Below, piece after piece: positions 1 through 64,000 of a stretch of 64,000 bases of DNA. Source of the DNA: Rubritepida flocculans DSM 14296 (GTDB taxonomy: Bacteria; Pseudomonadota; Alphaproteobacteria; Acetobacterales; Acetobacteraceae); assembly GCF_000425365.1 (NCBI RefSeq), contig NZ_AUDH01000005.1:62001-126000 (forward strand). The letters are read 5' to 3'. A program made the position numbers and the translations under genes. Below the pieces are notes generated by a model. The model was given only the letters and a program-made list of their open reading frames with translations, had not been told where the DNA came from and made no database searches. Within the stretch, counting starts at the first letter, position 1; each line of letters begins with the position of its first letter.

Positions 1-773
1 TCATAGGCCACCCAGTGGCCCGCGCCCGGGATCACCGCCTCGAGCAGCGAGGGGTCGGCCTCGCGCAGCACGGCGAGGCGCGCCTCCACCTCCGGCCAGG
101 CCACCGCGTCGAACTCGCCCCAGATGCCGTTCAGGGGCGCGCGCACGCGGCCGAGCGCATCGCGCAGCGAGGCCCCGGAGGCGAAGCGGCGCGAGCGCAG
201 CCGCGCATGGCGCGTGTTCCATTCCTGGATGGCGAGCGCGGTCGCGTCGATGCGCGCGGGGTCGCGGATCATCAGCCGCGCGAGGTTCTCGCGGTGCGCG
301 GCCATCCGCGCCTCGCCCTCCTTCTCGCGCACCTTGAGCAGTTCGAGCGGCGGGCGCGGCAGACCGAGCGAGGCGGCGCCGACGAGCGTGAGGCTCGCCA
401 CGCGCGCGCCCTCGATGGCGGCGAGATGCCCGCCCACATTGGCGCCGAAGGAGAAGCCGCAGAGGTGGTAGCGCCGCGCGGGGCCGAGCAGCGCCACGAG
501 CCCCTCGGCCAGCGGGATGGCGGCGTCCTCCGGCGTGCCTTCGCCGGGCGGCATGGCGCTTTCGCCGAGGCCCGGGATGTCGGGCGCTAGCACCGCGTAG
601 CGGCGCGCGAGAGCGAGGATGTTGCGCAGCCAGTGCCGCCAGCTTCCCGAGCCGCCATGCAGCAGCACGAGCGGCATGCCCTCGCCCCAGAGACGCCAGA
701 CCGTCTCGCCCTCGCCGCAGGGGGTGCGGCGCAGCGTGGCGCGCCGGTCCAGTTCCTCGATCTCGTCGTTCAT
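1..773 (-). CDS. alpha/beta hydrolase, 3' end outside window
   Basis: This reads on the complement from an ATG at 773 and is still open at base 1, so the C-terminal end is missing. The visible part begins MNDEIEELDRR and shows the alpha/beta-hydrolase landmarks in order. These are an oxyanion-hole HGGSGSW near residue 40, a PDIPGLG turn, the nucleophile elbow GFSFGA around residue 105, an acidic segment WGEFDA, and a PGAGHW catalytic-histidine segment close to the cut end. This supports a serine hydrolase of the esterase/C-C-bond hydrolase group; the substrate cannot be told. Its start overlaps the stop of the upstream permease gene by four bases (ATGA), so the two were probably one transcript. 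Confidence 0.85.
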   Translation of the reverse strand, partial: MNDEIEELDRRATLRRTPCGEGETVWRLWGEGMPLVLLHGGSGSWRHWLRNILALARRYAVLAPDIPGLGESAMPPGEGTPEDAAIPLAEGLVALLGPARRYHLCGFSFGANVGGHLAAIEGARVASLTLVGAASLGLPRPPLELLKVREKEGEARMAAHRENLARLMIRDPARIDATALAIQEWNTRHARLRSRRFASGASLRDALGRVRAPLNGIWGEFDAVAWPEVEARLAVLREADPSLLEAVIPGAGHWVAY

Positions 774-1640
774 GCGGGGGTGCTCCTGCCGCGCCGCGCT
801 TCCACGCGCGCGATCCAGCTCGTGGCGAGGAAGATGACGGCTGCGCCGGCCAGGGTGGAGGCGCTCGGCACCTCGTGGAAGACGAGCCAGCCGAGCGCGG
901 CCGCCCAGATGAGGTCGAGGAACTTCACCGGCTGGGCGCTCGAGATGTCGGCGAGCTTGTAGGCGGTGGTCAGCAGCCAATGGCCGAGGCTGCCGAGCGC
1001 GCCGCAGAGCAGCACGAGCCCCCATTGCGCGAGGCTCGGCGCCTGCCAGAGCCAGGCGGCCACGGGCAGGGTGAAGAGCGCCACCGTCAGCGCCTGCCAG
1101 GCGACGATCACCTCCGGCCGGTCATGCCGCGTTAGCGCCTTGGCCATCAGGAAGGAGGCGGCGAAGAGCGGGGCGGAGGCGAGCATGATCAGCAGATGCT
1201 GCCCGCCCGCGCCGGTCAGCTTGGGGCCCACCACCACCAGCACCCCCGCGAAGCCCAGCAGCGCCGCGGCCCAGCGCTGCCAGAACATCGGCTCCTTCAG
1301 GAAGAGCACGGCGCCGAGCATGATGAAGAGGGGGGCCGGTGAAGCCGATCGCCGTCATGTCCGCGAAGGCGATGTGGGGCAGGGCGGCGAACCAGAAGAA
1401 CAGCGCCACTGTGTGCGTCGCGCCGCGCAGCACCTGGCCCCCCGGCGCCTTGGGGCGATAGGCCGAGAGGCCCGTGCGCCAGATCAGCGGCAGCATCACC
1501 ACGAGCCCCGCGGCGTAGCGCAGGAACTGCACCTGGAAGGGGGGCAGCTCGCTCGCCAGGCCGCGCAGATTCGCGTTCAGGGCCGCGAAGGTGACGCCTG
1601 CGGCCGCCGCCAGCGCCATGCCCTGCAATGCGGGGTTCAC
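770..1640 (-). pseudogene. DMT/EamA family permease, frameshifted
   Basis: Two overlapping reading frames together encode one drug/metabolite transporter of about 289 residues with ten predicted membrane segments. The first half (GTG at 1640, or ATG at 1619) runs through LALAAAAG-type helices to DMTAIGFTG. The second half resumes in another frame with PLFIMLGAVLFLKEP and continues to the stop at 770. The break lies at a run of six C on the coding strand (six G at 1330-1335); five C would restore one frame. Either the gene is broken or this is a homopolymer error. EamA proteins export small metabolites from the cytoplasm; the substrate is unknown. It is followed by the hydrolase gene with a 4-base overlap. 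No clear ribosome site decides the start. Confidence 0.8.
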
Positions 1641-1840
1641 GGATCGAGCGAGGCCGCCGCGCGAAGGGGCTCGGCGGCGACCGGCCGCAGGCGCCGGGCG
1701 ATGCTGCGCGGGATGTCCAAGGGGCGCATGGCGGGCCGCTCCCAAGTCTGTGGGCGCAGCGTGGCGCGCCGCGCGCCCTTGCGGAAGCCCCCGCGCCCCC
1801 TACCATCGGGCGCAACCTTCCGCTGCCAGGACGCCCCGCG

Positions 1841-4186
1841 ATGCCGGACACGAACCTCCCCTTCGACCCCACGCGCCTGAAGTTCGGCATCGGCCAGCCC
1901 GTGCCGCGGCAGGAGGACCCGAAGCTGCTGCGCGGCCAGGGCCGCTACACCGACGACCTCGCCCTGCCCGGCATGCTCTGGGCGGTGGTGGTGCGCAGCC
2001 CTTACGCGCATGCGGTGATCACGCGCCTCGATGTCAGCGCCGCGCGTGCCGCGCCCGGGGTGAAGGCGGTGATCACGGCCGAGGACCTCGCGGGCTATGG
2101 CCCCATGGTCTGCGCCATGCCGCTGCGCAACGCCGACGGCACGCCGCTGCGCAGCACGAAGCGCCCGGCGCTGGCCCGGGGCAAGCTGCGCTGGGTGGGC
2201 GATCCCTTCGCCGTGGTGGTCGCGGAGACCAAGGCGCAGGCCAAGGACGCGGCGGAGCTGGTGGAGCTGGAGGCGGAGGCGCTGCCCGCCGTCACCGAGG
2301 CCTCGGCCGCCGCCGCCCCCGGCGCGCCGCTGGTGGACGAGGAGATTCCCGGCAACTGCGTGCTGGACTTCGCCTTCGGCGATTCCGCGCAGGTGGCGGA
2401 GGCCTTCGCGCGCGCGGCGCATGTGCAGCGCCTCGCCATCCGCAACAGCCGCGTCGTCGTCGCCGCCATGGAGCCGCGCAGCGCCATCGGCGAGTACGAC
2501 GCCGAGACGGGCCGCTTCACCCTGCATGTGGGCTGCCAGGGCGTGTTCGGCCTGCGCAACCAGCTCGCCGACGACATCCTGAAGCTCCCGCGCGAGAAGG
2601 TGCGGGTGCTGACGGGCAATGTGGGCGGCAGCTTCGGCATGAAGGCCAATGCCTATCCGGAATACCTGCCGCTGCTGCACGCGGCGAAGCTGCTGGGCCG
2701 CCCCGTGAAGTGGACGGACGAGCGCTCGGGCGCCTTCCTCTCCGACCAGCACGGGCGCGACCATGAGGTGGAGGCGGAGCTCGCGCTCGACGCGGAGGGC
2801 CGCTTCCTCGCCGTGCGCCTCACGGCCTATGCGAACATGGGCGCCTATCTCTCCACCGTCGCGCCGCTCATGGGCACGGGCAATTTCGTGAAGAATGTGC
2901 AGTCCAACTACGCCGTGCCGCTCATCGAGGTGCGCACGAAATGCCTGCTGACGAACACCACCCCCGTCTCGGCCTATCGCGGCGCGGGGCGGCCGGAGGG
3001 CAACTACTTCATGGAGCGGCTGATCGAAGAGGCCGCGCGCGCCATGGGCAGGGATGCGCTGGCGCTGCGCCGGCTCAACCACATCGCGCCCTCCCAGATG
3101 CCCTACAAGGCGGCCTCGGGCAGCGTCTATGACGGGGGCGAGTTCGGCGCGATCCTCGACAAGGCGCTGGCGCTCGCCGACGCGGCGGGCTTCGAGGCGC
3201 GCCGGGCCGAGGCGCGCGCGCGCGGGATGCTGCGCGGCCTCGGCGTGGGCAACTTCCTCGAATGCACCGCCCCGCCCGCGAAGGAGCAGGGCGGCATCCG
3301 CTTCGAGAAGGACGGCACGGTGACCATCATCACCGGCACGCTCGACTACGGGCAGGGGCACTGGACGCCCTTCGCCCAGGTGCTGCACCAGAAGCTTGGC
3401 GTGCCCTTCGAGGCGATCCGGCTGCTGCAGGGCGATTCCGACGAGCTCATCGCCGGCGGCGGCACGGGCGGGTCGAAGTCGCTCATGGCCTCGGGTGCCG
3501 CGATCCTCGAGGCGAGCGATCGGGTGATCGAGAAGGGCCGCCTCGCCGCCGCCCATCTGCTCGAGGCCGCCCCCGCCGACATCGAGTTCGAGGCCGGCCG
3601 CTTCCTCGTGGCCGGCACCGACCGCGGCATCGGCATCATGGAGCTGGCGGCGAAGCCGCGCGAGAGCCACTCCCTTCCCTCGGAGGTGCCCGCCAGCCTG
3701 GACGTGACCCATGTCTTCGAGGAAGCGCCCATGGCCTTCCCCAATGGCTGCCATGTCTGCGAGATCGAGGTGGACCCGGAGACGGGCCTCTCGCGCATCG
3801 TGAACTACATCGCGGTCAACGATTTCGGCGTGGTGGTGAACCCGCTGCTGGTGGCCGGCCAGGCGCATGGCGGCATCGTGCAGGGAATCGGCCAGGCGCT
3901 GCACGAGCATGTGGCCTACAGCGAGGACGGGCAGCTCCTCACCGGCAGCTTCATGGACTACGGCCTGCCCCGCGCCGATGACCTGCCGGCCTTCACCCTC
4001 GACACCCACGCCGTGCCCTGCAAGACCAACCCGCTGGGCGCCAAGGGCTGCGGCGAGGCCGGCTGCGCGGGCAGCCTGCCCGCCGTGATGAACGCGCTGG
4101 TGGACGCGCTGCGGCCGCTGGGCGTCACGCACATCGACATGCCCGCCACGCCCGAGCGCATCTGGCGCGCCATCCGGGGCGCGTGA
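1841..4186 (+). CDS. molybdenum hydroxylase large subunit, CoxL form II type
   Basis: This 781-residue protein belongs to the xanthine dehydrogenase/CO dehydrogenase large-subunit family, which binds molybdopterin cytosine dinucleotide and hydroxylates its substrate. The N-terminal FGIGQPVPRQEDPKLLRG segment is typical of the aldehyde oxidase hammerhead domain. The active-site loop reads AYRGAGR at residues 378-384, which is the form II signature rather than the AYxCSFR of true aerobic CO dehydrogenases. The catalytic glutamate lies in GCGEAGCAG at residue 739. Form II enzymes act on various aldehydes or N-heterocycles and their CO activity is doubtful. No FAD (CoxM) or [2Fe-2S] (CoxS) subunit gene is adjacent, so partners must be encoded elsewhere. 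The ATG at 1841 fits the family's N-terminus. Confidence 0.9.
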   Translation: MPDTNLPFDPTRLKFGIGQPVPRQEDPKLLRGQGRYTDDLALPGMLWAVVVRSPYAHAVITRLDVSAARAAPGVKAVITAEDLAGYGPMVCAMPLRNADGTPLRSTKRPALARGKLRWVGDPFAVVVAETKAQAKDAAELVELEAEALPAVTEASAAAAPGAPLVDEEIPGNCVLDFAFGDSAQVAEAFARAAHVQRLAIRNSRVVVAAMEPRSAIGEYDAETGRFTLHVGCQGVFGLRNQLADDILKLPREKVRVLTGNVGGSFGMKANAYPEYLPLLHAAKLLGRPVKWTDERSGAFLSDQHGRDHEVEAELALDAEGRFLAVRLTAYANMGAYLSTVAPLMGTGNFVKNVQSNYAVPLIEVRTKCLLTNTTPVSAYRGAGRPEGNYFMERLIEEAARAMGRDALALRRLNHIAPSQMPYKAASGSVYDGGEFGAILDKALALADAAGFEARRAEARARGMLRGLGVGNFLECTAPPAKEQGGIRFEKDGTVTIITGTLDYGQGHWTPFAQVLHQKLGVPFEAIRLLQGDSDELIAGGGTGGSKSLMASGAAILEASDRVIEKGRLAAAHLLEAAPADIEFEAGRFLVAGTDRGIGIMELAAKPRESHSLPSEVPASLDVTHVFEEAPMAFPNGCHVCEIEVDPETGLSRIVNYIAVNDFGVVVNPLLVAGQAHGGIVQGIGQALHEHVAYSEDGQLLTGSFMDYGLPRADDLPAFTLDTHAVPCKTNPLGAKGCGEAGCAGSLPAVMNALVDALRPLGVTHIDMPATPERIWRAIRGA

Positions 4187-4189
4187 CGC

Positions 4190-4283
4190 GGCGCTTCTTC
4201 GTCATGCTTGCATATGCGCGGCGGCTCATGCTTGTCTTCCGGAACGAGAGGGCGAAGGCCCCCGGCTGGAGGAGGGTCGTCCA
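4190..4283 (+). promoter_or_regulatory. candidate promoter/operator upstream of soxX
   Basis: The spacer before soxX contains a perfect 9-base direct repeat TCATGCTTG at 4202-4210 and 4226-4234. Overlapping the first copy are the palindromes ATGCTTGCAT (4204-4213) and GCATATGC (4210-4217). A strong ribosome site GGAGGAGGG lies at 4268-4276, seven bases before the TTG start. In other sox-bearing alphaproteobacteria an ArsR-type repressor, SoxR, controls this operon. Calling this a SoxR-type operator is inference, because no soxR gene is in the window. Confidence 0.35.
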
Positions 4284-4790
4284 TTGCGCATCCGAGGGAG
4301 AGAGCATGCCGCGGGCGTGACGCACGCGGCCTCATGGCCGCCCGCTGCGGCCCTTCTGGCACTGGCTGTGGCGCTCCTCGCGCCGCTGGCCGGGGCCTGG
4401 GCGCGGGGCGACACGCAGCCCGTGCCCTTCCGCGTCGTGGATGACGGCATCCCCGAGCCGCTGACCAGCCAGCCGGGAGATGTCGAGCGCGGCCGCGCGG
4501 TGGCGCTGGACCGTTCGCTCGGCAATTGCATCACCTGCCACGAGATGCCGGTGCGCGCCGATTTCCAGGGCAATCTCGGCCCGCCGCTCGAGGGGCTGGC
4601 CTCGCGCTACACCTTGCCGGAGCTGCGCCTGCGCGTGGTGGACAGCAAGCGCATCAATCCCGAAAGCAACATGCCCTCCTTCTACCGGATCGAGGGGCTC
4701 TACAACGTCCGCCGGGACTGGGCCGGCCGCACCATGCTGACCGCCCAGCAGGTGGAGGACCTCCTCGCCTATCTGATGACCTTGCGCTGA
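4284..4790 (+). CDS. soxX: sulfur-oxidation cytochrome c SoxX
   Basis: SoxX is the small mono-haem subunit of the periplasmic SoxAX complex, which oxidatively couples thiosulfate to the carrier SoxYZ. This 168-residue protein has a basic N-terminus and a hydrophobic export signal ending near residue 40 (LLAPLAGAWA). One haem site CITCH is at residues 82-86, and a likely axial Met lies in NMPSF at residue 130. The start is a TTG at 4284, chosen because GGAGGAGGG sits seven bases upstream. An in-frame GTG at 4317 is an alternative but has no such site. It is the first gene of soxXYZABV. Confidence 0.93.
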   Translation: MRIRGREHAAGVTHAASWPPAAALLALAVALLAPLAGAWARGDTQPVPFRVVDDGIPEPLTSQPGDVERGRAVALDRSLGNCITCHEMPVRADFQGNLGPPLEGLASRYTLPELRLRVVDSKRINPESNMPSFYRIEGLYNVRRDWAGRTMLTAQQVEDLLAYLMTLR

Positions 4791-4809
4791 GAATTCCATG
4801 GAGAACGCG

Positions 4810-5271
4810 ATGCACACATTGAAGGCGCCCACGCGGCGCGGCGCGATGGGGCTGGCGGCGGCGGCCGCGGCCGTCGCGCTCCTGCCCATGCCCGCCTCCG
4901 CCCAGCTCGCCCCCGCCGTGCAGGCGGCGGTGGACCGGGTGCGCGGCAACCGCACCGCGCAGGAGGGACGCATCACCCTGCGCGCCCCGCCCATCGCCGA
5001 GAACGGCAACACCGTGCCCATCACCGTCAGCGTCGAGAGCCCCATGACGGCCGCCGACCATGTGACGCGCGTGCACGTCTTCGCCACCGGCAACCCGACG
5101 CCGGAAGTCGCGGTCTTCCACCTCACCCCGGCCATGGGCCGGGCGCAGGTGGACACGCGCATCCGCCTCGGCCAGACGCAGGACGTGGTGGTGCTGGCGG
5201 AGATGCAGGACGGCTCGCTGTTCCAGGCGCGCACCGAGGTGAAGGTCACCATCGGCGGCTGCGGCGGCTGA
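4810..5271 (+). CDS. soxY: thiosulfate carrier protein SoxY
   Basis: SoxY, as a heterodimer with SoxZ, carries the sulfur substrate covalently on a C-terminal cysteine while the other Sox enzymes process it. The protein ends in the diagnostic GGCGG swinging arm (Cys about residue 151 of 153). It begins with a twin-arginine-type export signal (TRRGAMGLA followed by an alanine-rich helix and a PASAQ cleavage site). SoxYZ is normally exported folded by Tat, with SoxZ carried along. The ATG at 4810 is preferred over the ATG at 4798, because GGAG at 4800-4803 gives a ribosome site for the downstream codon. It lies 19 bases after soxX. Confidence 0.95.
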   Translation: MHTLKAPTRRGAMGLAAAAAAVALLPMPASAQLAPAVQAAVDRVRGNRTAQEGRITLRAPPIAENGNTVPITVSVESPMTAADHVTRVHVFATGNPTPEVAVFHLTPAMGRAQVDTRIRLGQTQDVVVLAEMQDGSLFQARTEVKVTIGGCGG

Positions 5272-5291
5272 GCGAAGGAAGGAGAGAGACC

Positions 5292-5624
5292 ATGGCCGCA
5301 CCCATCGGGCAGCCCCGCGTGCGCCTTCCCGCGCAGGTCCGCGCGGGCGAGGTGATCGAAATCCGCACCCTGATCTCCCATGTCATGGAGACGGGCCAGC
5401 GGCGCGACCAGGCGGGCAACGTGATCCCGCGCGACATCATCAAGCGCTTCGAGGCGAAGTTCGAGGGCCAGCTCGTCTTCGCCATGGACCTGGCGCCGGC
5501 GATCTCGGCGAACCCCTACATCGCCTTCCAGTTCCGCGCCGAGCGCCCGGGGCGCTTCGAGTTCACCTGGACCAACGACGCGGGCGAGAGCCGCAGCGCC
5601 ACGCAGGAGCTCCGGCTCGCCTGA
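5292..5624 (+). CDS. soxZ: thiosulfate carrier partner SoxZ
   Basis: SoxZ is the partner of SoxY in the SoxYZ carrier. The 110-residue protein starts MAAPIGQPRVRLP and has no signal peptide of its own, consistent with hitchhiker export bound to Tat-exported SoxY. The pattern EIRTLISHVMETGQRRD, the DIIKRF segment and the C-terminal Ig-like stretch FEFTWTNDAGES are characteristic. A GGAGAGAGA ribosome site precedes the ATG by a few bases. The stop codon is built into a perfect hairpin (5623-5653). Confidence 0.95.
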   Translation: MAAPIGQPRVRLPAQVRAGEVIEIRTLISHVMETGQRRDQAGNVIPRDIIKRFEAKFEGQLVFAMDLAPAISANPYIAFQFRAERPGRFEFTWTNDAGESRSATQELRLA

Positions 5625-5653
5625 TACGGTCGGCATGACATGCCGACCGTATC
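5623..5653. other. perfect hairpin at the end of soxZ
   Basis: Two perfectly complementary 14-base arms, 5623-5636 and 5640-5653, are separated by a 3-base loop (GAC). The left arm starts inside the soxZ stop codon. No T-run follows, so it is not a standard intrinsic terminator. An mRNA-stabilising or processing element, or a protein-binding palindrome, is more likely. It could separate expression of the abundant SoxYZ carrier from soxAB downstream. Confidence 0.6.
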
Positions 5654-5694
5654 GCGCGCAGGGTTGGTGTGGCGGCTGCGCGCCAAAACAGAGG

Positions 5695-5748
5695 CATACC
5701 AGCGGCCGCACCGGCTGTGAGGAGTCGAAATCAGCGGCCGCTGGTATG
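5695..5748. repeat. 54-bp palindromic repeat, copy 1
   Basis: The element has perfect 15-bp terminal inverted repeats, CATACCAGCGGCCGC (5695-5709) and its complement (5734-5748), around a 24-base centre. A second, diverged copy in the opposite orientation lies at 42706-42759, beside an IS3 OrfA fragment and a serine tRNA gene. In the second copy the 22-base block complementary to 5695-5716 is identical, and the segment TTTCGACTCC and its flanks are kept. It looks like a small non-autonomous mobile element or a scar of insertion-sequence ends. It sits between soxZ and soxA without interrupting a gene. Confidence 0.7.
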
Positions 5749-5786
5749 AGGCGGGCCGGAGAATCCGGAGGGGGAGGAAGCAGGGC

Positions 5787-6584
5787 ATGAAGATCGGGAT
5801 GGTTCTGGCGGGGCTCGCCGCGGCCTCGCTCTCCGCCGTCGTCGCCTTCGCGGAGGGCGAGCGGCCGCCCAACAGGCCCATCCCCGATCCGCAATCGGGC
5901 CGGCATTTCGCGACGCCCGACACGCTCGCCATCCAGGACGACGACTTCCTCAACCCAGCCTTCCTCTGGGTCGAGGAGGGCGAGCAGGCCTGGAACCGCG
6001 TCGAAGGCACGGCGGGGCAGTCCTGCGCCTCCTGCCACAACGACGCGACGGAAAGCATGCGCGGCGTGCGCGCGCGCATGCCCGCCTATCATCCGCGCCT
6101 GCAGCGCGTGGTGACGCTGGAGCAGCAGGTGAACATCTGCCGCACCGAGCGCATGGGCGCCCCAGCCCTGCCCATAGACAGCCGGCCGCTCAACGCCATC
6201 ACCACCTACATCGCGCTGCAGTCGCGCGGCATGCCGGTGAACGTGGACATCTCCGGCCCCGCCCGGCGCTTCTTCGACGAGGGCGAGCGCTTCTACAACA
6301 CGCGGCGCGGCCAGCTCGACATGCGCTGCGCCACCTGCCACGAGGAGAATTACGGCCGCTACCTGCGCGCCGACCTGCTCTCCCAGGGCATGTCCAATGG
6401 CTTCCCGACCTATCGCCTGAAGGAGCAGCGCGTCATCAGCCTGCAGTTCCGCCTGATGGGCTGCGTGCAGGACGTGCGCGGCCAGCCGCCGGCCATGGGC
6501 AGCGAGGAGTTCACCAACCTCGAATTCTACCTCGCCTGGCGCGCGCAGGGGCTGCCGGTCGAGAGCCCCGCGGTGCGCCGCTGA
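5787..6584 (+). CDS. soxA: sulfur-oxidation cytochrome c SoxA (di-haem)
   Basis: SoxA is the catalytic subunit of SoxAX, which forms the disulfide bond between thiosulfate and the SoxY cysteine in the periplasm. The 265-residue protein has a Sec-type signal (MKIGMVLAGLAAASLSAVVAFA). It carries two haem sites, CASCH at 80-84 and CATCH at 181-185, so it is the two-haem form. The active-site cysteine, a persulfidated haem ligand in characterised enzymes, is in RLMGCVQDVRGQP (Cys about 226). A GGGGGAGGAAG ribosome site precedes the ATG. The gap to soxZ is 162 bases and holds a hairpin and a repeat element. Confidence 0.95.
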   Translation: MKIGMVLAGLAAASLSAVVAFAEGERPPNRPIPDPQSGRHFATPDTLAIQDDDFLNPAFLWVEEGEQAWNRVEGTAGQSCASCHNDATESMRGVRARMPAYHPRLQRVVTLEQQVNICRTERMGAPALPIDSRPLNAITTYIALQSRGMPVNVDISGPARRFFDEGERFYNTRRGQLDMRCATCHEENYGRYLRADLLSQGMSNGFPTYRLKEQRVISLQFRLMGCVQDVRGQPPAMGSEEFTNLEFYLAWRAQGLPVESPAVRR

Positions 6585-6597
6585 GAAGGAAGCGCCC

Positions 6598-8259
6598 ATG
6601 ATCACCCGCCGCGACCTCCTCGCCGCCGGCGCCGCGCTCGCCGCGCTGCCCGTCCGCGCCCAGCAGGCGCCGAGCCAGGAGGAGCTGCTGCGCTTCGCCC
6701 CGCTCGGCCAGGTGACGCTGCTGCACAGCACGGATCTGCACGCGCAGCTCACGCCCATGTTCTTCCGCGAGCCGGAGACGAATCTCGGCGTGGGCGAGGT
6801 GCGCGGGGTGCTGCCGCACCTGACGGGGCAGGATTTCCTCGCCGCCTTCGACCTCGCGCGCGGCAGCCCCATGGCGCATGCGCTGACGCATCTCGACTTC
6901 GCCGAGCTCGCGCGCCGCTTCGGCCCGATGGGCGGGGTGGACAGGCTCGCCACCGTCATCAAGGCGATCCGCGCCGAGCGCCCGGGCCGCACCCTGCTGC
7001 TCGACGGCGGCGACACCTGGCAGGGCTCCTGGACCAGCCTGCGCACCCGCGGCGCCGACATGGTGGCGGTGCAGAAGGCGCTGGGCGTGGAGGCGATGGT
7101 CGGCCACTGGGAGTTCACCTACGGCGCCGACCGCGTGAAGGAGCTGGCCGAGGAGCTGGGCGCGCCTTTCCTCGCCAGCAACGTGCAGGACAGCGAGTGG
7201 AACGAGGATGTCTTCGGCCACACCGCCATGTTCGAGCGCGGCGGCGTGAAGATCGCGGTGATCGGCCAGGCCTTCCCCTACACGCCCATCGCCAATCCGC
7301 GCTGGATGTTCCCCGAATGGTCCTTCGGCATCAAGGAGGAGAAGCTGGCCGAGCGGGTGGCCGCCGCCCGGGCCGATGGCGCGCAGCTCGTCGTGCTGCT
7401 CTCGCACAACGGCTTCGACGTGGACCGCAAGATGGCCCAGCGCGTGCCGGGCATCGACGTGATCCTCACGGGCCACACCCATGACGCGATGCCCCGCCCG
7501 CTGCAGGTGGGGAACACGCTGCTGATCGCCACCGGCGCCTGCGGCAAGTTCCTCTCGCGCCTCGACATCGAGGTGGAGGGCGGGCGGATGAAGGGCTGGC
7601 GGCACGCGCTCATTCCCATCTTCAGCGACCGCATCGCCCCGGATGCGGAGATGGCGGGGCTGGTCACGCGGCTGCGCGCGCCATACGCGGCGGAGCTCTC
7701 GCGCGTCGTGGGCAGGACGGAGTCGCTGCTCTACCGCCGCGGCAACACCGCCGGCACCTGGGACGACGTGATCTGCGACGCGCTGCTCTCGGTGCGCGAC
7801 GCGGAGATCGCGCTCTCGCCCGGCTTCCGCTGGGGAACCTCGCTGCCGCCGGGCAGCGACATCACGGCCGAGGATGTCTGGGCGCAGACGGCCATCACCT
7901 ATCCCAACGCCTACCGCATGACGATGACGGGGGCGCAGATCAAGGCGATCCTCGAGGACGTGGCGGACAACCTGTTCAACCCCGACCCCTACTTCCAGCA
8001 GGGCGGGGACATGGTGCGCACGGGCGGGCTTTCCTTCACCCTCGACGTGGCGGGGCGGGCGGGGCAGCGCGTCTCGGACCTGCGCCTCCTGCGCACGGGC
8101 GCGCCGCTGGAGGCGGAGCGCGGCTACGCCGTGGCGGGCTGGGCCTCCATCAACCAGGGCACGGAGGGGCCGCCGATCTGGGAGGTGGTGTTCGCCCATC
8201 TCGCCCGCGGCCCGGTGCGCGCCGCGCCGCGCCAGGACGTGCGGCTGCGCGGCGTCTGA
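6598..8259 (+). CDS. soxB: thiosulfohydrolase SoxB
   Basis: SoxB hydrolyses the terminal sulfonate from SoxY-bound S-thiosulfonate, releasing sulfate. It is a dimanganese enzyme of the 5'-nucleotidase superfamily. The 553-residue sequence starts with a twin-arginine signal (TRRDLLAAGAALAA). It then shows the metal-site motifs in order: HSTDLHAQL, LDGGDTWQGS, VGHWEFTYG, LLSHNGFDVD and LTGHTHDAMP. The C-terminal half matches the 5'-nucleotidase C-terminal domain. It begins 13 bases after soxA with AAGGAAG as ribosome site and is a standard marker gene for Sox-type thiosulfate oxidation. Confidence 0.96.
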   Translation: MITRRDLLAAGAALAALPVRAQQAPSQEELLRFAPLGQVTLLHSTDLHAQLTPMFFREPETNLGVGEVRGVLPHLTGQDFLAAFDLARGSPMAHALTHLDFAELARRFGPMGGVDRLATVIKAIRAERPGRTLLLDGGDTWQGSWTSLRTRGADMVAVQKALGVEAMVGHWEFTYGADRVKELAEELGAPFLASNVQDSEWNEDVFGHTAMFERGGVKIAVIGQAFPYTPIANPRWMFPEWSFGIKEEKLAERVAAARADGAQLVVLLSHNGFDVDRKMAQRVPGIDVILTGHTHDAMPRPLQVGNTLLIATGACGKFLSRLDIEVEGGRMKGWRHALIPIFSDRIAPDAEMAGLVTRLRAPYAAELSRVVGRTESLLYRRGNTAGTWDDVICDALLSVRDAEIALSPGFRWGTSLPPGSDITAEDVWAQTAITYPNAYRMTMTGAQIKAILEDVADNLFNPDPYFQQGGDMVRTGGLSFTLDVAGRAGQRVSDLRLLRTGAPLEAERGYAVAGWASINQGTEGPPIWEVVFAHLARGPVRAAPRQDVRLRGV

Positions 8260-8265
8260 GCGGCC

Positions 8266-9000
8266 ATGGAGGTCGGCCACGCCGCGGCCGTGCTGGGCGG
8301 CGCGCTCAGCTTCCTCTCGCCCTGCGTGCTGCCGCTCATCATCCCCTATCTGGGTTTCCTGGGCGGGGTGACGCTGCGCGCCGCCCCGGGCGGCGTGGTG
8401 GCGGAGGTTCCGGCGCGCGGGCGCGTGCTGCTCGCGGCCTTCTTCTTCGTGCTGGGCTTCGCCACGGTCTTCACCGCCCTCGGCGCCACGGCCAGCGCCG
8501 TCTCGCAGCTTCTGCAGGAGCATCTGGAGACGGCGGCGCTCGTGGCGGGCGCGGTGCTGGTGCTCTTCGGCCTGCATGTGATGGGGGTGCTGCGCCTCGG
8601 GCTGCTCAACCGCGAGGCGCGGTTCCAGACCTCCACGCGCCCCGTCTCGCCCGCCGGGGCCTATGTGGTGGGCCTCGCCTTCGCCTTCGGCTGGACGCCC
8701 TGCGTGGGCCCGATCCTCGCGGGCATCCTCACCATCGCGGCGAGCCGCGGCGATGCGCTGGAGGGGGCCACGCTGCTCTTCGCCTATGCGATGGGGATCG
8801 GCATCCCCTTCCTGCTGGCGGCGGTCTTCGCCACGCCCTTCCTCGGCTTCGTGCAGCGCTTCCGCCGGCATTTCCGGGCGGTGGAGATCGCGCTCGGCCT
8901 GCTGCTCATCGCAACGGGCGTGCTGGTGATGACGGGCGGCTTCCAGGAGATCGGCGCCTGGATGATCGAGCGCTGGCCCGAACTCGGGCGTTTCGGGTGA
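8266..9000 (+). CDS. soxV: CcdA-family thiol transporter SoxV
   Basis: SoxV is a CcdA/DsbD-type inner-membrane protein that passes reducing equivalents from cytoplasmic thioredoxin to the periplasm. There SoxW or SoxS uses them to keep SoxYZ active. The 244-residue protein has about six membrane helices. Its two redox cysteines sit in the family motifs SPCVLPLIIPYLGF near the N-terminus and WTPCVGPILAGIL mid-protein. It starts six bases after soxB stops, so it is co-transcribed. The name SoxV rather than a general cytochrome c biogenesis CcdA rests on this position. Confidence 0.88.
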   Translation: MEVGHAAAVLGGALSFLSPCVLPLIIPYLGFLGGVTLRAAPGGVVAEVPARGRVLLAAFFFVLGFATVFTALGATASAVSQLLQEHLETAALVAGAVLVLFGLHVMGVLRLGLLNREARFQTSTRPVSPAGAYVVGLAFAFGWTPCVGPILAGILTIAASRGDALEGATLLFAYAMGIGIPFLLAAVFATPFLGFVQRFRRHFRAVEIALGLLLIATGVLVMTGGFQEIGAWMIERWPELGRFG

Positions 9001-9005
9001 GGGCT

Positions 9006-9569
9006 TCAGCCCGCCCCGCGCCGGGCGCGCCAGGCGCGGAAGTCCGTGCCGTCGGCGTAGCCATGGGCGGCGACATACTGGAACAGGGCGAGGAAATCCG
9101 GCTTGCCCATCAGCCCGTGCATGCGCGCCACCTCCACCTCGCGCCCCGGGCGGCGGGCCGCCTGTTCGGGGAAGAAGACGATGGTGGGCGTGAAGGTGAC
9201 GCGCCAGCGCCGGGCCAGCGCGCGCTCCTCCATCTTCTGCCCGTCGAAATCCGTGACCTCGCGCGAACCGTGCAGGTCCATCTGCACCATGCGGAAGCGC
9301 GGGCGGATGAAGCCCTCGATCTCGGGCTGCACCAGGTGGTCGGTGTGCATCTCGCGGCAATAGGGGCAGCCGCGCTGGTCGAACACCACGGCGAGGCGCA
9401 GCCCGGCGGCGGTGGCCTCCGCCAGATCCTCGGGCAGGTCGAGGAAGCCTTCGTGGAACCAGTCCTGGGTGAAGCCGCTCTCGGTGCGCACCGGCGCGGC
9501 CGGGGCGATGCGGGCGAGGGCGGGCAGGGCGAGCGCGCCGACCAGCGCGCGGCGGGCGATGCGGGGCAT
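9006..9569 (-). CDS. soxW: thioredoxin-like protein SoxW
   Basis: This 187-residue exported thioredoxin-fold protein has an N-terminal basic stretch (MPRIARRALVGALALPALARIAPAAP) and the redox motif GCPYC in VVFDQRGCPYCREMH. The rest, including WRVTFTPTIVFF with its cis-proline, matches the SoxW group of periplasmic thioredoxins that take electrons from SoxV and reduce SoxYZ. It is convergent with soxV, ending five bases from its stop. In many sox loci soxVW are co-directional, so the inversion is a local rearrangement. Confidence 0.85.
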   Translation of the reverse strand: MPRIARRALVGALALPALARIAPAAPVRTESGFTQDWFHEGFLDLPEDLAEATAAGLRLAVVFDQRGCPYCREMHTDHLVQPEIEGFIRPRFRMVQMDLHGSREVTDFDGQKMEERALARRWRVTFTPTIVFFPEQAARRPGREVEVARMHGLMGKPDFLALFQYVAAHGYADGTDFRAWRARRGAG

Positions 9570-9622
9570 GGCGAAGCGTTCCTCCGCGCGCCATCATGCG
9601 CCCGCGACCGGGGGGTGCGTCA

Positions 9623-11164
9623 ATGCGGCTGAGGGCCTGGCTCGATGCGGCGACCATGGGACTCGCCAGCGCGCTGGGCCTGCTGGTGGAGATCGTCGCG
9701 GGGCGGCTGATCGCGCCCTATGTCGGCATGTCCGTGCATTCCTGGACGGCGGTGATCGCGGTGGTGCTGGGCGGCTTCTCGCTCGGCCACTGGTGGGGCG
9801 GGCGGCTGGCGGGGCCCGAGTGCGACCGCGCGCGCGGCCATGCGCGGCTGGCCTGGCTGCTCGCGGGCTGCGCGGTGACGACCCTCGCCGCCGTGCCGGC
9901 GCTGCGCCTCGCCGCGCCCTTCCTGGATGCGCCCGGCGTGCACCCGCTCATGGCCATGCTGGGCTTCGCGCTGGCGGGCTTCCTCGCGCCGAGCCTGCTG
10001 GTGGGCGCCGTCTCGCCCATCGTGACGAAGCTCGCGGTGGAGGAGGCGCCGCCGGGCGGGGTGGGGCGGGTGCTGGGGCGGCTCTTCGCGCTCTCCGCGC
10101 TCGGCGCCATCGCGGGCACGCTGGCGGCGGGCTTCCTGCTGCTGGCCTGGATCGGCTCCTCCGGGGCGATGCTGGCCGCTGCGGCGCTCTACGGGCTGCT
10201 CGCGGCGGCCCATGCGGGCGCGGCGCGCGGGGCGCGGCCGGGGGTGGCGCTGGCCGCGCTCGCGCTCCTGCTGCCCGGGGGTGCGGGGCTGCTGCCCGCC
10301 TATGCGCGCGCCTGCGACGCCGAGAGCGCCTATGCCTGCCTGCGCGTGGTGGACGCGACGCCGCTGGTGGGCGAGCCCGCGCGGCTGCTGGTGCTCGATC
10401 ACCTCGCGCATGGCGTGAATGTGGAGCGCGATCCCGGGCTGCTGGTGCAGCCCTATCTGCACCTCGCCGACGAGCTCGCGCGCGCGCGCGGCCTGCCGGA
10501 GCGGCCCAGCGCCTTCTTCGCCGGCGGCGGCGCCTTCACCCTGCCGCGCGCCTGGGCCGCGGCCTTTCCCGAGGGGCGCTTCCTCGTCGCGGAGATCGAC
10601 CCCGCGATCGCCCGCCTCGCGCGCGAGGCGTTCTGGCTGCAGGATTCGCCCGCGCTCGAGGTGGTGGCGCGCGATGCGCGCGCCGCGCTGCAGTCCCTGC
10701 CCGAGGGGCCGCGCTTCGACGTGATCCTGGCCGACGCCTTCCAGGATCTCGCCATGCCCGTGCACCTCGTCACACGCGAGTGGCACCGCGCGGTGCGCGC
10801 GCGCCTTGCGCCCGGCGGCGCCTATCTCGTGAACGTGATGGAGGACCGGCGCGAGCCGCGCTTCCTGCTCGCCCTCGCCCGCACGCTGGCCGAGGAGTTC
10901 GCGCATGTGGAGATCTGGGTCGAGATGGCCGAGCAGCCGCCCGGGCGGCGCATCACCTATCTCGTCCTCGCCTCCGACGCGCCGACGCCCTTCGGCCGGA
11001 TCGCCGCCACGCGCGGGCCCGAGCGCGGCTGGGCGCGGCTGCCGCCCGAGTTCGTCGCCGCCCGCGCGGCGCGCGCGCGCGTGCCCCTGCTCACCGACGA
11101 TTTCGCGCCGGTGGAGCGGCTGATGTCGCACCTGCTTCTCTCGCCGGAGGCCAGCGGACGATGA
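9623..11164 (+). CDS. membrane spermidine synthase-like (aminopropyltransferase-fold) protein
   Basis: The 513-residue protein joins an N-terminal membrane part of about 210 residues to a spermidine-synthase-like methyltransferase fold. The membrane part has several helices, including GLASALGLLVEIVAGRL and SLGHWWGGRL. The C-terminal domain shows HLAHGVNVERDPG, VAEIDPAIARLAREAF, VVARDARAAL and FDVILADAFQD, which correspond to the SAM/decarboxy-SAM pocket. Such fused proteins are common, but their reaction is rarely established. Lying inside the sox locus with a 4-base overlap to a DsrE-like gene suggests a link to sulfur metabolism, which is inference. The ATG at 9623 follows a G-rich site. 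Confidence 0.8.
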   Translation: MRLRAWLDAATMGLASALGLLVEIVAGRLIAPYVGMSVHSWTAVIAVVLGGFSLGHWWGGRLAGPECDRARGHARLAWLLAGCAVTTLAAVPALRLAAPFLDAPGVHPLMAMLGFALAGFLAPSLLVGAVSPIVTKLAVEEAPPGGVGRVLGRLFALSALGAIAGTLAAGFLLLAWIGSSGAMLAAAALYGLLAAAHAGAARGARPGVALAALALLLPGGAGLLPAYARACDAESAYACLRVVDATPLVGEPARLLVLDHLAHGVNVERDPGLLVQPYLHLADELARARGLPERPSAFFAGGGAFTLPRAWAAAFPEGRFLVAEIDPAIARLAREAFWLQDSPALEVVARDARAALQSLPEGPRFDVILADAFQDLAMPVHLVTREWHRAVRARLAPGGAYLVNVMEDRREPRFLLALARTLAEEFAHVEIWVEMAEQPPGRRITYLVLASDAPTPFGRIAATRGPERGWARLPPEFVAARAARARVPLLTDDFAPVERLMSHLLLSPEASGR

Positions 11165-11613
11165 CCCCACGCCGGATGCTTCTGCTTCTCCCCGCCGCGC
11201 TGCCCATGGCCGCGCGCGCGCAGCGGCGCGAGACCCCGCTCGCCGAGCCGCGCCCCTCGATGGACCAGCCGCGCCGCATCGTCGTCTCGCTGAGCGAGCG
11301 CGAGCCGGAGCGCGCGCACGCCGTCTTCTCGAACCTGATCAACATCCAGGCCTTCTACGGGCAGGACCTGGTGGAGATCCTGCTCGTCGCCTACGGCCCC
11401 GGCGTGCGCCATCTGATTGCGGCGGAGAGCCAGGTGGCCGAGCGCGTGGCCTCGCTGCAGGCCTATGACGTGGGCTTCGTGGCCTGTGGCGCGACGCTCG
11501 ATTCGCTCGGCCTCGGCCCGGAGGCGCTGCTGCCCGGGGTGGAGGTGGTGCAGAACGGTCTGCCCGAGATCGTCGAGCGCACGCTGATGGGCTGGGTGCA
11601 TCTCCGCCCCTGA
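11161..11613 (+). CDS. exported DsrE-family protein
   Basis: This 150-residue protein of the DsrE/DsrF-like fold starts with an export signal (MTPRRMLLLLPAALPMAARAQ). After it come IVVSLSEREPERAHAVFSN, the core EILLVAYGPGVRHLIA and a single conserved cysteine in GFVACGATLDSLGL. This pattern fits the COG1416-type branch more than the cytoplasmic DsrE subunit of reverse sulfite reductase systems. Cysteine-bearing DsrE proteins transfer or bind sulfur in other organisms; a periplasmic sulfur-handling role here is inference. Its ATG overlaps the preceding stop (ATGA). Confidence 0.8.
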   Translation: MTPRRMLLLLPAALPMAARAQRRETPLAEPRPSMDQPRRIVVSLSEREPERAHAVFSNLINIQAFYGQDLVEILLVAYGPGVRHLIAAESQVAERVASLQAYDVGFVACGATLDSLGLGPEALLPGVEVVQNGLPEIVERTLMGWVHLRP

Positions 11614-11619
11614 GGGGCG

Positions 11620-12120
11620 CTACATCAGCAGGCGTTCCTCCACCGCGGCGATGCCCGCGCGCGCGCAGGCGTCGTCCTCCGCCCCGCCGGGTGCGCCGGA
11701 GATGCCCACCCCGCCCACGATCATGCCGCCGGCCTCGATCGGCACGCCGCCGCCGAGGAAGACGAAGCCCGGGATGTGGCGGATCGCGCTGTTCACCTGG
11801 CCCGCCTGGGTGAGCGCGGAGAGCTCCTCCGTCGGCGTGCGGAAGGAGACGGCGGCGCGCGCCTTGCCGATGGCGGTCTCGGGCGTGTGCGGCCCCGCCA
11901 GCGCGTCGCGCAGCATCACCTGCGGCACGCCCATGCGGTCCACCACCGCCACGGCCACCTGGAAGCCGCGCGTGCGGCATTCCTCCAGCGCGGCGCGCGC
12001 GAGGTCGAGCGCGAGGCCGGGGGCCATCATCCGCATCGGGATGAAATCCTCGCCCCGCGCGGGCGCGGCGGCGAGGGCGGCGGCCAGCGCCGTGCCGAGC
12101 ATCATGCCTTTCATGGTCAT
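11620..12120 (-). CDS. GlcG/HbpS-like heme-binding family protein, exported
   Basis: The 166-residue product begins with a signal peptide (MTMKGMMLGTALAAALAAAPARGEDF). It then matches the GlcG/HbpS fold: ARAALEECRTRGFQVAVAVVDRMG, the ETAIGKARAAVSFRTPT helix and the Gly-rich GGGVPIEAGGMIVGGVGISG loop. Members bind haem or corrinoids, or are uncharacterised accessory proteins. Homologues occur next to sox genes in several thiosulfate oxidisers; the role is unknown. Its start overlaps the soxS stop by four bases, so both form a two-gene transcript opposite the main sox direction. Confidence 0.82.
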   Translation of the reverse strand: MTMKGMMLGTALAAALAAAPARGEDFIPMRMMAPGLALDLARAALEECRTRGFQVAVAVVDRMGVPQVMLRDALAGPHTPETAIGKARAAVSFRTPTEELSALTQAGQVNSAIRHIPGFVFLGGGVPIEAGGMIVGGVGISGAPGGAEDDACARAGIAAVEERLLM

Positions 12121-12518
12121 CCTTCCTCCCGTGACGAAGGCGGCAGGCGCGCGAACAGCGCCTCGGCCTGCTGCCAGAAGAACAGATCGGCCTGGTAGCC
12201 GATGATGCGGCCGATCTCGCGCCCCTGCGCGACCAGCACGAAGGTCGGCGTGAAGCGCCAGTTGGCGATGAAGCCGAGATCGGGCGGCAGGCCGCGCGCC
12301 ACGTCCACGCGGCGCAGCGGCGCGCGGCGGCCGAGGTCGGAGAGGTTCCAGGCGCTCTCGCCCACCTCGCGCAGCCAGCGCCGGCACCAGGCGCAGTCGT
12401 GGCGTTCGAGCATGACGAAGCTCGCCGCCGCCGCCCGCGCGCCGCGCGCCGCGACGCTTCCCGCGCCGAGCGCAAGCAGCGCGCGCCGCGTGCGGAAGCG
12501 GTTGAACGGCGTCTGCAT
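12117..12518 (-). CDS. soxS: thioredoxin-like regulatory/maintenance protein SoxS
   Basis: The 133-residue protein has a Tat-like basic signal (RTRRALLALGAGSVAARG) and the thioredoxin motif CAWC in LERHDCAWCRRWL. FTPTFVLVAQG carries the cis-proline and is followed by the GYQADLFFWQQ segment typical of SoxS. In Paracoccus SoxS is a periplasmic thiol reductase that reactivates SoxYZ. The gene is first in a leftward pair with the GlcG-like gene. It diverges from the flavocytochrome pair across a 121-base spacer. Confidence 0.85.
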   Translation of the reverse strand: MQTPFNRFRTRRALLALGAGSVAARGARAAAASFVMLERHDCAWCRRWLREVGESAWNLSDLGRRAPLRRVDVARGLPPDLGFIANWRFTPTFVLVAQGREIGRIIGYQADLFFWQQAEALFARLPPSSREEG

Positions 12519-12639
12519 CCTCGCCCATCCTTTTCGCGCGGGGCGGGAGGATTTCCTCTGGACCTTCCCGCTCGGTTAGCTTTAGCTAGTTTGCACATAA
12601 CGCGCCGCGGATGAAAGCGCGGCCAGGAGGAAGCAGTTC
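12519..12639. promoter_or_regulatory. divergent promoter region between soxS and soxE-like genes
   Basis: This 121-base spacer holds the most AT-rich stretch of the sox locus, 12574-12601. It contains the palindrome TAGCTTTAGCTA (TAGCT-TT-AGCTA, 12577-12588), followed by TTTGCACATAAC. Transcripts must start here in both directions. AGGAGGAAG before the ATG at 12640 is a strong ribosome site. The palindrome is a candidate operator for a sox regulator; exact -35/-10 boxes cannot be assigned. Confidence 0.4.
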
Positions 12640-12936
12640 ATGCGCATCGCCGCACCCATGCTCGCGTTCGGCCTTTTGGCGGCCCCGCCCGCGCTCGCGC
12701 AGGCGCCGGACGCCGCGCTTCTCGCCGGCTCCTGCCAGGGCTGCCACGGCGCGACCGGCGAGGGCGGCCACGGCATCCCGAGCATCAAGCAGCAGCAGAC
12801 GCGGGCGGAGTTCGTCGCCGCCATGCGCGCCTTCCGCGCCAATGAGCGGCCGAGCACCGTGATGGGGCGCATCACGCGCGGCTACACGGACGCCGAGATC
12901 GCGGCGCTGGCGGTGCATTTCGGCAAGCCCGAGTGA
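12640..12936 (+). CDS. soxE: mono-haem cytochrome c, SoxE/FccA type
   Basis: This 98-residue secreted class I cytochrome c has a signal peptide ending near AQAP. One haem site is CQGCH at about residues 32-36 and a likely axial Met lies in STVMGRI. It sits immediately before a flavocytochrome c flavoprotein gene, so it is probably the electron-accepting cytochrome subunit (SoxE or FccA type) of a sulfide dehydrogenase. The symbol rests on this context; on its own it is simply a small c-type cytochrome. RBS: AGGAGGAAG at 12625-12633. Confidence 0.8.
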   Translation: MRIAAPMLAFGLLAAPPALAQAPDAALLAGSCQGCHGATGEGGHGIPSIKQQQTRAEFVAAMRAFRANERPSTVMGRITRGYTDAEIAALAVHFGKPE

Positions 12937-12949
12937 GGAGGAGAACGCC

Positions 12950-14245
12950 ATGACGCTCGCCCGTCGCAGCCTTCTCGCCGCCGCGCCCGCACTCGCCGCC
13001 GCCACCCTCGCCGCGCCGCGCGCCGCCCGCGCCCAGGCGGGTGCGGGGCGCGTCGTCATCCTCGGCGGCGGATTCGGCGGCGCCTCCGCCGCCCGCTTCG
13101 CGCGCGACCGCTTCCCGCAGCTCGACATCACGCTCATCGAGCGCAGCCGCACCTTCACCACCTGCCCCTACGGCAATCTGGTGCTGGCCGGCCGGCGCGA
13201 CATGGCGAGCATCACCTTCGGCTATGAGCGCCTGGCCGCGCGCGGCGTGCGCGTGGTGCACCAGGCGGCGGTGGCGGTGGATGCAGGGGCCAAGCGCGTG
13301 CGCCTCGCCGACGGCGCGCAGGTGCCCTACGACAAGCTCATCGTCTCGCCGGGGATCGACCTGCGCTGGGGCGCCATCGAGGGCTATGACGAGGCGGCGA
13401 GCGCGCGCATGCCGCATGGCTGGGTGCCCTCGCTGCAGCCGATCAGCGTCCTCGCCGCGCAGCTTCGCGCGATGCGCGACGGCGGGGTGTTCGTGATGGC
13501 GATCCCGGACAACCCCTTCCGCTGCCCGCCCGGGCCCTATGAGCGCATCTCGATGGTCGCGGAGTATCTCAAGCGCCACAAGCCGCGCAGCAAGATCATC
13601 GCGCTCGACGCGAAGAACGGCTTCTCCAAGCAGCCGCTGTTCCAGGACGCCTGGGCCGAGCTCTATCCCGGCATGGTGGAGTGGCGCGGCGCCTCCAACG
13701 ACGGGCGCGTGGTGCGCGTCCGCCCGGCGGAGATGGAGGTGGAGACCGAGTTCGGCGACCGCGTGAAGGGCGATGTGATCAACGTCATCCCGCCGCAGAT
13801 GGCCGCCTCCATCGCGCGCGAGGCGGGGCTCGCCGCCGCCTCGGGCTGGTGCCCGATCCGCCCCACCACCTTCGAGAGCGCGCAGGTGCCGGACGTGTAT
13901 GTTCTGGGCGATGCGACGGTGGCCGCGCCCATGCCGAAATCGGGCTTCGCCGCCTCCTCGCACGCCAAGCACGCGGTGGCCTGCATCGCCGCATCGCTTG
14001 CGGGGCGGCCCACGCCGCCGGCGGTGTTCTTCAACACCTGCTACAGCCATGTGGGCGACGATTACGGCATCTCCATCGTCGGCGTCTTCCGCGGCACGCC
14101 GGAGCGCATCGTCGAGGTCGAGGGCTCGGGCGGCATCAGCCCGCGCAACGAGGCGCTGGGCGCACGCGCGCGGGATTTCCGCAAGCTCGAGGCGCTCTAC
14201 GCCGATGGCTGGTACGACGCCATCACCAACGAGATGTTCGGCTGA
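12950..14245 (+). CDS. soxF: flavocytochrome c sulfide dehydrogenase flavoprotein, SoxF/FccB type
   Basis: The 431-residue protein has a twin-arginine-type signal (ARRSLLAAAPALAAA), then the FAD-binding VVILGGGFGGASAARFAR. Two family-specific cysteines lie in FRCPPGPYER and FFNTCYSHV. These form the redox disulfide that reacts with sulfide in Allochromatium FCSD. VYVLGDATVAAPMPKSG is the second FAD contact, followed by an FCSD C-terminal domain. The enzyme oxidises sulfide in the periplasm and passes electrons to its cytochrome subunit, here the gene 13 bases upstream. In sox clusters this pair is called SoxEF. Confidence 0.9.
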   Translation: MTLARRSLLAAAPALAAATLAAPRAARAQAGAGRVVILGGGFGGASAARFARDRFPQLDITLIERSRTFTTCPYGNLVLAGRRDMASITFGYERLAARGVRVVHQAAVAVDAGAKRVRLADGAQVPYDKLIVSPGIDLRWGAIEGYDEAASARMPHGWVPSLQPISVLAAQLRAMRDGGVFVMAIPDNPFRCPPGPYERISMVAEYLKRHKPRSKIIALDAKNGFSKQPLFQDAWAELYPGMVEWRGASNDGRVVRVRPAEMEVETEFGDRVKGDVINVIPPQMAASIAREAGLAAASGWCPIRPTTFESAQVPDVYVLGDATVAAPMPKSGFAASSHAKHAVACIAASLAGRPTPPAVFFNTCYSHVGDDYGISIVGVFRGTPERIVEVEGSGGISPRNEALGARARDFRKLEALYADGWYDAITNEMFG

Positions 14246-14261
14246 GGAAGGGAAGGGCGGC

Positions 14262-15530
14262 ATGAGGAGTGAGCGCGGCCTCGCCTCGCGGCGGGGCGTG
14301 ATCGGGGCGGTGGCGGGGGCGGCGGCCGCGCTGCCGGCGGGCATCGCCCGGGCGGCGGGCAACCCGCAGAACCAGCCGCCCCACCTGCCCGAATGGGGCC
14401 GCAGCCTCGGCCCGGGCGTGATCGAGGAGACCTACGGCACGCGCTCGCGCCACGAGACGGCGGTGCGCCGCTACGTGCCCTGGCTCACGCCGGATCGCGT
14501 CTCCTCCGTCTCCTTCACGCCGCTGGCGGAGATGCACGGCATCATCACGCCCTCGGGCCTGCATTTCGAGCGCCACCATGGCGGCGTGCCGGACATCGAC
14601 CCGGCGGACTACCGGCTGATGATCCACGGCATGGTGGAGCGGCCGCTGATCTTCACGCTCGAGGACCTCAAGCGGATGCCGCAGGTCTCGCGCATCCACT
14701 TCATCGAGTGCCCGGCCAATGGCGGCATGGAGTGGCGCGGGGCGCAGATGTCGGGCGTGCAGTTCACGCACGGCATGCTCTCCTGCTCGGAATGGACGGG
14801 CGTGCCGCTGAAGCTCCTGCTCGCGCAGGCGGGGCTCAGGCCCGGCGCTTCCTGGCTGCTCGCCGAGGGCGGCGACGCCTCGCACATGACGCGCTCCGTG
14901 CCGCTGGCGAAGGCGCTGGACGACGCCATCATCGCCTATGGGCAGAACGGCGAGGCGGTGCGCCCGCAGCAGGGCTATCCCGTCCGCCTCGTGCTGCCCG
15001 GCTATGAGGGCAACATGTGGGTGAAGTGGCTGCGCCGCATCGAGCTGGGCGACAGGCCCTGGTTCTCGCGCTGGGAGACGCGCACCTACACCGACCTGAT
15101 GCCCGACGGGCTCTCGCGCCAGTTCACCTTCGTCAACGAGGTGAACAGCGTCATCACCTATCCCTGCCCCGAGAAGCCGCTGCAGGGCAGGCCCGGCTTC
15201 GTGGAGATTTCGGGCCTCGCCTGGTCCGGCGCCGGGCGGATCACGCGGGTGGACGTGAGCGTGGACGGCGGCGACAACTGGCGCACGGCCGAGCTGCAGG
15301 ATCCGGTGCTGCCCAAGGCGCTGACGCGCTTCCGCATCCCCTGGGAGTGGCGCGAGGGCCAGAGCGCCTTCCTCCAGAGCCGCGCGATGGACGAGACGGG
15401 CCGCGTGCAGCCCAGCATCACCGCGCTGCGCGCCGCGCGCGGCACCGAGAGCATCTACCACAAGAACAGCATCCACACCTGGCTGGTCGAACGGGACGGG
15501 ACGGTGGTGAATGTCCAGATCGATGCGTAG
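14262..15530 (+). CDS. soxC: sulfane dehydrogenase molybdenum subunit SoxC
   Basis: SoxC is the molybdopterin subunit of Sox(CD)2, which removes six electrons from SoxY-bound sulfane sulfur. Its presence allows complete oxidation to sulfate without sulfur globules. The 422-residue protein begins with a Tat-like signal (ASRRGVIGAVAGAAAALPAG). It contains the sulfite-oxidase fold with the molybdenum-ligating cysteine in RIHFIECPANGG and the dimerisation domain RITRVDVSVDGGDNW. It starts 17 bases after soxF with a GGAAGGG site and overlaps soxD by 20 bases. Confidence 0.94.
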   Translation: MRSERGLASRRGVIGAVAGAAAALPAGIARAAGNPQNQPPHLPEWGRSLGPGVIEETYGTRSRHETAVRRYVPWLTPDRVSSVSFTPLAEMHGIITPSGLHFERHHGGVPDIDPADYRLMIHGMVERPLIFTLEDLKRMPQVSRIHFIECPANGGMEWRGAQMSGVQFTHGMLSCSEWTGVPLKLLLAQAGLRPGASWLLAEGGDASHMTRSVPLAKALDDAIIAYGQNGEAVRPQQGYPVRLVLPGYEGNMWVKWLRRIELGDRPWFSRWETRTYTDLMPDGLSRQFTFVNEVNSVITYPCPEKPLQGRPGFVEISGLAWSGAGRITRVDVSVDGGDNWRTAELQDPVLPKALTRFRIPWEWREGQSAFLQSRAMDETGRVQPSITALRAARGTESIYHKNSIHTWLVERDGTVVNVQIDA

Positions 15531-16266
15531 CGCCCTTCTCTCCGCCGCCGCGCTCCTCGCGCTGAGCGGGCTCGCCATGGCGCAGAGCCGCGATGTGGAG
15601 CGGCTCTATCGGCCCTTCGAGGCCCCGCCCGGGGAGCGAACGCGCGCCGATGTGGCCTGGCCCGCGCCCGCGCTCCCGCCGCTGCCCGCGCCGCTCCCCG
15701 GCATCGGCCGGCCCGCCACCAGCGCCGAGATCGCGGGCTGGGACATCGCCGTGCGCGGAGACGGGCGCAACCTCCCGCCCGGCCGCGGCACGGCGAAGGA
15801 TGGGGAGGAGCTCTACCTCCAGCATTGCGCCGCCTGCCATGGCGATTTCGGCGAGGGGATCGACCGCTGGCCCGCGCTGATGGGCGGCCGCGGCAGCCTG
15901 CGCAGCGACCAGCCGCGCCGCACCGTCGGCTCCTTCTGGCAGCACGCGCCCGGCGTGTTCGACTATGTGCGCCGGGCCATGCCCTACACCGCGCCGCAGA
16001 GCCTGACCAACGACGAGTATTACGCCATCACCGCCTACATCCTCCACCTCAACGAGCTGGTGGGCGAGGACGACGTGATGGACCGCGAGAGCCTGCCGCG
16101 GGTGCAGATGCCCAACCGCGACGGCTTCGTGCTGGAGGCGCGCCCCGACACGCCCAACACGGCCTGCATGAGCAACTGCCGCGAAGGCCGCCCCGTCCGC
16201 GTGACGATGGACAGCCGCCAGTTCGTGCCGCCCGGCTCGGGTTCGGGAACCGACCAGCCGGAATAG
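15511..16266 (+). CDS. soxD: sulfane dehydrogenase cytochrome subunit SoxD
   Basis: SoxD carries electrons from SoxC to the respiratory chain. The 251-residue protein has a signal peptide (LLSAAALLALSGLAMAQ) and a haem site CAACH around residues 109-113, in a domain matching SoxD (DGEELYLQHCAACHGDFGEG). Paracoccus SoxD is described as di-haem. Here the C-terminal part keeps only CMSNC and no second CxxCH, so it looks mono-haem. Starts at 15511 or 15523 are possible, both within the end of soxC, implying translational coupling. Confidence 0.92.
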   Translation: MSRSMRSALLSAAALLALSGLAMAQSRDVERLYRPFEAPPGERTRADVAWPAPALPPLPAPLPGIGRPATSAEIAGWDIAVRGDGRNLPPGRGTAKDGEELYLQHCAACHGDFGEGIDRWPALMGGRGSLRSDQPRRTVGSFWQHAPGVFDYVRRAMPYTAPQSLTNDEYYAITAYILHLNELVGEDDVMDRESLPRVQMPNRDGFVLEARPDTPNTACMSNCREGRPVRVTMDSRQFVPPGSGSGTDQPE

Positions 16267-16293
16267 CCGGCGGCCGGAGGGAGGGAGGATGCG

Positions 16294-16749
16294 ATGAACA
16301 GGAAGCTCGGACGGCGCGGCGGCCTCGCCGCGCTGGCGGCCGCCGGGGCGGCGCTGCCCGCCATGGCGCAGACGGGGCCGGTGGAGAAGATCCTCTACCA
16401 CCTCAACATGCCGGGCGGGGAGGAGTTCGCCTATTACCGCCAGATGCTGGTGAACGTGCAGAACCACCTCACCGTGCTCACGCCCGGGCGATACGATTTC
16501 CGCATCATCATGCACGGGCCGGGCATCAACCTGCTGCGCTTCGGCGCGCGCAGCGACCCGCAGATCGCCGCCACGGTGGACGAACTGAAGCTCGCCGGCG
16601 TGCGCTTCGAGATCTGCCGCATCACGCTGCAGCGCGGCAACATCCCCCTCGAGCAGCTCTACGACGCGAGCGAGGACGACCTCGTGCCGAGCGGCGTGGG
16701 CCAGATCGCCAAGCTGCAGCACCAGGGCTTCGCCTACCTCAAGATCTGA
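16294..16749 (+). CDS. exported DsrE-family protein, second copy
   Basis: The 151-residue protein has a twin-arginine-like leader (GRRGGLAALAAAGAALPAMAQ). Its DsrE-fold body includes EKILYHLNM, YDFRIIMHGPGINLLRFGA, FEICRITLQRGNI with one cysteine, and a C-terminal GVGQIAKLQHQGFAYLKI. It differs clearly from the DsrE-like gene at 11161 but has the same architecture: export signal, fold and single Cys. It closes the sox region, following soxD by 27 bases with GGAGGGAGGG upstream. Its stop overlaps the end of the convergent methyltransferase gene. Confidence 0.8.
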   Translation: MNRKLGRRGGLAALAAAGAALPAMAQTGPVEKILYHLNMPGGEEFAYYRQMLVNVQNHLTVLTPGRYDFRIIMHGPGINLLRFGARSDPQIAATVDELKLAGVRFEICRITLQRGNIPLEQLYDASEDDLVPSGVGQIAKLQHQGFAYLKI

Positions 16750-17464
16750 TAGCGGCGGCCTCGCGCAGCACCGCCTCGGCGGCCGGCGTGAAGCCGCCAT
16801 CCGCCTCGTGCAGCACGAGGCCGGGCAGAACGCGATCAGGCCCGCGCCCTCCGCGCCGGGCCTGGATCAGAATGCGCCTGGCCGCGACACCCGCGCGCGG
16901 CCAGAGCGGCAGCAGCGCGATCGCGCCGCAGCGCGCGGCCTTCAGCGCCGCCGTCGCATCGCCGAGCCGCGCCGCGGGCAGCACGAGCGAGAGCGTGCCC
17001 AGATGCCGCAGGGGCGCGGCCAGCGCCGCCACCCAGGCGGCGAGCGGAACCTCCTCATGCGTCGCGGCGGCGCGGCGCGCGGCGGGCGGGGGCGTGCCGC
17101 CGGGCCACCAGGGCGGGTTGGCGAAGGCGTGGTCGCAGCGGGGCAGGGGGCCGGGCGCGCGCAGATCGGCCGCGCGCACATCGGCCGCCACGCCGTTCGC
17201 CGCCGCGTTGCGCGCCGCGAGGGCGGCGAGTTCCGGCTCGCGCTCGATGGCGACGACGCGAAGCCCCGGCACGCGCGCGGCGAGGCAGAGAAAGGCCGGG
17301 CCCGCGCCGCAGCCCATCTCCAGCACCGTCTCGCCGGGGCGCGCCGGCACGAAGGCGGCCAGCAGCACCGGGTCTATCGCCGCGCGCAACCCCTCGCGCA
17401 GCTGGGCGAGGCGCACGCGCCCGCCCAGCAGCCGGTCCTCCTCCGGCGGTTCACTGCCCGGCAT
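16739..17464 (-). CDS. TrmN6-like adenine-N6 methyltransferase
   Basis: The 241-residue protein is a class I SAM methyltransferase: the first motif is VLEMGCGAGPAFLCLAAR, the acidic loop is VAIERE and the catalytic motif is FANPPWW, an NPPY/W form used by exocyclic-amino methylases. GGRVRLAQLREGLRAAIDPVLLAAF near the N-terminus is typical of the tRNA1(Val) adenine-37-N6 methyltransferase group (COG4123). The tRNA substrate is inferred from that family. It starts at ATG 17464 inside the end of the DUF2007 gene (14-base overlap). It ends overlapping the convergent DsrE gene. Confidence 0.82.
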   Translation of the reverse strand: MPGSEPPEEDRLLGGRVRLAQLREGLRAAIDPVLLAAFVPARPGETVLEMGCGAGPAFLCLAARVPGLRVVAIEREPELAALAARNAAANGVAADVRAADLRAPGPLPRCDHAFANPPWWPGGTPPPAARRAAATHEEVPLAAWVAALAAPLRHLGTLSLVLPAARLGDATAALKAARCGAIALLPLWPRAGVAARRILIQARRGGRGPDRVLPGLVLHEADGGFTPAAEAVLREAAAIRS

Positions 17465-17648
17465 CGGCCAGGATGCGCCGGGCGCGCGCCGCGTCCTCGC
17501 CGCGCACGGCGAGGCGCTGGGGAAAGACGCCCGGCCCGAGCGCGGCGAGCTGCTGGTCGAGCAGCACGGCCTCGACGCCCGCATCGCGCAGCAGCGCGGC
17601 GAGGAACTGGATGCGCACCGGCTCCGCGCCCTCGGCCACCACCACCAT
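17451..17648 (-). CDS. DUF2007-type small protein
   Basis: This 65-residue protein starts MVVVAEGAEPVRIQFLAALL, followed by DAGVEAVLLDQQLAALGPGVFPQRLAV and DAARARRILADAG. The pattern (change of sequence position to hydrophobic strand, QxLA core, C-terminal ARRIL helix) fits the putative signal-transducing DUF2007 family, related to the PII-like fold. No function is established. It overlaps the methyltransferase start and diverges from the polyprenyl synthase gene. Confidence 0.7.
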   Translation of the reverse strand: MVVVAEGAEPVRIQFLAALLRDAGVEAVLLDQQLAALGPGVFPQRLAVRGEDAARARRILADAGQ

Positions 17649-17754
17649 CGCGCGCTCCCTTGCGGCCCCCTTCCTTGTCGCCACCTGGGGCGGGGGGTAT
17701 CCTGCGGCGGCGGGCTGCGGGGTCAAGGCCGCAACGGAACAGGGGCGGGACAGC

Positions 17755-18786
17755 GTGGCCGGAGTGATCGAGGCGGGCAGGGACGAATCGGCCAGGCGGG
17801 CCGATGGCGAGGACGCGCTGAAGCGCCTCACCGCGCTGGTCGCCGATGATCTGGCGAAGTGCAACCGCCTCATCGTCGAGCGCATGCACAGCCCCGTCGC
17901 GCTCATCCCGCAGCTTGCGGCGCATCTCGTCTCCTCGGGCGGCAAGCGGCTGCGGCCCGTGCTCACCCTCGCCGCCTCGCGCCTCTGCGGCTATGCGGGC
18001 GAGCGGCATGTGACGCTCGCGGCCTGCGTGGAGTTCATCCACACCGCCACCCTGCTGCATGACGACGTGGTGGACGAAAGCACGCTGCGCCGCGGCCAGG
18101 CCAGCGCCAACGCGCTGTTCGGCAACAAGCCCTCCGTCCTGGTGGGCGACTTCCTCTTCGCCCGCGCCTTCCGCCTGATGGTGGAGGACGGCGAGCTGGA
18201 GGTGATGCGCATCCTCTCCAGCGCGGCCGCCACCCTGGCCGAGGGCGAGGTGCTGCAGCTCCTCATCCAGAACGATCTCTCCACCGGCGAGGCGCAGTAT
18301 CTCGAGGTGATCGAGGGCAAGACCGCCTCGCTCTTCGCCGCGGCCACGCGCCTCGGCGCCGTGGTGGCCGGCCGCCCGACGGAGGAGGCGGAGGCGCTGG
18401 ACGCCTATGGCCGCAACCTCGGCATCGCCTTCCAGCTCGTGGACGACGCGCTCGACTACGCGGCCGAGCAGGCGCTGCTCGGCAAGACGGTGGGCGATGA
18501 TTTCCGCGAGGGGAAGATCACGCTGCCCGTGCTGATCGCCTTCCACGCGGGCGACGCAGAGGAGCAGGGCTTCTGGCGCCGCACCATCGAGGAGCGCGAC
18601 CAGCGCGAGGGCGATCTCGCGCAGGCGCAGCGCCTGATGGCCCGCCACCGCGCGGTGGAGCGCACGGTGGAGCGCGCCGCCGCCTATGGCGAAATCGCGC
18701 TGCGGGCGCTGGCGGGCTTCCCCGCCAACCCCTATCGCGAGGCGCTGGCCGAGGTGGTGCGCTTCTGCATCGCCCGCGCACGCTGA
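17755..18786 (+). CDS. ispB: all-trans polyprenyl diphosphate synthase (octa/decaprenyl)
   Basis: This enzyme condenses IPP units to make the isoprenoid side chain of ubiquinone. The 343-residue protein shows the GGKRLRP segment, the first aspartate-rich motif in LLHDDVVDES, the second in FQLVDDALDYAA, and the GKT motif between them. The start is taken as GTG 17755, downstream of a GGGGCGGGA site; GTG 17764 is an in-frame alternative. Chain length cannot be read with certainty; alphaproteobacteria commonly make Q10. It diverges from the DUF2007 gene. Confidence 0.9.
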   Translation: MAGVIEAGRDESARRADGEDALKRLTALVADDLAKCNRLIVERMHSPVALIPQLAAHLVSSGGKRLRPVLTLAASRLCGYAGERHVTLAACVEFIHTATLLHDDVVDESTLRRGQASANALFGNKPSVLVGDFLFARAFRLMVEDGELEVMRILSSAAATLAEGEVLQLLIQNDLSTGEAQYLEVIEGKTASLFAAATRLGAVVAGRPTEEAEALDAYGRNLGIAFQLVDDALDYAAEQALLGKTVGDDFREGKITLPVLIAFHAGDAEEQGFWRRTIEERDQREGDLAQAQRLMARHRAVERTVERAAAYGEIALRALAGFPANPYREALAEVVRFCIARAR

Positions 18787-18799
18787 ACGGCCGCCCGCA

Positions 18800-19459
18800 T
18801 CAGGCGCCGGCCAGCGCCACCTCGATCAGCCGCTCCAGCACCTCGGGCTCCTGCGCGCCAGCGATGGCGTGCTGGCCCTCCACGAGGAAGCAGGGCACGC
18901 CGTTGATGCCCAGGCGATGGGCGCGGAGGTTCTCGACATGCACCCACTCCGTCTCGGCCCCCGAGGCGAGGAAGCGCCGCGCCTCGGCTTCGTCGAAGCC
19001 CTCCTCGGCCGCGAGGGCGGCGAGCAGCGCGTGCTGGCCGATGTCCTGCCCCTCGCTGAAATAGGCGGTGAAGATGCGGCCGATCAGCCCTTCCACCGGC
19101 CCCTGCTGCCCGGCCCAGCGCAGCAGCCGGTGGCCGTCGAGGCTCGAGGGGATGCGGCGCATCAGCTCGAAGCGGAAGGCGATGCCCTCGGCCCGGCCGA
19201 GCTCGGCGATGGTGCCGTGCAGCCGGCGCGCCCGCTCCTCGCCGCCGAACTTGCGCGTCAGCCAGTCCTGGCGGGGGATGCCGCCCGGGGCGATGTCGGG
19301 GTTCAGCAGGAAGGGGCGCCAGTGCAGCTCGGGCTGCAGCTCGGGCCGCCCGGCCAGCACCCGCTGCAGCCGGCGGATGCCGAGCCAGCACCAGGGGCAG
19401 ACGAGATCGAAGACGATCTCGACCGAAAGCCGCGGCCGGGGTGGCGCCAGGATGTTCAC
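18800..19459 (-). CDS. DsbA-family oxidoreductase, FrnE-like
   Basis: The 219-residue protein has the thioredoxin-fold motif CPWC in VFDLVCPWCWLGIRRL and no signal peptide. This indicates a cytoplasmic FrnE/2-hydroxychromene-2-carboxylate isomerase-like DsbA relative. GINGVPCFLVEG near the C-terminus contains the expected cis-proline. FrnE proteins help in oxidative-stress tolerance in some bacteria; the role here is not shown. The start is a GTG at 19459. It is convergent with the polyprenyl synthase gene and diverges from the AI-2E family permease. Confidence 0.85.
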   Translation of the reverse strand: MNILAPPRPRLSVEIVFDLVCPWCWLGIRRLQRVLAGRPELQPELHWRPFLLNPDIAPGGIPRQDWLTRKFGGEERARRLHGTIAELGRAEGIAFRFELMRRIPSSLDGHRLLRWAGQQGPVEGLIGRIFTAYFSEGQDIGQHALLAALAAEEGFDEAEARRFLASGAETEWVHVENLRAHRLGINGVPCFLVEGQHAIAGAQEPEVLERLIEVALAGA

Positions 19460-19500
19460 GCCGCCATTCTAGCCGCCCGCGCGCCGAAGGGTAAGGATGC

Positions 19501-20577
19501 ATGGACACGCAGGAGGGGCTGACCCGGCTGATCGGGCTGATGGCGGCGGTGGCGCTGGGCGTCGCCGCCTTCCTGGTGCTGCAGCCCTTCATCTCGGCGC
19601 TGCTCTGGGCGGTGATCCTGGTCTTCTCCACCTGGCCGGCCTATCGCGCGCTGACCGACCGGCTGCGCCTCGGCCCCGGTGCGGCGGCGCTGGTGATGGT
19701 GGCGGCGGAGTTCCTTCTGCTCGGCCTGCCGCTGCTCTTCGCCGCCCCGGTGCGGCGGGAGGACATCGAGGGCATCCGCGCCTGGATCGAGCGCGTGCTC
19801 TCCGAGGGGCTGCCCGATCTCTCGGGCCTGTTCCTCGCCATCCCGCTGGTGGGCGGGCAGATCAACGACTGGTGGAACTCGCTGGCGGGGGACAGTTCGC
19901 ACCTCATCGCCGCGCTCAGGCCCTATTCCGGGACCGTGGCGCAGTTCCTGCTCGGGCTGCTGCTGGCGGTGCTCTCGGGCATCGCGGAGATGCTGCTGGC
20001 CATCGCGCTGGCCTTCTTCCTCTACCGCGACGGGCCGGCCATCGCCCGGCAGAGCTTCCTGCTGCTGCAGCGGCTGGCGGGCGATCAGGCCGCGCATCTG
20101 TGGGAGCTGACGGGCAATGTCACGCGCGGGGTGGTCTATGGGCTGCTCGGCACCGCCATCGTGCAGGGGTTCATGACCGCCTTCGGGCTCTGGATCGCGG
20201 GGGTGCCGCAGCCCGTGCTGCTGGGGGTGATCGCGGGGGTGATCTCCATCCTGCCCGTGGGGGCGCCGCTCGTCTGGATTCCGGCCGCGATCTGGCTTCT
20301 CGCCACCGACAAGATCGGCTGGGGGCTGTTCATGCTTGCCTATGGGGCGCTCGGCATCTCCTCGGTGGACAATGTGATCCGGCCCTGGCTGATCTCGCGC
20401 GGGGCGGATTTGCCCCTGCTGCTGACGCTGCTGGGGGCGCTGGGCGGCGTCTTCGCCTTCGGCTTCCTCGGCCTGTTCCTGGGCCCGGTGGTGCTGGCGG
20501 TGGGCTATGCGCTGCTGCTCGATTGGGCGCGGGAGGGGCAGGATCAGGCTTCCAACCCGCCGCCGCCGCCCCTATAG
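19501..20577 (+). CDS. AI-2E family transporter
   Basis: The 358-residue polytopic membrane protein matches the AI-2E/TqsA/PerM family. It has two N-terminal helices (GLMAAVALGVAAFLVLQPFI, ALLWAVILVFSTWPAYRAL), a soluble loop of about 130 residues and a C-terminal block of four or five helices. That block includes GVPQPVLLGVIAGVISILPVGAP and DNVIRPWLI. Some members export autoinducer-2 or act as sodium/proton exchangers; the substrate here is unknown. It ends in a run of proline codons. The following 46 bases carry CCGGCCTTCCGGCCGG, a small hairpin. Confidence 0.85.
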   Translation: MDTQEGLTRLIGLMAAVALGVAAFLVLQPFISALLWAVILVFSTWPAYRALTDRLRLGPGAAALVMVAAEFLLLGLPLLFAAPVRREDIEGIRAWIERVLSEGLPDLSGLFLAIPLVGGQINDWWNSLAGDSSHLIAALRPYSGTVAQFLLGLLLAVLSGIAEMLLAIALAFFLYRDGPAIARQSFLLLQRLAGDQAAHLWELTGNVTRGVVYGLLGTAIVQGFMTAFGLWIAGVPQPVLLGVIAGVISILPVGAPLVWIPAAIWLLATDKIGWGLFMLAYGALGISSVDNVIRPWLISRGADLPLLLTLLGALGGVFAFGFLGLFLGPVVLAVGYALLLDWAREGQDQASNPPPPPL

Positions 20578-20623
20578 GGGCCGCTTGCCGGCCTTCCGGC
20601 CGGGGGACGGGGAGACAGAACAG

Positions 20624-22210
20624 ATGCGTCGTTGGTTGCTGGCCGCGGCCCTGGCCGTGGCGTGCTGGGCGGTCGCGCCCGCCGCGGAGGCGCGCACCGT
20701 GCGCTGGTCGGCGAGCGGGGATCCCAACACCATGGACCCGCACAGCCAGAACCTGGGCACCGTGACCATGGTGCTGCAGCAGATCTATGACCCGCTGATC
20801 CACCGCAACCCGCAGCTCGGGCTGGAGCCGGGCCTCGCCCTCTCCTGGCGGCAGGAGGAGCCGACGCGCTGGCGCTTCGTGCTGCGCCAGGGCGTGCGCT
20901 TCCACGAGGGCGAGCCCTTCACCGCCGACGACGTGGTGTTCAGCATCACCCGCGCCCTGGCACCCACCTCCAACTTCGGCATCTTCGTGGACACCATCGA
21001 GCGCGCGGTGGCCGTGGACGACTTCACGGTGGACATCGTGACCAAGGTGCCGGACCCGATCCTGCCCAACAAGCTCGCCTCCGTGTTCATCATGTCGCGC
21101 TCCTGGAGCGAGCGGCACAACGCCACGCGTCCGCAGAACACGCGCCAGCGCGAGGAGATGCACACGGTGCGCAACACCAACGGCACCGGCGCCTTCCGCC
21201 TTTCCGTGCGCGAGCCGGACGTGCGCACCGTGATGGTCCGCAACAACGAGTGGTGGGGCTGGCAGGTGCCCGGCAACCGGAGCAACGTGACCGAGATCGT
21301 CTATCGCCCGATCGCGAGCGACGCGACGCGCGTGGCCGCCCTGCTCTCGGGCGAGGTGGATTTCGTGCTCGACCCGCCGCTGCAGGACCTGAACCGGCTG
21401 CGCAACGCCCAGGGCCTGCGCGTGCTGGAGGGGCCCGAGGTGCGCACCCTCTTCTTCGCCATGGACACGCACCGCGACGAGCTTCTCTACAGCGACGTGC
21501 GCGGCCGCAACCCCTTCCGCGACCTGCGCGTGCGCCAGGCGCTCTACCACGCGATCGACATCCAGGCGATCCACCGCACCATCATGCGCGGGCAGAGCGT
21601 CATCACGGGCACGCTCTTTCCCGAGCAGGTGAACGGCTATGTGCGCGAGGAGGATGTCCGCCTGCCCTACGACCCGGCGCGTGCCCGGGCGCTGCTGGCC
21701 GAGGCCGGATTCCCCAACGGCTTCGAGATCACGCTCGACTGCTCCAACAACCGCTACATCAACGACGAGCAGATCTGCCAGGCCGTGGCGGCGATGTGGA
21801 CGCGGGTGGGCGTGCGCACGCGGCTGAACGCCATGCCGCTCGCCACCTTCTTCCCGAAGATCCAGCGCGACGACACCAGCATCTACCTGCTGGGCTGGGG
21901 CGTTCCCACCCTGGACGCGCTCTATTCCTTCCAGTCGCTGCTCGCCACGCGCGGCACGGCCCAGGGCGATGGCATCTGGAACTTCGGCCGCTACTCCAAC
22001 CCGCGCATGGACGCGCTGATCGAGCGGATGAAGACCGAGACGGGCGAGGCCCGTCAGGCCGCGATCCGCGAGGCGCTGCGCCTCTATCGCGAGGATGTGC
22101 CGCACATCCCGCTGCACCACCAGATGATCCCCTGGGCGATGCGCGCGAACATCCAGATCCCCCACATGGCGAACAACCAGCCTTATTTCCGCTGGATGGT
22201 CGTGAACTGA
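20624..22210 (+). CDS. peptide ABC transporter substrate-binding protein (DppA/OppA type)
   Basis: This 528-residue solute-binding protein of family SBP_bac_5 has a signal peptide (LLAAALAVACWAVAPAAEA). It then has the family hallmarks RWSASGDPNTMDPHSQNLG, ALSWRQEEPTRWRFVLRQGVRFHEG, FTADDVVFSI and the VRQALYHAID segment. It captures peptides, or other substrates of this family, in the periplasm for the two permeases and two ATPases that follow. It begins the five-gene importer operon. A long hairpin follows it. Confidence 0.9.
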   Translation: MRRWLLAAALAVACWAVAPAAEARTVRWSASGDPNTMDPHSQNLGTVTMVLQQIYDPLIHRNPQLGLEPGLALSWRQEEPTRWRFVLRQGVRFHEGEPFTADDVVFSITRALAPTSNFGIFVDTIERAVAVDDFTVDIVTKVPDPILPNKLASVFIMSRSWSERHNATRPQNTRQREEMHTVRNTNGTGAFRLSVREPDVRTVMVRNNEWWGWQVPGNRSNVTEIVYRPIASDATRVAALLSGEVDFVLDPPLQDLNRLRNAQGLRVLEGPEVRTLFFAMDTHRDELLYSDVRGRNPFRDLRVRQALYHAIDIQAIHRTIMRGQSVITGTLFPEQVNGYVREEDVRLPYDPARARALLAEAGFPNGFEITLDCSNNRYINDEQICQAVAAMWTRVGVRTRLNAMPLATFFPKIQRDDTSIYLLGWGVPTLDALYSFQSLLATRGTAQGDGIWNFGRYSNPRMDALIERMKTETGEARQAAIREALRLYREDVPHIPLHHQMIPWAMRANIQIPHMANNQPYFRWMVVN

Positions 22211-22224
22211 GGATGTCTTGACCG

Positions 22225-22259
22225 CGCCGGCGGCCGGGGCCCACGCCCGGCCGCCGGCG
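22225..22259 (+). promoter_or_regulatory. intercistronic stem-loop after the binding-protein gene
   Basis: Two perfect 14-base GC-only arms (22225-22238 and 22246-22259) surround a 7-base loop in the 63-base gap between the binding-protein and first permease genes. There is no T-run, so it should not terminate fully. Stem-loops at this position in ABC operons usually protect the upstream mRNA and let the binding protein exceed the membrane parts; that role is inferred. Confidence 0.6.
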
Positions 22260-22273
22260 ACGAGGAACGCAGA

Positions 22274-23254
22274 ATGTTCGCCTTCATCATCTCGCGCCTG
22301 CTGCAGGCGCTGCCTGTGATGTTCACGGTCTCGCTCATCAGCTTCGCCATGTTCGCCTATGTGGGCGACCCGGTGGCGATCATGCTGGGGCAGGACTTCA
22401 CCGAGGCGCAGCGCCAGCAGCTCATCCGTGACCTGGGGCTCGACCAGCCCTTCTTCGTGCAGTTCGCGACCTTCCTCGGCAACGCCGTGCAGGGCGAGTT
22501 CGGCCTTTCCTACCGGCTCTCGCGCCCGGTGGCCGAGCTGATCGCCGAGCGCGCGCCGGCCACGCTCGAGCTCGCCTTCACCGCCGCCTTCATCGCGCTC
22601 GCCGTCGGCGTGCCGATGGGGGTCTATACGGGGCTTTACCGCAACTCCTGGCTCAGCCGCTTCTTCCTCACCTTCTCGCTGATCGGCGTCTCGCTGCCCA
22701 CCTTCCTCATCGGCATCCTGCTCATCCTCACCTTCAGCGTCTGGCTGGGCTGGCTGCCCTCCTTCGGGCGGGGCGAGGTGACGCGGCTGGGGTGGTGGAG
22801 CACGGGCTTCCTCACCTGGTCGGGCATCAAGGCGCTGATCCTGCCCGCCATCACGCTGGGGCTGTTCCAGCTCACCCTCATCATGCGCCTCGTGCGCAGC
22901 GAGATGATGGAGGTGCTGCGGACGGACTACATCAAGTTCGCGCGCGCCCGGGGCCTGTCCAACCGCGCGGTGCATTTCGGCCATGCGCTGAAGAACACGC
23001 TGGTGCCCGTCATCACCATCGCAGGGCTGCAGCTCGGCGGGATCATCGCCTTCGCCATCGTCACCGAGACGGTGTTCCAGTGGCCGGGGATGGGGCTGCT
23101 CTTCATCCAGAGCGTCGGCGCGGCGGACATCCCGGTGATGGCGGCCTATCTGATGCTGATCGCGCTCGTCTTCGTCACCATCAACCTGATCGTGGACCTG
23201 CTCTACTACGCGGTGGACCCGAGGCTGCGCGTCGGGCGGGGGAAGGGGCACTGA
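22274..23254 (+). CDS. peptide ABC transporter permease (DppB/OppB type)
   Basis: The 326-residue inner-membrane permease shows the DppB N-terminal helix (FIISRLLQALPVMFTVSLISF) and the DQPFFVQF/FGLSYRLSRPVAELI region. The EAA loop, which contacts the ATPase, is in RTDYIKFARARGLSNRAVHFGHALKNTLVP. About six helices are visible. It pairs with the DppC-type subunit encoded downstream. The specific substrate is not determinable. Confidence 0.92.
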   Translation: MFAFIISRLLQALPVMFTVSLISFAMFAYVGDPVAIMLGQDFTEAQRQQLIRDLGLDQPFFVQFATFLGNAVQGEFGLSYRLSRPVAELIAERAPATLELAFTAAFIALAVGVPMGVYTGLYRNSWLSRFFLTFSLIGVSLPTFLIGILLILTFSVWLGWLPSFGRGEVTRLGWWSTGFLTWSGIKALILPAITLGLFQLTLIMRLVRSEMMEVLRTDYIKFARARGLSNRAVHFGHALKNTLVPVITIAGLQLGGIIAFAIVTETVFQWPGMGLLFIQSVGAADIPVMAAYLMLIALVFVTINLIVDLLYYAVDPRLRVGRGKGH

Positions 23255-23260
23255 TGGTTC

Positions 23261-23343
23261 CCCACGAAACCGCTTCGCGTTCTCGCGGGGACCCCGAGCG
23301 ATGAACTCCCACGAAACCGCTTCGCGCTGCCGCGAGGACCCCG
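23261..23343. repeat. two tandem imperfect 36-bp repeats
   Basis: The units at 23261-23296 and 23308-23343 share the first 19 bases (CCCACGAAACCGCTTCGCG) and the closing GGACCCCG, with a few changes between them. The spacing is 47 bases, and each unit is preceded by GATG. Together they fill the gap between the two permease genes. Each unit can fold a small CGCG...CGCG hairpin. They resemble dispersed intergenic repeats of high-GC proteobacteria. Confidence 0.65.
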
Positions 23344-23347
23344 TCTG

Positions 23348-24250
23348 ATGCGCGCCTTCTTCGATTCCGACCTGTGGTGGAGCTTCACGCGCTCGCCCGT
23401 CACGGTGCTTTCGGCCGTCACGGCCTTCGTCTGCATCGCGGGGGCGGTGTTCGCGCCCTGGCTCGCGCCGCACAACCCTTTCGACCTCGCCTCGCTGCAG
23501 CTTCTCGACGCCTTCAAGCCCCCGGCCTGGAGCGCGGAGGGGGATCTCGCCTATCCGCTGGGCACGGACGACCAGGGGCGCGACGTGCTCTCGGCCATCA
23601 TGTACGGCGCGCGCGTCTCGCTGCTGGTGGGCTTCGCCGCCGTGGCCTTCTCGACGCTTCTCGGCGTCACGCTCGGGCTGCTCGCGGGCTATCTGGGCGG
23701 CAAGGTGGACGCGCTGCTCATGCGCATCGCCGACATCCAGCTCACCTTCCCGGGCATCCTGGTGGCGCTGCTGGTGGACGGCATCGTGCGCGCCGCCCTG
23801 CCGCGCGACGTGCACGACCAGATCGCGGTGTTCGTGGTGATCTTCGCCATCGGCATCTCCAACTGGCCGCAGTTCGCGCGCACGGTGCGCGGCTCCACCC
23901 TCGTCGAGCGCAACAAGGAATACGTGCAGGCGGCGCGCGTGATCGGGCTCTCGCCGCTGCGCATCATGGTCAGCCACGTGCTGCCCAACGTGATGTCGCC
24001 GGTTCTGGTGATCGCCACCCTCTCGCTCGGCTTCGCGATCCTCGCCGAGGCCACGCTCTCCTTCCTCGGCGTGGGCGTGCCGCCCACCCAGCCCTCCCTC
24101 GGCACCCTCATCCGCATCGGCAACGACTTCCTGTTCTCCGGCGAATGGTGGATCACGATCTTCCCCGGCGTGGCGCTGATCGTGATGGTGCTCTCCGTCA
24201 ACCTGCTGGGCGATTGGCTGCGCGACGCCCTCAACCCGAAGCTGCGCTGA
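23348..24250 (+). CDS. peptide ABC transporter permease (DppC/OppC type)
   Basis: The 300-residue permease begins MRAFFDSDLWWSFTRSP and has the DppC-type periplasmic segment AYPLGTDDQGRDVLS-like (PLGTDDQGRDVLSAIMYGAR). The EAA loop is KEYVQAARVIGLSPLRIMVSHVLPNV, and FLGVGVPPTQPSLGTLI marks the C-terminal part. It forms the translocation pore with the upstream permease. Its TGA shares one base with the next gene's ATG. Confidence 0.92.
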   Translation: MRAFFDSDLWWSFTRSPVTVLSAVTAFVCIAGAVFAPWLAPHNPFDLASLQLLDAFKPPAWSAEGDLAYPLGTDDQGRDVLSAIMYGARVSLLVGFAAVAFSTLLGVTLGLLAGYLGGKVDALLMRIADIQLTFPGILVALLVDGIVRAALPRDVHDQIAVFVVIFAIGISNWPQFARTVRGSTLVERNKEYVQAARVIGLSPLRIMVSHVLPNVMSPVLVIATLSLGFAILAEATLSFLGVGVPPTQPSLGTLIRIGNDFLFSGEWWITIFPGVALIVMVLSVNLLGDWLRDALNPKLR

Positions 24251-25221
24251 TGTCCCTGCTGGAAGTGAAGAACCTGCGCGTGGAGTTCCCCACGCGCCGC
24301 GGCACGCTGGTGGCGCTGGACGACGTCTCCTTCGCCATCGCGCCCGGCGAGGTGCTGGGCGTGGTGGGGGAATCGGGCGCGGGCAAGTCCATGACCGGGG
24401 CGGCCATCATCGGGCTGCTGGAGCCGCCCGGGCGCATCGCGGGGGGGCAGATTCTGCTCGAGGGCCGGCGCATCGACAACCTGCCCTACGAGCAGATGCG
24501 CCGCATCCGCGGCCGCGAGATCGGCGCGATCTTCCAGGATCCGCTGACCACGCTGAACCCGCTCTACACGGTGGGCCGGCAGCTCGTGGAGACGATGACG
24601 ACGCACCTGCCCATCGGCCCCGGCGAGGCGCGCGAGCGGGCGATCGGCTGGCTCGAGCAGGTCGGCATCCCCGCCGCGCGGGAGCGCATCGACAGCTACC
24701 CGCACGAGTTCTCGGGCGGCATGCGGCAACGCGTCGTCATCGCGCTCGCGCTCTGCGCCGAGCCGAAGCTGATCGTGGCCGATGAACCCACCACGGCGCT
24801 CGACGTCTCCATCCAGGCGCAGGTCATCGCCCTGCTCAAGCGCCTGGCGCGCGAGAAGGGGACGGCGATGATGCTGGTGACGCACGACATGGGCGTGATC
24901 GCCGAGACGGCGGACCGTGTGGCGGTCATGTATGCCGGCCGCATCGCCGAGATCGGCCCCGTGCGCGAGGTGGTGAAGCACGCGAACCACCCCTATTCGC
25001 AGGGGCTGATGGCCTCCATCCCACCGCTCGACCGTCGGGTGGAGCGGCTGCAGCAGATCGAGGGCGCCATGCCCCGCCTCTCCGCCATCCCGAAGGGCTG
25101 CGCCTACAACCCGCGCTGCCCCCACGCCTTCGACCGCTGCCAGACGGAGCGGCCCGATCTCATGCCCGCCGGCCGCACCGAGGCCGCCTGCTGGCTGCAC
25201 GCGGAGGGGTCCGCGCGATGA
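24250..25221 (+). CDS. peptide ABC transporter ATP-binding protein (DppD/OppD type)
   Basis: This 323-residue ATPase has Walker A GESGAGKS, the Q-loop in [16 protein letters not shown] signature FSGGMRQR, Walker [13 protein letters not shown] and the switch histidine in LVTHDMG. The C-terminal oligopeptide-transport extension carries cysteines in [15 protein letters not shown], which in DppD-type proteins can bind an iron-sulfur cluster. It pairs with the ATPase encoded next, whose start overlaps its end by four bases. Confidence 0.93.
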
Positions 25222-26207
25222 CCCCGATGCTGGAAACCCAGGATGTCGCGCGGCATTTCGACGTCTCGCGCCCGCTGATCCAGCGCCTGCTCGCGCGCGA
25301 GGGAAGGCGCACCCTGCGCGCGGTGGATGGCGTGAGCTTCGCCATCCCCAAGGGCAGCACCCTCTCGCTGGTGGGCGAGAGCGGCTGCGGCAAATCCACC
25401 GTCGCGCGCCTGGTGGTGGGGCTCTATCCGCCCACGCGCGGGCGCGTGCTGTTCGACGGGCAGGATCTCGCCGCCGCGCGGGCCGACCGCCGCCAGCGCT
25501 CGCGCATGCAGATGATCTTCCAGGACCCCTACGCCAGCCTCAACCCGCGCTGGCGTGTCGCGGACATCATCGCTGAGCCGATCCGCGCCTTCGGGCTGAT
25601 CGAAGGCCGCGCGGCGCAGATGGAGCGGGTGGGCGAGCTGCTCACCCAGGTCGGCCTCTCGCCGCTCGACGGGCAGAAGTATCCGCACGAGTTCTCGGGC
25701 GGGCAGCGCCAGCGCATCTCCATCGCGCGCGCCCTCTCCTCCAACCCTGAGTTCCTGGTCTGCGACGAGCCGACCTCGGCGCTCGACGTGAGCGTGCAGG
25801 CGCAGATCCTGAACCTGATGAAGGAGCTGCAGGCGCGGCTCGGCCTCACCTACCTGTTCATCTCCCACAACCTCGCCGTGGTGCGCCAGGTGAGCGACCG
25901 CATCGGGGTGATGTATCTGGGCAGGCTCGTGGAGCTCGCGCCGGCCGAGACGCTCTTCACCACGCCGCGCCACCCCTATACGCGCGCGCTGATGGAGGCG
26001 ATCCCGGACCTCGAGATGACGGGCCGCGCGCGCACCCCGGTGGGCGGCGAGGTGCCGAGCCCCATCAGCCCGCCCAGCGGCTGCGCCTTCCACCCGCGCT
26101 GCCCGCTGGCCAATGCGCGCTGCAAGGCCGAGGCGCCGCGCATGCTGCCGGCGGGCGAGGCGCAGGTGGCCTGCCACGCGGTGGAGGAGGGGCGGGCGGC
26201 GGCCTGA
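25218..26207 (+). CDS. peptide ABC transporter ATP-binding protein (DppF/OppF type)
   Basis: The 329-residue second ATPase has Walker [22 protein letters not shown], signature FSGGQRQR, Walker [13 protein letters not shown] and the H-loop FISHNLAVV. The C-terminal [15 protein letters not shown] again has the OppF-type cysteine cluster. It completes the importer with its sister ATPase and is last in the operon. It ends 21 bases from the convergent thiolase gene. Confidence 0.93.
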
Positions 26208-26228
26208 CGCCGGCCGCCCGCAGCGGGC

Positions 26229-27410
26229 TCAGACGCGTTCCAGAATGCTCACGTAGTTCGCGACGGCGGCGCCGCCCATGTTGAACACGCCGCCGATCTC
26301 GGCCTTGGGAAGCTGCATCTCGCCCGCCTCGCCGCAGAGCTGCATGGCCGCCAGCGCGTGCATGGACACACCCGTGGCGCCGATCGGGTGGCCCTTGGCC
26401 TTGAGCCCGCCCGAGCGGTTCACGGGCAGCCGCCCGTCCTTCGCCGTCCAGCCCTCCAGCGCCGCGCGCGCGCCCTGTCCCTCCGGGACGAGCCCCATCG
26501 CCTCGTACTGGATGAGCTCGGCGATGGTGAAGCAGTCATGCGTCTCGGCGAAGGAGAGGTCGTCGATCGTGAGCTCCGCCGCCGCGAGCGCCCGGGCCCA
26601 GGCCTCGCGCGGGCCCTCGAAGCGCACCACGTCGCGCCGGGCCATGGGCAGGAAGTCGTTGACATGGGCGGTGGCGCGGAAGCGGGCGGCGCGGGGCGCG
26701 GCCTTCGCCACATCGCCGGTGGCGATCACCACGGCGGCCGCGCCGTCGGAGACGAGGCTGCAGTCGGTGCGCTTCAGCGGGCGGGCGACATAGGGGTTCT
26801 TTTCGCTCTCCTGCCGGCAGAAGGCGAAGCCGAGATCCTTGCGCATCTGCGCCCAGGGGTTGTCCACCCCGTTCGCATGGTTCTTGGCGGCGATGGTGGC
26901 CAGCGCGTCCGAGGCGTCGCCATGGCGCTGGAAATAGGCCTCGGCGATGCGGGCGAAGACGCCGGCGAAGCCGTTCTCCACCCCGGATTCCGTCCTGAGA
27001 TGCGAGGCGGAGAGGAGGATCTCGCCGATGCGCGGGCCCGGCGTGGCCGTCATCTTCTCCACGCCCACGACCAGGGCGATGCGCCCGCGCTTCGCGCCCA
27101 GGAAATCGAGCGCCCCATGGATGGCGGCGCTGCCGGTGGCGCAGGCGTTCTCGTAGCGCGTGGCAGGGGTGAAGCGCAGCTCGGGCACCGCCTCGAAGAC
27201 CAGCGAGGCCGGGAACTCCTGCGGCACGAAGCCGCCGTTGAACTGGCCGAGGAAGACCGCGTCCACCTCCTCCGGCGCGATGCCCGCATGCTCGATGGCC
27301 TGGCGCGCGACGAGGCCGATCAGCGCCTCGGCGTCGGGGCAGTCCTCCAGCTTGCCGAAGCGGCTGTGCGCCCAGCCGATGATGGCGGCGTCATGGGTGT
27401 GTCCGGGCAT
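26229..27410 (-). CDS. thiolase family protein (acetyl-CoA acetyltransferase type)
   Basis: The 393-residue protein has thiolase landmarks. These are the nucleophilic cysteine in [26 protein letters not shown], the [15 protein letters not shown] catalytic-His loop and [18 protein letters not shown] at the C-terminus. The SCP-x/COG0183-type pattern suggests a degradative or uncharacterised thiolase; beta-oxidation or acetoacetyl-CoA turnover are possible. No fatty-acid genes are adjacent. A purine-rich site (GAGGAGGAAC) precedes its ATG at 27410. Confidence 0.88.
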
Positions 27411-27514
27411 GGGGCGTTCCTCCTCGGGCGGAGCTTATCCCAGGGCCGCCCCGCCGCCAGACTGTGGCAGATGGGCAACAGGTGAACGCATTGTCATGCG
27501 ATGCGCGGGCGGAA

Positions 27515-27637
27515 GGGTGTTGAACCGGACCAGATCGGTTCTATCTCCATGGGGTCGGATGCGCGCTGCGCTCCGACAGCTTTGCCTTCCTCAACCTTGC
27601 CTTGGGCCGCTCCTCCGGGAGCGGCCCACTTTTTTTG
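27515..27637 (+). ncRNA. candidate trans-acting small RNA with three stem-loops
   Basis: The spacer between the divergent thiolase start and the ispDF end contains three consecutive hairpins on the plus strand. Hairpin 1 is GAACCG/CGGTTC (27522-27541, 8-base loop). Hairpin 2 is a 10-bp stem with one bulge (27554-27577, 3-base loop). Hairpin 3 is the terminator stem (27604-27627) followed by seven T. Between hairpins 2 and 3 lies unpaired, pyrimidine-rich CTTTGCCTTCCTCAACCTTG, resembling the anti-Shine-Dalgarno pairing sites of alphaproteobacterial regulatory RNAs. No reading frame is convincing here. The 5' end is not defined by a clear promoter. Hfq is encoded 9 kb away. Confidence 0.6.
27604..27636 (+). 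terminator. intrinsic terminator of the small-RNA candidate
   Basis: A 10-bp GC-rich stem (GGGCCGCTCC with its complement, loop TCCG, 27604-27627) is followed after AC by seven T (27630-27636). This is the classical plus-strand intrinsic-terminator layout and the clearest one in the window. The complementary strand has no T-run after the stem, so it does not serve ispDF. Confidence 0.9.
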
Positions 27638-27671
27638 TCGGTCGCCGCCCCTCGGGGGGGGCCTTCCGGGG

Positions 27672-28817
27672 TCAGGGCGGCAGCAGCAGGCTCACCGCCG
27701 CCTGGCAGGCGATGCCCTCGCCGCGGCCTGTGAAGCCCAGCCGCTCGGTGGTGGTGGCCTTCACGCCGATGCGCGCCACCTCCACCCCCAGAAGCTCCGC
27801 CAGCCGCGCCCGCATGGCGGCGGCGTGGGGCCCGATCTTCGGCCGCTCGCAGATCAGCGTCACATCGGCGTTCACCAGCACGCCCCCGCGCGCGGCGATC
27901 CGCCCCGCCGCGTGCCGCAGGAACTGCGCGCTGTCCGCATCCTTCCACCTCATTTGCGAGGGCGGGAAATGCGTGCCGATGTCGCCCTCGGCCAGCGCGC
28001 CGTAGATCGCATCGCACAGCGCATGGATGCCCACATCCGCGTCGGAGTGGCCGTCGAGCCCCAGCTCGTGCGGCACGGCGATCCCGCACAGGATCAGCGG
28101 CCGGCCCGGCACGAGGCGATGCACGTCGAAGCCCGTACCCACGCGGGGCAGGAGGCGGGAGAGGAGCGAGGCTTCCACGCGGGCGAGATCCTCCGGGAAG
28201 GTGATCTTCACATTGCTTTCATGGCCGGGCAGCAGCGCCACCGACAGCCCCCGCCATTCCAGGAGCTGCGCGTCGTCCGTCGCCTCGCCCGCGGCGGCGG
28301 CATGGGCGGCGACCAGCTCCGCATAGCGGAAGGCCTGGGGCGTCTGGGCGCGGTGGAGCCCCGCGCGCGGCACCGTCTCCCGCACCACGCCCTGCTCGGC
28401 CCGCTTGAGCGTGTCCGAGACGGGCTGGGCCGGGATGGCGCCGGGGTGCCGCTCCAGCGCGGCGAGCAGCGCGGCGATGGTGCCCGGCGGGATGACCGGG
28501 CGCGCCGCGTCATGCACCAGCACGCGCTCGGGCGCGAGGGGGGCGAGGGCGGCGAGGCCGCGGCGCACGCTCTCCTGCCGCGTCGCCCCGCCGGCGACGG
28601 GCGGAAGAACGGGCAGCCCCTCGAGCAGCGCCGCCACCCGGGCCTCCTCCCCCTCGGGGCAGACCGGCTGCAGCCAGCGCACCGCCCCGCCCTCGAGCAG
28701 CGCCTCGGCCGCATGGCGCAGCACGGGCCGGCCCAGCAGGGGGGCATACTGCTTGGGCTCGGGGGCGCCGAAGCGCGCGCCGCGCCCGGCGGCGAGAAGA
28801 AGGGCGGCGATGGTCAT
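27672..28817 (-). CDS. ispDF: bifunctional IspD/IspF MEP-pathway enzyme
   Basis: This 381-residue fusion carries two steps of non-mevalonate isoprenoid synthesis. Residues 1 to about 220 are 2-C-methyl-D-erythritol 4-phosphate cytidylyltransferase ([12 protein letters not shown] nucleotide loop, VLVHDAARP). The rest is 2-C-methyl-D-erythritol 2,4-cyclodiphosphate synthase ([11 protein letters not shown] with metal-binding Asp/His, [36 protein letters not shown]). The fusion is usual in alphaproteobacteria. It diverges from dusB, and the polyprenyl synthase elsewhere in the window uses the pathway's products. Confidence 0.95.
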
Positions 28818-28904
28818 GCGCGGGCCGGCATAGCCCCATCCGCCCGGCGCGGAAAGTTGGGGTGGGGACTGCACGCGCCGTGGACGCCGGGCGCGGATTT
28901 GCGT

Positions 28905-29957
28905 ATGGCTGCCCAAATGATGAGCAACCCCCTGCGCCCGATCCGGCTCTCCGCCGATGTGGTGATCGAGACGCCGGTGATCCTCGCCCCCATGTCCGGC
29001 GTGACGGACCTGCCCTTCCGCCGCCTCGCGCGGGCCGAGGGCACGGGGCTGGTGGTCAGCGAGATGATCGCCTCCGCCGCCATGATCCGCGAGAACCGGC
29101 AGAGCCTGAAGATGGCCGAGGTGGACGGGTTCGGCGCGCCGAGCTCCGTCCAGCTCGCCGGCTGCGAGCCCGCGGTGATGGCCGAGGCCGCGAAGCTCGT
29201 GGTGGACCGCGGCGCGGCCATCGTGGACATCAATTTCGGCTGCCCGGTCAAGAAGGTCGCGGTGGGGCAGAGCGCGGGCTCCGCCCTGATGCGCGACGAA
29301 CCCCGCGCCGCCGCCATCCTGGAGGCCGTGGTGAAGGCCGTGCCGGTGCCGGTCACGCTCAAGATGCGCATGGGCTGGGACCATCAGAGCCTGAACGCCC
29401 CGCGGCTGGCGCGCATCGCCGAGGAGTGCGGCATCCGCATGGTGACGATCCATGGCCGCACGCGCCAGCAGCTCTACACCGGCACGGCGGACTGGGACTT
29501 CATCGCGCGGGTGAAGCAGGCCGTCTCCATCCCCGTCATCGCCAATGGCGACATCGTGACGGTGGAGGACGCGGCCGAGGCGCTGCGGCGCTCGGGCGCG
29601 GACGGCGTGATGATCGGCCGCGGCTGCTACGGAAGGCCCTGGTTCCCGCGCCAGGTGGCCCGCTTCCTGCGCGAGGGCGTGCGCGAGCCCGACCCGACTC
29701 TCGCCGAACAGCGCGCGGTGCTGCTGCGGCACTACCGCGCCATCCTCGCCCATCACGGCGTCGCCACCGGGGTGCGCATGGCGCGCAAGCACATCGCCTG
29801 GTATTCGCGCGGCCTGCCCGGCAGCGCGGAGTTCCGCGCCCGCGTGAACGCGGTGGAGACGCCGGCCGAGGCGGAGGCGCTGATGGACGCCTTCTACCTT
29901 CCCCTGATCGAACGCGGCGTGGAGGCGGTGCGCGAGAGCTACCGCGAGGCGGCGTGA
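28905..29957 (+). CDS. dusB: tRNA-dihydrouridine synthase DusB (NifR3)
   Basis: The FMN enzyme reduces uridine to dihydrouridine in tRNA D-loops. The 350-residue protein shows [16 protein letters not shown], the catalytic cysteine in [32 protein letters not shown] and [13 protein letters not shown]. The start may be ATG 28905 or ATG 28917/28920; the ribosome site is weak. Its place before ntrB is the classic nifR3-ntrBC order of alphaproteobacteria. This suggests shared transcription, though 55 bases separate it from ntrB. Confidence 0.94.
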
Positions 29958-30012
29958 TGCGCCCGCGGCCAACGCCCCCTCGCGCCGCCTCGCCGCGGCG
30001 GCGGGGGCCGGG

Positions 30013-31155
30013 ATGAGCGGCGTGATCGGCAAGGTCGCCGCCTTCGCGCGCCGCCCGCGCGGCGCGGCGGTTCCCGATGCGGCGGCCATCCTCGCCGCGC
30101 TGCCGCTGCCGGCCGTGGTGCTGGATGCGGAGAACCGCTTCCGCTTCGCCAACCCGGCGGCGGAGCTGTTCTTCCAGCTCTCCCAGGCCTCGCTGCAGGG
30201 GCTCGCCCTGAGCGAGCTTCTGCCCGAGGACAGCCGCCTCTTCGCCCTCATCGAGCAGGTGCGCCGCCAGGACGCCCCGGTGGCCGACCACGACCTCGCC
30301 CTCGACAGCCCGCGCCTGCACCGCCACGGCGTCTCTGTCCATGGCGCGCCACTCGCGGAGCTCGAGGGCGGCGTGGTGCTGACGCTGCAGGACGGCTCCA
30401 CGGCGGCCATGCTCGACCGCCAGCTCCATTTCCTCGGCGCGGCGCGCGGCGCCACCGCCATGGCGGCAATGCTCGCCCATGAGGTGAAGAACCCGCTTTC
30501 CGGCATCCGCGGCGCGGCGCAGCTCCTCGAACAGGGCGCGAGCGAGGGGGACCGCGAGCTCTGCACCCTCATCCAGGAGGAGGCGGACCGCATCCGCAAG
30601 CTCGTGGACCGGATGGAGATGTTCTCCGACCGGCCGATCGAGCGGCGGCCCGTCAACATCCACTCCGTGCTCGACCATGTGCGGCGGGTGGCGCAGACCG
30701 GCTTCGCCTGCCACCTGCGCATCGCCGAGGAGTACGACCCCTCGCTGCCGCCGGTGTGGGGGGACCGCGACCAGCTCGTCCAGATCCTGCTCAACCTCGT
30801 GAAGAACGCGGCCGAGGCGGTGGACCCGCGCGAGGGCGAGATCGTGCTCGCCACCGCCTACCACCACGGGGTGCGCATCGCCGTGCCCGGCTCCTCCGAG
30901 CGGGTGCACCTGCCGCTGACCGTCATCGTGCGCGACAACGGCCCCGGCATCCCCGAGCCTGTGCGCGCGACGCTCTTCGAGCCCTTCGTGACCACGAAGA
31001 AGGGCGGGCAGGGGCTCGGCCTCGCGCTGGTGGCGAAGCTCGTCGCCAACCATGGCGGGCTGATCGAGTGCGACAGCCGGCCGGGCCGCACCGCCTTCCG
31101 CCTCTCCCTTCCCGCACCGCCGCCCGGCGCCGATCTCTCCGAGACCGAAGAATGA
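30013..31155 (+). CDS. ntrB: nitrogen-regulation sensor kinase NtrB
   Basis: The 380-residue cytoplasmic histidine kinase controls NtrC in response to nitrogen status via PII. It has a PAS domain ([20 protein letters not shown]), the phospho-accepting His about residue 156 in [15 protein letters not shown], and ATPase boxes [23 protein letters not shown] and [10 protein letters not shown]. No membrane segments are seen. Its stop overlaps the ntrC start (ATGA), so the pair is translationally coupled. Confidence 0.95.
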
Positions 31156-32594
31156 GCGACACGCGTTCCATCCTCATCGCCGACGACGACCGCGCCATCC
31201 GCACCGTGCTCTCCCAGGCGCTCTCGCGCGCGGGCTACAACGTGCGCGCCACCTCCTCGGCCTCGACGCTCTGGCGCTGGGTGGAGGACGGGGAGGGCGA
31301 TCTCGTCATCACCGACGTGGTGATGCCCGACGAGAACGGGCTCGATCTGCTGCCGCGGATGAAGCGGGTGCGGCCGGATTTGCGCGTGGTGGTGATGAGC
31401 GCGCAGTCCACCTTCACCACCGCGGTGAAGGCGGCCCAGCGCGGCGCCTTCGAATACCTGCCCAAGCCCTTCGACCTGAAGGAGCTGCTGGCGGTGGTGG
31501 AGCGCGCCCTGGCGCGCCCCGCCACGGCGCTGGCCGAGGAGGAGGCGGCCGAGAGCACCGAGCGCCTGCCGCTGATCGGCCGCAGCCCCGCGATGCAGGA
31601 GATCTACCGCACGGTCGCGCGCCTCACCACCGCCGACCTCACGGTGATGGTCACGGGCGAGAGCGGCACGGGCAAGGAACTCATCGCCCGCGCGCTGCAC
31701 GATTACGGCAAGCGCCGCCAGGGCCCCTTCGTCGCCATCAACATGGCGGCCATCCCGCGCGAGCTCATCGAGAGCGAGCTCTTCGGCCATGAGCGCGGCG
31801 CCTTCACCGGGGCGCTGACGCGCGGCATCGGCCGCTTCGAGCAGGCCGCGGGCGGCACCCTCTTCCTCGACGAGATCGGCGACATGCCGGCCGAGGCGCA
31901 GACGCGGCTGCTGCGCGTGCTGCAGGAGGGGGAGTTCACGACGGTGGGCGGGCGCACCCCCATCAAGGCCAATGTGCGGATCGTCGCCGCCACGCACCGC
32001 GACCTGCGCGCCTCCATCCGCGCGGGGCTGTTCCGCGAGGATCTGTTCTACCGCCTCAACGTGGTGCCCATCCGGCTGCCGCCGCTGCGCGAGCGGACGG
32101 AGGACATCCCGCTGCTCGCGCGCCATTTCCTGGAGCGCGCGCGCGCCGCGGGGCTTCCCGCCAAGACCCTCTCGCCCGAGGCGCTGGAGCGCCTCAAGCG
32201 CCATTCCTGGCCAGGCAATGCGCGCGAGCTCGAGAACCTCATGCGCCGCCTCGCCGCGCTCTACCCGCAGGAGGTGATCGGCGAGGAGGCGGTGGCGGCC
32301 GAGCTCGCCGAGGCCGAGGCGCCGAGCGACGGCGCCCCGCGCAGCACCGAGACGCTCGAGCAGGCGGTGGAGCGGCATCTCAAGCTCTTCATGGCCGCGC
32401 ACAAGGACGGCATGCCCATCCGCGACCTGCACGAGCGCGTGATCAGCGAGGTGGAGCGCCCGCTGCTGCGCCTCGCGCTCAGCGCCACCCGCGGCAACCA
32501 GATCAAGGCCGCGGCGCTGCTCGGGCTCAACCGCAACACGCTGCGCAAGAAGCTGCGGGATCTCGACCTGCCCGTGGTGCGCGGGCTCTCCTGA
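31152..32594 (+). CDS. ntrC: nitrogen-regulation response regulator NtrC
   Basis: The 480-residue sigma-54 activator has a receiver domain ([10 protein letters not shown], phospho-acceptor Asp in [13 protein letters not shown]). Its AAA+ domain has Walker A GESGTGKE, the sigma-54-contact motif GAFTGA at 216-221 and Walker [13 protein letters not shown] Fis-type helix-turn-helix ends the protein ([21 protein letters not shown]). It activates nitrogen-assimilation genes when phosphorylated by NtrB. Confidence 0.96.
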
Positions 32595-32610
32595 TGCGGG
32601 GCGGGCCGTC

Positions 32611-34875
32611 ATGAGCGCGGCCGCCCCGACCGCGCCGCCCGCCGCGCAGAAGCCGCGCCCGCCGCTGCTGCGCCGGATCGCGGACATGCTTCTGGGCCGC
32701 GGCGTCACCCTCGGCCTCGCGCTCGCCGCGCTCTTCATGGGCGTGGCCACCTTCGTGCTGCTCTCCGACGGCTCCCCCTTCGGGCCGACCTCGCCGGGCC
32801 AGGTGGTGGCGATCTTCCTCGCCAACACGGCGGTGGTGCTGCTGCTGCTGGCCTCGCTCGCGGGACGCGTGGTGCGGATGTGGGTGGAGCGGCGGCGCGG
32901 CTCGGCCGGCTCGCGGCTGCACACGCGGCTCGTGCTGCTGTTCTCGGTGGTGGCGATCGTGCCCGCCATGCTGCTGGCGGGCTTCTCCACCGTCTTCTTC
33001 AACCTCGGCATCCAGGCCTGGTTCAGCGACCGCGTGCGCACGGCGCTCGAGGCCTCGCTGGTGGCGAGCCGCGCCTATTTCGAGGAGCACCAGAACGCCA
33101 TCCGCGCCGATGCGCTGGCCATGGCGAACGACCTCAACCGCGCCATCGTGCTGCTGCCCGAACAGGGCCTCGCCTTCGCGCGCGTGCTCGCCACCCAGGC
33201 CAATGCGCGGGGGCTGACGGAGGCGGTGGTGTTCGAGCCGCTGCTCGGGCGCATCATCGCCCATGCCGGGCTCGCCTCGGGCTTCCTGCTCTCGCCCCCG
33301 CCGGACTGGGCGGTGGAGTTCGCCCGCAACGGCGAGGTGGCGGTGATCGCCGGCGAGGAGGAGGGGCGGGTGCGCGCAGTGGTCGCGCTCACGCCCGCGG
33401 CGGGGCTCATGCTGATGATCGGCCGGCCGGTGGACGGCTCGGTGCTCGAGCACATGCAGCGCACCGAGGCGGCGGTGACGGCCTATCAGCAGCTCGACCG
33501 CAACCGGGACGGGCTGCAGATCACCTTCATCATGATCTTCGCCATCGGCTCGCTGCTCGTGCTGCTGGCCGCGGTGCTGATCGGCCTCGTTCTCGCCAAC
33601 CAGCTCGCCCGGCCGATCTCGCGGCTGATCACCGCGGCCGAGCGGGTGCGCGGGGGCGACCTCAGCGTGCGCGTGGAGGAGGGCGACGCGGACGACGAGG
33701 TGGGCAGCCTCTCGCGCGCCTTCAACCGCATGACGAACCAGCTCGCCGCGCAGCGCAGCGAGCTGATGGATGCCTATCGGCAGATCGCCGACCGGCAGAG
33801 CTTCACCGAGGCGGTGCTGGGCGGCGTCTCGGCCGGGGTGATCGGGCTCGACGAGGCGATGCGCATCAACCTTCCCAACCGCAGCGCGAGCCAGCTTCTG
33901 GGCCTCGATCTGGAGCGCGAGATCGGCCGGCCGCTCGCGGAGGTGGCGCCCGAATTCGCGCCCCTGCTGGCGCGCCCCGCCTCCAACCGCCCGGCCGAAA
34001 TCCGCATCGGCCCGCCGGCGGAGCGGCGCACGCTGCTCGCGCGCCTCTCGCCCGAGCTCGAGGGGCGCGGCTATGTGCTGACCTTCGACGACATCTCGGC
34101 CCTCGTGCAGGCGCAGCGCCAGGCGGCCTGGGCGGATGTGGCCCGGCGCATCGCGCACGAGATCAAGAACCCGCTCACCCCCATCCAGCTCAGCGCGGAG
34201 CGGCTCAAGCGCCGCTACCTCAAGCAGATCCGGGAGGATCCCGACACCTTCAAGCTCTGCACCGACACCATCGTGCGCCAGGTCGAGGACATCGGCCGCA
34301 TGGTGGACGAGTTCAGCGCCTTCGCGCGCATGCCCCAGCCGGTGATGCGCGAGGAGGATCTGGCGCGCGTGGCGCGCGAGGCGCTTGTGCTGCCGCAGAA
34401 CGCGCGCCCCGACATCGCCTGGCAGGCCGATCTGCCCGAGGCGCCCGCGCCCGCCCTGTGCGACCGGCGGCTGATCGGCCAGGCGCTGGCGAACCTGATC
34501 CAGAACGCGCTCGATTCGGTGAGCCTGCGCGCGCAGCAGCAGGCCGAGGCGGGCGCGCCCCTCGCGCCGCCCATCGGGCGCATCGTCCTCTCGTTGCGCC
34601 GGGTCGGGGGATTCTGGGCGATAAGCGTGGAAGATGACGGGCTTGGCCTGCCCCAGGGCGAGGAGCGCGAAAGGCTGACGGAACCCTACGTCACCCACAA
34701 GCCGAAGGGCACGGGCCTCGGGCTTGCCATCGTGAAGAAGATCATGGAGGACCATGGCGGACGCATCGTGCTGACCGACGCGCGGGAGGGGCCTGGGGCG
34801 CGCGCCGAGCTTCTCCTGCCGGTCATCGAGGCCGAGGCGGCGGACGAGGTGATGGAGCGCGGGCATGGCGCATGA
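32611..34875 (+). CDS. ntrY: membrane sensor kinase NtrY
   Basis: The 754-residue sensor has about four N-terminal membrane helices framing a periplasmic region. A HAMP domain (LARPISRLITAAERVRGGDLSVRV) and a PAS domain follow. The kinase core has its phospho-His in VARRIAHEIKNPLTPIQLSAERL and ATPase boxes LANLIQNALDSV and GTGLGLAIVKKIMEDHGG. It pairs with NtrX, whose gene overlaps by 11 bases. In alphaproteobacteria NtrYX links nitrogen metabolism, envelope and redox or oxygen signals. Confidence 0.95.
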   Translation: MSAAAPTAPPAAQKPRPPLLRRIADMLLGRGVTLGLALAALFMGVATFVLLSDGSPFGPTSPGQVVAIFLANTAVVLLLLASLAGRVVRMWVERRRGSAGSRLHTRLVLLFSVVAIVPAMLLAGFSTVFFNLGIQAWFSDRVRTALEASLVASRAYFEEHQNAIRADALAMANDLNRAIVLLPEQGLAFARVLATQANARGLTEAVVFEPLLGRIIAHAGLASGFLLSPPPDWAVEFARNGEVAVIAGEEEGRVRAVVALTPAAGLMLMIGRPVDGSVLEHMQRTEAAVTAYQQLDRNRDGLQITFIMIFAIGSLLVLLAAVLIGLVLANQLARPISRLITAAERVRGGDLSVRVEEGDADDEVGSLSRAFNRMTNQLAAQRSELMDAYRQIADRQSFTEAVLGGVSAGVIGLDEAMRINLPNRSASQLLGLDLEREIGRPLAEVAPEFAPLLARPASNRPAEIRIGPPAERRTLLARLSPELEGRGYVLTFDDISALVQAQRQAAWADVARRIAHEIKNPLTPIQLSAERLKRRYLKQIREDPDTFKLCTDTIVRQVEDIGRMVDEFSAFARMPQPVMREEDLARVAREALVLPQNARPDIAWQADLPEAPAPALCDRRLIGQALANLIQNALDSVSLRAQQQAEAGAPLAPPIGRIVLSLRRVGGFWAISVEDDGLGLPQGEERERLTEPYVTHKPKGTGLGLAIVKKIMEDHGGRIVLTDAREGPGARAELLLPVIEAEAADEVMERGHGA

Positions 34876-36259
34876 CATCCTGATCGTGGACGACGAGCCG
34901 GACATCCGCTCGCTGATCGACGGCATCCTCTCGGACGAGGGCTACGAGACCCGCCAGGCGCACAACAGCGACACGGCGCTGGCGCATTTCCGCGCCCGGC
35001 GCCCCTCGCTCGTCATCCTCGACATCTGGCTGCAGAACTCGCGCCTCGACGGGCTCGGCATCCTCGAGGCCATGCACCGCGAGGAGCCTCAGGTGCCCTG
35101 CGTGATGATCTCGGGCCACGGCACCATCGAGACGGCGGTGCAGGCCATCCAGCAGGGGGCCTACGACTTCATCGAGAAGCCCTTCAAGGCGGACCGGCTG
35201 CTGCTCGTCGTCGCGCGCGCGCTGGAGGCGGCGCGGCTGCGGCGCGAGGTGAGCGAGCTGCGCCTGCGCGGCGGGGCGGAGAGCGAGCTGCTCGGCGTCT
35301 CGGCCGCGGTCACGCAGTTGCGCAACGCCATCGAGAAGGTGGCGCCGACCAACTCGCGCGTGCTCATCACCGGGCCCGCGGGCTCGGGCAAGGAGGTGGC
35401 GGCGCGCATGCTGCACGCGCGCTCGCGCCGGGCGGAGGGCGCCTTCGTCGCGCTCAACTGCGCCACCCTCAACCCCGCGCGCATCGAGGAGGAGCTGTTC
35501 GGCGTGGAGCCGCAGGGCGATGCGCCGCGCCGGGCGGGCGTGCTGGAGCGCGCCCATGGCGGCACGCTGCTGCTCGACGAGGTGGCGGACATGCCCCTCG
35601 AAACCCAGGGCAAGATCGTCCGCGCCCTGCAGGAACAGGGCTTCGAGCGCATCGGCGGCGCCACGCGCGTGAAGGTGGACGTGCGGGTGATCGCCACCAC
35701 CAACAAGGACCTGCAGGCCGAGATCGCGGCCGGGCGCTTCCGCGAGGATCTGTTCTACCGCCTTTCGGTGGTGCCGCTGCGCGTGCCCGCCCTGCGCGAG
35801 CGGCGCGAGGACGTGCCCATCCTCGCCCGGCACTTCGCCGCACGCTCCGTCGAGGCCTCGGGCCTGCCGCTGCGCGATCTGGCGGAGGACACCATCGCCG
35901 CGCTGCAGACCTACGACTGGCCGGGCAATGTGCGCCAGCTCCGCAACCTCGTGGACTGGCTGCTGATCATGGCCCCCGGGGAGCCCGGCGCGCCCATCCG
36001 CGCCGAGGCGCTGCCGCCCGAGATCGTCTCGGCCGCCCCGGCCATGCTGCGGCTCGACCGCTCCTCGGAGATCATGACGCTGCCGCTGCGCGAGGCGCGC
36101 GAACTGTTCGAGCGGCAGTATCTGGAGGCCCAGCTCCTGCGCTTCGGCGGCAACATCAGCCGCACCGCGAATTTCGTGGGGATGGAGCGCAGCGCGCTGC
36201 ACCGCAAGCTGAAATTCCTGGGCGTGCAGGCCGAGGACCGCGCCTCGGGCACGGCATGA
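34865..36259 (+). CDS. ntrX: response regulator NtrX
   Basis: The 464-residue regulator has a receiver domain (DILIVDDEPDIRSLIDGIL, Asp in LVILDIWL), an AAA+ domain with Walker A GPAGSGKE and Walker B GTLLLDEVADM, and a C-terminal Fis helix-turn-helix (FGGNISRTANFVGMERSALHRKL). The sigma-54-contact GAFTGA is absent: where NtrC has it, this protein reads ELFGVEPQGDAPRRAGVLE. Alphaproteobacterial NtrX commonly lacks the loop and can act without sigma-54; that extension to this protein is inferred. It ends with a 4-base overlap to the HAD gene. Confidence 0.94.
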   Translation: MAHDILIVDDEPDIRSLIDGILSDEGYETRQAHNSDTALAHFRARRPSLVILDIWLQNSRLDGLGILEAMHREEPQVPCVMISGHGTIETAVQAIQQGAYDFIEKPFKADRLLLVVARALEAARLRREVSELRLRGGAESELLGVSAAVTQLRNAIEKVAPTNSRVLITGPAGSGKEVAARMLHARSRRAEGAFVALNCATLNPARIEEELFGVEPQGDAPRRAGVLERAHGGTLLLDEVADMPLETQGKIVRALQEQGFERIGGATRVKVDVRVIATTNKDLQAEIAAGRFREDLFYRLSVVPLRVPALRERREDVPILARHFAARSVEASGLPLRDLAEDTIAALQTYDWPGNVRQLRNLVDWLLIMAPGEPGAPIRAEALPPEIVSAAPAMLRLDRSSEIMTLPLREARELFERQYLEAQLLRFGGNISRTANFVGMERSALHRKLKFLGVQAEDRASGTA

Positions 36260-36930
36260 CCCCGCCGCGCGCCCTTCTCTTCGACTGGGACAACACGCTG
36301 GTGGACGGCTGGGCCGCGATCGAGGCCGGGCTCAACGCCGCCTTCGCCGCCTTCGGCAAGCCGCTCTGGAGCCGCGCCGAGGTGCTGGCCAATGTCCGCC
36401 TCTCGCTGCGCGAGAGCTTCCCCGAGCATTTCGGGGCGGAGTGGGAGCGCGCGCGCGACATCTTCACCGAGGCGGTGCGCGCCTCCCACCTCGCGGTGGT
36501 GCGCCCGCTGGCCGGCACGCCGGCGCTGCTCAAGGCGGCCGCGCCCTGGCCGCTCGGCGTCGTCTCCAACAAGCAGGGGCCGCTGCTGCGGCGCGAGGCC
36601 GAGCATCTGGGCATGGCCGCGGCCTTCGGCGTGCTGGTGGGCGCGGGCGATGCGGCGGCCGACAAGCCCGACGCCGCGCCGCTGGTCATGGCGCTGGCCG
36701 TGCTCGGCGTCGCGCCCGGGCGCGATGTCTGGTATGTGGGGGACACGGCGCTCGACATGCAGGCCGCCCGTGCGGCGGGCTGCACTGCCGTGCTGCTGGG
36801 CGATGCGGCGCATGACGGCGGGCTGGCCGCCTGCGCGCCCGATCTCGCCTTCGCGGACGGCCATGCGCTGGCCCGCCACCTTGCCATGCTGGACAAGCCG
36901 GCCGAGACGAAGGACAGTCTCCGCGGCTGA
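36256..36930 (+). CDS. HAD-family phosphatase (phosphoglycolate phosphatase-like)
   Basis: This 224-residue haloacid-dehalogenase-family hydrolase has the nucleophile motif [13 protein letters not shown], motif II in GVVSNKQG, a lysine in AADKPDAAP and motif [16 protein letters not shown]. The alpha-helical cap is of the Gph type. Phosphoglycolate or another small phosphoester is likely; the substrate is unknown. It is coupled to ntrX by a 4-base overlap and is an insertion in the usual ntrX-hfq arrangement. The hfq gene starts 49 bases later. Confidence 0.85.
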
Positions 36931-36979
36931 GCCGCCCGCAGGCGCCGCGCAAGAAGACCAAGAGAGGAAGGAGGCCTGG

Positions 36980-37297
36980 ATGGCCGAAAAGTCGCAGAAC
37001 GTGCAGGACGTGTTCCTGAACCACGTCCGCAAGAGCAAGACGCCCGTCACCGTGTTCCTGGTCAATGGCGTGAAGCTTCAGGGCATCATCACCTGGTTCG
37101 ACAACTTCTCCGTGCTGCTGCGCCGGGACGGGCACACCCAGCTCGTGTACAAGCACGCGATCAGCACGGTGATGCCGGGCGCGCCCATCATGCTGTTCGA
37201 CCCGGCGGCGGCCGGGCAGGCGGCGGCCCAGAGCGCCCCGGTGCGCGAGACGACACTGACCATGAACCGGGAGCCCGCTTCTGCCCGCGACGACTGA
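36980..37297 (+). CDS. hfq: RNA chaperone Hfq
   Basis: Hfq is a hexameric Sm-like protein that pairs small RNAs with mRNAs. The 105-residue protein has the Sm1 region [29 protein letters not shown] and the Sm2 signature [10 protein letters not shown]. The C-terminal tail of about 28 residues is low-complexity and slightly longer than in many alphaproteobacteria. A strong ribosome site AGGAAGGAGG precedes the ATG. It overlaps the probable start of hflX and could serve the small-RNA candidate near 27.5 kb. Confidence 0.97.
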
Positions 37298-38609
37298 GAC
37301 CACCGCCGCGCCCCCGGCGCGCTGCGCCGTCATCCTTCCCTATGAGCGCCCCGCGCGCGGCAATGTGGCCGAGTTCGGGCCGCAGGGCGCCGCCTCCCGC
37401 GCGGCCGAGGCGCGGCTGGCCGAGGCGGTGGGCCTCGCCGCCTCCATCGGCGTCACCATCGTCCATCAGGCGATCCATCCGCTGCGCGCCCGCCGCCCCT
37501 CCACCCTGCTCGGGGAAGGGCAGGTGGAGATGGTCCGCCAGGCGCTGGTGGAGCAGCAGGCCGGCCTCGTGGTGGTGGACGCGGCGCTCACCCCCGTGCA
37601 GCAGCGCAACCTGGAGCGCGCCTGGGGCGTGAAGGTCATCGACCGCACCGGGCTGATCCTCGAAATCTTCGGCGAGCGCGCGCGCACGCGGGAAGGTGCG
37701 CTGCAGGTGGAGCTCGCGCATCTCGAATACCAGCGCACGCGGCTCGTGCGCTCCTGGACGCATCTCGAGCGCCAGCGCGGCGGCTTCGGCTTCCTCGGCG
37801 GCCCGGGCGAGAGCCAGATCGAGCTCGACCGCCGGCTGATCGGCGAGCGCATCGTCCGGCTGAAGAAGGAGCTGGAGCAGGTGCGCCGCACGCGCAGCCT
37901 GCACCGCCGCGCGCGCGAGCGCGTGCCCTATCCGGTCATCGCGCTGGTGGGCTACACGAACGCGGGCAAGTCCACGCTGTTCAACGCGCTCACCGGCGCG
38001 GGCGTGCACGCGCAGGACCAGCTCTTCGCCACCCTCGACCCCACCATGCGGCAGATCACCCTGCCCTCGGGGCGGCAGGCCATCCTCTCCGACACGGTGG
38101 GCTTCATCAGCGAACTGCCCACCCAGCTCGTCGAGGCCTTCCGCGCGACGCTGGAGGAGGTCGCCGCGGCCGACATCATCCTGCATGTGCGCGATGTGGC
38201 GCACCCCGACAGCGCGGCGCAGAAGGCCGATGTGCAGGCGGTGCTGGACGGCATGGCCGAGGGGCCGGAGGCGAGCCTCGACCCCGGCTGGCGCGCGCGC
38301 TGCATCGAGGTGCTCAACAAGGCCGATCTGCTCGGCGGGCCGGAGGCCATCGCCGCCCGCTTTCCCGGCGCGCTCGCCGTCTCGGCGTTGACGGGGGAGG
38401 GGCTCGATGCGCTGCGCGCGGCGCTGGACGCGCGGCTGGGCGCGAACCTCGTCACCGAGAGCGTCGAGCTGCCCGCGAGCGACGGCGCGCGCATCGCCTG
38501 GCTCTACCGCCATGGCGAGGTGATCGGCCGCGAGGAGGCGGAGGGGCGCCTGCGCCTCACCGTCCGCCTCAGCCCGGCCGATCGGGCGCGCTTCGCGCAG
38601 CTCGCATGA
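37281..38609 (+). CDS. hflX: ribosome-associated GTPase HflX
   Basis: HflX splits stalled 70S ribosomes. It shows the N-terminal domain ([42 protein letters not shown]), the linker [14 protein letters not shown] and G-domain motifs [15 protein letters not shown] and NKADLL. The first ordinary start is GTG 37365, but that would remove a conserved strand (AVILPYE). The frame is open back to 37266, and a CTG at 37281 preceded by GGGAG at seven bases is the best upstream candidate. It overlaps the end of hfq. Length is 442 residues from CTG or 414 from GTG. Confidence 0.9.
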
Positions 38610-39442
38610 GGTTCTCCGCGCGCGAGGCCGAGGAGGTGGCGGCGCTGCTGCGCGAGGCGGCGGCGCGCGAGGTGCTGCCCCGCTTCCGCCGCCTGGCGGC
38701 GGGCGATGTGCGCGCCAAATCCGGCCCACTCGACCTCGTGACCGAGGCCGATGAGGCGGCGGAGCGGCGCATCGCCGCCGGCCTCGCCGCGCGTTTCCCC
38801 GGCGCGCTGATCGTGGGCGAGGAGGCGGCCGCGGCCGAGCCCGCGCTGCTCGGCCGCCTCGCCGAGGCCCCGCTCGCCTTCGTGGTGGATCCGGTGGACG
38901 GCACGGCGAATTTCGCGGCCGGCGTGCCGCTCTTCGGCGTGATGGCGGCGGCCATCGTGCGGGGCGAGACGGTGGCCGGCTGGATCCATGATCCGCTGGG
39001 CGACGACACGCTGATCGGCCTGCGCGGGGAGGGGGCCTGGAGCCTCTCGCGCGAGGGGGCGCGGCATGATTGCCGCGTGGCCCCGCCCGCGCCGCTCGGG
39101 CGGATGGTGGGCGCGGTCTCCTGGGGCTTCATGCCGCCGGAGCGCAAGGCCGCGGTGCTGGCGCGCCTGCCCGCGCTGGGGGCTGCGCTGAACTTCCGCT
39201 GCGCCGCGCACGAGTATCGCCTTGCGGCCACGGGGGGCGCGCATCTGCTGATCTACAACCGGCTGATGCCCTGGGACCATGCGCCGGGCCAGCTCATCCA
39301 CGCCGAGGCGGGCGGGGCCTCGGCGCAGTTCGACGGGGCGGCCTATTCGCCGCTGCGCCACCAGGGCGGGCTGATCTGCGCGCCGGACGGCGCGAGCCTC
39401 GCGCTGGTCCGGCAGGAGATTCTGGGGCTTGGCGCGCCGTGA
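38606..39442 (+). CDS. inositol monophosphatase family protein
   Basis: The 278-residue magnesium-dependent phosphatase fold is marked by [20 protein letters not shown], the catalytic DPVDGTANF and the C-terminal metal site in [17 protein letters not shown]. The substrate may be inositol phosphate, histidinol phosphate or PAP; the sequence alone does not decide. It overlaps the hflX stop by four bases and is probably transcribed with it. A candidate promoter for citrate synthase begins at its stop codon. Confidence 0.87.
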
Positions 39443-39470
39443 TGGACAAGCGCGGCGTCTGCCCTATTCT
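39443..39470 (+). promoter_or_regulatory. candidate promoter of gltA
   Basis: TGGACA (39443-39448) and TATTCT (39465-39470) are spaced by 16 bases just after the preceding stop codon and 66 bases before the gltA start. They resemble a sigma-70 -35/-10 pair in a spacer otherwise of coding-like GC content. The call is tentative. Confidence 0.35.
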
Positions 39471-39536
39471 GCATCGCAACAGACGGCAGGCGGCCCGCGC
39501 CATGCCGCCCTCCCGCTTCGAGGAAGGCCGAGGATC

Positions 39537-40853
39537 ATGACCAGCAACGGCTCCATCACCATTTCCGTGGACGGTTCCAACCGCAGCGCCAGCTTCCCCC
39601 TGCTCTCGGGCAGCATGGGGCCGCAGGTGGTGGACATCCGCAAGCTCTACTCCACGCTCGGCCTCTTCACCTTCGACCCGGGCTATGGCGAGACCGCCTC
39701 CTGCGAGAGCAAGATCACCTACATCGACGGCGACGCGGGCGTGCTGATGTACCGCGGCTATCCGATCGAGCAGCTCGCGGAGAAGAGCGACTTCATCGAG
39801 GTCTGCTACCTGCTGATGAACGGCGAGCTGCCGAACGAGGCGCAGCTCGCCGAGTTCCGCAAGGGCGTGATCTACCACACCATGGTGCACGAGCAGATCC
39901 GCCGCTTCTTCGACGGCTTCCGCCGCGACGCGCACCCGATGGCGGTGATGTGCGGCGTGGTGGGCGCGCTCGCGGCCTTCTACCACGACAACATCGACAT
40001 CAACGACCCCCGCGCGCGGGAGATCGCGGCCTTTCGCCTGATCGCCAAGGTGCCGACCATCGCGGCCATGGCCTACAAGTACTCGCTCGGCCAGCCCTTC
40101 GTGTACCCGAAGAACGTGCTGACGAACGGCCCGCAGGGCTATGCGCGCAACTTCATCCACATGCTGAAGTCGGTGCCGGCCGAGGACTACGAGGTGCCCG
40201 ACGTGCTGGCCAAGGCGATGGACCGCATCCTGATCCTGCACGCGGACCACGAGCAGAACGCCTCGACCTCCACGGTGCGCCTCGCCGGCTCCACCGGCGC
40301 CAACCCCTTCGCCTGCATCGCGGCCGGCATCGCCGCCCTCTGGGGCCCCGCCCATGGCGGCGCCAACGAGGCGGTGCTGAAGATGCTCTCCGACATCGGC
40401 CACCCGAAGAACATCCCGGCCTTCATCGAGCAGGTGAAGGACAAGAACAACCACGCGAAGCTGATGGGCTTCGGCCACCGCGTGTACAAGAACTTCGACC
40501 CGCGCGCGAAGATCATGAAGGAGAGCTGCGACGAGGTGCTCGCCGCGCTCGGCGTGACGCACGAGCCGCTGCTCGACATCGCGCGCGAGCTCGAGCGCAT
40601 CGCGCTGACGGACGACTACTTCATCTCGCGCAAGCTGTATCCGAACGTGGATTTCTACTCGGGCATCATCCTCAAGGCGATGGAAATCCCGACCTCCATG
40701 TTCACCGCCATCTTCGCCGTGGCGCGCACCGTGGGCTGGGTCAGCCAGTGGAAGGAGATGGTGGAGGATCCCGCCCAGCGCATCGGCCGCCCGCGCCAGC
40801 TCTACACGGGCGCCGGCCGGCGGGACTACGTGCCGCTGGAGGCGCGCGGCTGA
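39537..40853 (+). CDS. gltA: citrate synthase (type II)
   Basis: This TCA-cycle enzyme condenses oxaloacetate with acetyl-CoA. The 438-residue length and N-terminal domain ([33 protein letters not shown], shown here only as landmark start [14 protein letters not shown]) are those of hexameric, NADH-regulated forms. The catalytic residues lie in [17 protein letters not shown] and DFYSGI. AGGAAGGCCGAGGATC precedes the ATG at 39537. Codon use is highly biased, as expected of a strongly expressed gene. Confidence 0.96.
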
Positions 40854-40884
40854 GCGCGCGCCGCGCCATCGGGGAGGCTGCCGC

Positions 40885-41766
40885 GTGAGCGCGACGATCG
40901 AACCCGTCATCGGCATCATCGGGGGCTCGGGCCTCTACGACATCGACGGGCTGGAGGAGCGCGCCTGGAAGCGCGTCTTCACCCCCTGGGGCGAGCCTTC
41001 GGACGAGATCCTCACCGGCCGCCTTTCCGGGGTGCGCTGCGTGTTCCTGCCGCGCCACGGCAAGGGCCATCCGCTGCCGCCCTCGGCGCTGAACTACCGG
41101 GCGAACATCGACGCGCTGAAGCGCCTGGGCGTGACGGACGTGATCTCGCTCTCCGCCGTCGGCTCGCTGCGCGAGGAGCTGCCGCCCGGGCATTTCGTGA
41201 TCGTGGACCAGTTCATCGACCGCACCTTCGCGCGCGAGAAATCCTTCTTCGGGCCGGGCTGCGTGGCGCATGTCTCGGTCGCGCATCCCACCTGCCCGCG
41301 GCTCGGCGACGCGGTGGAGGCGGCGGGCGCGGAGCTGGATCTGCCGATGACGCGCGGCGGCACCTACCTCGTCATGGAGGGGCCGCAGTTCTCGACCAAG
41401 GCCGAGAGCGAGATGTACCGCGCCTGGGGCTGCCATGTGATCGGCATGACGAACATGCCCGAGGCGAAGCTCGCCCGCGAGGCGGAGCTCTGCTACGCGA
41501 GCGTGGCCATGGTCACGGACTATGACTGCTGGCACCCCGACCACGATCATGTGACGGTCGAGCAGGTGGTGAAGGTGCTGACCGGCAATGCCGAGAAGGC
41601 GCGCGCGCTGGTTCGGGCGCTGGTGCCGCGGATCGGGCGTCCGCGCGGGCCATGCCCGGCAGGCTGCGACCGCGCGCTCGACAATGCGCTGATCACCGCG
41701 CCCGAGAAGCGCGACCCCGCGCTGCTGGCCAAGCTCGACGCGGTGGCGGGGCGGGTTCTGCGGTAG
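40885..41766 (+). CDS. mtnP: S-methyl-5'-thioadenosine phosphorylase
   Basis: The 293-residue enzyme phosphorolyses methylthioadenosine, the by-product of polyamine synthesis, to adenine and methylthioribose-1-phosphate. Motifs are IGIIGGSGLYDIDG, LPRHGKGHPLPPS with the phosphate site, INYRANIDALK-like (NYRANIDALK), MEGPQFSTKAES and GMTNMPEAKLAREAE. The start is a GTG at 40885, after GGGGAGG. It lies just upstream of a serine tRNA gene. The GC-rich inverted repeat at 41772-41804 lacks a T-run. Confidence 0.94.
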   Translation: MSATIEPVIGIIGGSGLYDIDGLEERAWKRVFTPWGEPSDEILTGRLSGVRCVFLPRHGKGHPLPPSALNYRANIDALKRLGVTDVISLSAVGSLREELPPGHFVIVDQFIDRTFAREKSFFGPGCVAHVSVAHPTCPRLGDAVEAAGAELDLPMTRGGTYLVMEGPQFSTKAESEMYRAWGCHVIGMTNMPEAKLAREAELCYASVAMVTDYDCWHPDHDHVTVEQVVKVLTGNAEKARALVRALVPRIGRPRGPCPAGCDRALDNALITAPEKRDPALLAKLDAVAGRVLR

Positions 41767-41825
41767 CGCGGGGCCGGCGGTGGTCTTGCGCCTCCGCGCC
41801 GGCCTCGATAAACGCTGAGCGCCGC

Positions 41826-41915
41826 GGACAGGTGGCGGAGTGGTCGATCGCGTCGGTCTCGAAAACCGAAGTCGGTGCAAGCCGACCGTGGGTTCGAATC
41901 CCACCCTGTCCGCCA
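41826..41915 (+). tRNA. tRNA-Ser (anticodon CGA)
   Basis: A class II tRNA folds with acceptor GGACAGG/CCTGTCC, anticodon stem TCGGT/ACCGA and loop CTCGAAA (anticodon CGA). It has a long variable arm and T-arm GTGGG-TTCGAAT-CCCAC. Discriminator G and CCA are encoded, ending at 41915. It reads UCG codons. Its 3' end faces a patch of decayed foreign genes and a second serine tRNA in the opposite direction. Confidence 0.96.
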
Positions 41916-41934
41916 GTTCGCATCCGAGGCGTGT

Positions 41935-42593
41935 TCTTCGCCGGACCAGACACCGCGGAACCCGACCTTCTGCGGGCTGCTCGGCCAGGGCGAACTGAAC
42001 ATCGATGTCTTGGGCCGGAAGGCAGCAGCGGAACCCGCGGACTGGTTCGAGGCGCGCTGGACCGACAGATGGTGCCTCGACATCGCGGCGGATCTGATCG
42101 CGGTCCTCGAACAGAGCTGGGCCTGGGAACAGGCGATCCTTTCCCACCACATCTACCTCAAGATCGCTTATCGCCTGTCGCAGGAGGCACGAGAGGGCCT
42201 GGCGGAGTTCCGCCTTCCGCGTCAGTTCCACGGCAAGTTGTTCGCCTTCCAGTAGCAAGCCGTGCGTATCGCCGCACGGCACCTCTCGCGGCGCGGAGGC
42301 GTGCTGCTTGGCGACGTTGTCGGCCTCCGCAAAACGCTGGTGGCGACGGCGTTCGTCAAAACCTTGGAGGAGACGGAGGATCTCGAGACCCTCATCCTCT
42401 GCCCGCGAAACCTTGAACCCATGTGGCGGGACTGCCAGGACCGCTATGGCATCCGCGGCAAGGTGCTCTCCACGGGCCGCGTTGCCTCCGAGCTGCCGGA
42501 CCTTCGCCGCTGCCAGCTCGTCGTCATCGACGAGAGCCACAACGTCCGCAACCGCGCGGGAAAGACCTGGCGCTTGGTGCGGGACCACATCGG
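41935..42593 (+). pseudogene. remnant of a SNF2-type helicase
   Basis: One frame reads through GELNIDVLGRKAAAEPADW, WFEARWTDRWCLDIAADL, HIYLKIAYRLSQEAREGL and LFAFQ. It hits a TAG at 42253-42255, then continues with QAVRIAARHLSRRGGVLLGDVVGLRKT, LILCPRNLEPMW and the DEAH-like VVIDESHNVRNRAGK before similarity stops near 42593. This is the junction of a phospholipase D-like region and the first RecA domain of a SNF2-family helicase, cut at both ends. The Walker A reads GLRKT where GLGKT is expected. Codon use has fewer G/C third positions than the neighbours, consistent with foreign origin. Confidence 0.75.
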
Positions 42594-42605
42594 GCACACT
42601 GACAG

Positions 42606-42688
42606 CCGTCGCGCTCGGCCTGCCGCACCCAGTTCCAGATCGTCTGCGCCGTCGGCTCGCACTCCCGGGAAAGCTCCTCCGGCCTTCG
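42606..42688 (-). mobile_element. fragment of an IS3-family OrfA transposase
   Basis: On the complement, a 27-codon stretch reads RRPEELSRECEPTAQTIWNW followed by VRQAERD. This matches the region after the helix-turn-helix start of IS3-family OrfA (typical form PEELAREFEPSAQxIRNWV). A stop lies directly before it, and the fragment ends in unrelated sequence next to the helicase remnant. It is a truncated, non-functional insertion-sequence relic. Confidence 0.65.
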
Positions 42689-42705
42689 TCATGATCGAAC
42701 CAACG

Positions 42706-42759
42706 CTACCATCCGCCGCTGATTTCGACTCCCGAGAAGCCGGTGCGGCCGCTGGTATG
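42706..42759. repeat. 54-bp palindromic repeat, copy 2
   Basis: This is the opposite-orientation counterpart of the element at 5695-5748. The right 22 bases (42738-42759, AGCCGGTGCGGCCGCTGGTATG) match exactly. The central CCGCTGATTTCGACTCC (42716-42732) also matches. The left inverted-repeat arm has three mismatches, and the bases between (42733-42737) differ. It lies between the IS3 OrfA scrap and the second serine tRNA. Confidence 0.7.
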
Positions 42760-42785
42760 AAGAAGAGCGCGACGCACATGGGAAC

Positions 42786-42875
42786 TGGCGGGCAGGGTGG
42801 GATTCGAACCCACGGTGGGGTCGCCCCCACGGCGGTTTTCAAGACCGCTGCCTTAAACCGCTCGGCCACCTGCCC
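42786..42875 (-). tRNA. tRNA-Ser (anticodon TGA)
   Basis: On the complement the acceptor is GGGCAGG/CCTGCCC, the anticodon stem GCGGT/ACCGC and the loop CTTGAAA (anticodon TGA, reads UCA and related UCN codons). It has a long GC-rich variable arm, T-arm GTGGG-TTCGAAT-CCCAC, discriminator G and an encoded CCA. It is convergent with the tRNA-Ser(CGA) 870 bases away. The two share nearly identical 3' ends. Confidence 0.96.
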
Positions 42876-42982
42876 GCATCGCCCGGCACCCTGCTACGCG
42901 GCCACGCCCCGGGCAAGGCCCGCGCGCGGCGGGCAGGAGCCACACCGACCTGCGCGCCAGACGGCCCGCATGCCCGCCGCCC

Positions 42983-44863
42983 CTATTGGCCCGCCCCGCC
43001 GTGCAGGCGCAGCCCGGGCCGCAGCCGCGGCAGGAAATGCTCCACGAACCAGCGCTCATAGCCCATCTCGTGGGTGAAGGGCGCGCTCGCCTCGTCGTAA
43101 TAGTGCCCGCGCCCGCCCGGGCGGAAGAAGTCGAAGCCGAAGAGGCCCGCGGGCCGGCCGAGGATCAGCGAGGCCAGCACCACGCCGCGGAAACCCGTGG
43201 TCGCCCGCCCGTAGGAGAGCTCCGCGATCAGCCGCAGCAGCGAGGCGGGCAGGCCGGGCGGCAGCGGCCCCTCGACGTCGGGCGCCATCGCGTCGGTGCC
43301 CATGCTCGGCGTCGCGGCGTAGGCGGGATCGCGGCCGATCCGCTCCGCCAGCCGCGCCCTGTGCGCCGCGGCGAAGAGGATGAGATCCGTCCGGCGGCCC
43401 GCACCGGCCTCGAAGCCACGCAGCACCGGGTGATTGAACCGCAGCACGAGCGCATGCGCCTCGATGGCCTGGCCGGCCCCGCCGCCCGCCAGACATGGCG
43501 CATTGCCCACCAGCGCGACCGAGCGCGCGGCGCGGAGCCGCTCGATCCAGTCGAGGGCGGCGCGCGTCGGCGCGTGGCCGGCCGCCGCCGCCTCGGCGAG
43601 CTCGGCCAGCGCCGCCTCCCGCCGCGCGGCGATCGCCTCCTCGAGCGCCGACAGGTCCGGCGTCCGCCCCTCCGCCACGGCGCGCTGCGCGAGGTAGGAC
43701 AGGCGCGAGACCTCCCCGCCATGCCGCCCGTGGCGGGCCCAGTCCTCCTCGCGCGCCGCCGCATCGGGCGCGGCGCCGAGAAGGTCGAGCCGCAGCAGCT
43801 CGCGCGGATCGTCGAGCCCGCCCTTGGGCCAGATCTCCAGAAGGCGCAGCAGGGTTTCGCGCGCCGCGGCGAAGTCGCCCTCCCGGTTGAGGGTGAGCGC
43901 GAGGCAGCGCAGGGCGACGCGATGGGCCGGGAAATCCGCCAGAACCCGCCGGCAGGCCGCGCGCATCGCGCCGGGGTCGCGCCGGGCGAGGTCGAGGGCG
44001 GGCTGGCAGAAGGGCCCCTCCTCGGCGTGCAGCAGCCCCGCCAGCAGCGCCACACGGCCCTCGGCGTCGGCCGCGGCGAAGGCGCGCTCCCGCCCCGCAT
44101 GGCCGGAGGGGAGCCCGGCCGGCGGCGGCGGGGGCTGCGGCAGCGGGACGTGGCGGGCGATCAGCTCCGGCCGCGGGCGCGCCTCGAGCAGCGTGCGGAT
44201 CAGCTCGAAGCCGTCGCGGTCGTCCACATCGAGGCCGGTGATGCGCGGCAGCACGATGGGGTGGATGCGCCGGCCCATGAACAGCGCGCCGCGGCGGCGC
44301 CAGCCCTCATGGCGGAAGATTTCGAGGTTGAAGGGCTGATAGACCTTGGGGAACTCCGAGCGGCGCATCTTGGAGCGCGCCGGGTCCCAGCTCTCGAGCA
44401 GCGGCTCGAGCCAGCCCTCCTCGTTGATGCGGTGCAGCCGCGCATCGGCCTCGCTGACCAGCCGCACGGAATCCACCTCCGGGCGGTCGCGCAGCAGGGC
44501 GATGGCGGCGGTCACCGCCTCGGCGTCGCGGAAGGGGCAGGTGGGTTTCAGCCACACCCAGATGTCGGGCAGCGGAATGCCGTGGCGCGGCAGGGCGGCG
44601 TCGAGATCGGCGAGGATGTCCTCCTCCATCGCCGTGTCGCCGCTGGCCGCGGGCCCGCGCAGCCCCGGCGTCTCCGCCCCGTAGGCCCGGCCGATCGCCG
44701 CGTAGCGCGGGCTGTCGGTGGAGAGGAGGATGCGCTCCACCGGGATGCGGCGCGCGAAGGCCACCGAATAGGCCAGCATCGGATGGCCCGCGGCGGGGAG
44801 GATGTTCTTGTCCGGCAGGCCCTTGGAGCCGGAGCGGGCGGGGATCAGCGCATAGGCGCGCAT
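42983..44863 (-). CDS. acylneuraminate cytidylyltransferase fused to a GT29-like sialyltransferase
   Basis: Residues 1 to about 235 match NeuA-type CMP-nonulosonate synthetases: ALIPARSGSKGLPDKNI, LLSTDSPRYAAIG, VWLKPTCPFRDAEAV, LDVDDRDGFELIRTLL. A helical, TPR-like linker follows (about 265-430). From residue 447 the sequence resembles GT29: sialylmotif-L-like RSVALVGNAPCLAGGGAGQ continuing to VLRFNHP, motif-S-like ATTGFRGVVLASLILGRPAG with LFGFDFF, and the final HYYDE at 587-591. One protein could thus activate and transfer a sialic-acid-like sugar. No neuB/neuC is in the window, so the sugar is unknown. It lies 28 bases downstream of a lactamase-fold lipoprotein gene. Confidence 0.82.
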   Translation of the reverse strand: MRAYALIPARSGSKGLPDKNILPAAGHPMLAYSVAFARRIPVERILLSTDSPRYAAIGRAYGAETPGLRGPAASGDTAMEEDILADLDAALPRHGIPLPDIWVWLKPTCPFRDAEAVTAAIALLRDRPEVDSVRLVSEADARLHRINEEGWLEPLLESWDPARSKMRRSEFPKVYQPFNLEIFRHEGWRRRGALFMGRRIHPIVLPRITGLDVDDRDGFELIRTLLEARPRPELIARHVPLPQPPPPPAGLPSGHAGRERAFAAADAEGRVALLAGLLHAEEGPFCQPALDLARRDPGAMRAACRRVLADFPAHRVALRCLALTLNREGDFAAARETLLRLLEIWPKGGLDDPRELLRLDLLGAAPDAAAREEDWARHGRHGGEVSRLSYLAQRAVAEGRTPDLSALEEAIAARREAALAELAEAAAAGHAPTRAALDWIERLRAARSVALVGNAPCLAGGGAGQAIEAHALVLRFNHPVLRGFEAGAGRRTDLILFAAAHRARLAERIGRDPAYAATPSMGTDAMAPDVEGPLPPGLPASLLRLIAELSYGRATTGFRGVVLASLILGRPAGLFGFDFFRPGGRGHYYDEASAPFTHEMGYERWFVEHFLPRLRPGLRLHGGAGQ

Positions 44864-44891
44864 AGGCGTCTCCTCGATGGCGTGGGCGTCG

Positions 44892-45896
44892 TCACAGCGG
44901 GATCGTCTCCCCGATCCGCGGGACGATCACCGCCCCTTCCACCCCTGCGGCGCGGGCGGCGGCCAGGGTGGCGGCGGGCGCGGCCCCCGTGTCCTCCGCG
45001 CCCATGGGATAGGTGCCCCAGTGGACGAGCATCAGCCGCCGCGCCCGCAGGGCGCGGAAGCCCTCGATCACCTCCTCCGGGCTCGCGTGGTGGTGATGGT
45101 TGGTGCGGCGGGGCAGGAAGCCGCCCACGCCCATGACGGCGAGGTCGAAGGGCCCGTGCCGCGCGCCCGCCTCGGCGAAATGGGGGCCATGGGCGCTGTC
45201 GCCTGCGAGATAGACGCGCCGCCCGCCCCCCTCCAGCGCCCAGGCGCCCCAGAGCGTCACGCGATGGTCGAACAGCCCGCGCCCGGATTCGTGCCGCGCG
45301 GGCAGGAAGGTGGCCGTCAGCCCGCCCAGGCTGCGCGACTCGCCCCAGCCCAGCGCCTCGGTGCGCGCGCAGGCGATGCCGCGCAGCGCGGCGACGCGCA
45401 GCGGCAGCAGGCAGGCCACCCCCGGGCGGCGGGCCAGGGCGCGGAAGCTCGGCAGTTCCAGATGGTCGTAGTGGTCGTGGGTGAGGAGCAGGAGGTCGAA
45501 AGGCGGCAGGCTCTCGGCGTCGAAGGGCAGGGGAACCAGCCGGCGCGGGCCGAGGCCGGGCAGGGGCGAGGCGCGCTCGCCGAACACCGGGTCCACCACC
45601 GCCACCACGCCGCCGAGGCGCAGCATCACCCCGGCGTGCCCGAGCCACATCACCGCATCGCCGCCGCCCCGCCAGCCGGCGAGCGCCGCCTCCCGCCCCA
45701 GCGCCTCGGCCGCGGCGCTGGCGGGCACGGCGCCGAAGAGCAGGCGCAGCCGGTCGGCCAGGATGCCGTCGGGCGGCGGCTGCGAGAGGGCGGGGTGATG
45801 GTCCCCGTCGGGCGCGCAGCCCGCCGCGCCGAGCAGCAGCAGCGCCGCGGCGCGGCGGCCCATGGGGCGGGGGGAGGGGCGGTTCGGCCTCGTCAT
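44892..45896 (-). CDS. metallo-beta-lactamase fold lipoprotein
   Basis: The 334-residue protein has a lipoprotein signal (ALLLLGAAGC) if translated from ATG 45896. The body is a UlaG/NAPE-PLD-like metallo-hydrolase with LGHAGVMLRLGG, the metal motif THDHYDH, the bridging Asp in YLAGDSAHG and a late His in LVHWGTYP. Such enzymes cleave phosphodiesters or cyclic esters; an envelope lipid or glycan substrate is only a guess from location. It precedes the sialyltransferase fusion on the same strand and diverges from the GT39 gene. Confidence 0.85.
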   Translation of the reverse strand: MTRPNRPSPRPMGRRAAALLLLGAAGCAPDGDHHPALSQPPPDGILADRLRLLFGAVPASAAAEALGREAALAGWRGGGDAVMWLGHAGVMLRLGGVVAVVDPVFGERASPLPGLGPRRLVPLPFDAESLPPFDLLLLTHDHYDHLELPSFRALARRPGVACLLPLRVAALRGIACARTEALGWGESRSLGGLTATFLPARHESGRGLFDHRVTLWGAWALEGGGRRVYLAGDSAHGPHFAEAGARHGPFDLAVMGVGGFLPRRTNHHHHASPEEVIEGFRALRARRLMLVHWGTYPMGAEDTGAAPAATLAAARAAGVEGAVIVPRIGETIPL

Positions 45897-46023
45897 TCTG
45901 TGGCGGGAGCATAGCGGCCTTTCCCGCGCGGGCGGGAGGCGGGGGGTGGCGCCCGGGCCCCCGCCGTGCCACACAGCGCGCCGGCCCCGGCGCACGGGGC
46001 CCCCGCCCTTCCGCGTCAGGCCC

Positions 46024-47730
46024 ATGCCCGCCACCCTCGCCGCCTGGACGGAGCGGCACTCCGCCCGCCTCCTCGCCCTGCTCGCGCCCAGCCAGGCGCG
46101 GTCCATGCTGTTCGTGGCGCTGGTGGCGCTCGCGGCCTTCCTGCCCGGCTACGCCTCCCTCCCGCCGACCGACCGCGACGAGGGCCGCTACGTCATGGCG
46201 ACGCAGCAGATGCTGGAAAGCGGGGATTTCCTCGAGCCCCGCAACCAGGACCAGCCGCGCCACAAGCAGCCCGCGGGCATCTACTGGCTGCAGGCGGCCG
46301 CCGCGGCGCTGAGCGGGCAGGGGGCGGAGGCGCCCATCGGCGTGTTCCGCCTGCCCTCGCTGATCGGCGCGGTGGCCTCCGCCGCGCTCACGGTCTGGGC
46401 CTTCCGCCCGCTGGTGGGGCCGCAGGCGGCGCTGCTCGCGGGGCTGCTCCTCGCGCCCGCGCTGCTCCTGGGGGTGGAGGCGCGCATCGCCAAGACCGAT
46501 GCGGCGCTGCTGGCCTTCACCCTGCCCGCGCTCGGCGTGCTGGTCCGCGCCTTCCTCGACCCCGCGGCGGTGCGCGCCAGCCGGCTGCCCTGGCTGTTCT
46601 GGGGCGCGCTCGGGGCGGCGGCGATGATCAAGGGGCCCATCGGCCCGCTGGTCGTGCTGGTCGCGGCCGCCGCCCTCTGCCTGCCCGCGCGCGGGCTGCG
46701 CTGGCTCGGCGCGCTCAGGCCCTGGCCGGGGGTGCTGGCGATGCTGGGGCTCGCGCTGCCCTGGTATGTCGCCATCGCCATCGCCACGCGGGGCGAGTTC
46801 TTCGCCACCGCGCTCGGCTGGAACGCGCTCGGCAAGGTGACCGAGGCGCACCAGGGCCATGGCGGGCCGCCGGGCTTCTACAGCCTGCTCGTCTGGGTCA
46901 CCTTCTGGCCCGCCGCGCCCTTCCTCGCCGCCACGCTGTGGTGGGTCTGGCGCGAGCGGCGGCTGCGCGAGGTGCAGGCGCTGCTCTGCCTCATCCTGCC
47001 CGCCTGGGTGATGTTCGAGGCGGTGGCGACCAAGCTGCCCCACTACGTGCTGCCCACCTATCCGGCCCTGGCGGCGCTGGTGGCGCTGGCGCTGGGCGGG
47101 GCGGGGGCGATCGCCGGCGGCTGGTTCAGCGCGCTGATGCGCCAGGGTTTCTGGCTGCTGCCGGCGGCGATGGGGGGGCTCGGCCTCGGCGCCTTTCTCT
47201 GGTTCGAGGGCTGGCCGCCGCTGTGGGTTCCGCCCGCCTTCCTGCTCGCCGTCGGGCTCGGGGTGCTGGCGGGGGCGGTGGCGCGGCGCTCGGCCATGGC
47301 GGCGGTGCCGGTGGCGGCGGCGACGGCGCTCGCCACCTGGCTCGGCGCCTGGCCGCTGCTCGCGCGGGCGGAGACGATCTGGCTCTCGCCGCGCATGGCC
47401 GCGGCGGCCGCCCGCCACGCCCCCTGCGCCGAGACGCGGCTGGCCTCCGCCGGCTATCGCGAGCCGAGCCTCGTCGTCCTCACCCGGACGGACACGCTGC
47501 TGACCGATGGCGAGGGCGCGGCGCTCTTCCTCGCCGAGGGGCCCTGCCGCCTCGCCTTCGTGGACGCCGCCCCCGGCCGGCGCGGCCGCCCGGCGGAGGA
47601 GGCGGCCTTCCTCGCCACCCTCGCCGCCCGCGGCCTCGCGGCCGAGCCGCTGGCGATGGTGGAGGGGCGCAACCTCAATGGCGGGCGGCACCGCCGGATG
47701 GGCCTGTGGCGGCTGAAGGAGGGGGGATGA
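46024..47730 (+). CDS. GT39-family glycosyltransferase (ArnT-like)
   Basis: The 568-residue polytopic membrane protein has about eleven helices. Its GT-C signature near the N-terminus (SLPPTDRDEGRYVMATQQML) is followed by GDFLEPRNQDQPRHKQP. Family members transfer sugars from undecaprenyl carriers to lipid A or proteins in the periplasm. The next gene encodes a GT2 enzyme of the type that loads such carriers, as with ArnC/ArnT. Its stop overlaps that gene's start (ATGA). The sugar is not determinable. Confidence 0.88.
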   Translation: MPATLAAWTERHSARLLALLAPSQARSMLFVALVALAAFLPGYASLPPTDRDEGRYVMATQQMLESGDFLEPRNQDQPRHKQPAGIYWLQAAAAALSGQGAEAPIGVFRLPSLIGAVASAALTVWAFRPLVGPQAALLAGLLLAPALLLGVEARIAKTDAALLAFTLPALGVLVRAFLDPAAVRASRLPWLFWGALGAAAMIKGPIGPLVVLVAAAALCLPARGLRWLGALRPWPGVLAMLGLALPWYVAIAIATRGEFFATALGWNALGKVTEAHQGHGGPPGFYSLLVWVTFWPAAPFLAATLWWVWRERRLREVQALLCLILPAWVMFEAVATKLPHYVLPTYPALAALVALALGGAGAIAGGWFSALMRQGFWLLPAAMGGLGLGAFLWFEGWPPLWVPPAFLLAVGLGVLAGAVARRSAMAAVPVAAATALATWLGAWPLLARAETIWLSPRMAAAAARHAPCAETRLASAGYREPSLVVLTRTDTLLTDGEGAALFLAEGPCRLAFVDAAPGRRGRPAEEAAFLATLAARGLAAEPLAMVEGRNLNGGRHRRMGLWRLKEGG

Positions 47731-48455
47731 GCCCGCGCCTGTCGGTGATCCTTCCCGTCAAGGACGAGGCGGGCAACATCGCACCCCTGGTGGCGGAGAT
47801 CGAGGCGGCGCTCGCGCCCCTCCTGCCCTTCGAGATCGTCTATGTGGACGACGGCTCCACCGACGCCACCCGCGCCGAGATCGCGGCGCTGCGCCCGGGG
47901 CGGCCCCATCTGCGCCTGCTCGCGCTCGCGCGCAACGCGGGCAAGGCGGAGGCGCAGCGCGCCGGCGTGCGGGCCGCGCGCGGGGCGCTCGTGGTGCTGG
48001 TGGACGGGGACGGGCAGAACGACCCGGCCGAGATCCCCCGGCTTCTGGCCGCCTTCGAGGCCGCGCCGGGCGCGGGCCTCGCCATGGCCCAGCGGCGCGG
48101 GCGCAAGGACACGGGCTTCAAGCGCCTTCAGTCGCGCCTGGCCAACGCCATCCGCCAGGCCCTGCTGCGCGACGGCGCGCGCGATGCGGGCTGCGGCTTC
48201 GCCCTGCTGCCGCGCGAGACCTACCTCGCCCTGCCCGCCTTCGACGGGCTGCACCGCTTCCTGCCCGCGCTGGTGCGCCGCGAGGGGCTCGGCGTCGTGT
48301 TCGTCGAGGTGACGGACCGCCCGCGCGGGGCGGGGCGGTCGAAATACGGCTTCTTCGACCGGCTCTGGGTCGGCATCGACGACATGCTGGGCGTGATGTG
48401 GCTGCGCCGACGCCGGCGCGTGGTCGCGCGGGCCGAGGAAATCCCGCCCGGCTGA
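47727..48455 (+). CDS. GT2-family polyprenyl-phosphate glycosyltransferase
   Basis: The 242-residue GT-A enzyme resembles dolichol-phosphate mannosyltransferase/ArnC: SVILPVKDEAGNIAPLV, EIVYVDDGSTDATR, LARNAGKAEAQRAGVRAARG, the metal-binding VLVDGDGQNDP and DAGCGFALLPRE. RGAGRSKYGFFDRLWVGIDD is the usual end of the catalytic part. The two C-terminal membrane helices of ArnC are missing, so it is a short form. It likely makes the lipid-linked sugar used by the GT39 enzyme. Confidence 0.9.
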   Translation: MSPRLSVILPVKDEAGNIAPLVAEIEAALAPLLPFEIVYVDDGSTDATRAEIAALRPGRPHLRLLALARNAGKAEAQRAGVRAARGALVVLVDGDGQNDPAEIPRLLAAFEAAPGAGLAMAQRRGRKDTGFKRLQSRLANAIRQALLRDGARDAGCGFALLPRETYLALPAFDGLHRFLPALVRREGLGVVFVEVTDRPRGAGRSKYGFFDRLWVGIDDMLGVMWLRRRRRVVARAEEIPPG

Positions 48456-48512
48456 CCCCCGCCTTGCCGGGGCCTCGGCCTTGGTGCGACAAGGCCCGCA
48501 GGGGGCTGCCGC

Positions 48513-49997
48513 ATGTTCTGCCACGCGAGCGAGACGTTCCAGATGGGCCTCGACGCCCTGTCCCCGCTCGGCGAGGGGCGCTGGCTGCTCTGCGGCTGGG
48601 TGATGCATCCGCGCGGGGCGGAGGCGCGGCTGCAGTTCCACGGGGCCGATGGCCGCGCGCTGCCGCTGCTCTACGAGGGGCGGCATCGGCGCCCCGATGT
48701 CGCGGCCGGCGCGCCCGGGGCCGTCGGCCTCTACGGTTTCCACATCGTCTTCGCGGCGGGTGAGGAGGGGCGGGGCGCGCTGTCCCTGCGGGCCGAGGCG
48801 GGGGGGCAGGAGCTGCGCGCCCGGCTGGGCGATCCGGCCATCGGCGACGATCTCTCCCGCCTGCTGGCCGCGCGGCCCTGGGCGCGGACCATGGCGCTGC
48901 TCGCCGATGCGCGCCGGGCCGGGCCGCTTCTGGCGCCGCTGCTGGCGGGTGGCGCCACGCCGGGCGGCGCGCTGGCCGGATGGATCTCGGCCCTGCCGCC
49001 GGCCGGGCCCGAGGCCGCCCCGCTCGGGCCGGCCGCCGCGCTGGCCCTGGCGGCGAGCCCGGCGGGCGATCTCGGCCTCGCCCTGCGCCCGGCCGCGGGG
49101 CGCGGCCCCCTCCGCGCCGAGACGCTGCGGCTGGAGGCGCTGGCGCGCGCGCCGGAGGGCGGCCTCTCCGCCCTGCCCCTCGCGGAGTGGCGCCTCGAGT
49201 CGGTGGGCGAGGCGCTGCTCGGCTGGGGCCGGGTGGAGCGCCCGCCGGGGACGGCGCTGGACCTCGTCCTTCAGGCGGAGCTGGGCGCCGAGGAGCTCTG
49301 GGCCCGCAGCCGGGCCCCGGCGCGCGACCTCGTCGCGCTGTTCGACGGGCTGGCCGCCGCGGCCCTCGGCCCCGAGCCCGGACCCGAGGCCCGGGCCGCG
49401 CTGCGCCGGGCGCTGGGGCGGCTGCTCGCCCGGCGCGAGGCGGCGGCGTGCACGGCGCTGCAGGCCGGGCTGGGCGCGGCCGGGCCCGCCGGGGGCAGGC
49501 CGCTGCTGCTGCTGGGCGGCGTGGAGGAGGAGCTGGGGCTGCGGCTGATCGAGGCCGCCGTGCCCAGCCTCGCCGATGCCGCGCCGCCCCTGCTGCTCTT
49601 CGGCCCCGCTGCCGGCCTCGCCCAGCTCGCGCTGGAGGAGCGCGGGATTGAGGCGCGCGCGGGCGAGGAGGCGGAGCGCGCGCTGGAGGAGGCCGGGGCG
49701 CGGCCCGTCCGCGCGCTCAGCCTGCGCGAGCTGGCCGAGGCGATGATCGAGGAGCGGCTTGACGAGGCGCTGCATGGCGGCGCGCCCGGGCTGCCCGCGC
49801 GGGATGTGCTGCTGCTGCACCGGCTCGCCGGGCCCGGGCCGGACCCGGCGGCCACCCTGGCGCGGCGCGCGGGCCGGGAGGCGCTGCCCCACACCCCCGC
49901 CTGCCCGGACGCCGCCCCGCCGCTTGCGGCGCATCTCGAGGCGCTCTGGCGCGCCCTCCCGGCGCGGCACTCCTCCGGCAGGCCCGCCCATGGCTGA
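48513..49997 (+). CDS. uncharacterised 494-residue protein of the glycan locus
   Basis: I do not recognise a named family. The start MFCHASETFQMGLDALSPLGEGRWLLCGWV leads into a beta-rich domain of about 100 residues (LLCGWVMHPRGAEARLQFHG, VGLYGFHIVF). A long Ala/Leu/Arg-rich helical region follows, then a Rossmann-like stretch RPLLLLGGVEEELGLRLIEA. No signal peptide, membrane helix or catalytic motif is obvious. It lies between GT2 and GT4 genes and overlaps the latter by eight bases, so it is probably part of the same pathway. The N-terminal domain pattern occurs in proteins of other glycosyltransferase loci, as far as I can judge by eye. Confidence 0.7.
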   Translation: MFCHASETFQMGLDALSPLGEGRWLLCGWVMHPRGAEARLQFHGADGRALPLLYEGRHRRPDVAAGAPGAVGLYGFHIVFAAGEEGRGALSLRAEAGGQELRARLGDPAIGDDLSRLLAARPWARTMALLADARRAGPLLAPLLAGGATPGGALAGWISALPPAGPEAAPLGPAAALALAASPAGDLGLALRPAAGRGPLRAETLRLEALARAPEGGLSALPLAEWRLESVGEALLGWGRVERPPGTALDLVLQAELGAEELWARSRAPARDLVALFDGLAAAALGPEPGPEARAALRRALGRLLARREAAACTALQAGLGAAGPAGGRPLLLLGGVEEELGLRLIEAAVPSLADAAPPLLLFGPAAGLAQLALEERGIEARAGEEAERALEEAGARPVRALSLRELAEAMIEERLDEALHGGAPGLPARDVLLLHRLAGPGPDPAATLARRAGREALPHTPACPDAAPPLAAHLEALWRALPARHSSGRPAHG

Positions 49998-51237
49998 GCC
50001 GCGCCATGTCTGCATCATCGCCCACGCCCATCCCGAGCACTCAAAGGGCGGGGGCGAGACGGCCGCCTGGCGCCAGGCCGAGGCGCTGCGCGCGGCCGGC
50101 TGGCGCGTCAGCTTCGTCGCCGCCTCGCCCGAGCTCGGCGCGCAGGCCGCACGCCGCCCCACCCCGACCGTGTGGCGGCACGGGCCGGACGAGTATCTCT
50201 ACCCCTTCGACGGCATGACCCCCGACCGGCTGGCCTGGCGCGACGCCGGGCGGCGGCGGGCGCTGCTGGACTTCCTCGCGGGGCTCGGCGCCTCGGCCTA
50301 TCACTTCCACCACTACTGGCGCGTCGGCGCCGACCTGATCCTCGCGCTGCGCAAAGCCCGGCCCGAGGCGCGCCTCGTGATGACGCTGCACGAGATGCTC
50401 GCCATCTGCCTCAACCACGGCCAGATGGTCCGCACCCAGGGGGGGGAGCTCTGCGAGGAGGCGCGGCCGCTCTCCTGCCTCGGCTGCTTTCCGGAGGAGA
50501 CGATCGAGCGGCTCGTCATCCGCCGCGCCCTTCTGCTGCAGGCGCTGCGCGCCTGCGACCGCTTCGTCTATCCGAGCGCCTTCCTGCGCGCGCGCTACGA
50601 GGCCTGGGGGCTGCCCGCCGCGCGCGGCCTGGTGCTCGAGAACCCGCTGAGCGCGGCGATGATGGCCGCCCCGCGCGCCAGGGCCGATACGCCCGGGATC
50701 GAGACGCGCTTCGCCTTCTTCGGCCAGGCGACGCCCTTCAAGGGGCTGGACCTGCTGCTGAACGCCTTCGCCCTGGCGCGGGCCGAGCAGCCGGGGCTGC
50801 ACCTCACCCTCAACGGGGCCAGCGCCGAGGCCGTCGCCGCGTTGCATCCCGGGCTGGCGCCTCTGATCGAGGAGCTCGGCCCCGCGCTCGCCTTCGGCGG
50901 GCGCTACAGGGCGCGGGACGTGCTGCCGCTGATGCGCGCGGCCGGCTGGGTGGTCGTGCCCTCGCGCTGGTGGGAGAACTCGCCGATGGTGATCCAGGAG
51001 GCGAAGCGCGCCGGCACGCCGCTGATCGTGGCCGATGTGGGCGGGATGGCCGAGAAGGTGCGCCCCGGCCTCGACGGGCTGCATTTCCGCTTCGGCTCGG
51101 TGGCCGACCTCGCGCGCGCGCTGCTGGAGGCGGCCGATCCGGCGCGGCGCGCGGCCATCGCGGCGACGCTGGCCGACGCGACGGGCCCGGCCGAGTTCCT
51201 CGCGGCCATCGCGGAGTGCTACGGGGGCGAGGGTTAG
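49990..51237 (+). CDS. GT4-family glycosyltransferase
   Basis: The 415-residue GT-B enzyme has the N-terminal HVCIIAHAHPEHSKGGGETAAW loop and AYHFHHYWRVGADLIL. The C-terminal nucleotide-sugar domain shows RFAFFGQATPFKGLDLLLNA, GRYRARDVLPLMRAAG and the GT4 E-x7-E region in VPSRWWENSPMVIQEAKRAGTP. Cysteines in EEARPLSCLGCFPEETIE resemble the zinc-like insert of some capsule or LPS enzymes. It extends a surface polysaccharide in the cytoplasm; donor and acceptor are unknown. It is convergent with the 686-residue protein gene, overlapping by four bases. Confidence 0.9.
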   Translation: MAEPRHVCIIAHAHPEHSKGGGETAAWRQAEALRAAGWRVSFVAASPELGAQAARRPTPTVWRHGPDEYLYPFDGMTPDRLAWRDAGRRRALLDFLAGLGASAYHFHHYWRVGADLILALRKARPEARLVMTLHEMLAICLNHGQMVRTQGGELCEEARPLSCLGCFPEETIERLVIRRALLLQALRACDRFVYPSAFLRARYEAWGLPAARGLVLENPLSAAMMAAPRARADTPGIETRFAFFGQATPFKGLDLLLNAFALARAEQPGLHLTLNGASAEAVAALHPGLAPLIEELGPALAFGGRYRARDVLPLMRAAGWVVVPSRWWENSPMVIQEAKRAGTPLIVADVGGMAEKVRPGLDGLHFRFGSVADLARALLEAADPARRAAIAATLADATGPAEFLAAIAECYGGEG

Positions 51238-53294
51238 GCCGGCCGCTTGCCGTCGCCGCCGGCCTGCGCCTTGCGCGCGGCGATGCGCGCGAGCAGCGCC
51301 CGGGTGGGCCCGTGCAGCGCGCGCCAGTCCAGCGAGAAATTGGCGCGGAAGGGCTGGCCGTGGCGCGCGGCCTCCACCTCCCGCACCGCCTCCGGCTCGA
51401 GGAAGACCGCAGGCCGCGGCGCCTCGCGGAAGCGGGGGTTGTCGTAGAGCCGCCCGTCATAGCTCTCGGGGCGCAGCATCATCGGGTTGCTGTAGGCCAC
51501 GCCGGGCTTGTTCGCGATCCAGCGGCATTTGGCCATGCCCGCGCCGATGGGGGCGAGGAAGGCGTCCGCCGCCGCGCAGAGCGCGATGCTCTCGGCCATG
51601 GGCGCGCCCACCGCGTTCTCGACGCGCAGCGCGCCGCCGAGCCCGGCCTCGATCCGCCGGGCCAGCGCGCGCTCCTCCTCGAGCGACATGAACCCGTGGG
51701 TGGAGCCCGTCTCCGCCCCCGCGTTCATGCCGTCGAGCACCACGGCGAGGCCCGGGAACTCCTCGCCCAGCGCCCGCAGCAGGGCGATCAGCCCCTCCTC
51801 CTGCTCCACCCAGGCGCGGTTGCCGAGCCGCAGCGTGACGAGCAGGATCAGCGGCGCCTCGGCGCGCAGCGCGTTGAGGCGGCCGAGGAAGCCGCGGTCG
51901 CAGCCCCGGCGAGAGGCCCGGACGATGCGCCGGGCGAGGTCGTCGGGGATGAACTGGTCCCGCACCGTGACGAGCAGCAGCCGCCGCTCGTGCAGCATGC
52001 GGGCGAGTTCGCGCTCGTCCGCCGCCTCCAGCCGCCGCGCGGCGATGGCCTCGGCGTGCTCGGACCAGAGGGCCGCGAGATCGGGATAGATGCGCCCGCG
52101 GGCGAGGGCGACGAAGTGCGCCGGCGCCTCCGGCCCGACCAGCGAGAAGAGCCGCGCCCAGCCCGAGAGGTTGTTCCACAGCTCATGGCCCACATGGGCC
52201 GTCACCAGCGGGGCCACGGCCACCTGCCTCTCCTCGGCGGCGAGGTAGGCGCGCAGCGCATCGGCGCGGATCCAGGCCTGGGCCAGCGCCTCGGCGAGGC
52301 GCCGCCGCGCCGCCTCGGCCCCGCCGAAGGCGCGCTCGGGCCGGGCGGCGAGCAGCAGCAGCCCCGCGGCGGGGAAGAACCAGGCGGCGTCCTGCAGCGC
52401 GTGCACCCAGTGGCTCGCGGCCATCACGAGGCAGGGCGCGGGGTCGGCGCGATGGAGGAAGATGTCGGGGGCGAGGTTGTCGCGCAGCAGCCGCCGCTTG
52501 CCGGTGAAGGGGCAGAGGCAGGGCTTGCCGCCGAGGCGGACCGTCGCCGCCACATCGCGCATGCGCAGCGGGATCGCGGCGTCGCCGGCGAAGGGCAGCT
52601 CTGGCCAGTCGCGGAAACAGGCCTCGCCCAGCGCCTCCGCCCCCTCGGCGGCGAGATCGAGAAAGGCGGGCGACAGCCCCGCGCGCGCGGCGAGCGCCGC
52701 CCGCGCCTCGGGCGGAATGGCGCCGGCGTCCAGCATCTCGCAGGCCTCGGTCAGCCAGAGCAGGGCGAGGCTGTGCGGGGTGAGCCGGGCCTCGGGCGCC
52801 GCCCCGGCCTCCGGCGCCGCGCCCGAGAGCAAGGCGAGCATGCCCTGCCCGAAACGCGCCACCTCCTCGGCCAGCGGGGCGGGCAGGGGGGTCTCGAGCG
52901 GGCCCGGCGCCTGCCAGAGCGCGGCCTGGAGATCCCAGCGCGCGGCCTCGGGCAGCGCCGCTCCGGTGGCGAAGGCGGCGAGCAGCGCGTCGCGCGCCGC
53001 GCGCCCCTGCCCGCGGCCGAGCAGCGCGCGGCCCGCCTGGGCGCGAGGTCCGGGCAGCAGATCGGGGTGCGCGGCCAGGGCCGGCAGCGCCCCGGCCTCC
53101 TCCGCCGCGGCGGCGAGCGCGACGAGCCGCGCCTGCGCCGCCTTCTCGGCCGGCAGGGGCGGCGGGGCGGGGCCCTCGAGCAGGGCGAGGGCGGCCCCGG
53201 CCAGCGCCGCCGCGCCGGGATGCGCCTCCTCCGCGCCGAGCAGCAGGCGCAGCGCCTCGCCCCGCGCGCCCTGGGCGGCGAGGGAGCGCGCCAT
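51234..53294 (-). CDS. uncharacterised 686-residue protein with TPR-like N-terminus
   Basis: The N-terminal third is Ala/Leu-rich with TPR-like helices. The remainder is less biased and includes LGGKPCLCPFTGKRRLLRDN, FLHRADPAPCLVMAASHWVHAL, LVTAHVGHELWNNLSGWARL, VVLDGMNAGAETGSTHG and AAADAFLAPIGAGMAKCRWI. That last segment resembles the donor-side domain of GT61-like or O-fucosyltransferase-like glycosyltransferases, but I cannot assign a family. The start at ATG 53294 has no clear ribosome site; the frame is open about 60 bases further (LASFAPEELLAMARS), so an upstream non-ATG start is possible. The location points to surface-glycan biosynthesis. Confidence 0.72.
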   Translation of the reverse strand: MARSLAAQGARGEALRLLLGAEEAHPGAAALAGAALALLEGPAPPPLPAEKAAQARLVALAAAAEEAGALPALAAHPDLLPGPRAQAGRALLGRGQGRAARDALLAAFATGAALPEAARWDLQAALWQAPGPLETPLPAPLAEEVARFGQGMLALLSGAAPEAGAAPEARLTPHSLALLWLTEACEMLDAGAIPPEARAALAARAGLSPAFLDLAAEGAEALGEACFRDWPELPFAGDAAIPLRMRDVAATVRLGGKPCLCPFTGKRRLLRDNLAPDIFLHRADPAPCLVMAASHWVHALQDAAWFFPAAGLLLLAARPERAFGGAEAARRRLAEALAQAWIRADALRAYLAAEERQVAVAPLVTAHVGHELWNNLSGWARLFSLVGPEAPAHFVALARGRIYPDLAALWSEHAEAIAARRLEAADERELARMLHERRLLLVTVRDQFIPDDLARRIVRASRRGCDRGFLGRLNALRAEAPLILLVTLRLGNRAWVEQEEGLIALLRALGEEFPGLAVVLDGMNAGAETGSTHGFMSLEEERALARRIEAGLGGALRVENAVGAPMAESIALCAAADAFLAPIGAGMAKCRWIANKPGVAYSNPMMLRPESYDGRLYDNPRFREAPRPAVFLEPEAVREVEAARHGQPFRANFSLDWRALHGPTRALLARIAARKAQAGGDGKRPA

Positions 53295-53359
53295 GGCCAG
53301 AAGCTCCTCCGGGGCGAAGGAGGCGAGGCCGGCCGCGGACCCGGGCTCGGCCGGAATGG

Positions 53360-54760
53360 CTATTCCCCCGCCATCCGCGCGGCCAGCGGCGGCGCGCCCA
53401 GGCGCATCATCGCGTGCACATCGGCCGCGCGGTCGAGCCCCAGCACGGCGTCGGCGAGCTGGGCGGCGCGCTCCGCGCCCAGCACCGCGTCGGCCAGGCC
53501 GTGGAACTTCGCGCGCAGCTCCGCCTCGGTGAGGAAGTTGCCCGGCTCGCCCTTGGGCACCACGACCATCTTCGAGAACTCCCGCCCGCGCGCGCGGATG
53601 GTGAGCTTGCCCGACATGTTGCGCGGGAACTCGGCCTGCACCTCGGGATCCTCCACGCAGACCACCTTGCGCATCAGCGCGCGCAGCACCGGCTCCTCCA
53701 TCCGGGCGTAGCTGTCCCAGCCGAAATGGCCGAAGGCGAGGGCGCAGGCCACCACGAAGGGGCCGCTGAACTGCCCGTCCACCACGTTCTGCGGGTTCTG
53801 CTTGTAGGCGAGCGGCGCGCCGACGAGCAGCATGCCCTTGTTGGGCAGGCCCATGGTGACGGCCTCGATCTCCTCGGGCGCGAGGCCGTGCTCGGCGCGC
53901 AGCGCCAGCGCCGCGTCCACGCTCGCATGGCCGTAGCGGCAGGAGGGGTAGGGCTTCACCGCCGTCTCCATCAGCTCGTACTGCGCGCCGAGCTCCTGCA
54001 GCGCGCGCTCGGGCACCGGGTTCGGCGCGTAGGCGCGCAGGAAGCCGGCCTTGCCCTCCAGCGCCTCCGCCGCGCCGCGGAAGCCCTCGCGCGCCAGCAG
54101 CGCGGCCGAGAGCCCGGCCATGGCCGCCCAGCCCACCTGCCAGCGCTTGGTCCAGGCCCCGTTGGCGAGGAACTGCAGGCTGCCCGCAGCCTGGCTCAGC
54201 ACGATGCCGAAGGCGTCGGCCATGCGCGCGGCGTCGAGGCCCATCACCCGGCCCGCGGCCGCGGCCGCGCCGAAGGCACCGCAGGTGGCGGTGGGGTGGT
54301 AGCCGCGGTCGTAATGCTCGCCCGCGGGCAGGGCGAGGGCGAGGCGGTTCGTCACCTCATAGCCCGCGACCAGCGCGGCGATCGCCTCGCGGCCCGAGGC
54401 GCCAGTCATCTCGGCCGCGGCCAGCACGGCCGGGATCACCGGGGCGCCGGGATGCAGGCTGCCCGCGGCGTGGGTGTCGTCGAAGTCGAGGCTGTGGGCG
54501 AAGCAGCCGTTCAGCAGGGCCGCCCCGGCGGGGGCGAAGCGCGCCGCCTCGCCGAACACCGCCGCCTGGCCCTGGCCGAGGCCCATGGCGCGCACCGCGG
54601 CGATCAGCGGCGGGCTGCTCTCGGCCTCGGCGCGGCCGCGCACCATGTTGCCCACCAGGTCGAGCAGCAGGAAGCGGGCGCGGGCCTCCACCTCGGGGGG
54701 CAGATCGGCGTGCCGGATCGCGGCGGCATAGCGGGCGAAGCTCTCGGTCAGCGCGGCCAT
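53360..54760 (-). CDS. MmgE/PrpD family protein
   Basis: The 466-residue protein matches the MmgE/PrpD family, which includes 2-methylcitrate dehydratase and decarboxylases. Landmarks are FLLLDLVGNMVRGRAEAESS, NGCFAHSLDFDDTHAAGSLH, HPTATCGAFGAAAAAGRVMG, AVKPYPSCRYGHASVDAAL and the C-terminal RARGREFSKMVVVPKGEPGN. No methylcitrate-cycle gene is adjacent, so a substrate is not assigned. It diverges from the lytic transglycosylase gene. Confidence 0.88.
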   Translation of the reverse strand: MAALTESFARYAAAIRHADLPPEVEARARFLLLDLVGNMVRGRAEAESSPPLIAAVRAMGLGQGQAAVFGEAARFAPAGAALLNGCFAHSLDFDDTHAAGSLHPGAPVIPAVLAAAEMTGASGREAIAALVAGYEVTNRLALALPAGEHYDRGYHPTATCGAFGAAAAAGRVMGLDAARMADAFGIVLSQAAGSLQFLANGAWTKRWQVGWAAMAGLSAALLAREGFRGAAEALEGKAGFLRAYAPNPVPERALQELGAQYELMETAVKPYPSCRYGHASVDAALALRAEHGLAPEEIEAVTMGLPNKGMLLVGAPLAYKQNPQNVVDGQFSGPFVVACALAFGHFGWDSYARMEEPVLRALMRKVVCVEDPEVQAEFPRNMSGKLTIRARGREFSKMVVVPKGEPGNFLTEAELRAKFHGLADAVLGAERAAQLADAVLGLDRAADVHAMMRLGAPPLAARMAGE

Positions 54761-54885
54761 GGACGGGTTCCTCTCGCGGTTGCGCGCGAGCCTAGGCCAG
54801 ATGCGCGGCGGGCGGAATGCGGGCCGCCGCCCCGGGCATGGCCGCGCGCGTTGCGGCGCGGGGCGGGACATGGCACGAACGGGGC

Positions 54886-55890
54886 ATGATCACGCGCCGT
54901 CGCCTCGGGCTGGGACTCGGGGGCGTCGGGCTCGGGGGCGTCGGGTTCGGGGGCATGGCGCTCCCCGCGGCCGCCCCCGCCCGCGCGCAGCAGAGCTTCC
55001 AGGCCTTCCTCGACGGCGTGCGCCAGGAGGCGCGCCGGGCCGGGGTGAGCCAGGCGACGCTGAACCGCGCCTTCCAGGGCCTGCGGCCCAATGAGCGGGT
55101 GCTGGAGCTCGACCGCCGCCAGGCCGAGTTCACCCAGACCTGGCCGCAATACCGCGACGCGCGCCTCTCGCCCACGCGGATCGAGAACGGCCGGCGCGCC
55201 TTCGCCGAGAACCGCGCCACGCTCGAAGCCATCGAGCGGCGCTTCCGCGTCAGCCCCCGGGTGATCGTGGCGATCTGGGGGCTGGAGACGAGCTATGGCG
55301 GCTTCACCGGCAACTTCAACGTGATCGAGGCGCTGGCCACCCTGGCCTGGGAGGGCCGGCGCGCCGCCTTCTTCCGCGCCGAGCTTCTCGCCGCGCTGCG
55401 CATCCTGGACGCCGGGCACATCGGCTTCGAGCGCATGCGCGGCAGCCATGCCGGGGCGATGGGCCAGCCGCAGTTCATGCCCACCAGCTTCGAGCGGCTG
55501 GCGGTGGATTTCGACGGCGATGGCCGGCGCGACATCTGGGACAGCCGGCCCGACGCGCTGGCCTCCATCGCCAACTACCTCGCGCGCAGCGGCTGGCGCG
55601 AGGGCGAGATCTGGGGCTTCGAGGTGGCGCTGCCGCCGGGCTTCGACACGGCGCTCTCGGGCCATCAGAACATGCGCCCCCCGCGGGACTGGGCGCGGCT
55701 CGGGGTGCGGCGGGCCTCGGGCGCGGCCCTGCCGCCGCTGGAGAACGAGTGGGCGGTGGTGATCCCTGGCCTCTCGCGCGGGGATGAGCAGGCCTTCCTC
55801 GTGGGGCAGAACTTCCTCGCCATCCGCCGCTACAACCCCTCCAACTTCTACGCGACGGTGGTGGGGCTGCTCTCCGACCGGGTGGCGTGA
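54886..55890 (+). CDS. lytic murein transglycosylase (MltB family)
   Basis: The 334-residue periplasmic enzyme cleaves peptidoglycan glycan strands. The catalytic glutamate (about residue 134) is in IWGLETSYGGFTGNF, with the MltB signatures GAMGQPQFMPTSF and YNPSNFYATVVGLL. The N-terminus is a twin-arginine-type signal (ITRRRLGLGLGG) whose hydrophobic core is an unusual run of LGGVG repeats. It overlaps the RlpA gene by one base, forming a cell-wall operon with rlpA and the D,D-carboxypeptidase gene. Confidence 0.92.
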   Translation: MITRRRLGLGLGGVGLGGVGFGGMALPAAAPARAQQSFQAFLDGVRQEARRAGVSQATLNRAFQGLRPNERVLELDRRQAEFTQTWPQYRDARLSPTRIENGRRAFAENRATLEAIERRFRVSPRVIVAIWGLETSYGGFTGNFNVIEALATLAWEGRRAAFFRAELLAALRILDAGHIGFERMRGSHAGAMGQPQFMPTSFERLAVDFDGDGRRDIWDSRPDALASIANYLARSGWREGEIWGFEVALPPGFDTALSGHQNMRPPRDWARLGVRRASGAALPPLENEWAVVIPGLSRGDEQAFLVGQNFLAIRRYNPSNFYATVVGLLSDRVA

Positions 55891-56759
55891 TGCGCCGGCC
55901 CTGGCTGCTCGCCCTCGCGGCGCTGGCCGCCGCCTGCGAATCCGGCCCCGCGCCCAGCCCGCGCTACCATCTGGGCGAGCCCTATCGCGCCGGCGGGCTC
56001 TGGGCCTATCCGCGCGAGGAGTTCGCGCTGGACGAGCGCGGCATCGCCGCCATCCAGCCGCCGCGCCGGGGCCTGACCGCGAATGGCGAGCGGCGGGAGG
56101 ACGGGATGTTCGCCGCCCACCGCACGCTGCAGCTTCCGGCCATCGTGACCGTGACCAATCTCGAGACCGGCCGGAGCCTGCGGCTCAGGGTGAACGACCG
56201 CGGCCCCGAGAACCCAGCGCGGCTGATCGCGGTGAGCCCGCGCGCCGCCCTGCTGCTGGGCGCCACCGGCCCCTTCCAGGCGCGGGTGGTGCTGGATGGC
56301 CCCGCCTCGCGCGCCGCCATCGAGGGGCTGCCGGGGCAGGCCGCCGCCCTGCCCATCGCCGCCGCGCCGGTGGAGGCGGTGACGCGCGAAAGCCTCGCCC
56401 CGCCCGAGGGGGGGCGCGCCGCCGCCCCGCGCGCCGAGCCGGCCCGGCGCGAGGCCGCGCCGGCCGGGGCGGCGGCCCCATCCCCGCGCCCGCCCGAGCG
56501 GCTGCCCGAGGCGGTGACGCAGGGCGCGCCCGCCCCGGGCCGGATCCGCCTCGAGGCGGGGCGCTATTTCCGCCGCGACCTCGCCGAGCGGGAGGCCGCG
56601 CGCATCCCGGGCGCGCGGGCGGAGCCGCTCGGCCCGCGCGGGCGGCAGCAGCAGTTCGTGGTGCGCGCCGGGCCCTATGCGACCCTGGCCGAGGCGGATG
56701 CCGCCTTCGCGCGCGCCATGGCCGCCGGCCTGCCGGAGCTGCGCCTTGTCGTGGAGTGA
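55890..56759 (+). CDS. rlpA: RlpA-like septal ring lipoprotein with SPOR domain
   Basis: The 289-residue lipoprotein has signal LLALAALAAACES, a double-psi beta-barrel catalytic domain (GLTANGERRE; VRVNDRGP-like LRVNDRGPENPARLI) and a Pro/Ala-rich linker. A C-terminal SPOR-type domain (IRLEAGRYFRRDLAER, QFVVRAGPYATLAEADAAF) would bind denuded peptidoglycan at the septum. The segment before TANGE, usually an ASWYG motif, is diverged here. ATG 55890 overlaps the mltB stop; GTG 55887 is an alternative start. Confidence 0.85.
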   Translation: MRRPWLLALAALAAACESGPAPSPRYHLGEPYRAGGLWAYPREEFALDERGIAAIQPPRRGLTANGERREDGMFAAHRTLQLPAIVTVTNLETGRSLRLRVNDRGPENPARLIAVSPRAALLLGATGPFQARVVLDGPASRAAIEGLPGQAAALPIAAAPVEAVTRESLAPPEGGRAAAPRAEPARREAAPAGAAAPSPRPPERLPEAVTQGAPAPGRIRLEAGRYFRRDLAEREAARIPGARAEPLGPRGRQQQFVVRAGPYATLAEADAAFARAMAAGLPELRLVVE

Positions 56760-56781
56760 GGCGGGGGCCACTCTCCGGCGC

Positions 56782-58008
56782 ATGAATCCCTCCCCCCGCC
56801 GCGCCCTGCTCGGCGCCGCCGCCCTCGCGGGCCTCGCCGGCCCCGCCGCCGCGCAGCCGCAGCGCGCGCCGCAATCCCCGCGCCCCGCCCCCCGCCCCGC
56901 GCCCGCCCCGGCCAGCGCCCCCGCCCAATCCCCCCTCGGCCCCGTGGAGACCCAGGCGCGCCATGTGCTGATGGTGGATTTCGAGACGGGCGCCACCCTG
57001 CTCGAGAAGGCGGCCGACACCTCCATGCCGCCCGCCTCCATGTCGAAGCTGATGACGATGTATGTCGTCTTCGACCAGATCCGGCGCGGGCGGCTGCGGC
57101 TCGATCAGCCGCTCGCGGTCTCCGAGACGGCGGCGCGCATGGGCGGGTCCAGGATGTTCCTCGAACGCGGCTCGACGCCGACGGTGGAGGATCTGGCGCG
57201 CGGGGTGATCGTGCAGTCGGGCAACGACGCCTGCATCGTCTTCGCCGAGGCCATCGCGGGCTCCGAACGCGGCTTCGTGGAGCTGATGAACCGGATGGCG
57301 CGCGAGATCGGCCTCGCGGGCAGCCATTTCCGCAACGCCACCGGCTGGCCCGACCCCGAACACCGCATGACGGCGCGCGACCTTGCGCTGCTGGCGCGGC
57401 GCATCATCACGGATTTCCCGGAATTCTACCGCTTCTACAGCGAGCGCAGCTTCCGCTGGAACAACATCGCGCAGGAGAACCGCAACCCCCTCATCCTCGG
57501 CCGCTTCCCCGGCGCGGACGGGCTCAAGACCGGCCATACGGAGGAGGCGGGCTTCGGCCTGACCGCCAGCGCCCGGCGGGGCGAGCGGCGGCTCATCCTC
57601 GTGCTGGGCGGGCTGCCCTCGATGCGCGCCCGCGCCGAGGAGAGCGAGCGGCTGATGGAATGGGGCTTCCGCGAGTTCGACAACGTGGTGCTCTTCCGCG
57701 CCGCCGACACGGTGGAGGAGGCGCCGGTGCATCTGGGCGAGCGGCCGCGCGTGCCGCTGGTGGTGGGGCAGGAGGTGGTGGCCACCCTGCCGCGCGGCTG
57801 GCGCGAGCGGCTGGAGGTGCGGCTGCGCTACGAGGCGCCCGTCACCGCCCCGGTGCTGCGCGGGCAGGAGATGGGGCGGCTCGAGGTCTCGGGCCGCGGC
57901 GTGCCGCCGATGACCATTCCCCTCTATGCGGGCGCGGATGTGGAGCGGCTCGGCCTCTTCGCGCGCATCCCGGCGGTGGCGCGCAGCCTGCTCGGCGGCG
58001 GGACGTGA
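56782..58008 (+). CDS. D-alanyl-D-alanine carboxypeptidase (class C PBP)
   Basis: This 408-residue penicillin-binding protein of the DacA/DacC group trims the terminal D-Ala of peptidoglycan stem peptides. The active-site motifs are SMSK (Ser about 86, Lys 89), SGN in IVQSGNDACI and KTG in DGLKTGHTEEAGF. An export signal and a Pro/Ala-rich spacer precede the catalytic domain. The C-terminal PBP5-type beta domain (YEAPVTAPVLRGQEMGRLEV) leads to a helical tail that may anchor it to the membrane. Its TGA overlaps the tmk start. Confidence 0.93.
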   Translation: MNPSPRRALLGAAALAGLAGPAAAQPQRAPQSPRPAPRPAPAPASAPAQSPLGPVETQARHVLMVDFETGATLLEKAADTSMPPASMSKLMTMYVVFDQIRRGRLRLDQPLAVSETAARMGGSRMFLERGSTPTVEDLARGVIVQSGNDACIVFAEAIAGSERGFVELMNRMAREIGLAGSHFRNATGWPDPEHRMTARDLALLARRIITDFPEFYRFYSERSFRWNNIAQENRNPLILGRFPGADGLKTGHTEEAGFGLTASARRGERRLILVLGGLPSMRARAEESERLMEWGFREFDNVVLFRAADTVEEAPVHLGERPRVPLVVGQEVVATLPRGWRERLEVRLRYEAPVTAPVLRGQEMGRLEVSGRGVPPMTIPLYAGADVERLGLFARIPAVARSLLGGGT

Positions 58009-58622
58009 GGGGCCGGTTCCTCACCCTCGAGGGCGGGGAGGGGGCGGGCAAATCCACCCAGGCGCGGCGGCTGGCTGCCGCGCTGGCCGAGGCGGGGCTG
58101 CCCGTGCTGCGCACGCGCGAGCCTGGCGGCAGCCCGGGGGCGGAGGCGCTGCGCGGCCTGCTGCTCTCCCGCCCCTGGGACGCGCTGGCCGAAATGGCGC
58201 TGCACTTCGCCGCCCGGCGCGAGCATTGGGCGCGGCTGATCGAACCCGCCCTGGCCGCCGGGGTCTGGGTGGTGTGCGACCGCTTCTTCGATTCCACCCT
58301 GGCCTATCAGGTGGGCGGGCAGGGCGCGCCGCGCGCCGCCTGGGAGGGGCTGCGCGCCGCGCTGCTGCCCGGCGCGAGCCCCGATCTGACCCTGCTTTTC
58401 GACCTGCCGGTGGAGCAGGGCCTCGCGCGGGCGGCGGCGCGCGGCGAGGCGAACCGCTACGAGGCGCTGGGGGCGGGGTTCCATGAGCGGGTGCGGGCGG
58501 CCTTCCTAGAGCAGGCGGCGGCCGAGCCCGGGCGCTTCGCGGTGCTGGACGCTGCGGCGCCGGAGGCGGCGGTGACGGAGGCGGCGCTCTCGGCCTGCCG
58601 GGCGCGGCTCGGCGCGCCGTGA
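58005..58622 (+). CDS. tmk: thymidylate kinase
   Basis: The 205-residue kinase phosphorylates dTMP for DNA synthesis. It has the P-loop FLTLEGGEGAGKST, REPGGSPGAEALR, the DRx motif in VVCDRFFDSTLAYQ and the LID region in ARAAARGEANRYE. The GTG start at 58005 overlaps the preceding stop (GTGA), and the next gene begins in the same way. The tmk-holB pairing is widespread. Confidence 0.95.
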   Translation: MRGRFLTLEGGEGAGKSTQARRLAAALAEAGLPVLRTREPGGSPGAEALRGLLLSRPWDALAEMALHFAARREHWARLIEPALAAGVWVVCDRFFDSTLAYQVGGQGAPRAAWEGLRAALLPGASPDLTLLFDLPVEQGLARAAARGEANRYEALGAGFHERVRAAFLEQAAAEPGRFAVLDAAAPEAAVTEAALSACRARLGAP

Positions 58623-59608
58623 CGCCGGCCGAACCGCGCGCCTGCCCGCCGCTGATCGGGCAGGAGGAGGCGCTCGCGACGCTCGAGGGGGCGGCGCGGT
58701 CGGGCCGGCTGCACCATGGCTGGCTGTTCTGCGGCCCGCGCGGGGTGGGCAAGGCGAGCGCAGCCTTCCGCTTCGCCGCCTGGCTGCTGGCCGGCCAGCT
58801 GCGCGCTCCGGCGGGGCAGGGGCCGCTGTGGCTGCCGCCGGATTCGCCCGTGCTGCGGCGGGTCTCGGCCGGGGCGCACCCGGATCTGCTGGTGCTGGCG
58901 CCGGAGGAGGAGGCGGGCAAGCGGCGCACGATCAAGGTGGAGGAGGTGCGCGGGGCGCGTCAGTTCCTGGCGCTGACCTCGGCGGAGGGGGGCTGGCGCT
59001 GCGTCATCCTGGACGAGGCGGAGGCGATGGAGGCGCCCGCGGCCAACACGCTGCTCAAGACGCTGGAGGAACCGCCGCCTAGGACAGTCATCATTCTTGT
59101 GTCCCATGCACCGGGGCGGCTCCTGCCCACCATCCGCTCGCGCTGCCGTAGGCTTGATTTCTTTCCTCTGCCGGAAGGAGTCCTCGCCTCGCTCCTGGAA
59201 TCCTGGCAGCCGGGCGCGGGGGCGCTGGCCCCGCTCGCCGGCGGCGCGCCCGGCCGGGCCCTCGACCTCATGGCCGCCGAGGGGCTCGAACTCGCCCGCC
59301 TCGCCGAGCAGGCCCTCGCCCAGGGCGCGGGGGCCGAGGCCGCCCATGCCCTCGCCGATCGCCTCGCGGGGCGCGAGGCCGGCGCCGCCTTCGCCACCTT
59401 CTTCGACCTGCTGGCGCGCGCCATCGAATCGGGCGTGCGCGCCGCGGCCATGGGGCAGGGGGGGCCGCCCTGGGCGGCGCGCCGCCCGCTGGCCGCCTGG
59501 GCCGAGGCCGCCTCCGCCATCCGCCGCCAGGCCCAGGAGGCCGAGCGCCTCTCCCTCGACCGGCGCCAGGCGCTGCTTGCCGCCTTCGCCACCTTGCGGG
59601 GCGGCTGA
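58619..59608 (+). CDS. holB: DNA polymerase III delta' subunit
   Basis: Delta' is a clamp-loader AAA+ subunit. The 329-residue protein starts with GTG 58619 in the tmk stop overlap. It shows HHGWLFCGPRGVGKAS at the nucleotide loop, VEEVRGARQFLALTSAEGGW, WRCVILDEAEAMEAPAANTLLKTLEEPP and an SRC motif in TIRSRCRRL. The N-terminal zinc-finger cysteines of many delta' proteins are not apparent. It precedes metG by 20 bases. Confidence 0.9.
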   Translation: MTPAEPRACPPLIGQEEALATLEGAARSGRLHHGWLFCGPRGVGKASAAFRFAAWLLAGQLRAPAGQGPLWLPPDSPVLRRVSAGAHPDLLVLAPEEEAGKRRTIKVEEVRGARQFLALTSAEGGWRCVILDEAEAMEAPAANTLLKTLEEPPPRTVIILVSHAPGRLLPTIRSRCRRLDFFPLPEGVLASLLESWQPGAGALAPLAGGAPGRALDLMAAEGLELARLAEQALAQGAGAEAAHALADRLAGREAGAAFATFFDLLARAIESGVRAAAMGQGGPPWAARRPLAAWAEAASAIRRQAQEAERLSLDRRQALLAAFATLRGG

Positions 59609-59628
59609 GCCCGGCCCAGAAAGGCCCC

Positions 59629-61167
59629 ATGAGCCGGCCGCCCCTCTACATCACCACCCCGATCTATTACGTGAACGATCGGCCCCATATCGGCCACGCC
59701 TACACGAGCCTCGCCGCCGATGTGCTGGCGCGCTGGAGCCGGCTCGCGGGGCGGGAGGTGTATTTCCTCACCGGCACGGACGAGCACGGCCAGAAGGTCG
59801 AGCGCGCCGCCCAGGACGCGGGCGAGGAGCCCCAGGCCTTCACCGACCGCGTGAGCCAGGCCTTCCGCGACCTCACCGCCACCATGGGCCTGTCCAATGA
59901 CGGCTTCATCCGCACCACCGAGCCGCGCCACCGCGCCGCCTGCCAGGCGCTGTGGAAGGCGCTTCAGGCGCGGGGCGAGATCTATCTCGGCGCCTATGAG
60001 GGCTGGTACGCGGTGCGCGACGAGGCCTTCTACGGCCCCGACGAACTGACCGAGCGCGACGGCGTGAAATACGCCCCCTCGGGCGCGCCGGTCGCCTGGG
60101 TGAAGGAGCCCTCCTACTTCTTCCGGCTCTCGAACTGGGCCGAGCGGCTGCTCGACTTCTACGAAAAGCACCCGGACTTCATCCAGCCTGTGAGCCGGCG
60201 CAACGAAGTCATTGCTTTCGTGAAGTCCGGCCTGCATGACCTCTCCATCTCCCGCACCTCCTTCCGCTGGGGCGTGCCGGTGCCGGGGGATGAGGCGCAT
60301 GTGATGTATGTCTGGCTGGATGCGCTGACGAACTACATCACCGCCCTCGGCTATCCCGATGAAAAGGCGGAGCTCTGGCGCTTCTGGCAATCGGCCGAGC
60401 GGCTGCACCTGGTGGGCAAGGACATCCTGCGCTTCCACGCCATCTACTGGCCGGCCTTCCTGATGGCGGCGGGGCTCAACCCGCCCTCGCGCGTCTTCGC
60501 CCATGGCTGGTGGACGAATGAGGGGCAGAAGATCAGCAAATCCCTCGGCAATGTGATCGACCCGGTGGCGCTGGTGGCCGAGTTCGGGCTCGACCCCGTG
60601 CGCTATTTCCTGCTGCGCGAGGTGCCCTTCGGCCAGGACGGCGATTTCTCGCGCGCCGCCCTGATCAACCGCCTGAACGGCGAGCTGGCGGATGCGCTGG
60701 GCAACCTGGCCAACCGCACCCTCTCGCTGATCCAGCGCAACTGCGCGGGGCTGCTGCCCCCGCCGGGCGCCAGCGAGGCGGGCGCGGCCTTCCATGCGGG
60801 CTTCGTCGCCCCGCTGCCGCAGCGCGTGGGCGAGCGGCTGGAGCGGCTCGAGTTCCACGCCGCGCTGGAGGCGATCTTCGAGGCGGTGCGCGAGGCCAAC
60901 GCCCACATCACCCGCGAGGCGCCCTGGGCGCTGAAGAAGACCGACCCGGCCCGCATGGCCCTGGTGCTGCGCGAACTGCACGACGCGCTGCGCGTCTTCG
61001 CCACGCTGCTGCAGCCCGTCATGCCCGGGACCATGGCGCGCATGCTCGACCAGCTCGGCGTGCCCGAGGGGGCGCGCAGCCTCGCCGCCCTCGCCGCGCC
61101 GCTGCCCGGCGGCCTCGCGCTGCCCGCGCCCGCGCCGCTCTTCCAAAAGATCCAGAACCCGGCGTAA
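59629..61167 (+). CDS. metG: methionyl-tRNA synthetase
   Basis: The class I synthetase of 512 residues has PIYYVNDRPHIGHAYTSLAAD (HIGH box), the KMSKS loop as KISKSLGNV, and an anticodon-binding helical domain with EANAHITREAPWALKKTD. It is the short form lacking a C-terminal dimerisation/tRNA-binding domain and the four-cysteine zinc knuckle. It is essential for translation. The order holB-metG-tatD is common in alphaproteobacteria. Confidence 0.95.
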   Translation: MSRPPLYITTPIYYVNDRPHIGHAYTSLAADVLARWSRLAGREVYFLTGTDEHGQKVERAAQDAGEEPQAFTDRVSQAFRDLTATMGLSNDGFIRTTEPRHRAACQALWKALQARGEIYLGAYEGWYAVRDEAFYGPDELTERDGVKYAPSGAPVAWVKEPSYFFRLSNWAERLLDFYEKHPDFIQPVSRRNEVIAFVKSGLHDLSISRTSFRWGVPVPGDEAHVMYVWLDALTNYITALGYPDEKAELWRFWQSAERLHLVGKDILRFHAIYWPAFLMAAGLNPPSRVFAHGWWTNEGQKISKSLGNVIDPVALVAEFGLDPVRYFLLREVPFGQDGDFSRAALINRLNGELADALGNLANRTLSLIQRNCAGLLPPPGASEAGAAFHAGFVAPLPQRVGERLERLEFHAALEAIFEAVREANAHITREAPWALKKTDPARMALVLRELHDALRVFATLLQPVMPGTMARMLDQLGVPEGARSLAALAAPLPGGLALPAPAPLFQKIQNPA

Positions 61168-61174
61168 CCCACGG

Positions 61175-61945
61175 ATGATCATCGATTCCCATTGCCACCT
61201 CGACTATTTCGGCGAGGAGGAGGTCGAGGCCGTCATCGCCCGCGCCGTCGCCGCCGGTGTGGGGCGGATGGTGACCATCGGCACCAGCGTCCCGCAGGCT
61301 GCGGCGGTGAAGGCTCTGGCCGAACGCTTCCCCGAGGTCTGGGCCACGGTGGGCGTGCACCCCCACCGCGCCGCCGAGGGCCCCATGCCCACGGTGGAGG
61401 AACTGGTGGCGCTGGCCGATCACCCGCGCGTGATCGGCATCGGCGAGAGCGGGCTCGATTACTTCTACGACAAGGCCCCGCGCGCGGTGCAGCAGGAGGG
61501 GTTCCGCCGCCATCTGCGCGCCGCCCGCGCCACCGGCCTGCCCATGTGCATCCATGCCCGCGACGCCGATGCGGATTGCGCGCGCATCCTGGCCGAGGAG
61601 CGGGCAGGGGGGGCTTTTCCCTTCCTCATGCACTGCTTCAGCTCCAGCCCCGAACTGGCTGAAAAGGCGGTGGAGATGGGCGGCTACATTTCCTTCTCCG
61701 GCATCCTGACCTTCCCGAAATCGGCCGAGCTGCGCGCCCTGGCCGCCCGGCTGCCCGAGGAGCGGCTGCTGGTGGAGACGGATGCACCCTACCTCGCCCC
61801 CGTGCCGCTGCGGGGCAAGCGCTGCGAGCCCGGCTACACCGTCCACACCGCCCGGGTGCTGGCGGAGGTTCGGGGCATGAGCCTGGAGGCGCTCGCCGCC
61901 GTCACCACGGCGAATTTCCACCGCCTCTTCACCAAGGCGGCGTGA
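61175..61945 (+). CDS. tatD: TatD family metal-dependent DNase
   Basis: The 256-residue TIM-barrel hydrolase has the metal sites IIDSHCHLDYF, GVHPHRAAE, GIGESGLDYFYD, MCIHARDADAD, MHCFSSS and ETDAPYLAPVPLRGKRCEP. TatD enzymes are 3'-5' exonucleases acting in DNA repair or RNA quality control. It follows metG by seven bases and overlaps the next gene by four bases. Confidence 0.94.
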   Translation: MIIDSHCHLDYFGEEEVEAVIARAVAAGVGRMVTIGTSVPQAAAVKALAERFPEVWATVGVHPHRAAEGPMPTVEELVALADHPRVIGIGESGLDYFYDKAPRAVQQEGFRRHLRAARATGLPMCIHARDADADCARILAEERAGGAFPFLMHCFSSSPELAEKAVEMGGYISFSGILTFPKSAELRALAARLPEERLLVETDAPYLAPVPLRGKRCEPGYTVHTARVLAEVRGMSLEALAAVTTANFHRLFTKAA

Positions 61946-62736
61946 GCGGGCAGGGGCCCCGGCTGCGGGTGCGGCTGCTCGGCACCGGCCCCTCGCAGGG
62001 CGTGCCGGGGCTGCATGACGGCTGGGGCGCCTGCGACCCCTCCCACCCGCGCAACCGCAGGTTGCGCACCTCGGCGCTGATCGAAAGCCCCGCCGGCACG
62101 CGGCTGCTGGTGGATGCGGGCCCGGATGTGCGCGAACAGCTCCTGGCCGCCGGCACGGCCGAGATCCATGGGCTGTTCATCACCCACGCCCATGCCGACC
62201 ACATCGCGGGGCTGGACGACATGCGCGCGGTGAACCGCGCCACGGGCCGGGCGCTGCCGCTCTTCGCCGACGCGCCGACGCTGGCCGAGCTGCGCCGGCG
62301 CTTCGACTACTGCTTCCTGCCGCCCACGCGCGGCTTCTACCGCCCGGCCTTCGAGGTGCATGAACTCGCCCCCGGCGATGCGCTGACGCTGCCGGGCCTC
62401 ACGGGCCGCGTCTTCGCGCAGGACCACCGGGTGATGCGCAGCCTGGGGCTGCGGATCGGCGGCTTCGCCTACAGCACCGATGTGGCGGCGTTCCCGCCGG
62501 AGAGCGAGCCCTTCCTCGCGGGGCTCGACACCTGGGTGGTGGGCTGTTTCCAGCCCGGCCCGCACCCGGTCCACGCCGATCTCGCCACGGTGCTCGCCTG
62601 GCGCGACCGCTATCGCCCGCGGCGCATGGTCCTGACGCATATGGGCAACCAGCTCGACGAGGCGCGGCTGCGCGCATCGCTGCCCGAGGGGGTGGAGCCC
62701 GGCTTCGACGGGATGGAGCTGGAAGCGGCGGGCTGA
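61942..62736 (+). CDS. MBL-fold hydrolase, PhnP-like
   Basis: The 264-residue metallo-beta-lactamase-fold protein (GTG start at 61942) has LLGTGPSQGVPGLHDGWGAC, the metal motif FITHAHADHIAGLDD and FGGFAYSTDVAAF-like (IGGFAYSTDVAAFP). MVLTHMGNQLDE closes the active site. PhnP relatives hydrolyse cyclic phosphodiesters. Here it is part of the tatD-metG operon, where such a gene is conserved; its physiological substrate is unknown. Confidence 0.88.
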   Translation: MSGQGPRLRVRLLGTGPSQGVPGLHDGWGACDPSHPRNRRLRTSALIESPAGTRLLVDAGPDVREQLLAAGTAEIHGLFITHAHADHIAGLDDMRAVNRATGRALPLFADAPTLAELRRRFDYCFLPPTRGFYRPAFEVHELAPGDALTLPGLTGRVFAQDHRVMRSLGLRIGGFAYSTDVAAFPPESEPFLAGLDTWVVGCFQPGPHPVHADLATVLAWRDRYRPRRMVLTHMGNQLDEARLRASLPEGVEPGFDGMELEAAG

Positions 62737-62837
62737 TTTATCCCCGGGTTATCCCCAGACGCAGATTTTTCCATAATATTGATTATGCGACTTTCAACCC
62801 TGTGGACAGCCCGCCGCCCCCGCGCCACACCCCGCCC
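62737..62837. promoter_or_regulatory. AT-rich spacer with DnaA-box-like sites before mazG
   Basis: Two TTATCCCC motifs (62738-62745 and 62749-62756) stand three bases apart. TGTGGACA (62801-62808) is the complement of a TGTCCACA box. Each differs by one base from the TTATCCACA consensus. Between them lies ATTTTTCCATAATATTGATT (62765-62784), the most AT-rich run seen in the window. It should at least contain the mazG promoter; regulation by DnaA is a possibility only. Confidence 0.4.
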
Positions 62838-63644
62838 ATGACCGAAGCGCCCCCCGACCCCGCCGCCGCCACCCTCGCCCTGCTCGCCGTCATGGCCCGG
62901 CTGCGCGACCCCGCGGCCGGCTGCCCCTGGGACGTGGCGCAGGATTTCGCCACCATCGCGCCCTACACGGTCGAGGAAGCCCATGAGGTGGCCGACGCCA
63001 TCCGTCGCGGCCCCGACCCCGCGGAGCTGCGCGAGGAGCTGGGCGATCTTCTGCTCCAGGTCGCCTACCACGCCCGCATGGCCGAGGAGCGCGGCTGGTT
63101 CGGCTTCGCCGAGGTGGCCCAGGCCATCGCGGCCAAGATGATCCGCCGCCACCCCCATGTCTTCGGCGCGGCCGAGATCGCCTCGGCCGAGGCGCAGAGC
63201 GAGGCCTGGGAGGCCATGAAGGCCGCCGAGCGCGCCGCCCGGGCCGAGACGGGCGCGCTGGCCGGGGTGGCGGCGCATCTGCCCGCCCTCACCCGCGCCG
63301 TGAAGCTCACGAAGCGCGCCGCGCGCGTCGGCTTCGACTGGCCCGACGCCGCGGCCGTGCTCGACAAGCTCACCGAGGAGGCCGAGGAGCTGCGGCGCGA
63401 GCTGCCCGGCGCGGACCGCGCCCGCCTGGCCGATGAGCTTGGGGATCTGCTCTTCGTGGTCGCCAACCTGGCCCGCAAGCTCGACCTCGACCCCGAGGCC
63501 GCGCTCGCCGGCGCGAACGCGAAGTTCGAACGCCGCTTCCGCGCGGTGGAAACCGCCCTGGCCGCCCAGGGCAAGGCCCCGCAGGACGCGACGCTGGAGG
63601 AGATGGAGGCCGCCTGGCAGGCGGCCAAGGCGCAGGGGCTGTAG
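62838..63644 (+). CDS. mazG: nucleoside triphosphate pyrophosphohydrolase MazG
   Basis: MazG hydrolyses NTPs to NMP and pyrophosphate, cleaning nucleotide pools. The 268-residue protein has two MazG modules. The first contains DPAAGCPWDVAQDFATIAP, the EExxE metal helix in TVEEAHEVADAI and ELGDLLLQVAYHARM. The second contains GFDWPDAAAVLDKLTEEAEE and DELGDLLFVVANLARKL. An ATG at 62838 starts a monocistronic gene, preceded by an AT-rich spacer. It is convergent with the NUDIX gene. Confidence 0.94.
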   Translation: MTEAPPDPAAATLALLAVMARLRDPAAGCPWDVAQDFATIAPYTVEEAHEVADAIRRGPDPAELREELGDLLLQVAYHARMAEERGWFGFAEVAQAIAAKMIRRHPHVFGAAEIASAEAQSEAWEAMKAAERAARAETGALAGVAAHLPALTRAVKLTKRAARVGFDWPDAAAVLDKLTEEAEELRRELPGADRARLADELGDLLFVVANLARKLDLDPEAALAGANAKFERRFRAVETALAAQGKAPQDATLEEMEAAWQAAKAQGL

Positions 63645-63648
63645 CCCC

Positions 63649-64000
63649 CTACCCCTTCTGGCCGGGCCAGCGCCCGCCCATGGCCGGGCGGTCCTTGGCG
63701 GGAAACAGGCTGCCCCCATAGCCCGCCGCCTCGGGGATGCGCAGCATCACATTGCCCTCGGCATCGGGGATCGGCTCGGGGCAGACCGTCACGATAGGAT
63801 TTCGTTCCGCCTCCGCCATGGCCTCGGCCACGCTGCCGTGGCGGGCGAGCCGCAGCAGGTTCAGCCGGGTGGCGAAGACCAGCGTCCTCAGCCCCGCCTC
63901 GGCCTCCGCCACGGCCTGGGCGGGAGGCAGGAAGATCGCCTCGGTGGCCTCGCGCCCGTCATGCACGGGTTCCTGCCCTTCCGGGGCGCGGGCGAGGAAG
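63649..64000 (-). CDS. NUDIX hydrolase, 5' part outside window
   Basis: The open frame enters from the right edge and stops at 63649, giving the last 116 residues. It includes FLARAPEGQEPVHDGREATE, FLPPAQAVAEAEAG, LVFATRLNLLRLA and the ending GYGGSLFPAKDRPAMGG. The 'E-x-x-E-A-x-F-L-P-P' pattern is that of the region after the catalytic Nudix box in the MutT/NudL-like proteins of alphaproteobacteria. The Nudix box itself is not visible, so the call is moderate. Confidence 0.6.
   Translation of the reverse strand, partial: FLARAPEGQEPVHDGREATEAIFLPPAQAVAEAEAGLRTLVFATRLNLLRLARHGSVAEAMAEAERNPIVTVCPEPIPDAEGNVMLRIPEAAGYGGSLFPAKDRPAMGGRWPGQKG

Follow-up and report, generated by a model that had tools for sequence, protein, structure and literature searches.

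The minus strand of the window, which is the whole stretch of 64,000 nucleotides analysed here, encodes a protein of 626 amino acids at 42983..44863, in a frame that opens with ATG and closes with TAG. The original prediction had these coordinates exactly, and its strand has been corrected to minus. The frame is considered coding because the GC content at its three codon positions is 0.79/0.54/0.94, in DNA of 73% GC. An opposite-strand open reading frame of 716 amino acids (window 42986-45136, plus strand) looks like a high-GC shadow of the fused gene. Along the 626-residue chain, residues 1-240 form a NeuA-type CTP_transf_3 domain, residues 241-439 a helical linker resembling TPR repeats and residues 440-626 a GT29 domain.

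The gene stands in a glycan block that is variable and adjoins a tRNA gene. The block (42886..53363, ~10.5 kb) lies between tRNA-Ser(TGA) (42786..42875, minus strand), which forms its left edge, and the gene at 53360-54760. It is absent from three relatives of the same genus (G124, G044 and G175), where 38, 44 and 809 bp, respectively, separate the tRNA gene from the counterpart of the 53360-54760 gene, in the same order and orientation. No convincing direct repeats were found at the block edges (42886-53363). A gene for a metallo-beta-lactamase-fold hydrolase (44892..45896, minus strand; PF12706 at 1.2e-33 for the longer open reading frame 44892-46106) is located 28 bp upstream of the fused gene on the same strand and is a possible operon partner. 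As predicted, glycosyltransferase genes adjoin: an ArnT/PMT-like membrane glycosyltransferase (46024..47730, plus strand; PF02366/PF13231, with the ArnT model at 52.8 bits, far below its cut-off), a GT2-like enzyme of the polyprenyl-phosphate-sugar type (47706..48455, plus strand; all matches below their cut-offs) and a GT4 enzyme recognised by family match (49990..51237, plus strand). The GT4 protein has blastp relatives near GT29 genes in two other genomes (37% identity in G195, 31% in G190), which is weak support because GT4 is common. Also in the block are a 494-aa protein that matched no family and a 686-aa protein that matches PF04577 at E 0.2 only. Two of the three genus relatives carry counterparts of segments 46108-48432 and 49911-51203 at other places.

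The two catalytic halves and their linker

The N-terminal part (residues 1-240; 44144..44863, minus strand) is recognised as a CMP-ulosonate synthetase domain of the NeuA/PseF type by Pfam, PDB and Foldseek matches. Searched with the whole protein, PF02348 covers residues 5-140 at 55.5 bits (cut-off 22.6), and both the nucleotide and the DxD motifs of the type are present. The predicted NeuA motif was found at the N-terminus as IPARSGSKGLPDKN (Ile7 to Asn20, residues 7-20; 44804..44845, minus strand), where it aligns with PDB entries 9ftb and 6ifd. These are the best PDB matches of this half, namely the Aeromonas CMP-Pse5Ac7Ac synthetase (9ftb, 5.3e-16) and the Vibrio NeuA (6ifd, 2.4e-14). The PseF equivalog model TIGR03584 scores 77.8 bits, under its cut-off of 205.7, and the KdsB models reach at most 24.3 bits against cut-offs of 155-281. 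By these sequence scores, the synthetase half resembles NeuA/PseF more than KdsB. A Foldseek search with the whole-chain model lists CMP-NulO and CMP-Kdo synthetases as its first 23 matches, followed at rank 24 by ST6GalNAc2.

The presumed metal-binding residues D212-x-D214 (44222..44230, minus strand) align with Asp209/Asp211 of the Neisseria meningitidis CMP-Neu5Ac synthetase (NmCSS), to which the accessible text of PMC2901514 assigns a metal role. Motifs and fold are thus common to the window protein and the CMP-Neu5Ac and CMP-Pse synthetases (NeuA, PseF; 6ifd, 9ftb). However, the window protein differs from them in its fused C-terminus, in a YQPFN loop, which has lost the NG of the YQPNG loop of 6ifd, and in Lys106 (44546..44548, minus strand), where 6ifd has Gln and 9ftb has Tyr. 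Lys106 occupies the sugar-contact position of Gln104 in the meningococcal enzyme; Gln104 matters in Neu5Ac binding and corresponds to Gln98 of KdsB (PMC2901514). Lysine is found here in five of the six subfamily rows (G000, which is the window's own genome, G095a, G668, G087 and L121), and the sixth row, the degenerate G095b, has Asp. Lys106 would point to a different or unusual sugar.

The linker (43547..44143, minus strand) comprises a proline-rich joint and a helical, TPR-like stretch. The original description of it as TPR-like is in line with the helical model and with a profile of the relatives, which matches designed TPR proteins; in the single protein, each TPR model scores 16.6 bits or less and stays under its own cut-off (PF13424, 16.4 bits). 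The AlphaFold model of the whole chain has a mean pLDDT of 78.6 (15-row alignment) and that of the GT29 domain alone 73.2 (4-row alignment); the joint at residues 226-247 falls below 50, and parts of the N-domain are also of low confidence.

The C-terminal part (residues 440-626; 42986..43546, minus strand) is assigned to GT29 by PF00777, by profile matches to GT29 structures and by predicted fold. PF00777 covers residues 446-499 of the whole protein at 44.6 bits (cut-off 23) and is also above cut-off in all ten relatives scanned. A profile built from seven relatives, the window protein among them (A2), matches ST8Sia3 (3e-15), ST3Gal1 (9.4e-15), ST6GalNAc2 (3.3e-13) and ST6Gal1 (2e-8) in the PDB, and its alignment with ST8Sia3 includes motifs L, S and III. 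Alignments place sialylmotif L at residues 449-496 (43376..43519, minus strand) and sialylmotif S at residues 551-580 (43124..43213, minus strand), as predicted. The HYYDE element had been taken for motif VS; by the usual sialylmotif definitions, H587YYD590 (43094..43105, minus strand) is motif III, and VS is H598-x4-E603 (43055..43072, minus strand), because H598 and E603 are invariant in all 14 rows of the GT29 alignment. The same holds for R475, N477, T555, G557 and G576 in these 14 domains, which include the window's and leave out G606, G755, G777 and the non-family sequences L067, L068, L140, L141 and L142. All four sialylmotifs are therefore present, with the catalytic-type His and Glu, and His598 is presumably the catalytic base.

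Foldseek with the GT29-domain model returned 6apl first (4.7e-6, TMq 0.63), with 2wnb and 5bo9 among the next matches; ranks 1-28 are all GT29 entries, and the GT42 enzyme CstII follows at rank 29. The model thus predicts a GT-A variant fold for this half. In single-sequence scans the PF00777 match is confined to the motif L region, as might be expected of a Rossmann look-alike outside GT29. However, the alignment of L, S and III to ST8Sia3, the 14 of 14 rows with H598/E603 and the unbroken run of GT29 entries in the fold search leave that explanation scarcely credible. Both a GT29 match (Pfam, whole protein) and the corresponding fold (Foldseek, domain model) were found, and the predicted GT29 assignment stands. 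Pfam scores, profile and predicted fold also agree on the union that had been proposed, and on sequence and model grounds the protein is read as a NeuA-type synthetase and a GT29 transferase domain in one chain.

Fused, split and decayed relatives

The window's family was searched in 397 genomes, nine of which contain N-domain matches at E <=1e-10. The close NeuA subfamily (at least 50% identity) occupies five places in four of these genomes (G000, G095 twice, G087 and G668); the remaining five matching genomes show 25-41% identity. At four of the five places the synthetase is fused to or overlaps a GT29 gene, and at the fifth (G668) the contig ends within the TPR linker that the synthetase gene overlaps. 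The genome survey that had been proposed did recover the fusion, in G000 and in both genes of G095, a member of another genus. G087 has a split pair in which the end of the synthetase gene shares 4 bp with the GTG start of the GT29 gene, and a second split pair, found in a metagenome-assembled genome (L121) by a scan of genome contigs, has a 4-bp overlap with the ATG of the GT29 gene. In G668 an intact 246-aa synthetase likewise overlaps the next gene start by 4 bp, with just the TPR part visible before the contig ends. Across these genomes the pairing of synthetase and GT29 is conserved.

The split forms with 4-bp overlaps might suggest that the fused frame is an assembly or frameshift artefact uniting two overlapping genes. 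This is very improbable, given that the fused frame also occurs twice in G095, a separate genus and assembly, and that the G000 and G095a proteins align end to end at 69% identity. A tree of the GT29 domains (14 rows) has good support for two of its 11 inner branches and pairs G000 with G095a (87/93); G095b was not placed with them, so one and two fusion events are not separable by this tree.

The dN/dS ratios of the synthetase (Nei-Gojobori) are 0.21 for G000/G095a, 0.36 for G000/G668 and 0.10 for G087/L121, which for these pairs indicates that the NeuA domain is under purifying selection; comparisons with G095b give 0.54-0.64. G095b is a second fusion paralogue (L054:5900-7732) in which the NeuA motif has decayed (VQSFSGSNGFLNEN) and the invariant GT29 residues are kept. 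Each of the split synthetase genes, in G087 and L121, carries a premature stop at a differing position. Since dN/dS is low, the stops are suggested to be recent or sequencing errors; repeated decay of the synthetase with retention of GT29 is possible in these two. If the N-domain were a scaffold and no longer a working enzyme, the GT29 domain taking CMP-Kdo from KdsB, then the loss of the NeuA motif from G095b with its GT29 retained, the stops inside the NeuA genes of G087 and L121, and Lys106 would all be accommodated. However, the nucleotide and metal motifs are intact in G000, G095a and G668, with dN/dS of 0.21-0.36 among these forms, and a scaffold role is accordingly judged unlikely.

Several further arrangements were seen. 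In G095, a short GT29 remnant (L055:10580-10810) immediately precedes the intact fusion and is close to uvrA, and a lone GT29 gene overlaps the end of uvrA in G774. What we take from its sequence to be uvrA adjoins or is near the synthetase/GT29 pair in G095, G087 and G668. In G612 (L113:5578-8271) and G650 (L114:6795-9524), GT29 forms the end of ~900-aa proteins with long N-terminal parts.

Among 13 other genomes of the genus, no match to either part was found at the limits used, with four candidates scored per genome in the A2 search and at most seven in the N-domain search; because of these numbers, absences in the family genome searches are no proof. PF00777 matches occur in 3/387 genomes of the class and 4/190 of the phylum, the window's genome being counted both times, and in none of 14 control genomes. 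In blastp on the non-family GT29 matches (L067, L068, L140, L141 and L142) no synthetase fused to GT29 was found; in L142 one lies ~2 kb from the GT29 match. Plasmid carriage was considered and rejected: tblastn of the fusion against 72,556 plasmids matched 59 records, none covering 80% of the fusion, and among the matches listed (15 of the 59 records) the NeuA part alone matched.

Proposed reaction and donor sugar

With both domains above their Pfam cut-offs and the catalytic residues of both halves present, the protein is probably a two-step enzyme, that is, a CMP-ulosonate synthetase and GT29 transferase in one chain. The whole chain would presumably be cytosolic. The N-domain would use CTP and a free ulosonic (2-keto-3-deoxy) acid to form CMP-ulosonate, and the helical linker would keep the synthetase adjacent to the GT29 domain, an arrangement in which channelling may occur. 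The GT29 domain would then act as an inverting transferase, with His598 as base, and place the sugar on a surface-glycan acceptor. The sugar itself is probably not a product of NeuB in the source cell.

The predicted lack of neuB nearby was borne out and extends further, as PF03102 has no match near the gene or elsewhere in the G000 assembly (99% complete); the same profile matches nine of 14 control genomes. NeuB, taken as the genomic sign of a sialylation pathway, thus has no match in G000. The genome does carry KdsA, KdsB, KdsD (L073, 75% identical to KdsD of G195) and a WaaA-family gene. Of the four family genomes that carry the subfamily, three gave no NeuB match (G000, 99% complete; G087, 84%; G668, 100%); G095, which bears the closest fusion, has NeuB.

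For GT29 more widely, A2 matches occur in 33 family genomes, of which 15, where the match reaches the GT29 region, were counted; G668 was set aside, as were 17 others whose matches lie wholly or chiefly in the TPR part. NeuB is present in six of the 15 (G095, G612, G650, G755, G762 and G774). It was not shown in the other nine: G000, G087, G161, G190 and G195 were queried by name, and G606, G672, G737 and G777 (like G668) do not appear in the results of a 397-genome NeuB scan, assumed to cover the same 397. GT29 as a group therefore accompanies NeuB above chance (6/15 vs 15/382 other genomes, one of these 15, G683, being below the family cut-off; Fisher p 3.8e-5, uncorrected for kinship).

Gene neighbourhoods vary. 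G195 has no NeuB match; its kdsD is located 110 bp upstream of the GT29 gene (L057:6865-9290), and kdsA-kdsB are ~6 kb from the latter, beyond GT2, GT4 and pyruvyltransferase-like genes; this link may be a chance insertion into a Kdo operon. On its GT29 contig, G612 also carries NeuA and NeuB, at a distance of ~6-7 kb from GT29. A GT29-like protein in another class of the phylum (L142:1142-8387, G812; 25.1 bits vs the PF00777 cut-off of 23) has NeuA and NeuB ~2.2 and 4.6 kb off. The H1 and H4 neighbourhoods gave no pointer to the sugar. Kdo as the donor of every GT29 in the family can be ruled out as a general rule, because GT29 is found near NeuA-NeuB in G612 and G812.

Two further loci with joined enzymes were observed. 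In G175, from the window's genus, KdsA is followed by a 437-aa cytidylyltransferase joined to an RraA/HMG-aldolase-like domain (L060:4554-6850). In G095, a 596-aa frame unites NeuB-like and cytidylyltransferase matches (L069:14925-16715), with a second NeuB and an apparent aminotransferase and sugar dehydratase nearby.

The sialic or nonulosonic acid of the original prediction is thus partly supported, by GT29 genes near NeuA/NeuB elsewhere, but sialic acid is weakened as the donor in the window protein because no NeuB match was found, and KdsA, KdsB and KdsD are present. A true sialyltransferase fusion, using a nonulosonic acid of the Neu5Ac, Kdn, Leg or Pse type that is taken up or made by a missed NeuB, is a serious though rather doubtful possibility. 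It would suit the NeuA/PseF-type synthetase, the NeuB of G095, the NeuB enrichment among GT29 genomes and the neighbours in G612 and G812; it sits poorly with the missing NeuB in G000, G087 and G668, and with Lys106 and the altered loop, which are unlike 6ifd. Kdo is tentatively placed first among the donors, a scavenged or NeuB-independent nonulosonate next and an unusual ulosonate last. Against Kdo count the NeuA/PseF-like rather than KdsB-like synthetase, and Lys106, at a position where Neu5Ac and Kdo synthetases alike have Gln. Two published cases bear on Kdo: the plant GT29 RCKT1 has been proposed to transfer Kdo from CMP-Kdo to RG-II (PMC11288761), and in gonococci the sialyltransferase Lst can add Kdo (PMC8092323).

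Relation to known enzymes and significance

Both domains are already known, as are bacterial GT29 from sequence surveys and a natural NeuA-transferase joining in Campylobacter jejuni, and the original interpretation as a whole is partly supported. The window protein shares sialylmotifs L, S, III and VS and the predicted fold with the GT29 sialyltransferases ST3Gal1, ST6Gal1, ST6GalNAc2 and ST8Sia3. Unlike the animal enzymes, its chain opens with a synthetase domain and so would lack an N-terminal membrane anchor, and its GT29 domain has a single Cys (Cys457), so that their disulphide between motifs L and S is not possible. This bond is not defining for bacterial GT29, because GT29 sequences from bacteria, mostly alphaproteobacterial and without the conserved disulphide, have been reported in silico, with trees that could not predict their function, in a paper whose accessible text mentions no fusion (PMC5811610). 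The original remark that GT29 is best known from eukaryotes holds, but bacterial members had thus been reported.

Arabidopsis RCKT1/MGP2 is likewise a GT29 enzyme where sialic acid synthesis is little or absent, but it is a Golgi enzyme acting on RG-II, and a synthetase fusion is not mentioned in the accessible part of its description (PMC11288761). Among fusions, laboratory-made CMP-Neu5Ac synthetase/sialyltransferase proteins exist, but these are engineered; they hold the same two activities per chain with a transferase of another family. C. jejuni cgtA/neuA1 is a two-domain protein. This product of orf5/10 is, like the window protein, a natural joining of NeuA and a glycosyltransferase, but its transferase adds GalNAc rather than a CMP-activated sugar, according to the accessible text (PMC7248181). 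No report of a synthetase/GT29 fusion was found among the open-access PMC papers listed, covered mostly at the level of titles and abstract openings.

Eukaryotic sialyltransferases are classed in GT29, and bacterial GT29 are without an assigned function. A GT29 enzyme with its own synthetase gives a direct readout of the donor, as the sugar of the first half should be that of the second, and glycan synthesis could draw on the fusion as an enzyme coupled by nature. It is proposed, tentatively, that this natural one-chain synthetase/GT29 moves Kdo, or an undescribed ulosonic acid recognised via Lys106, in bacteria without NeuB. If this Kdo or new-ulosonate reading is true, bacterial GT29 would include non-sialic transferases, as has been proposed for plants, and one could then ask which of these two GT29 activities, sialylation or Kdo transfer, arose first.
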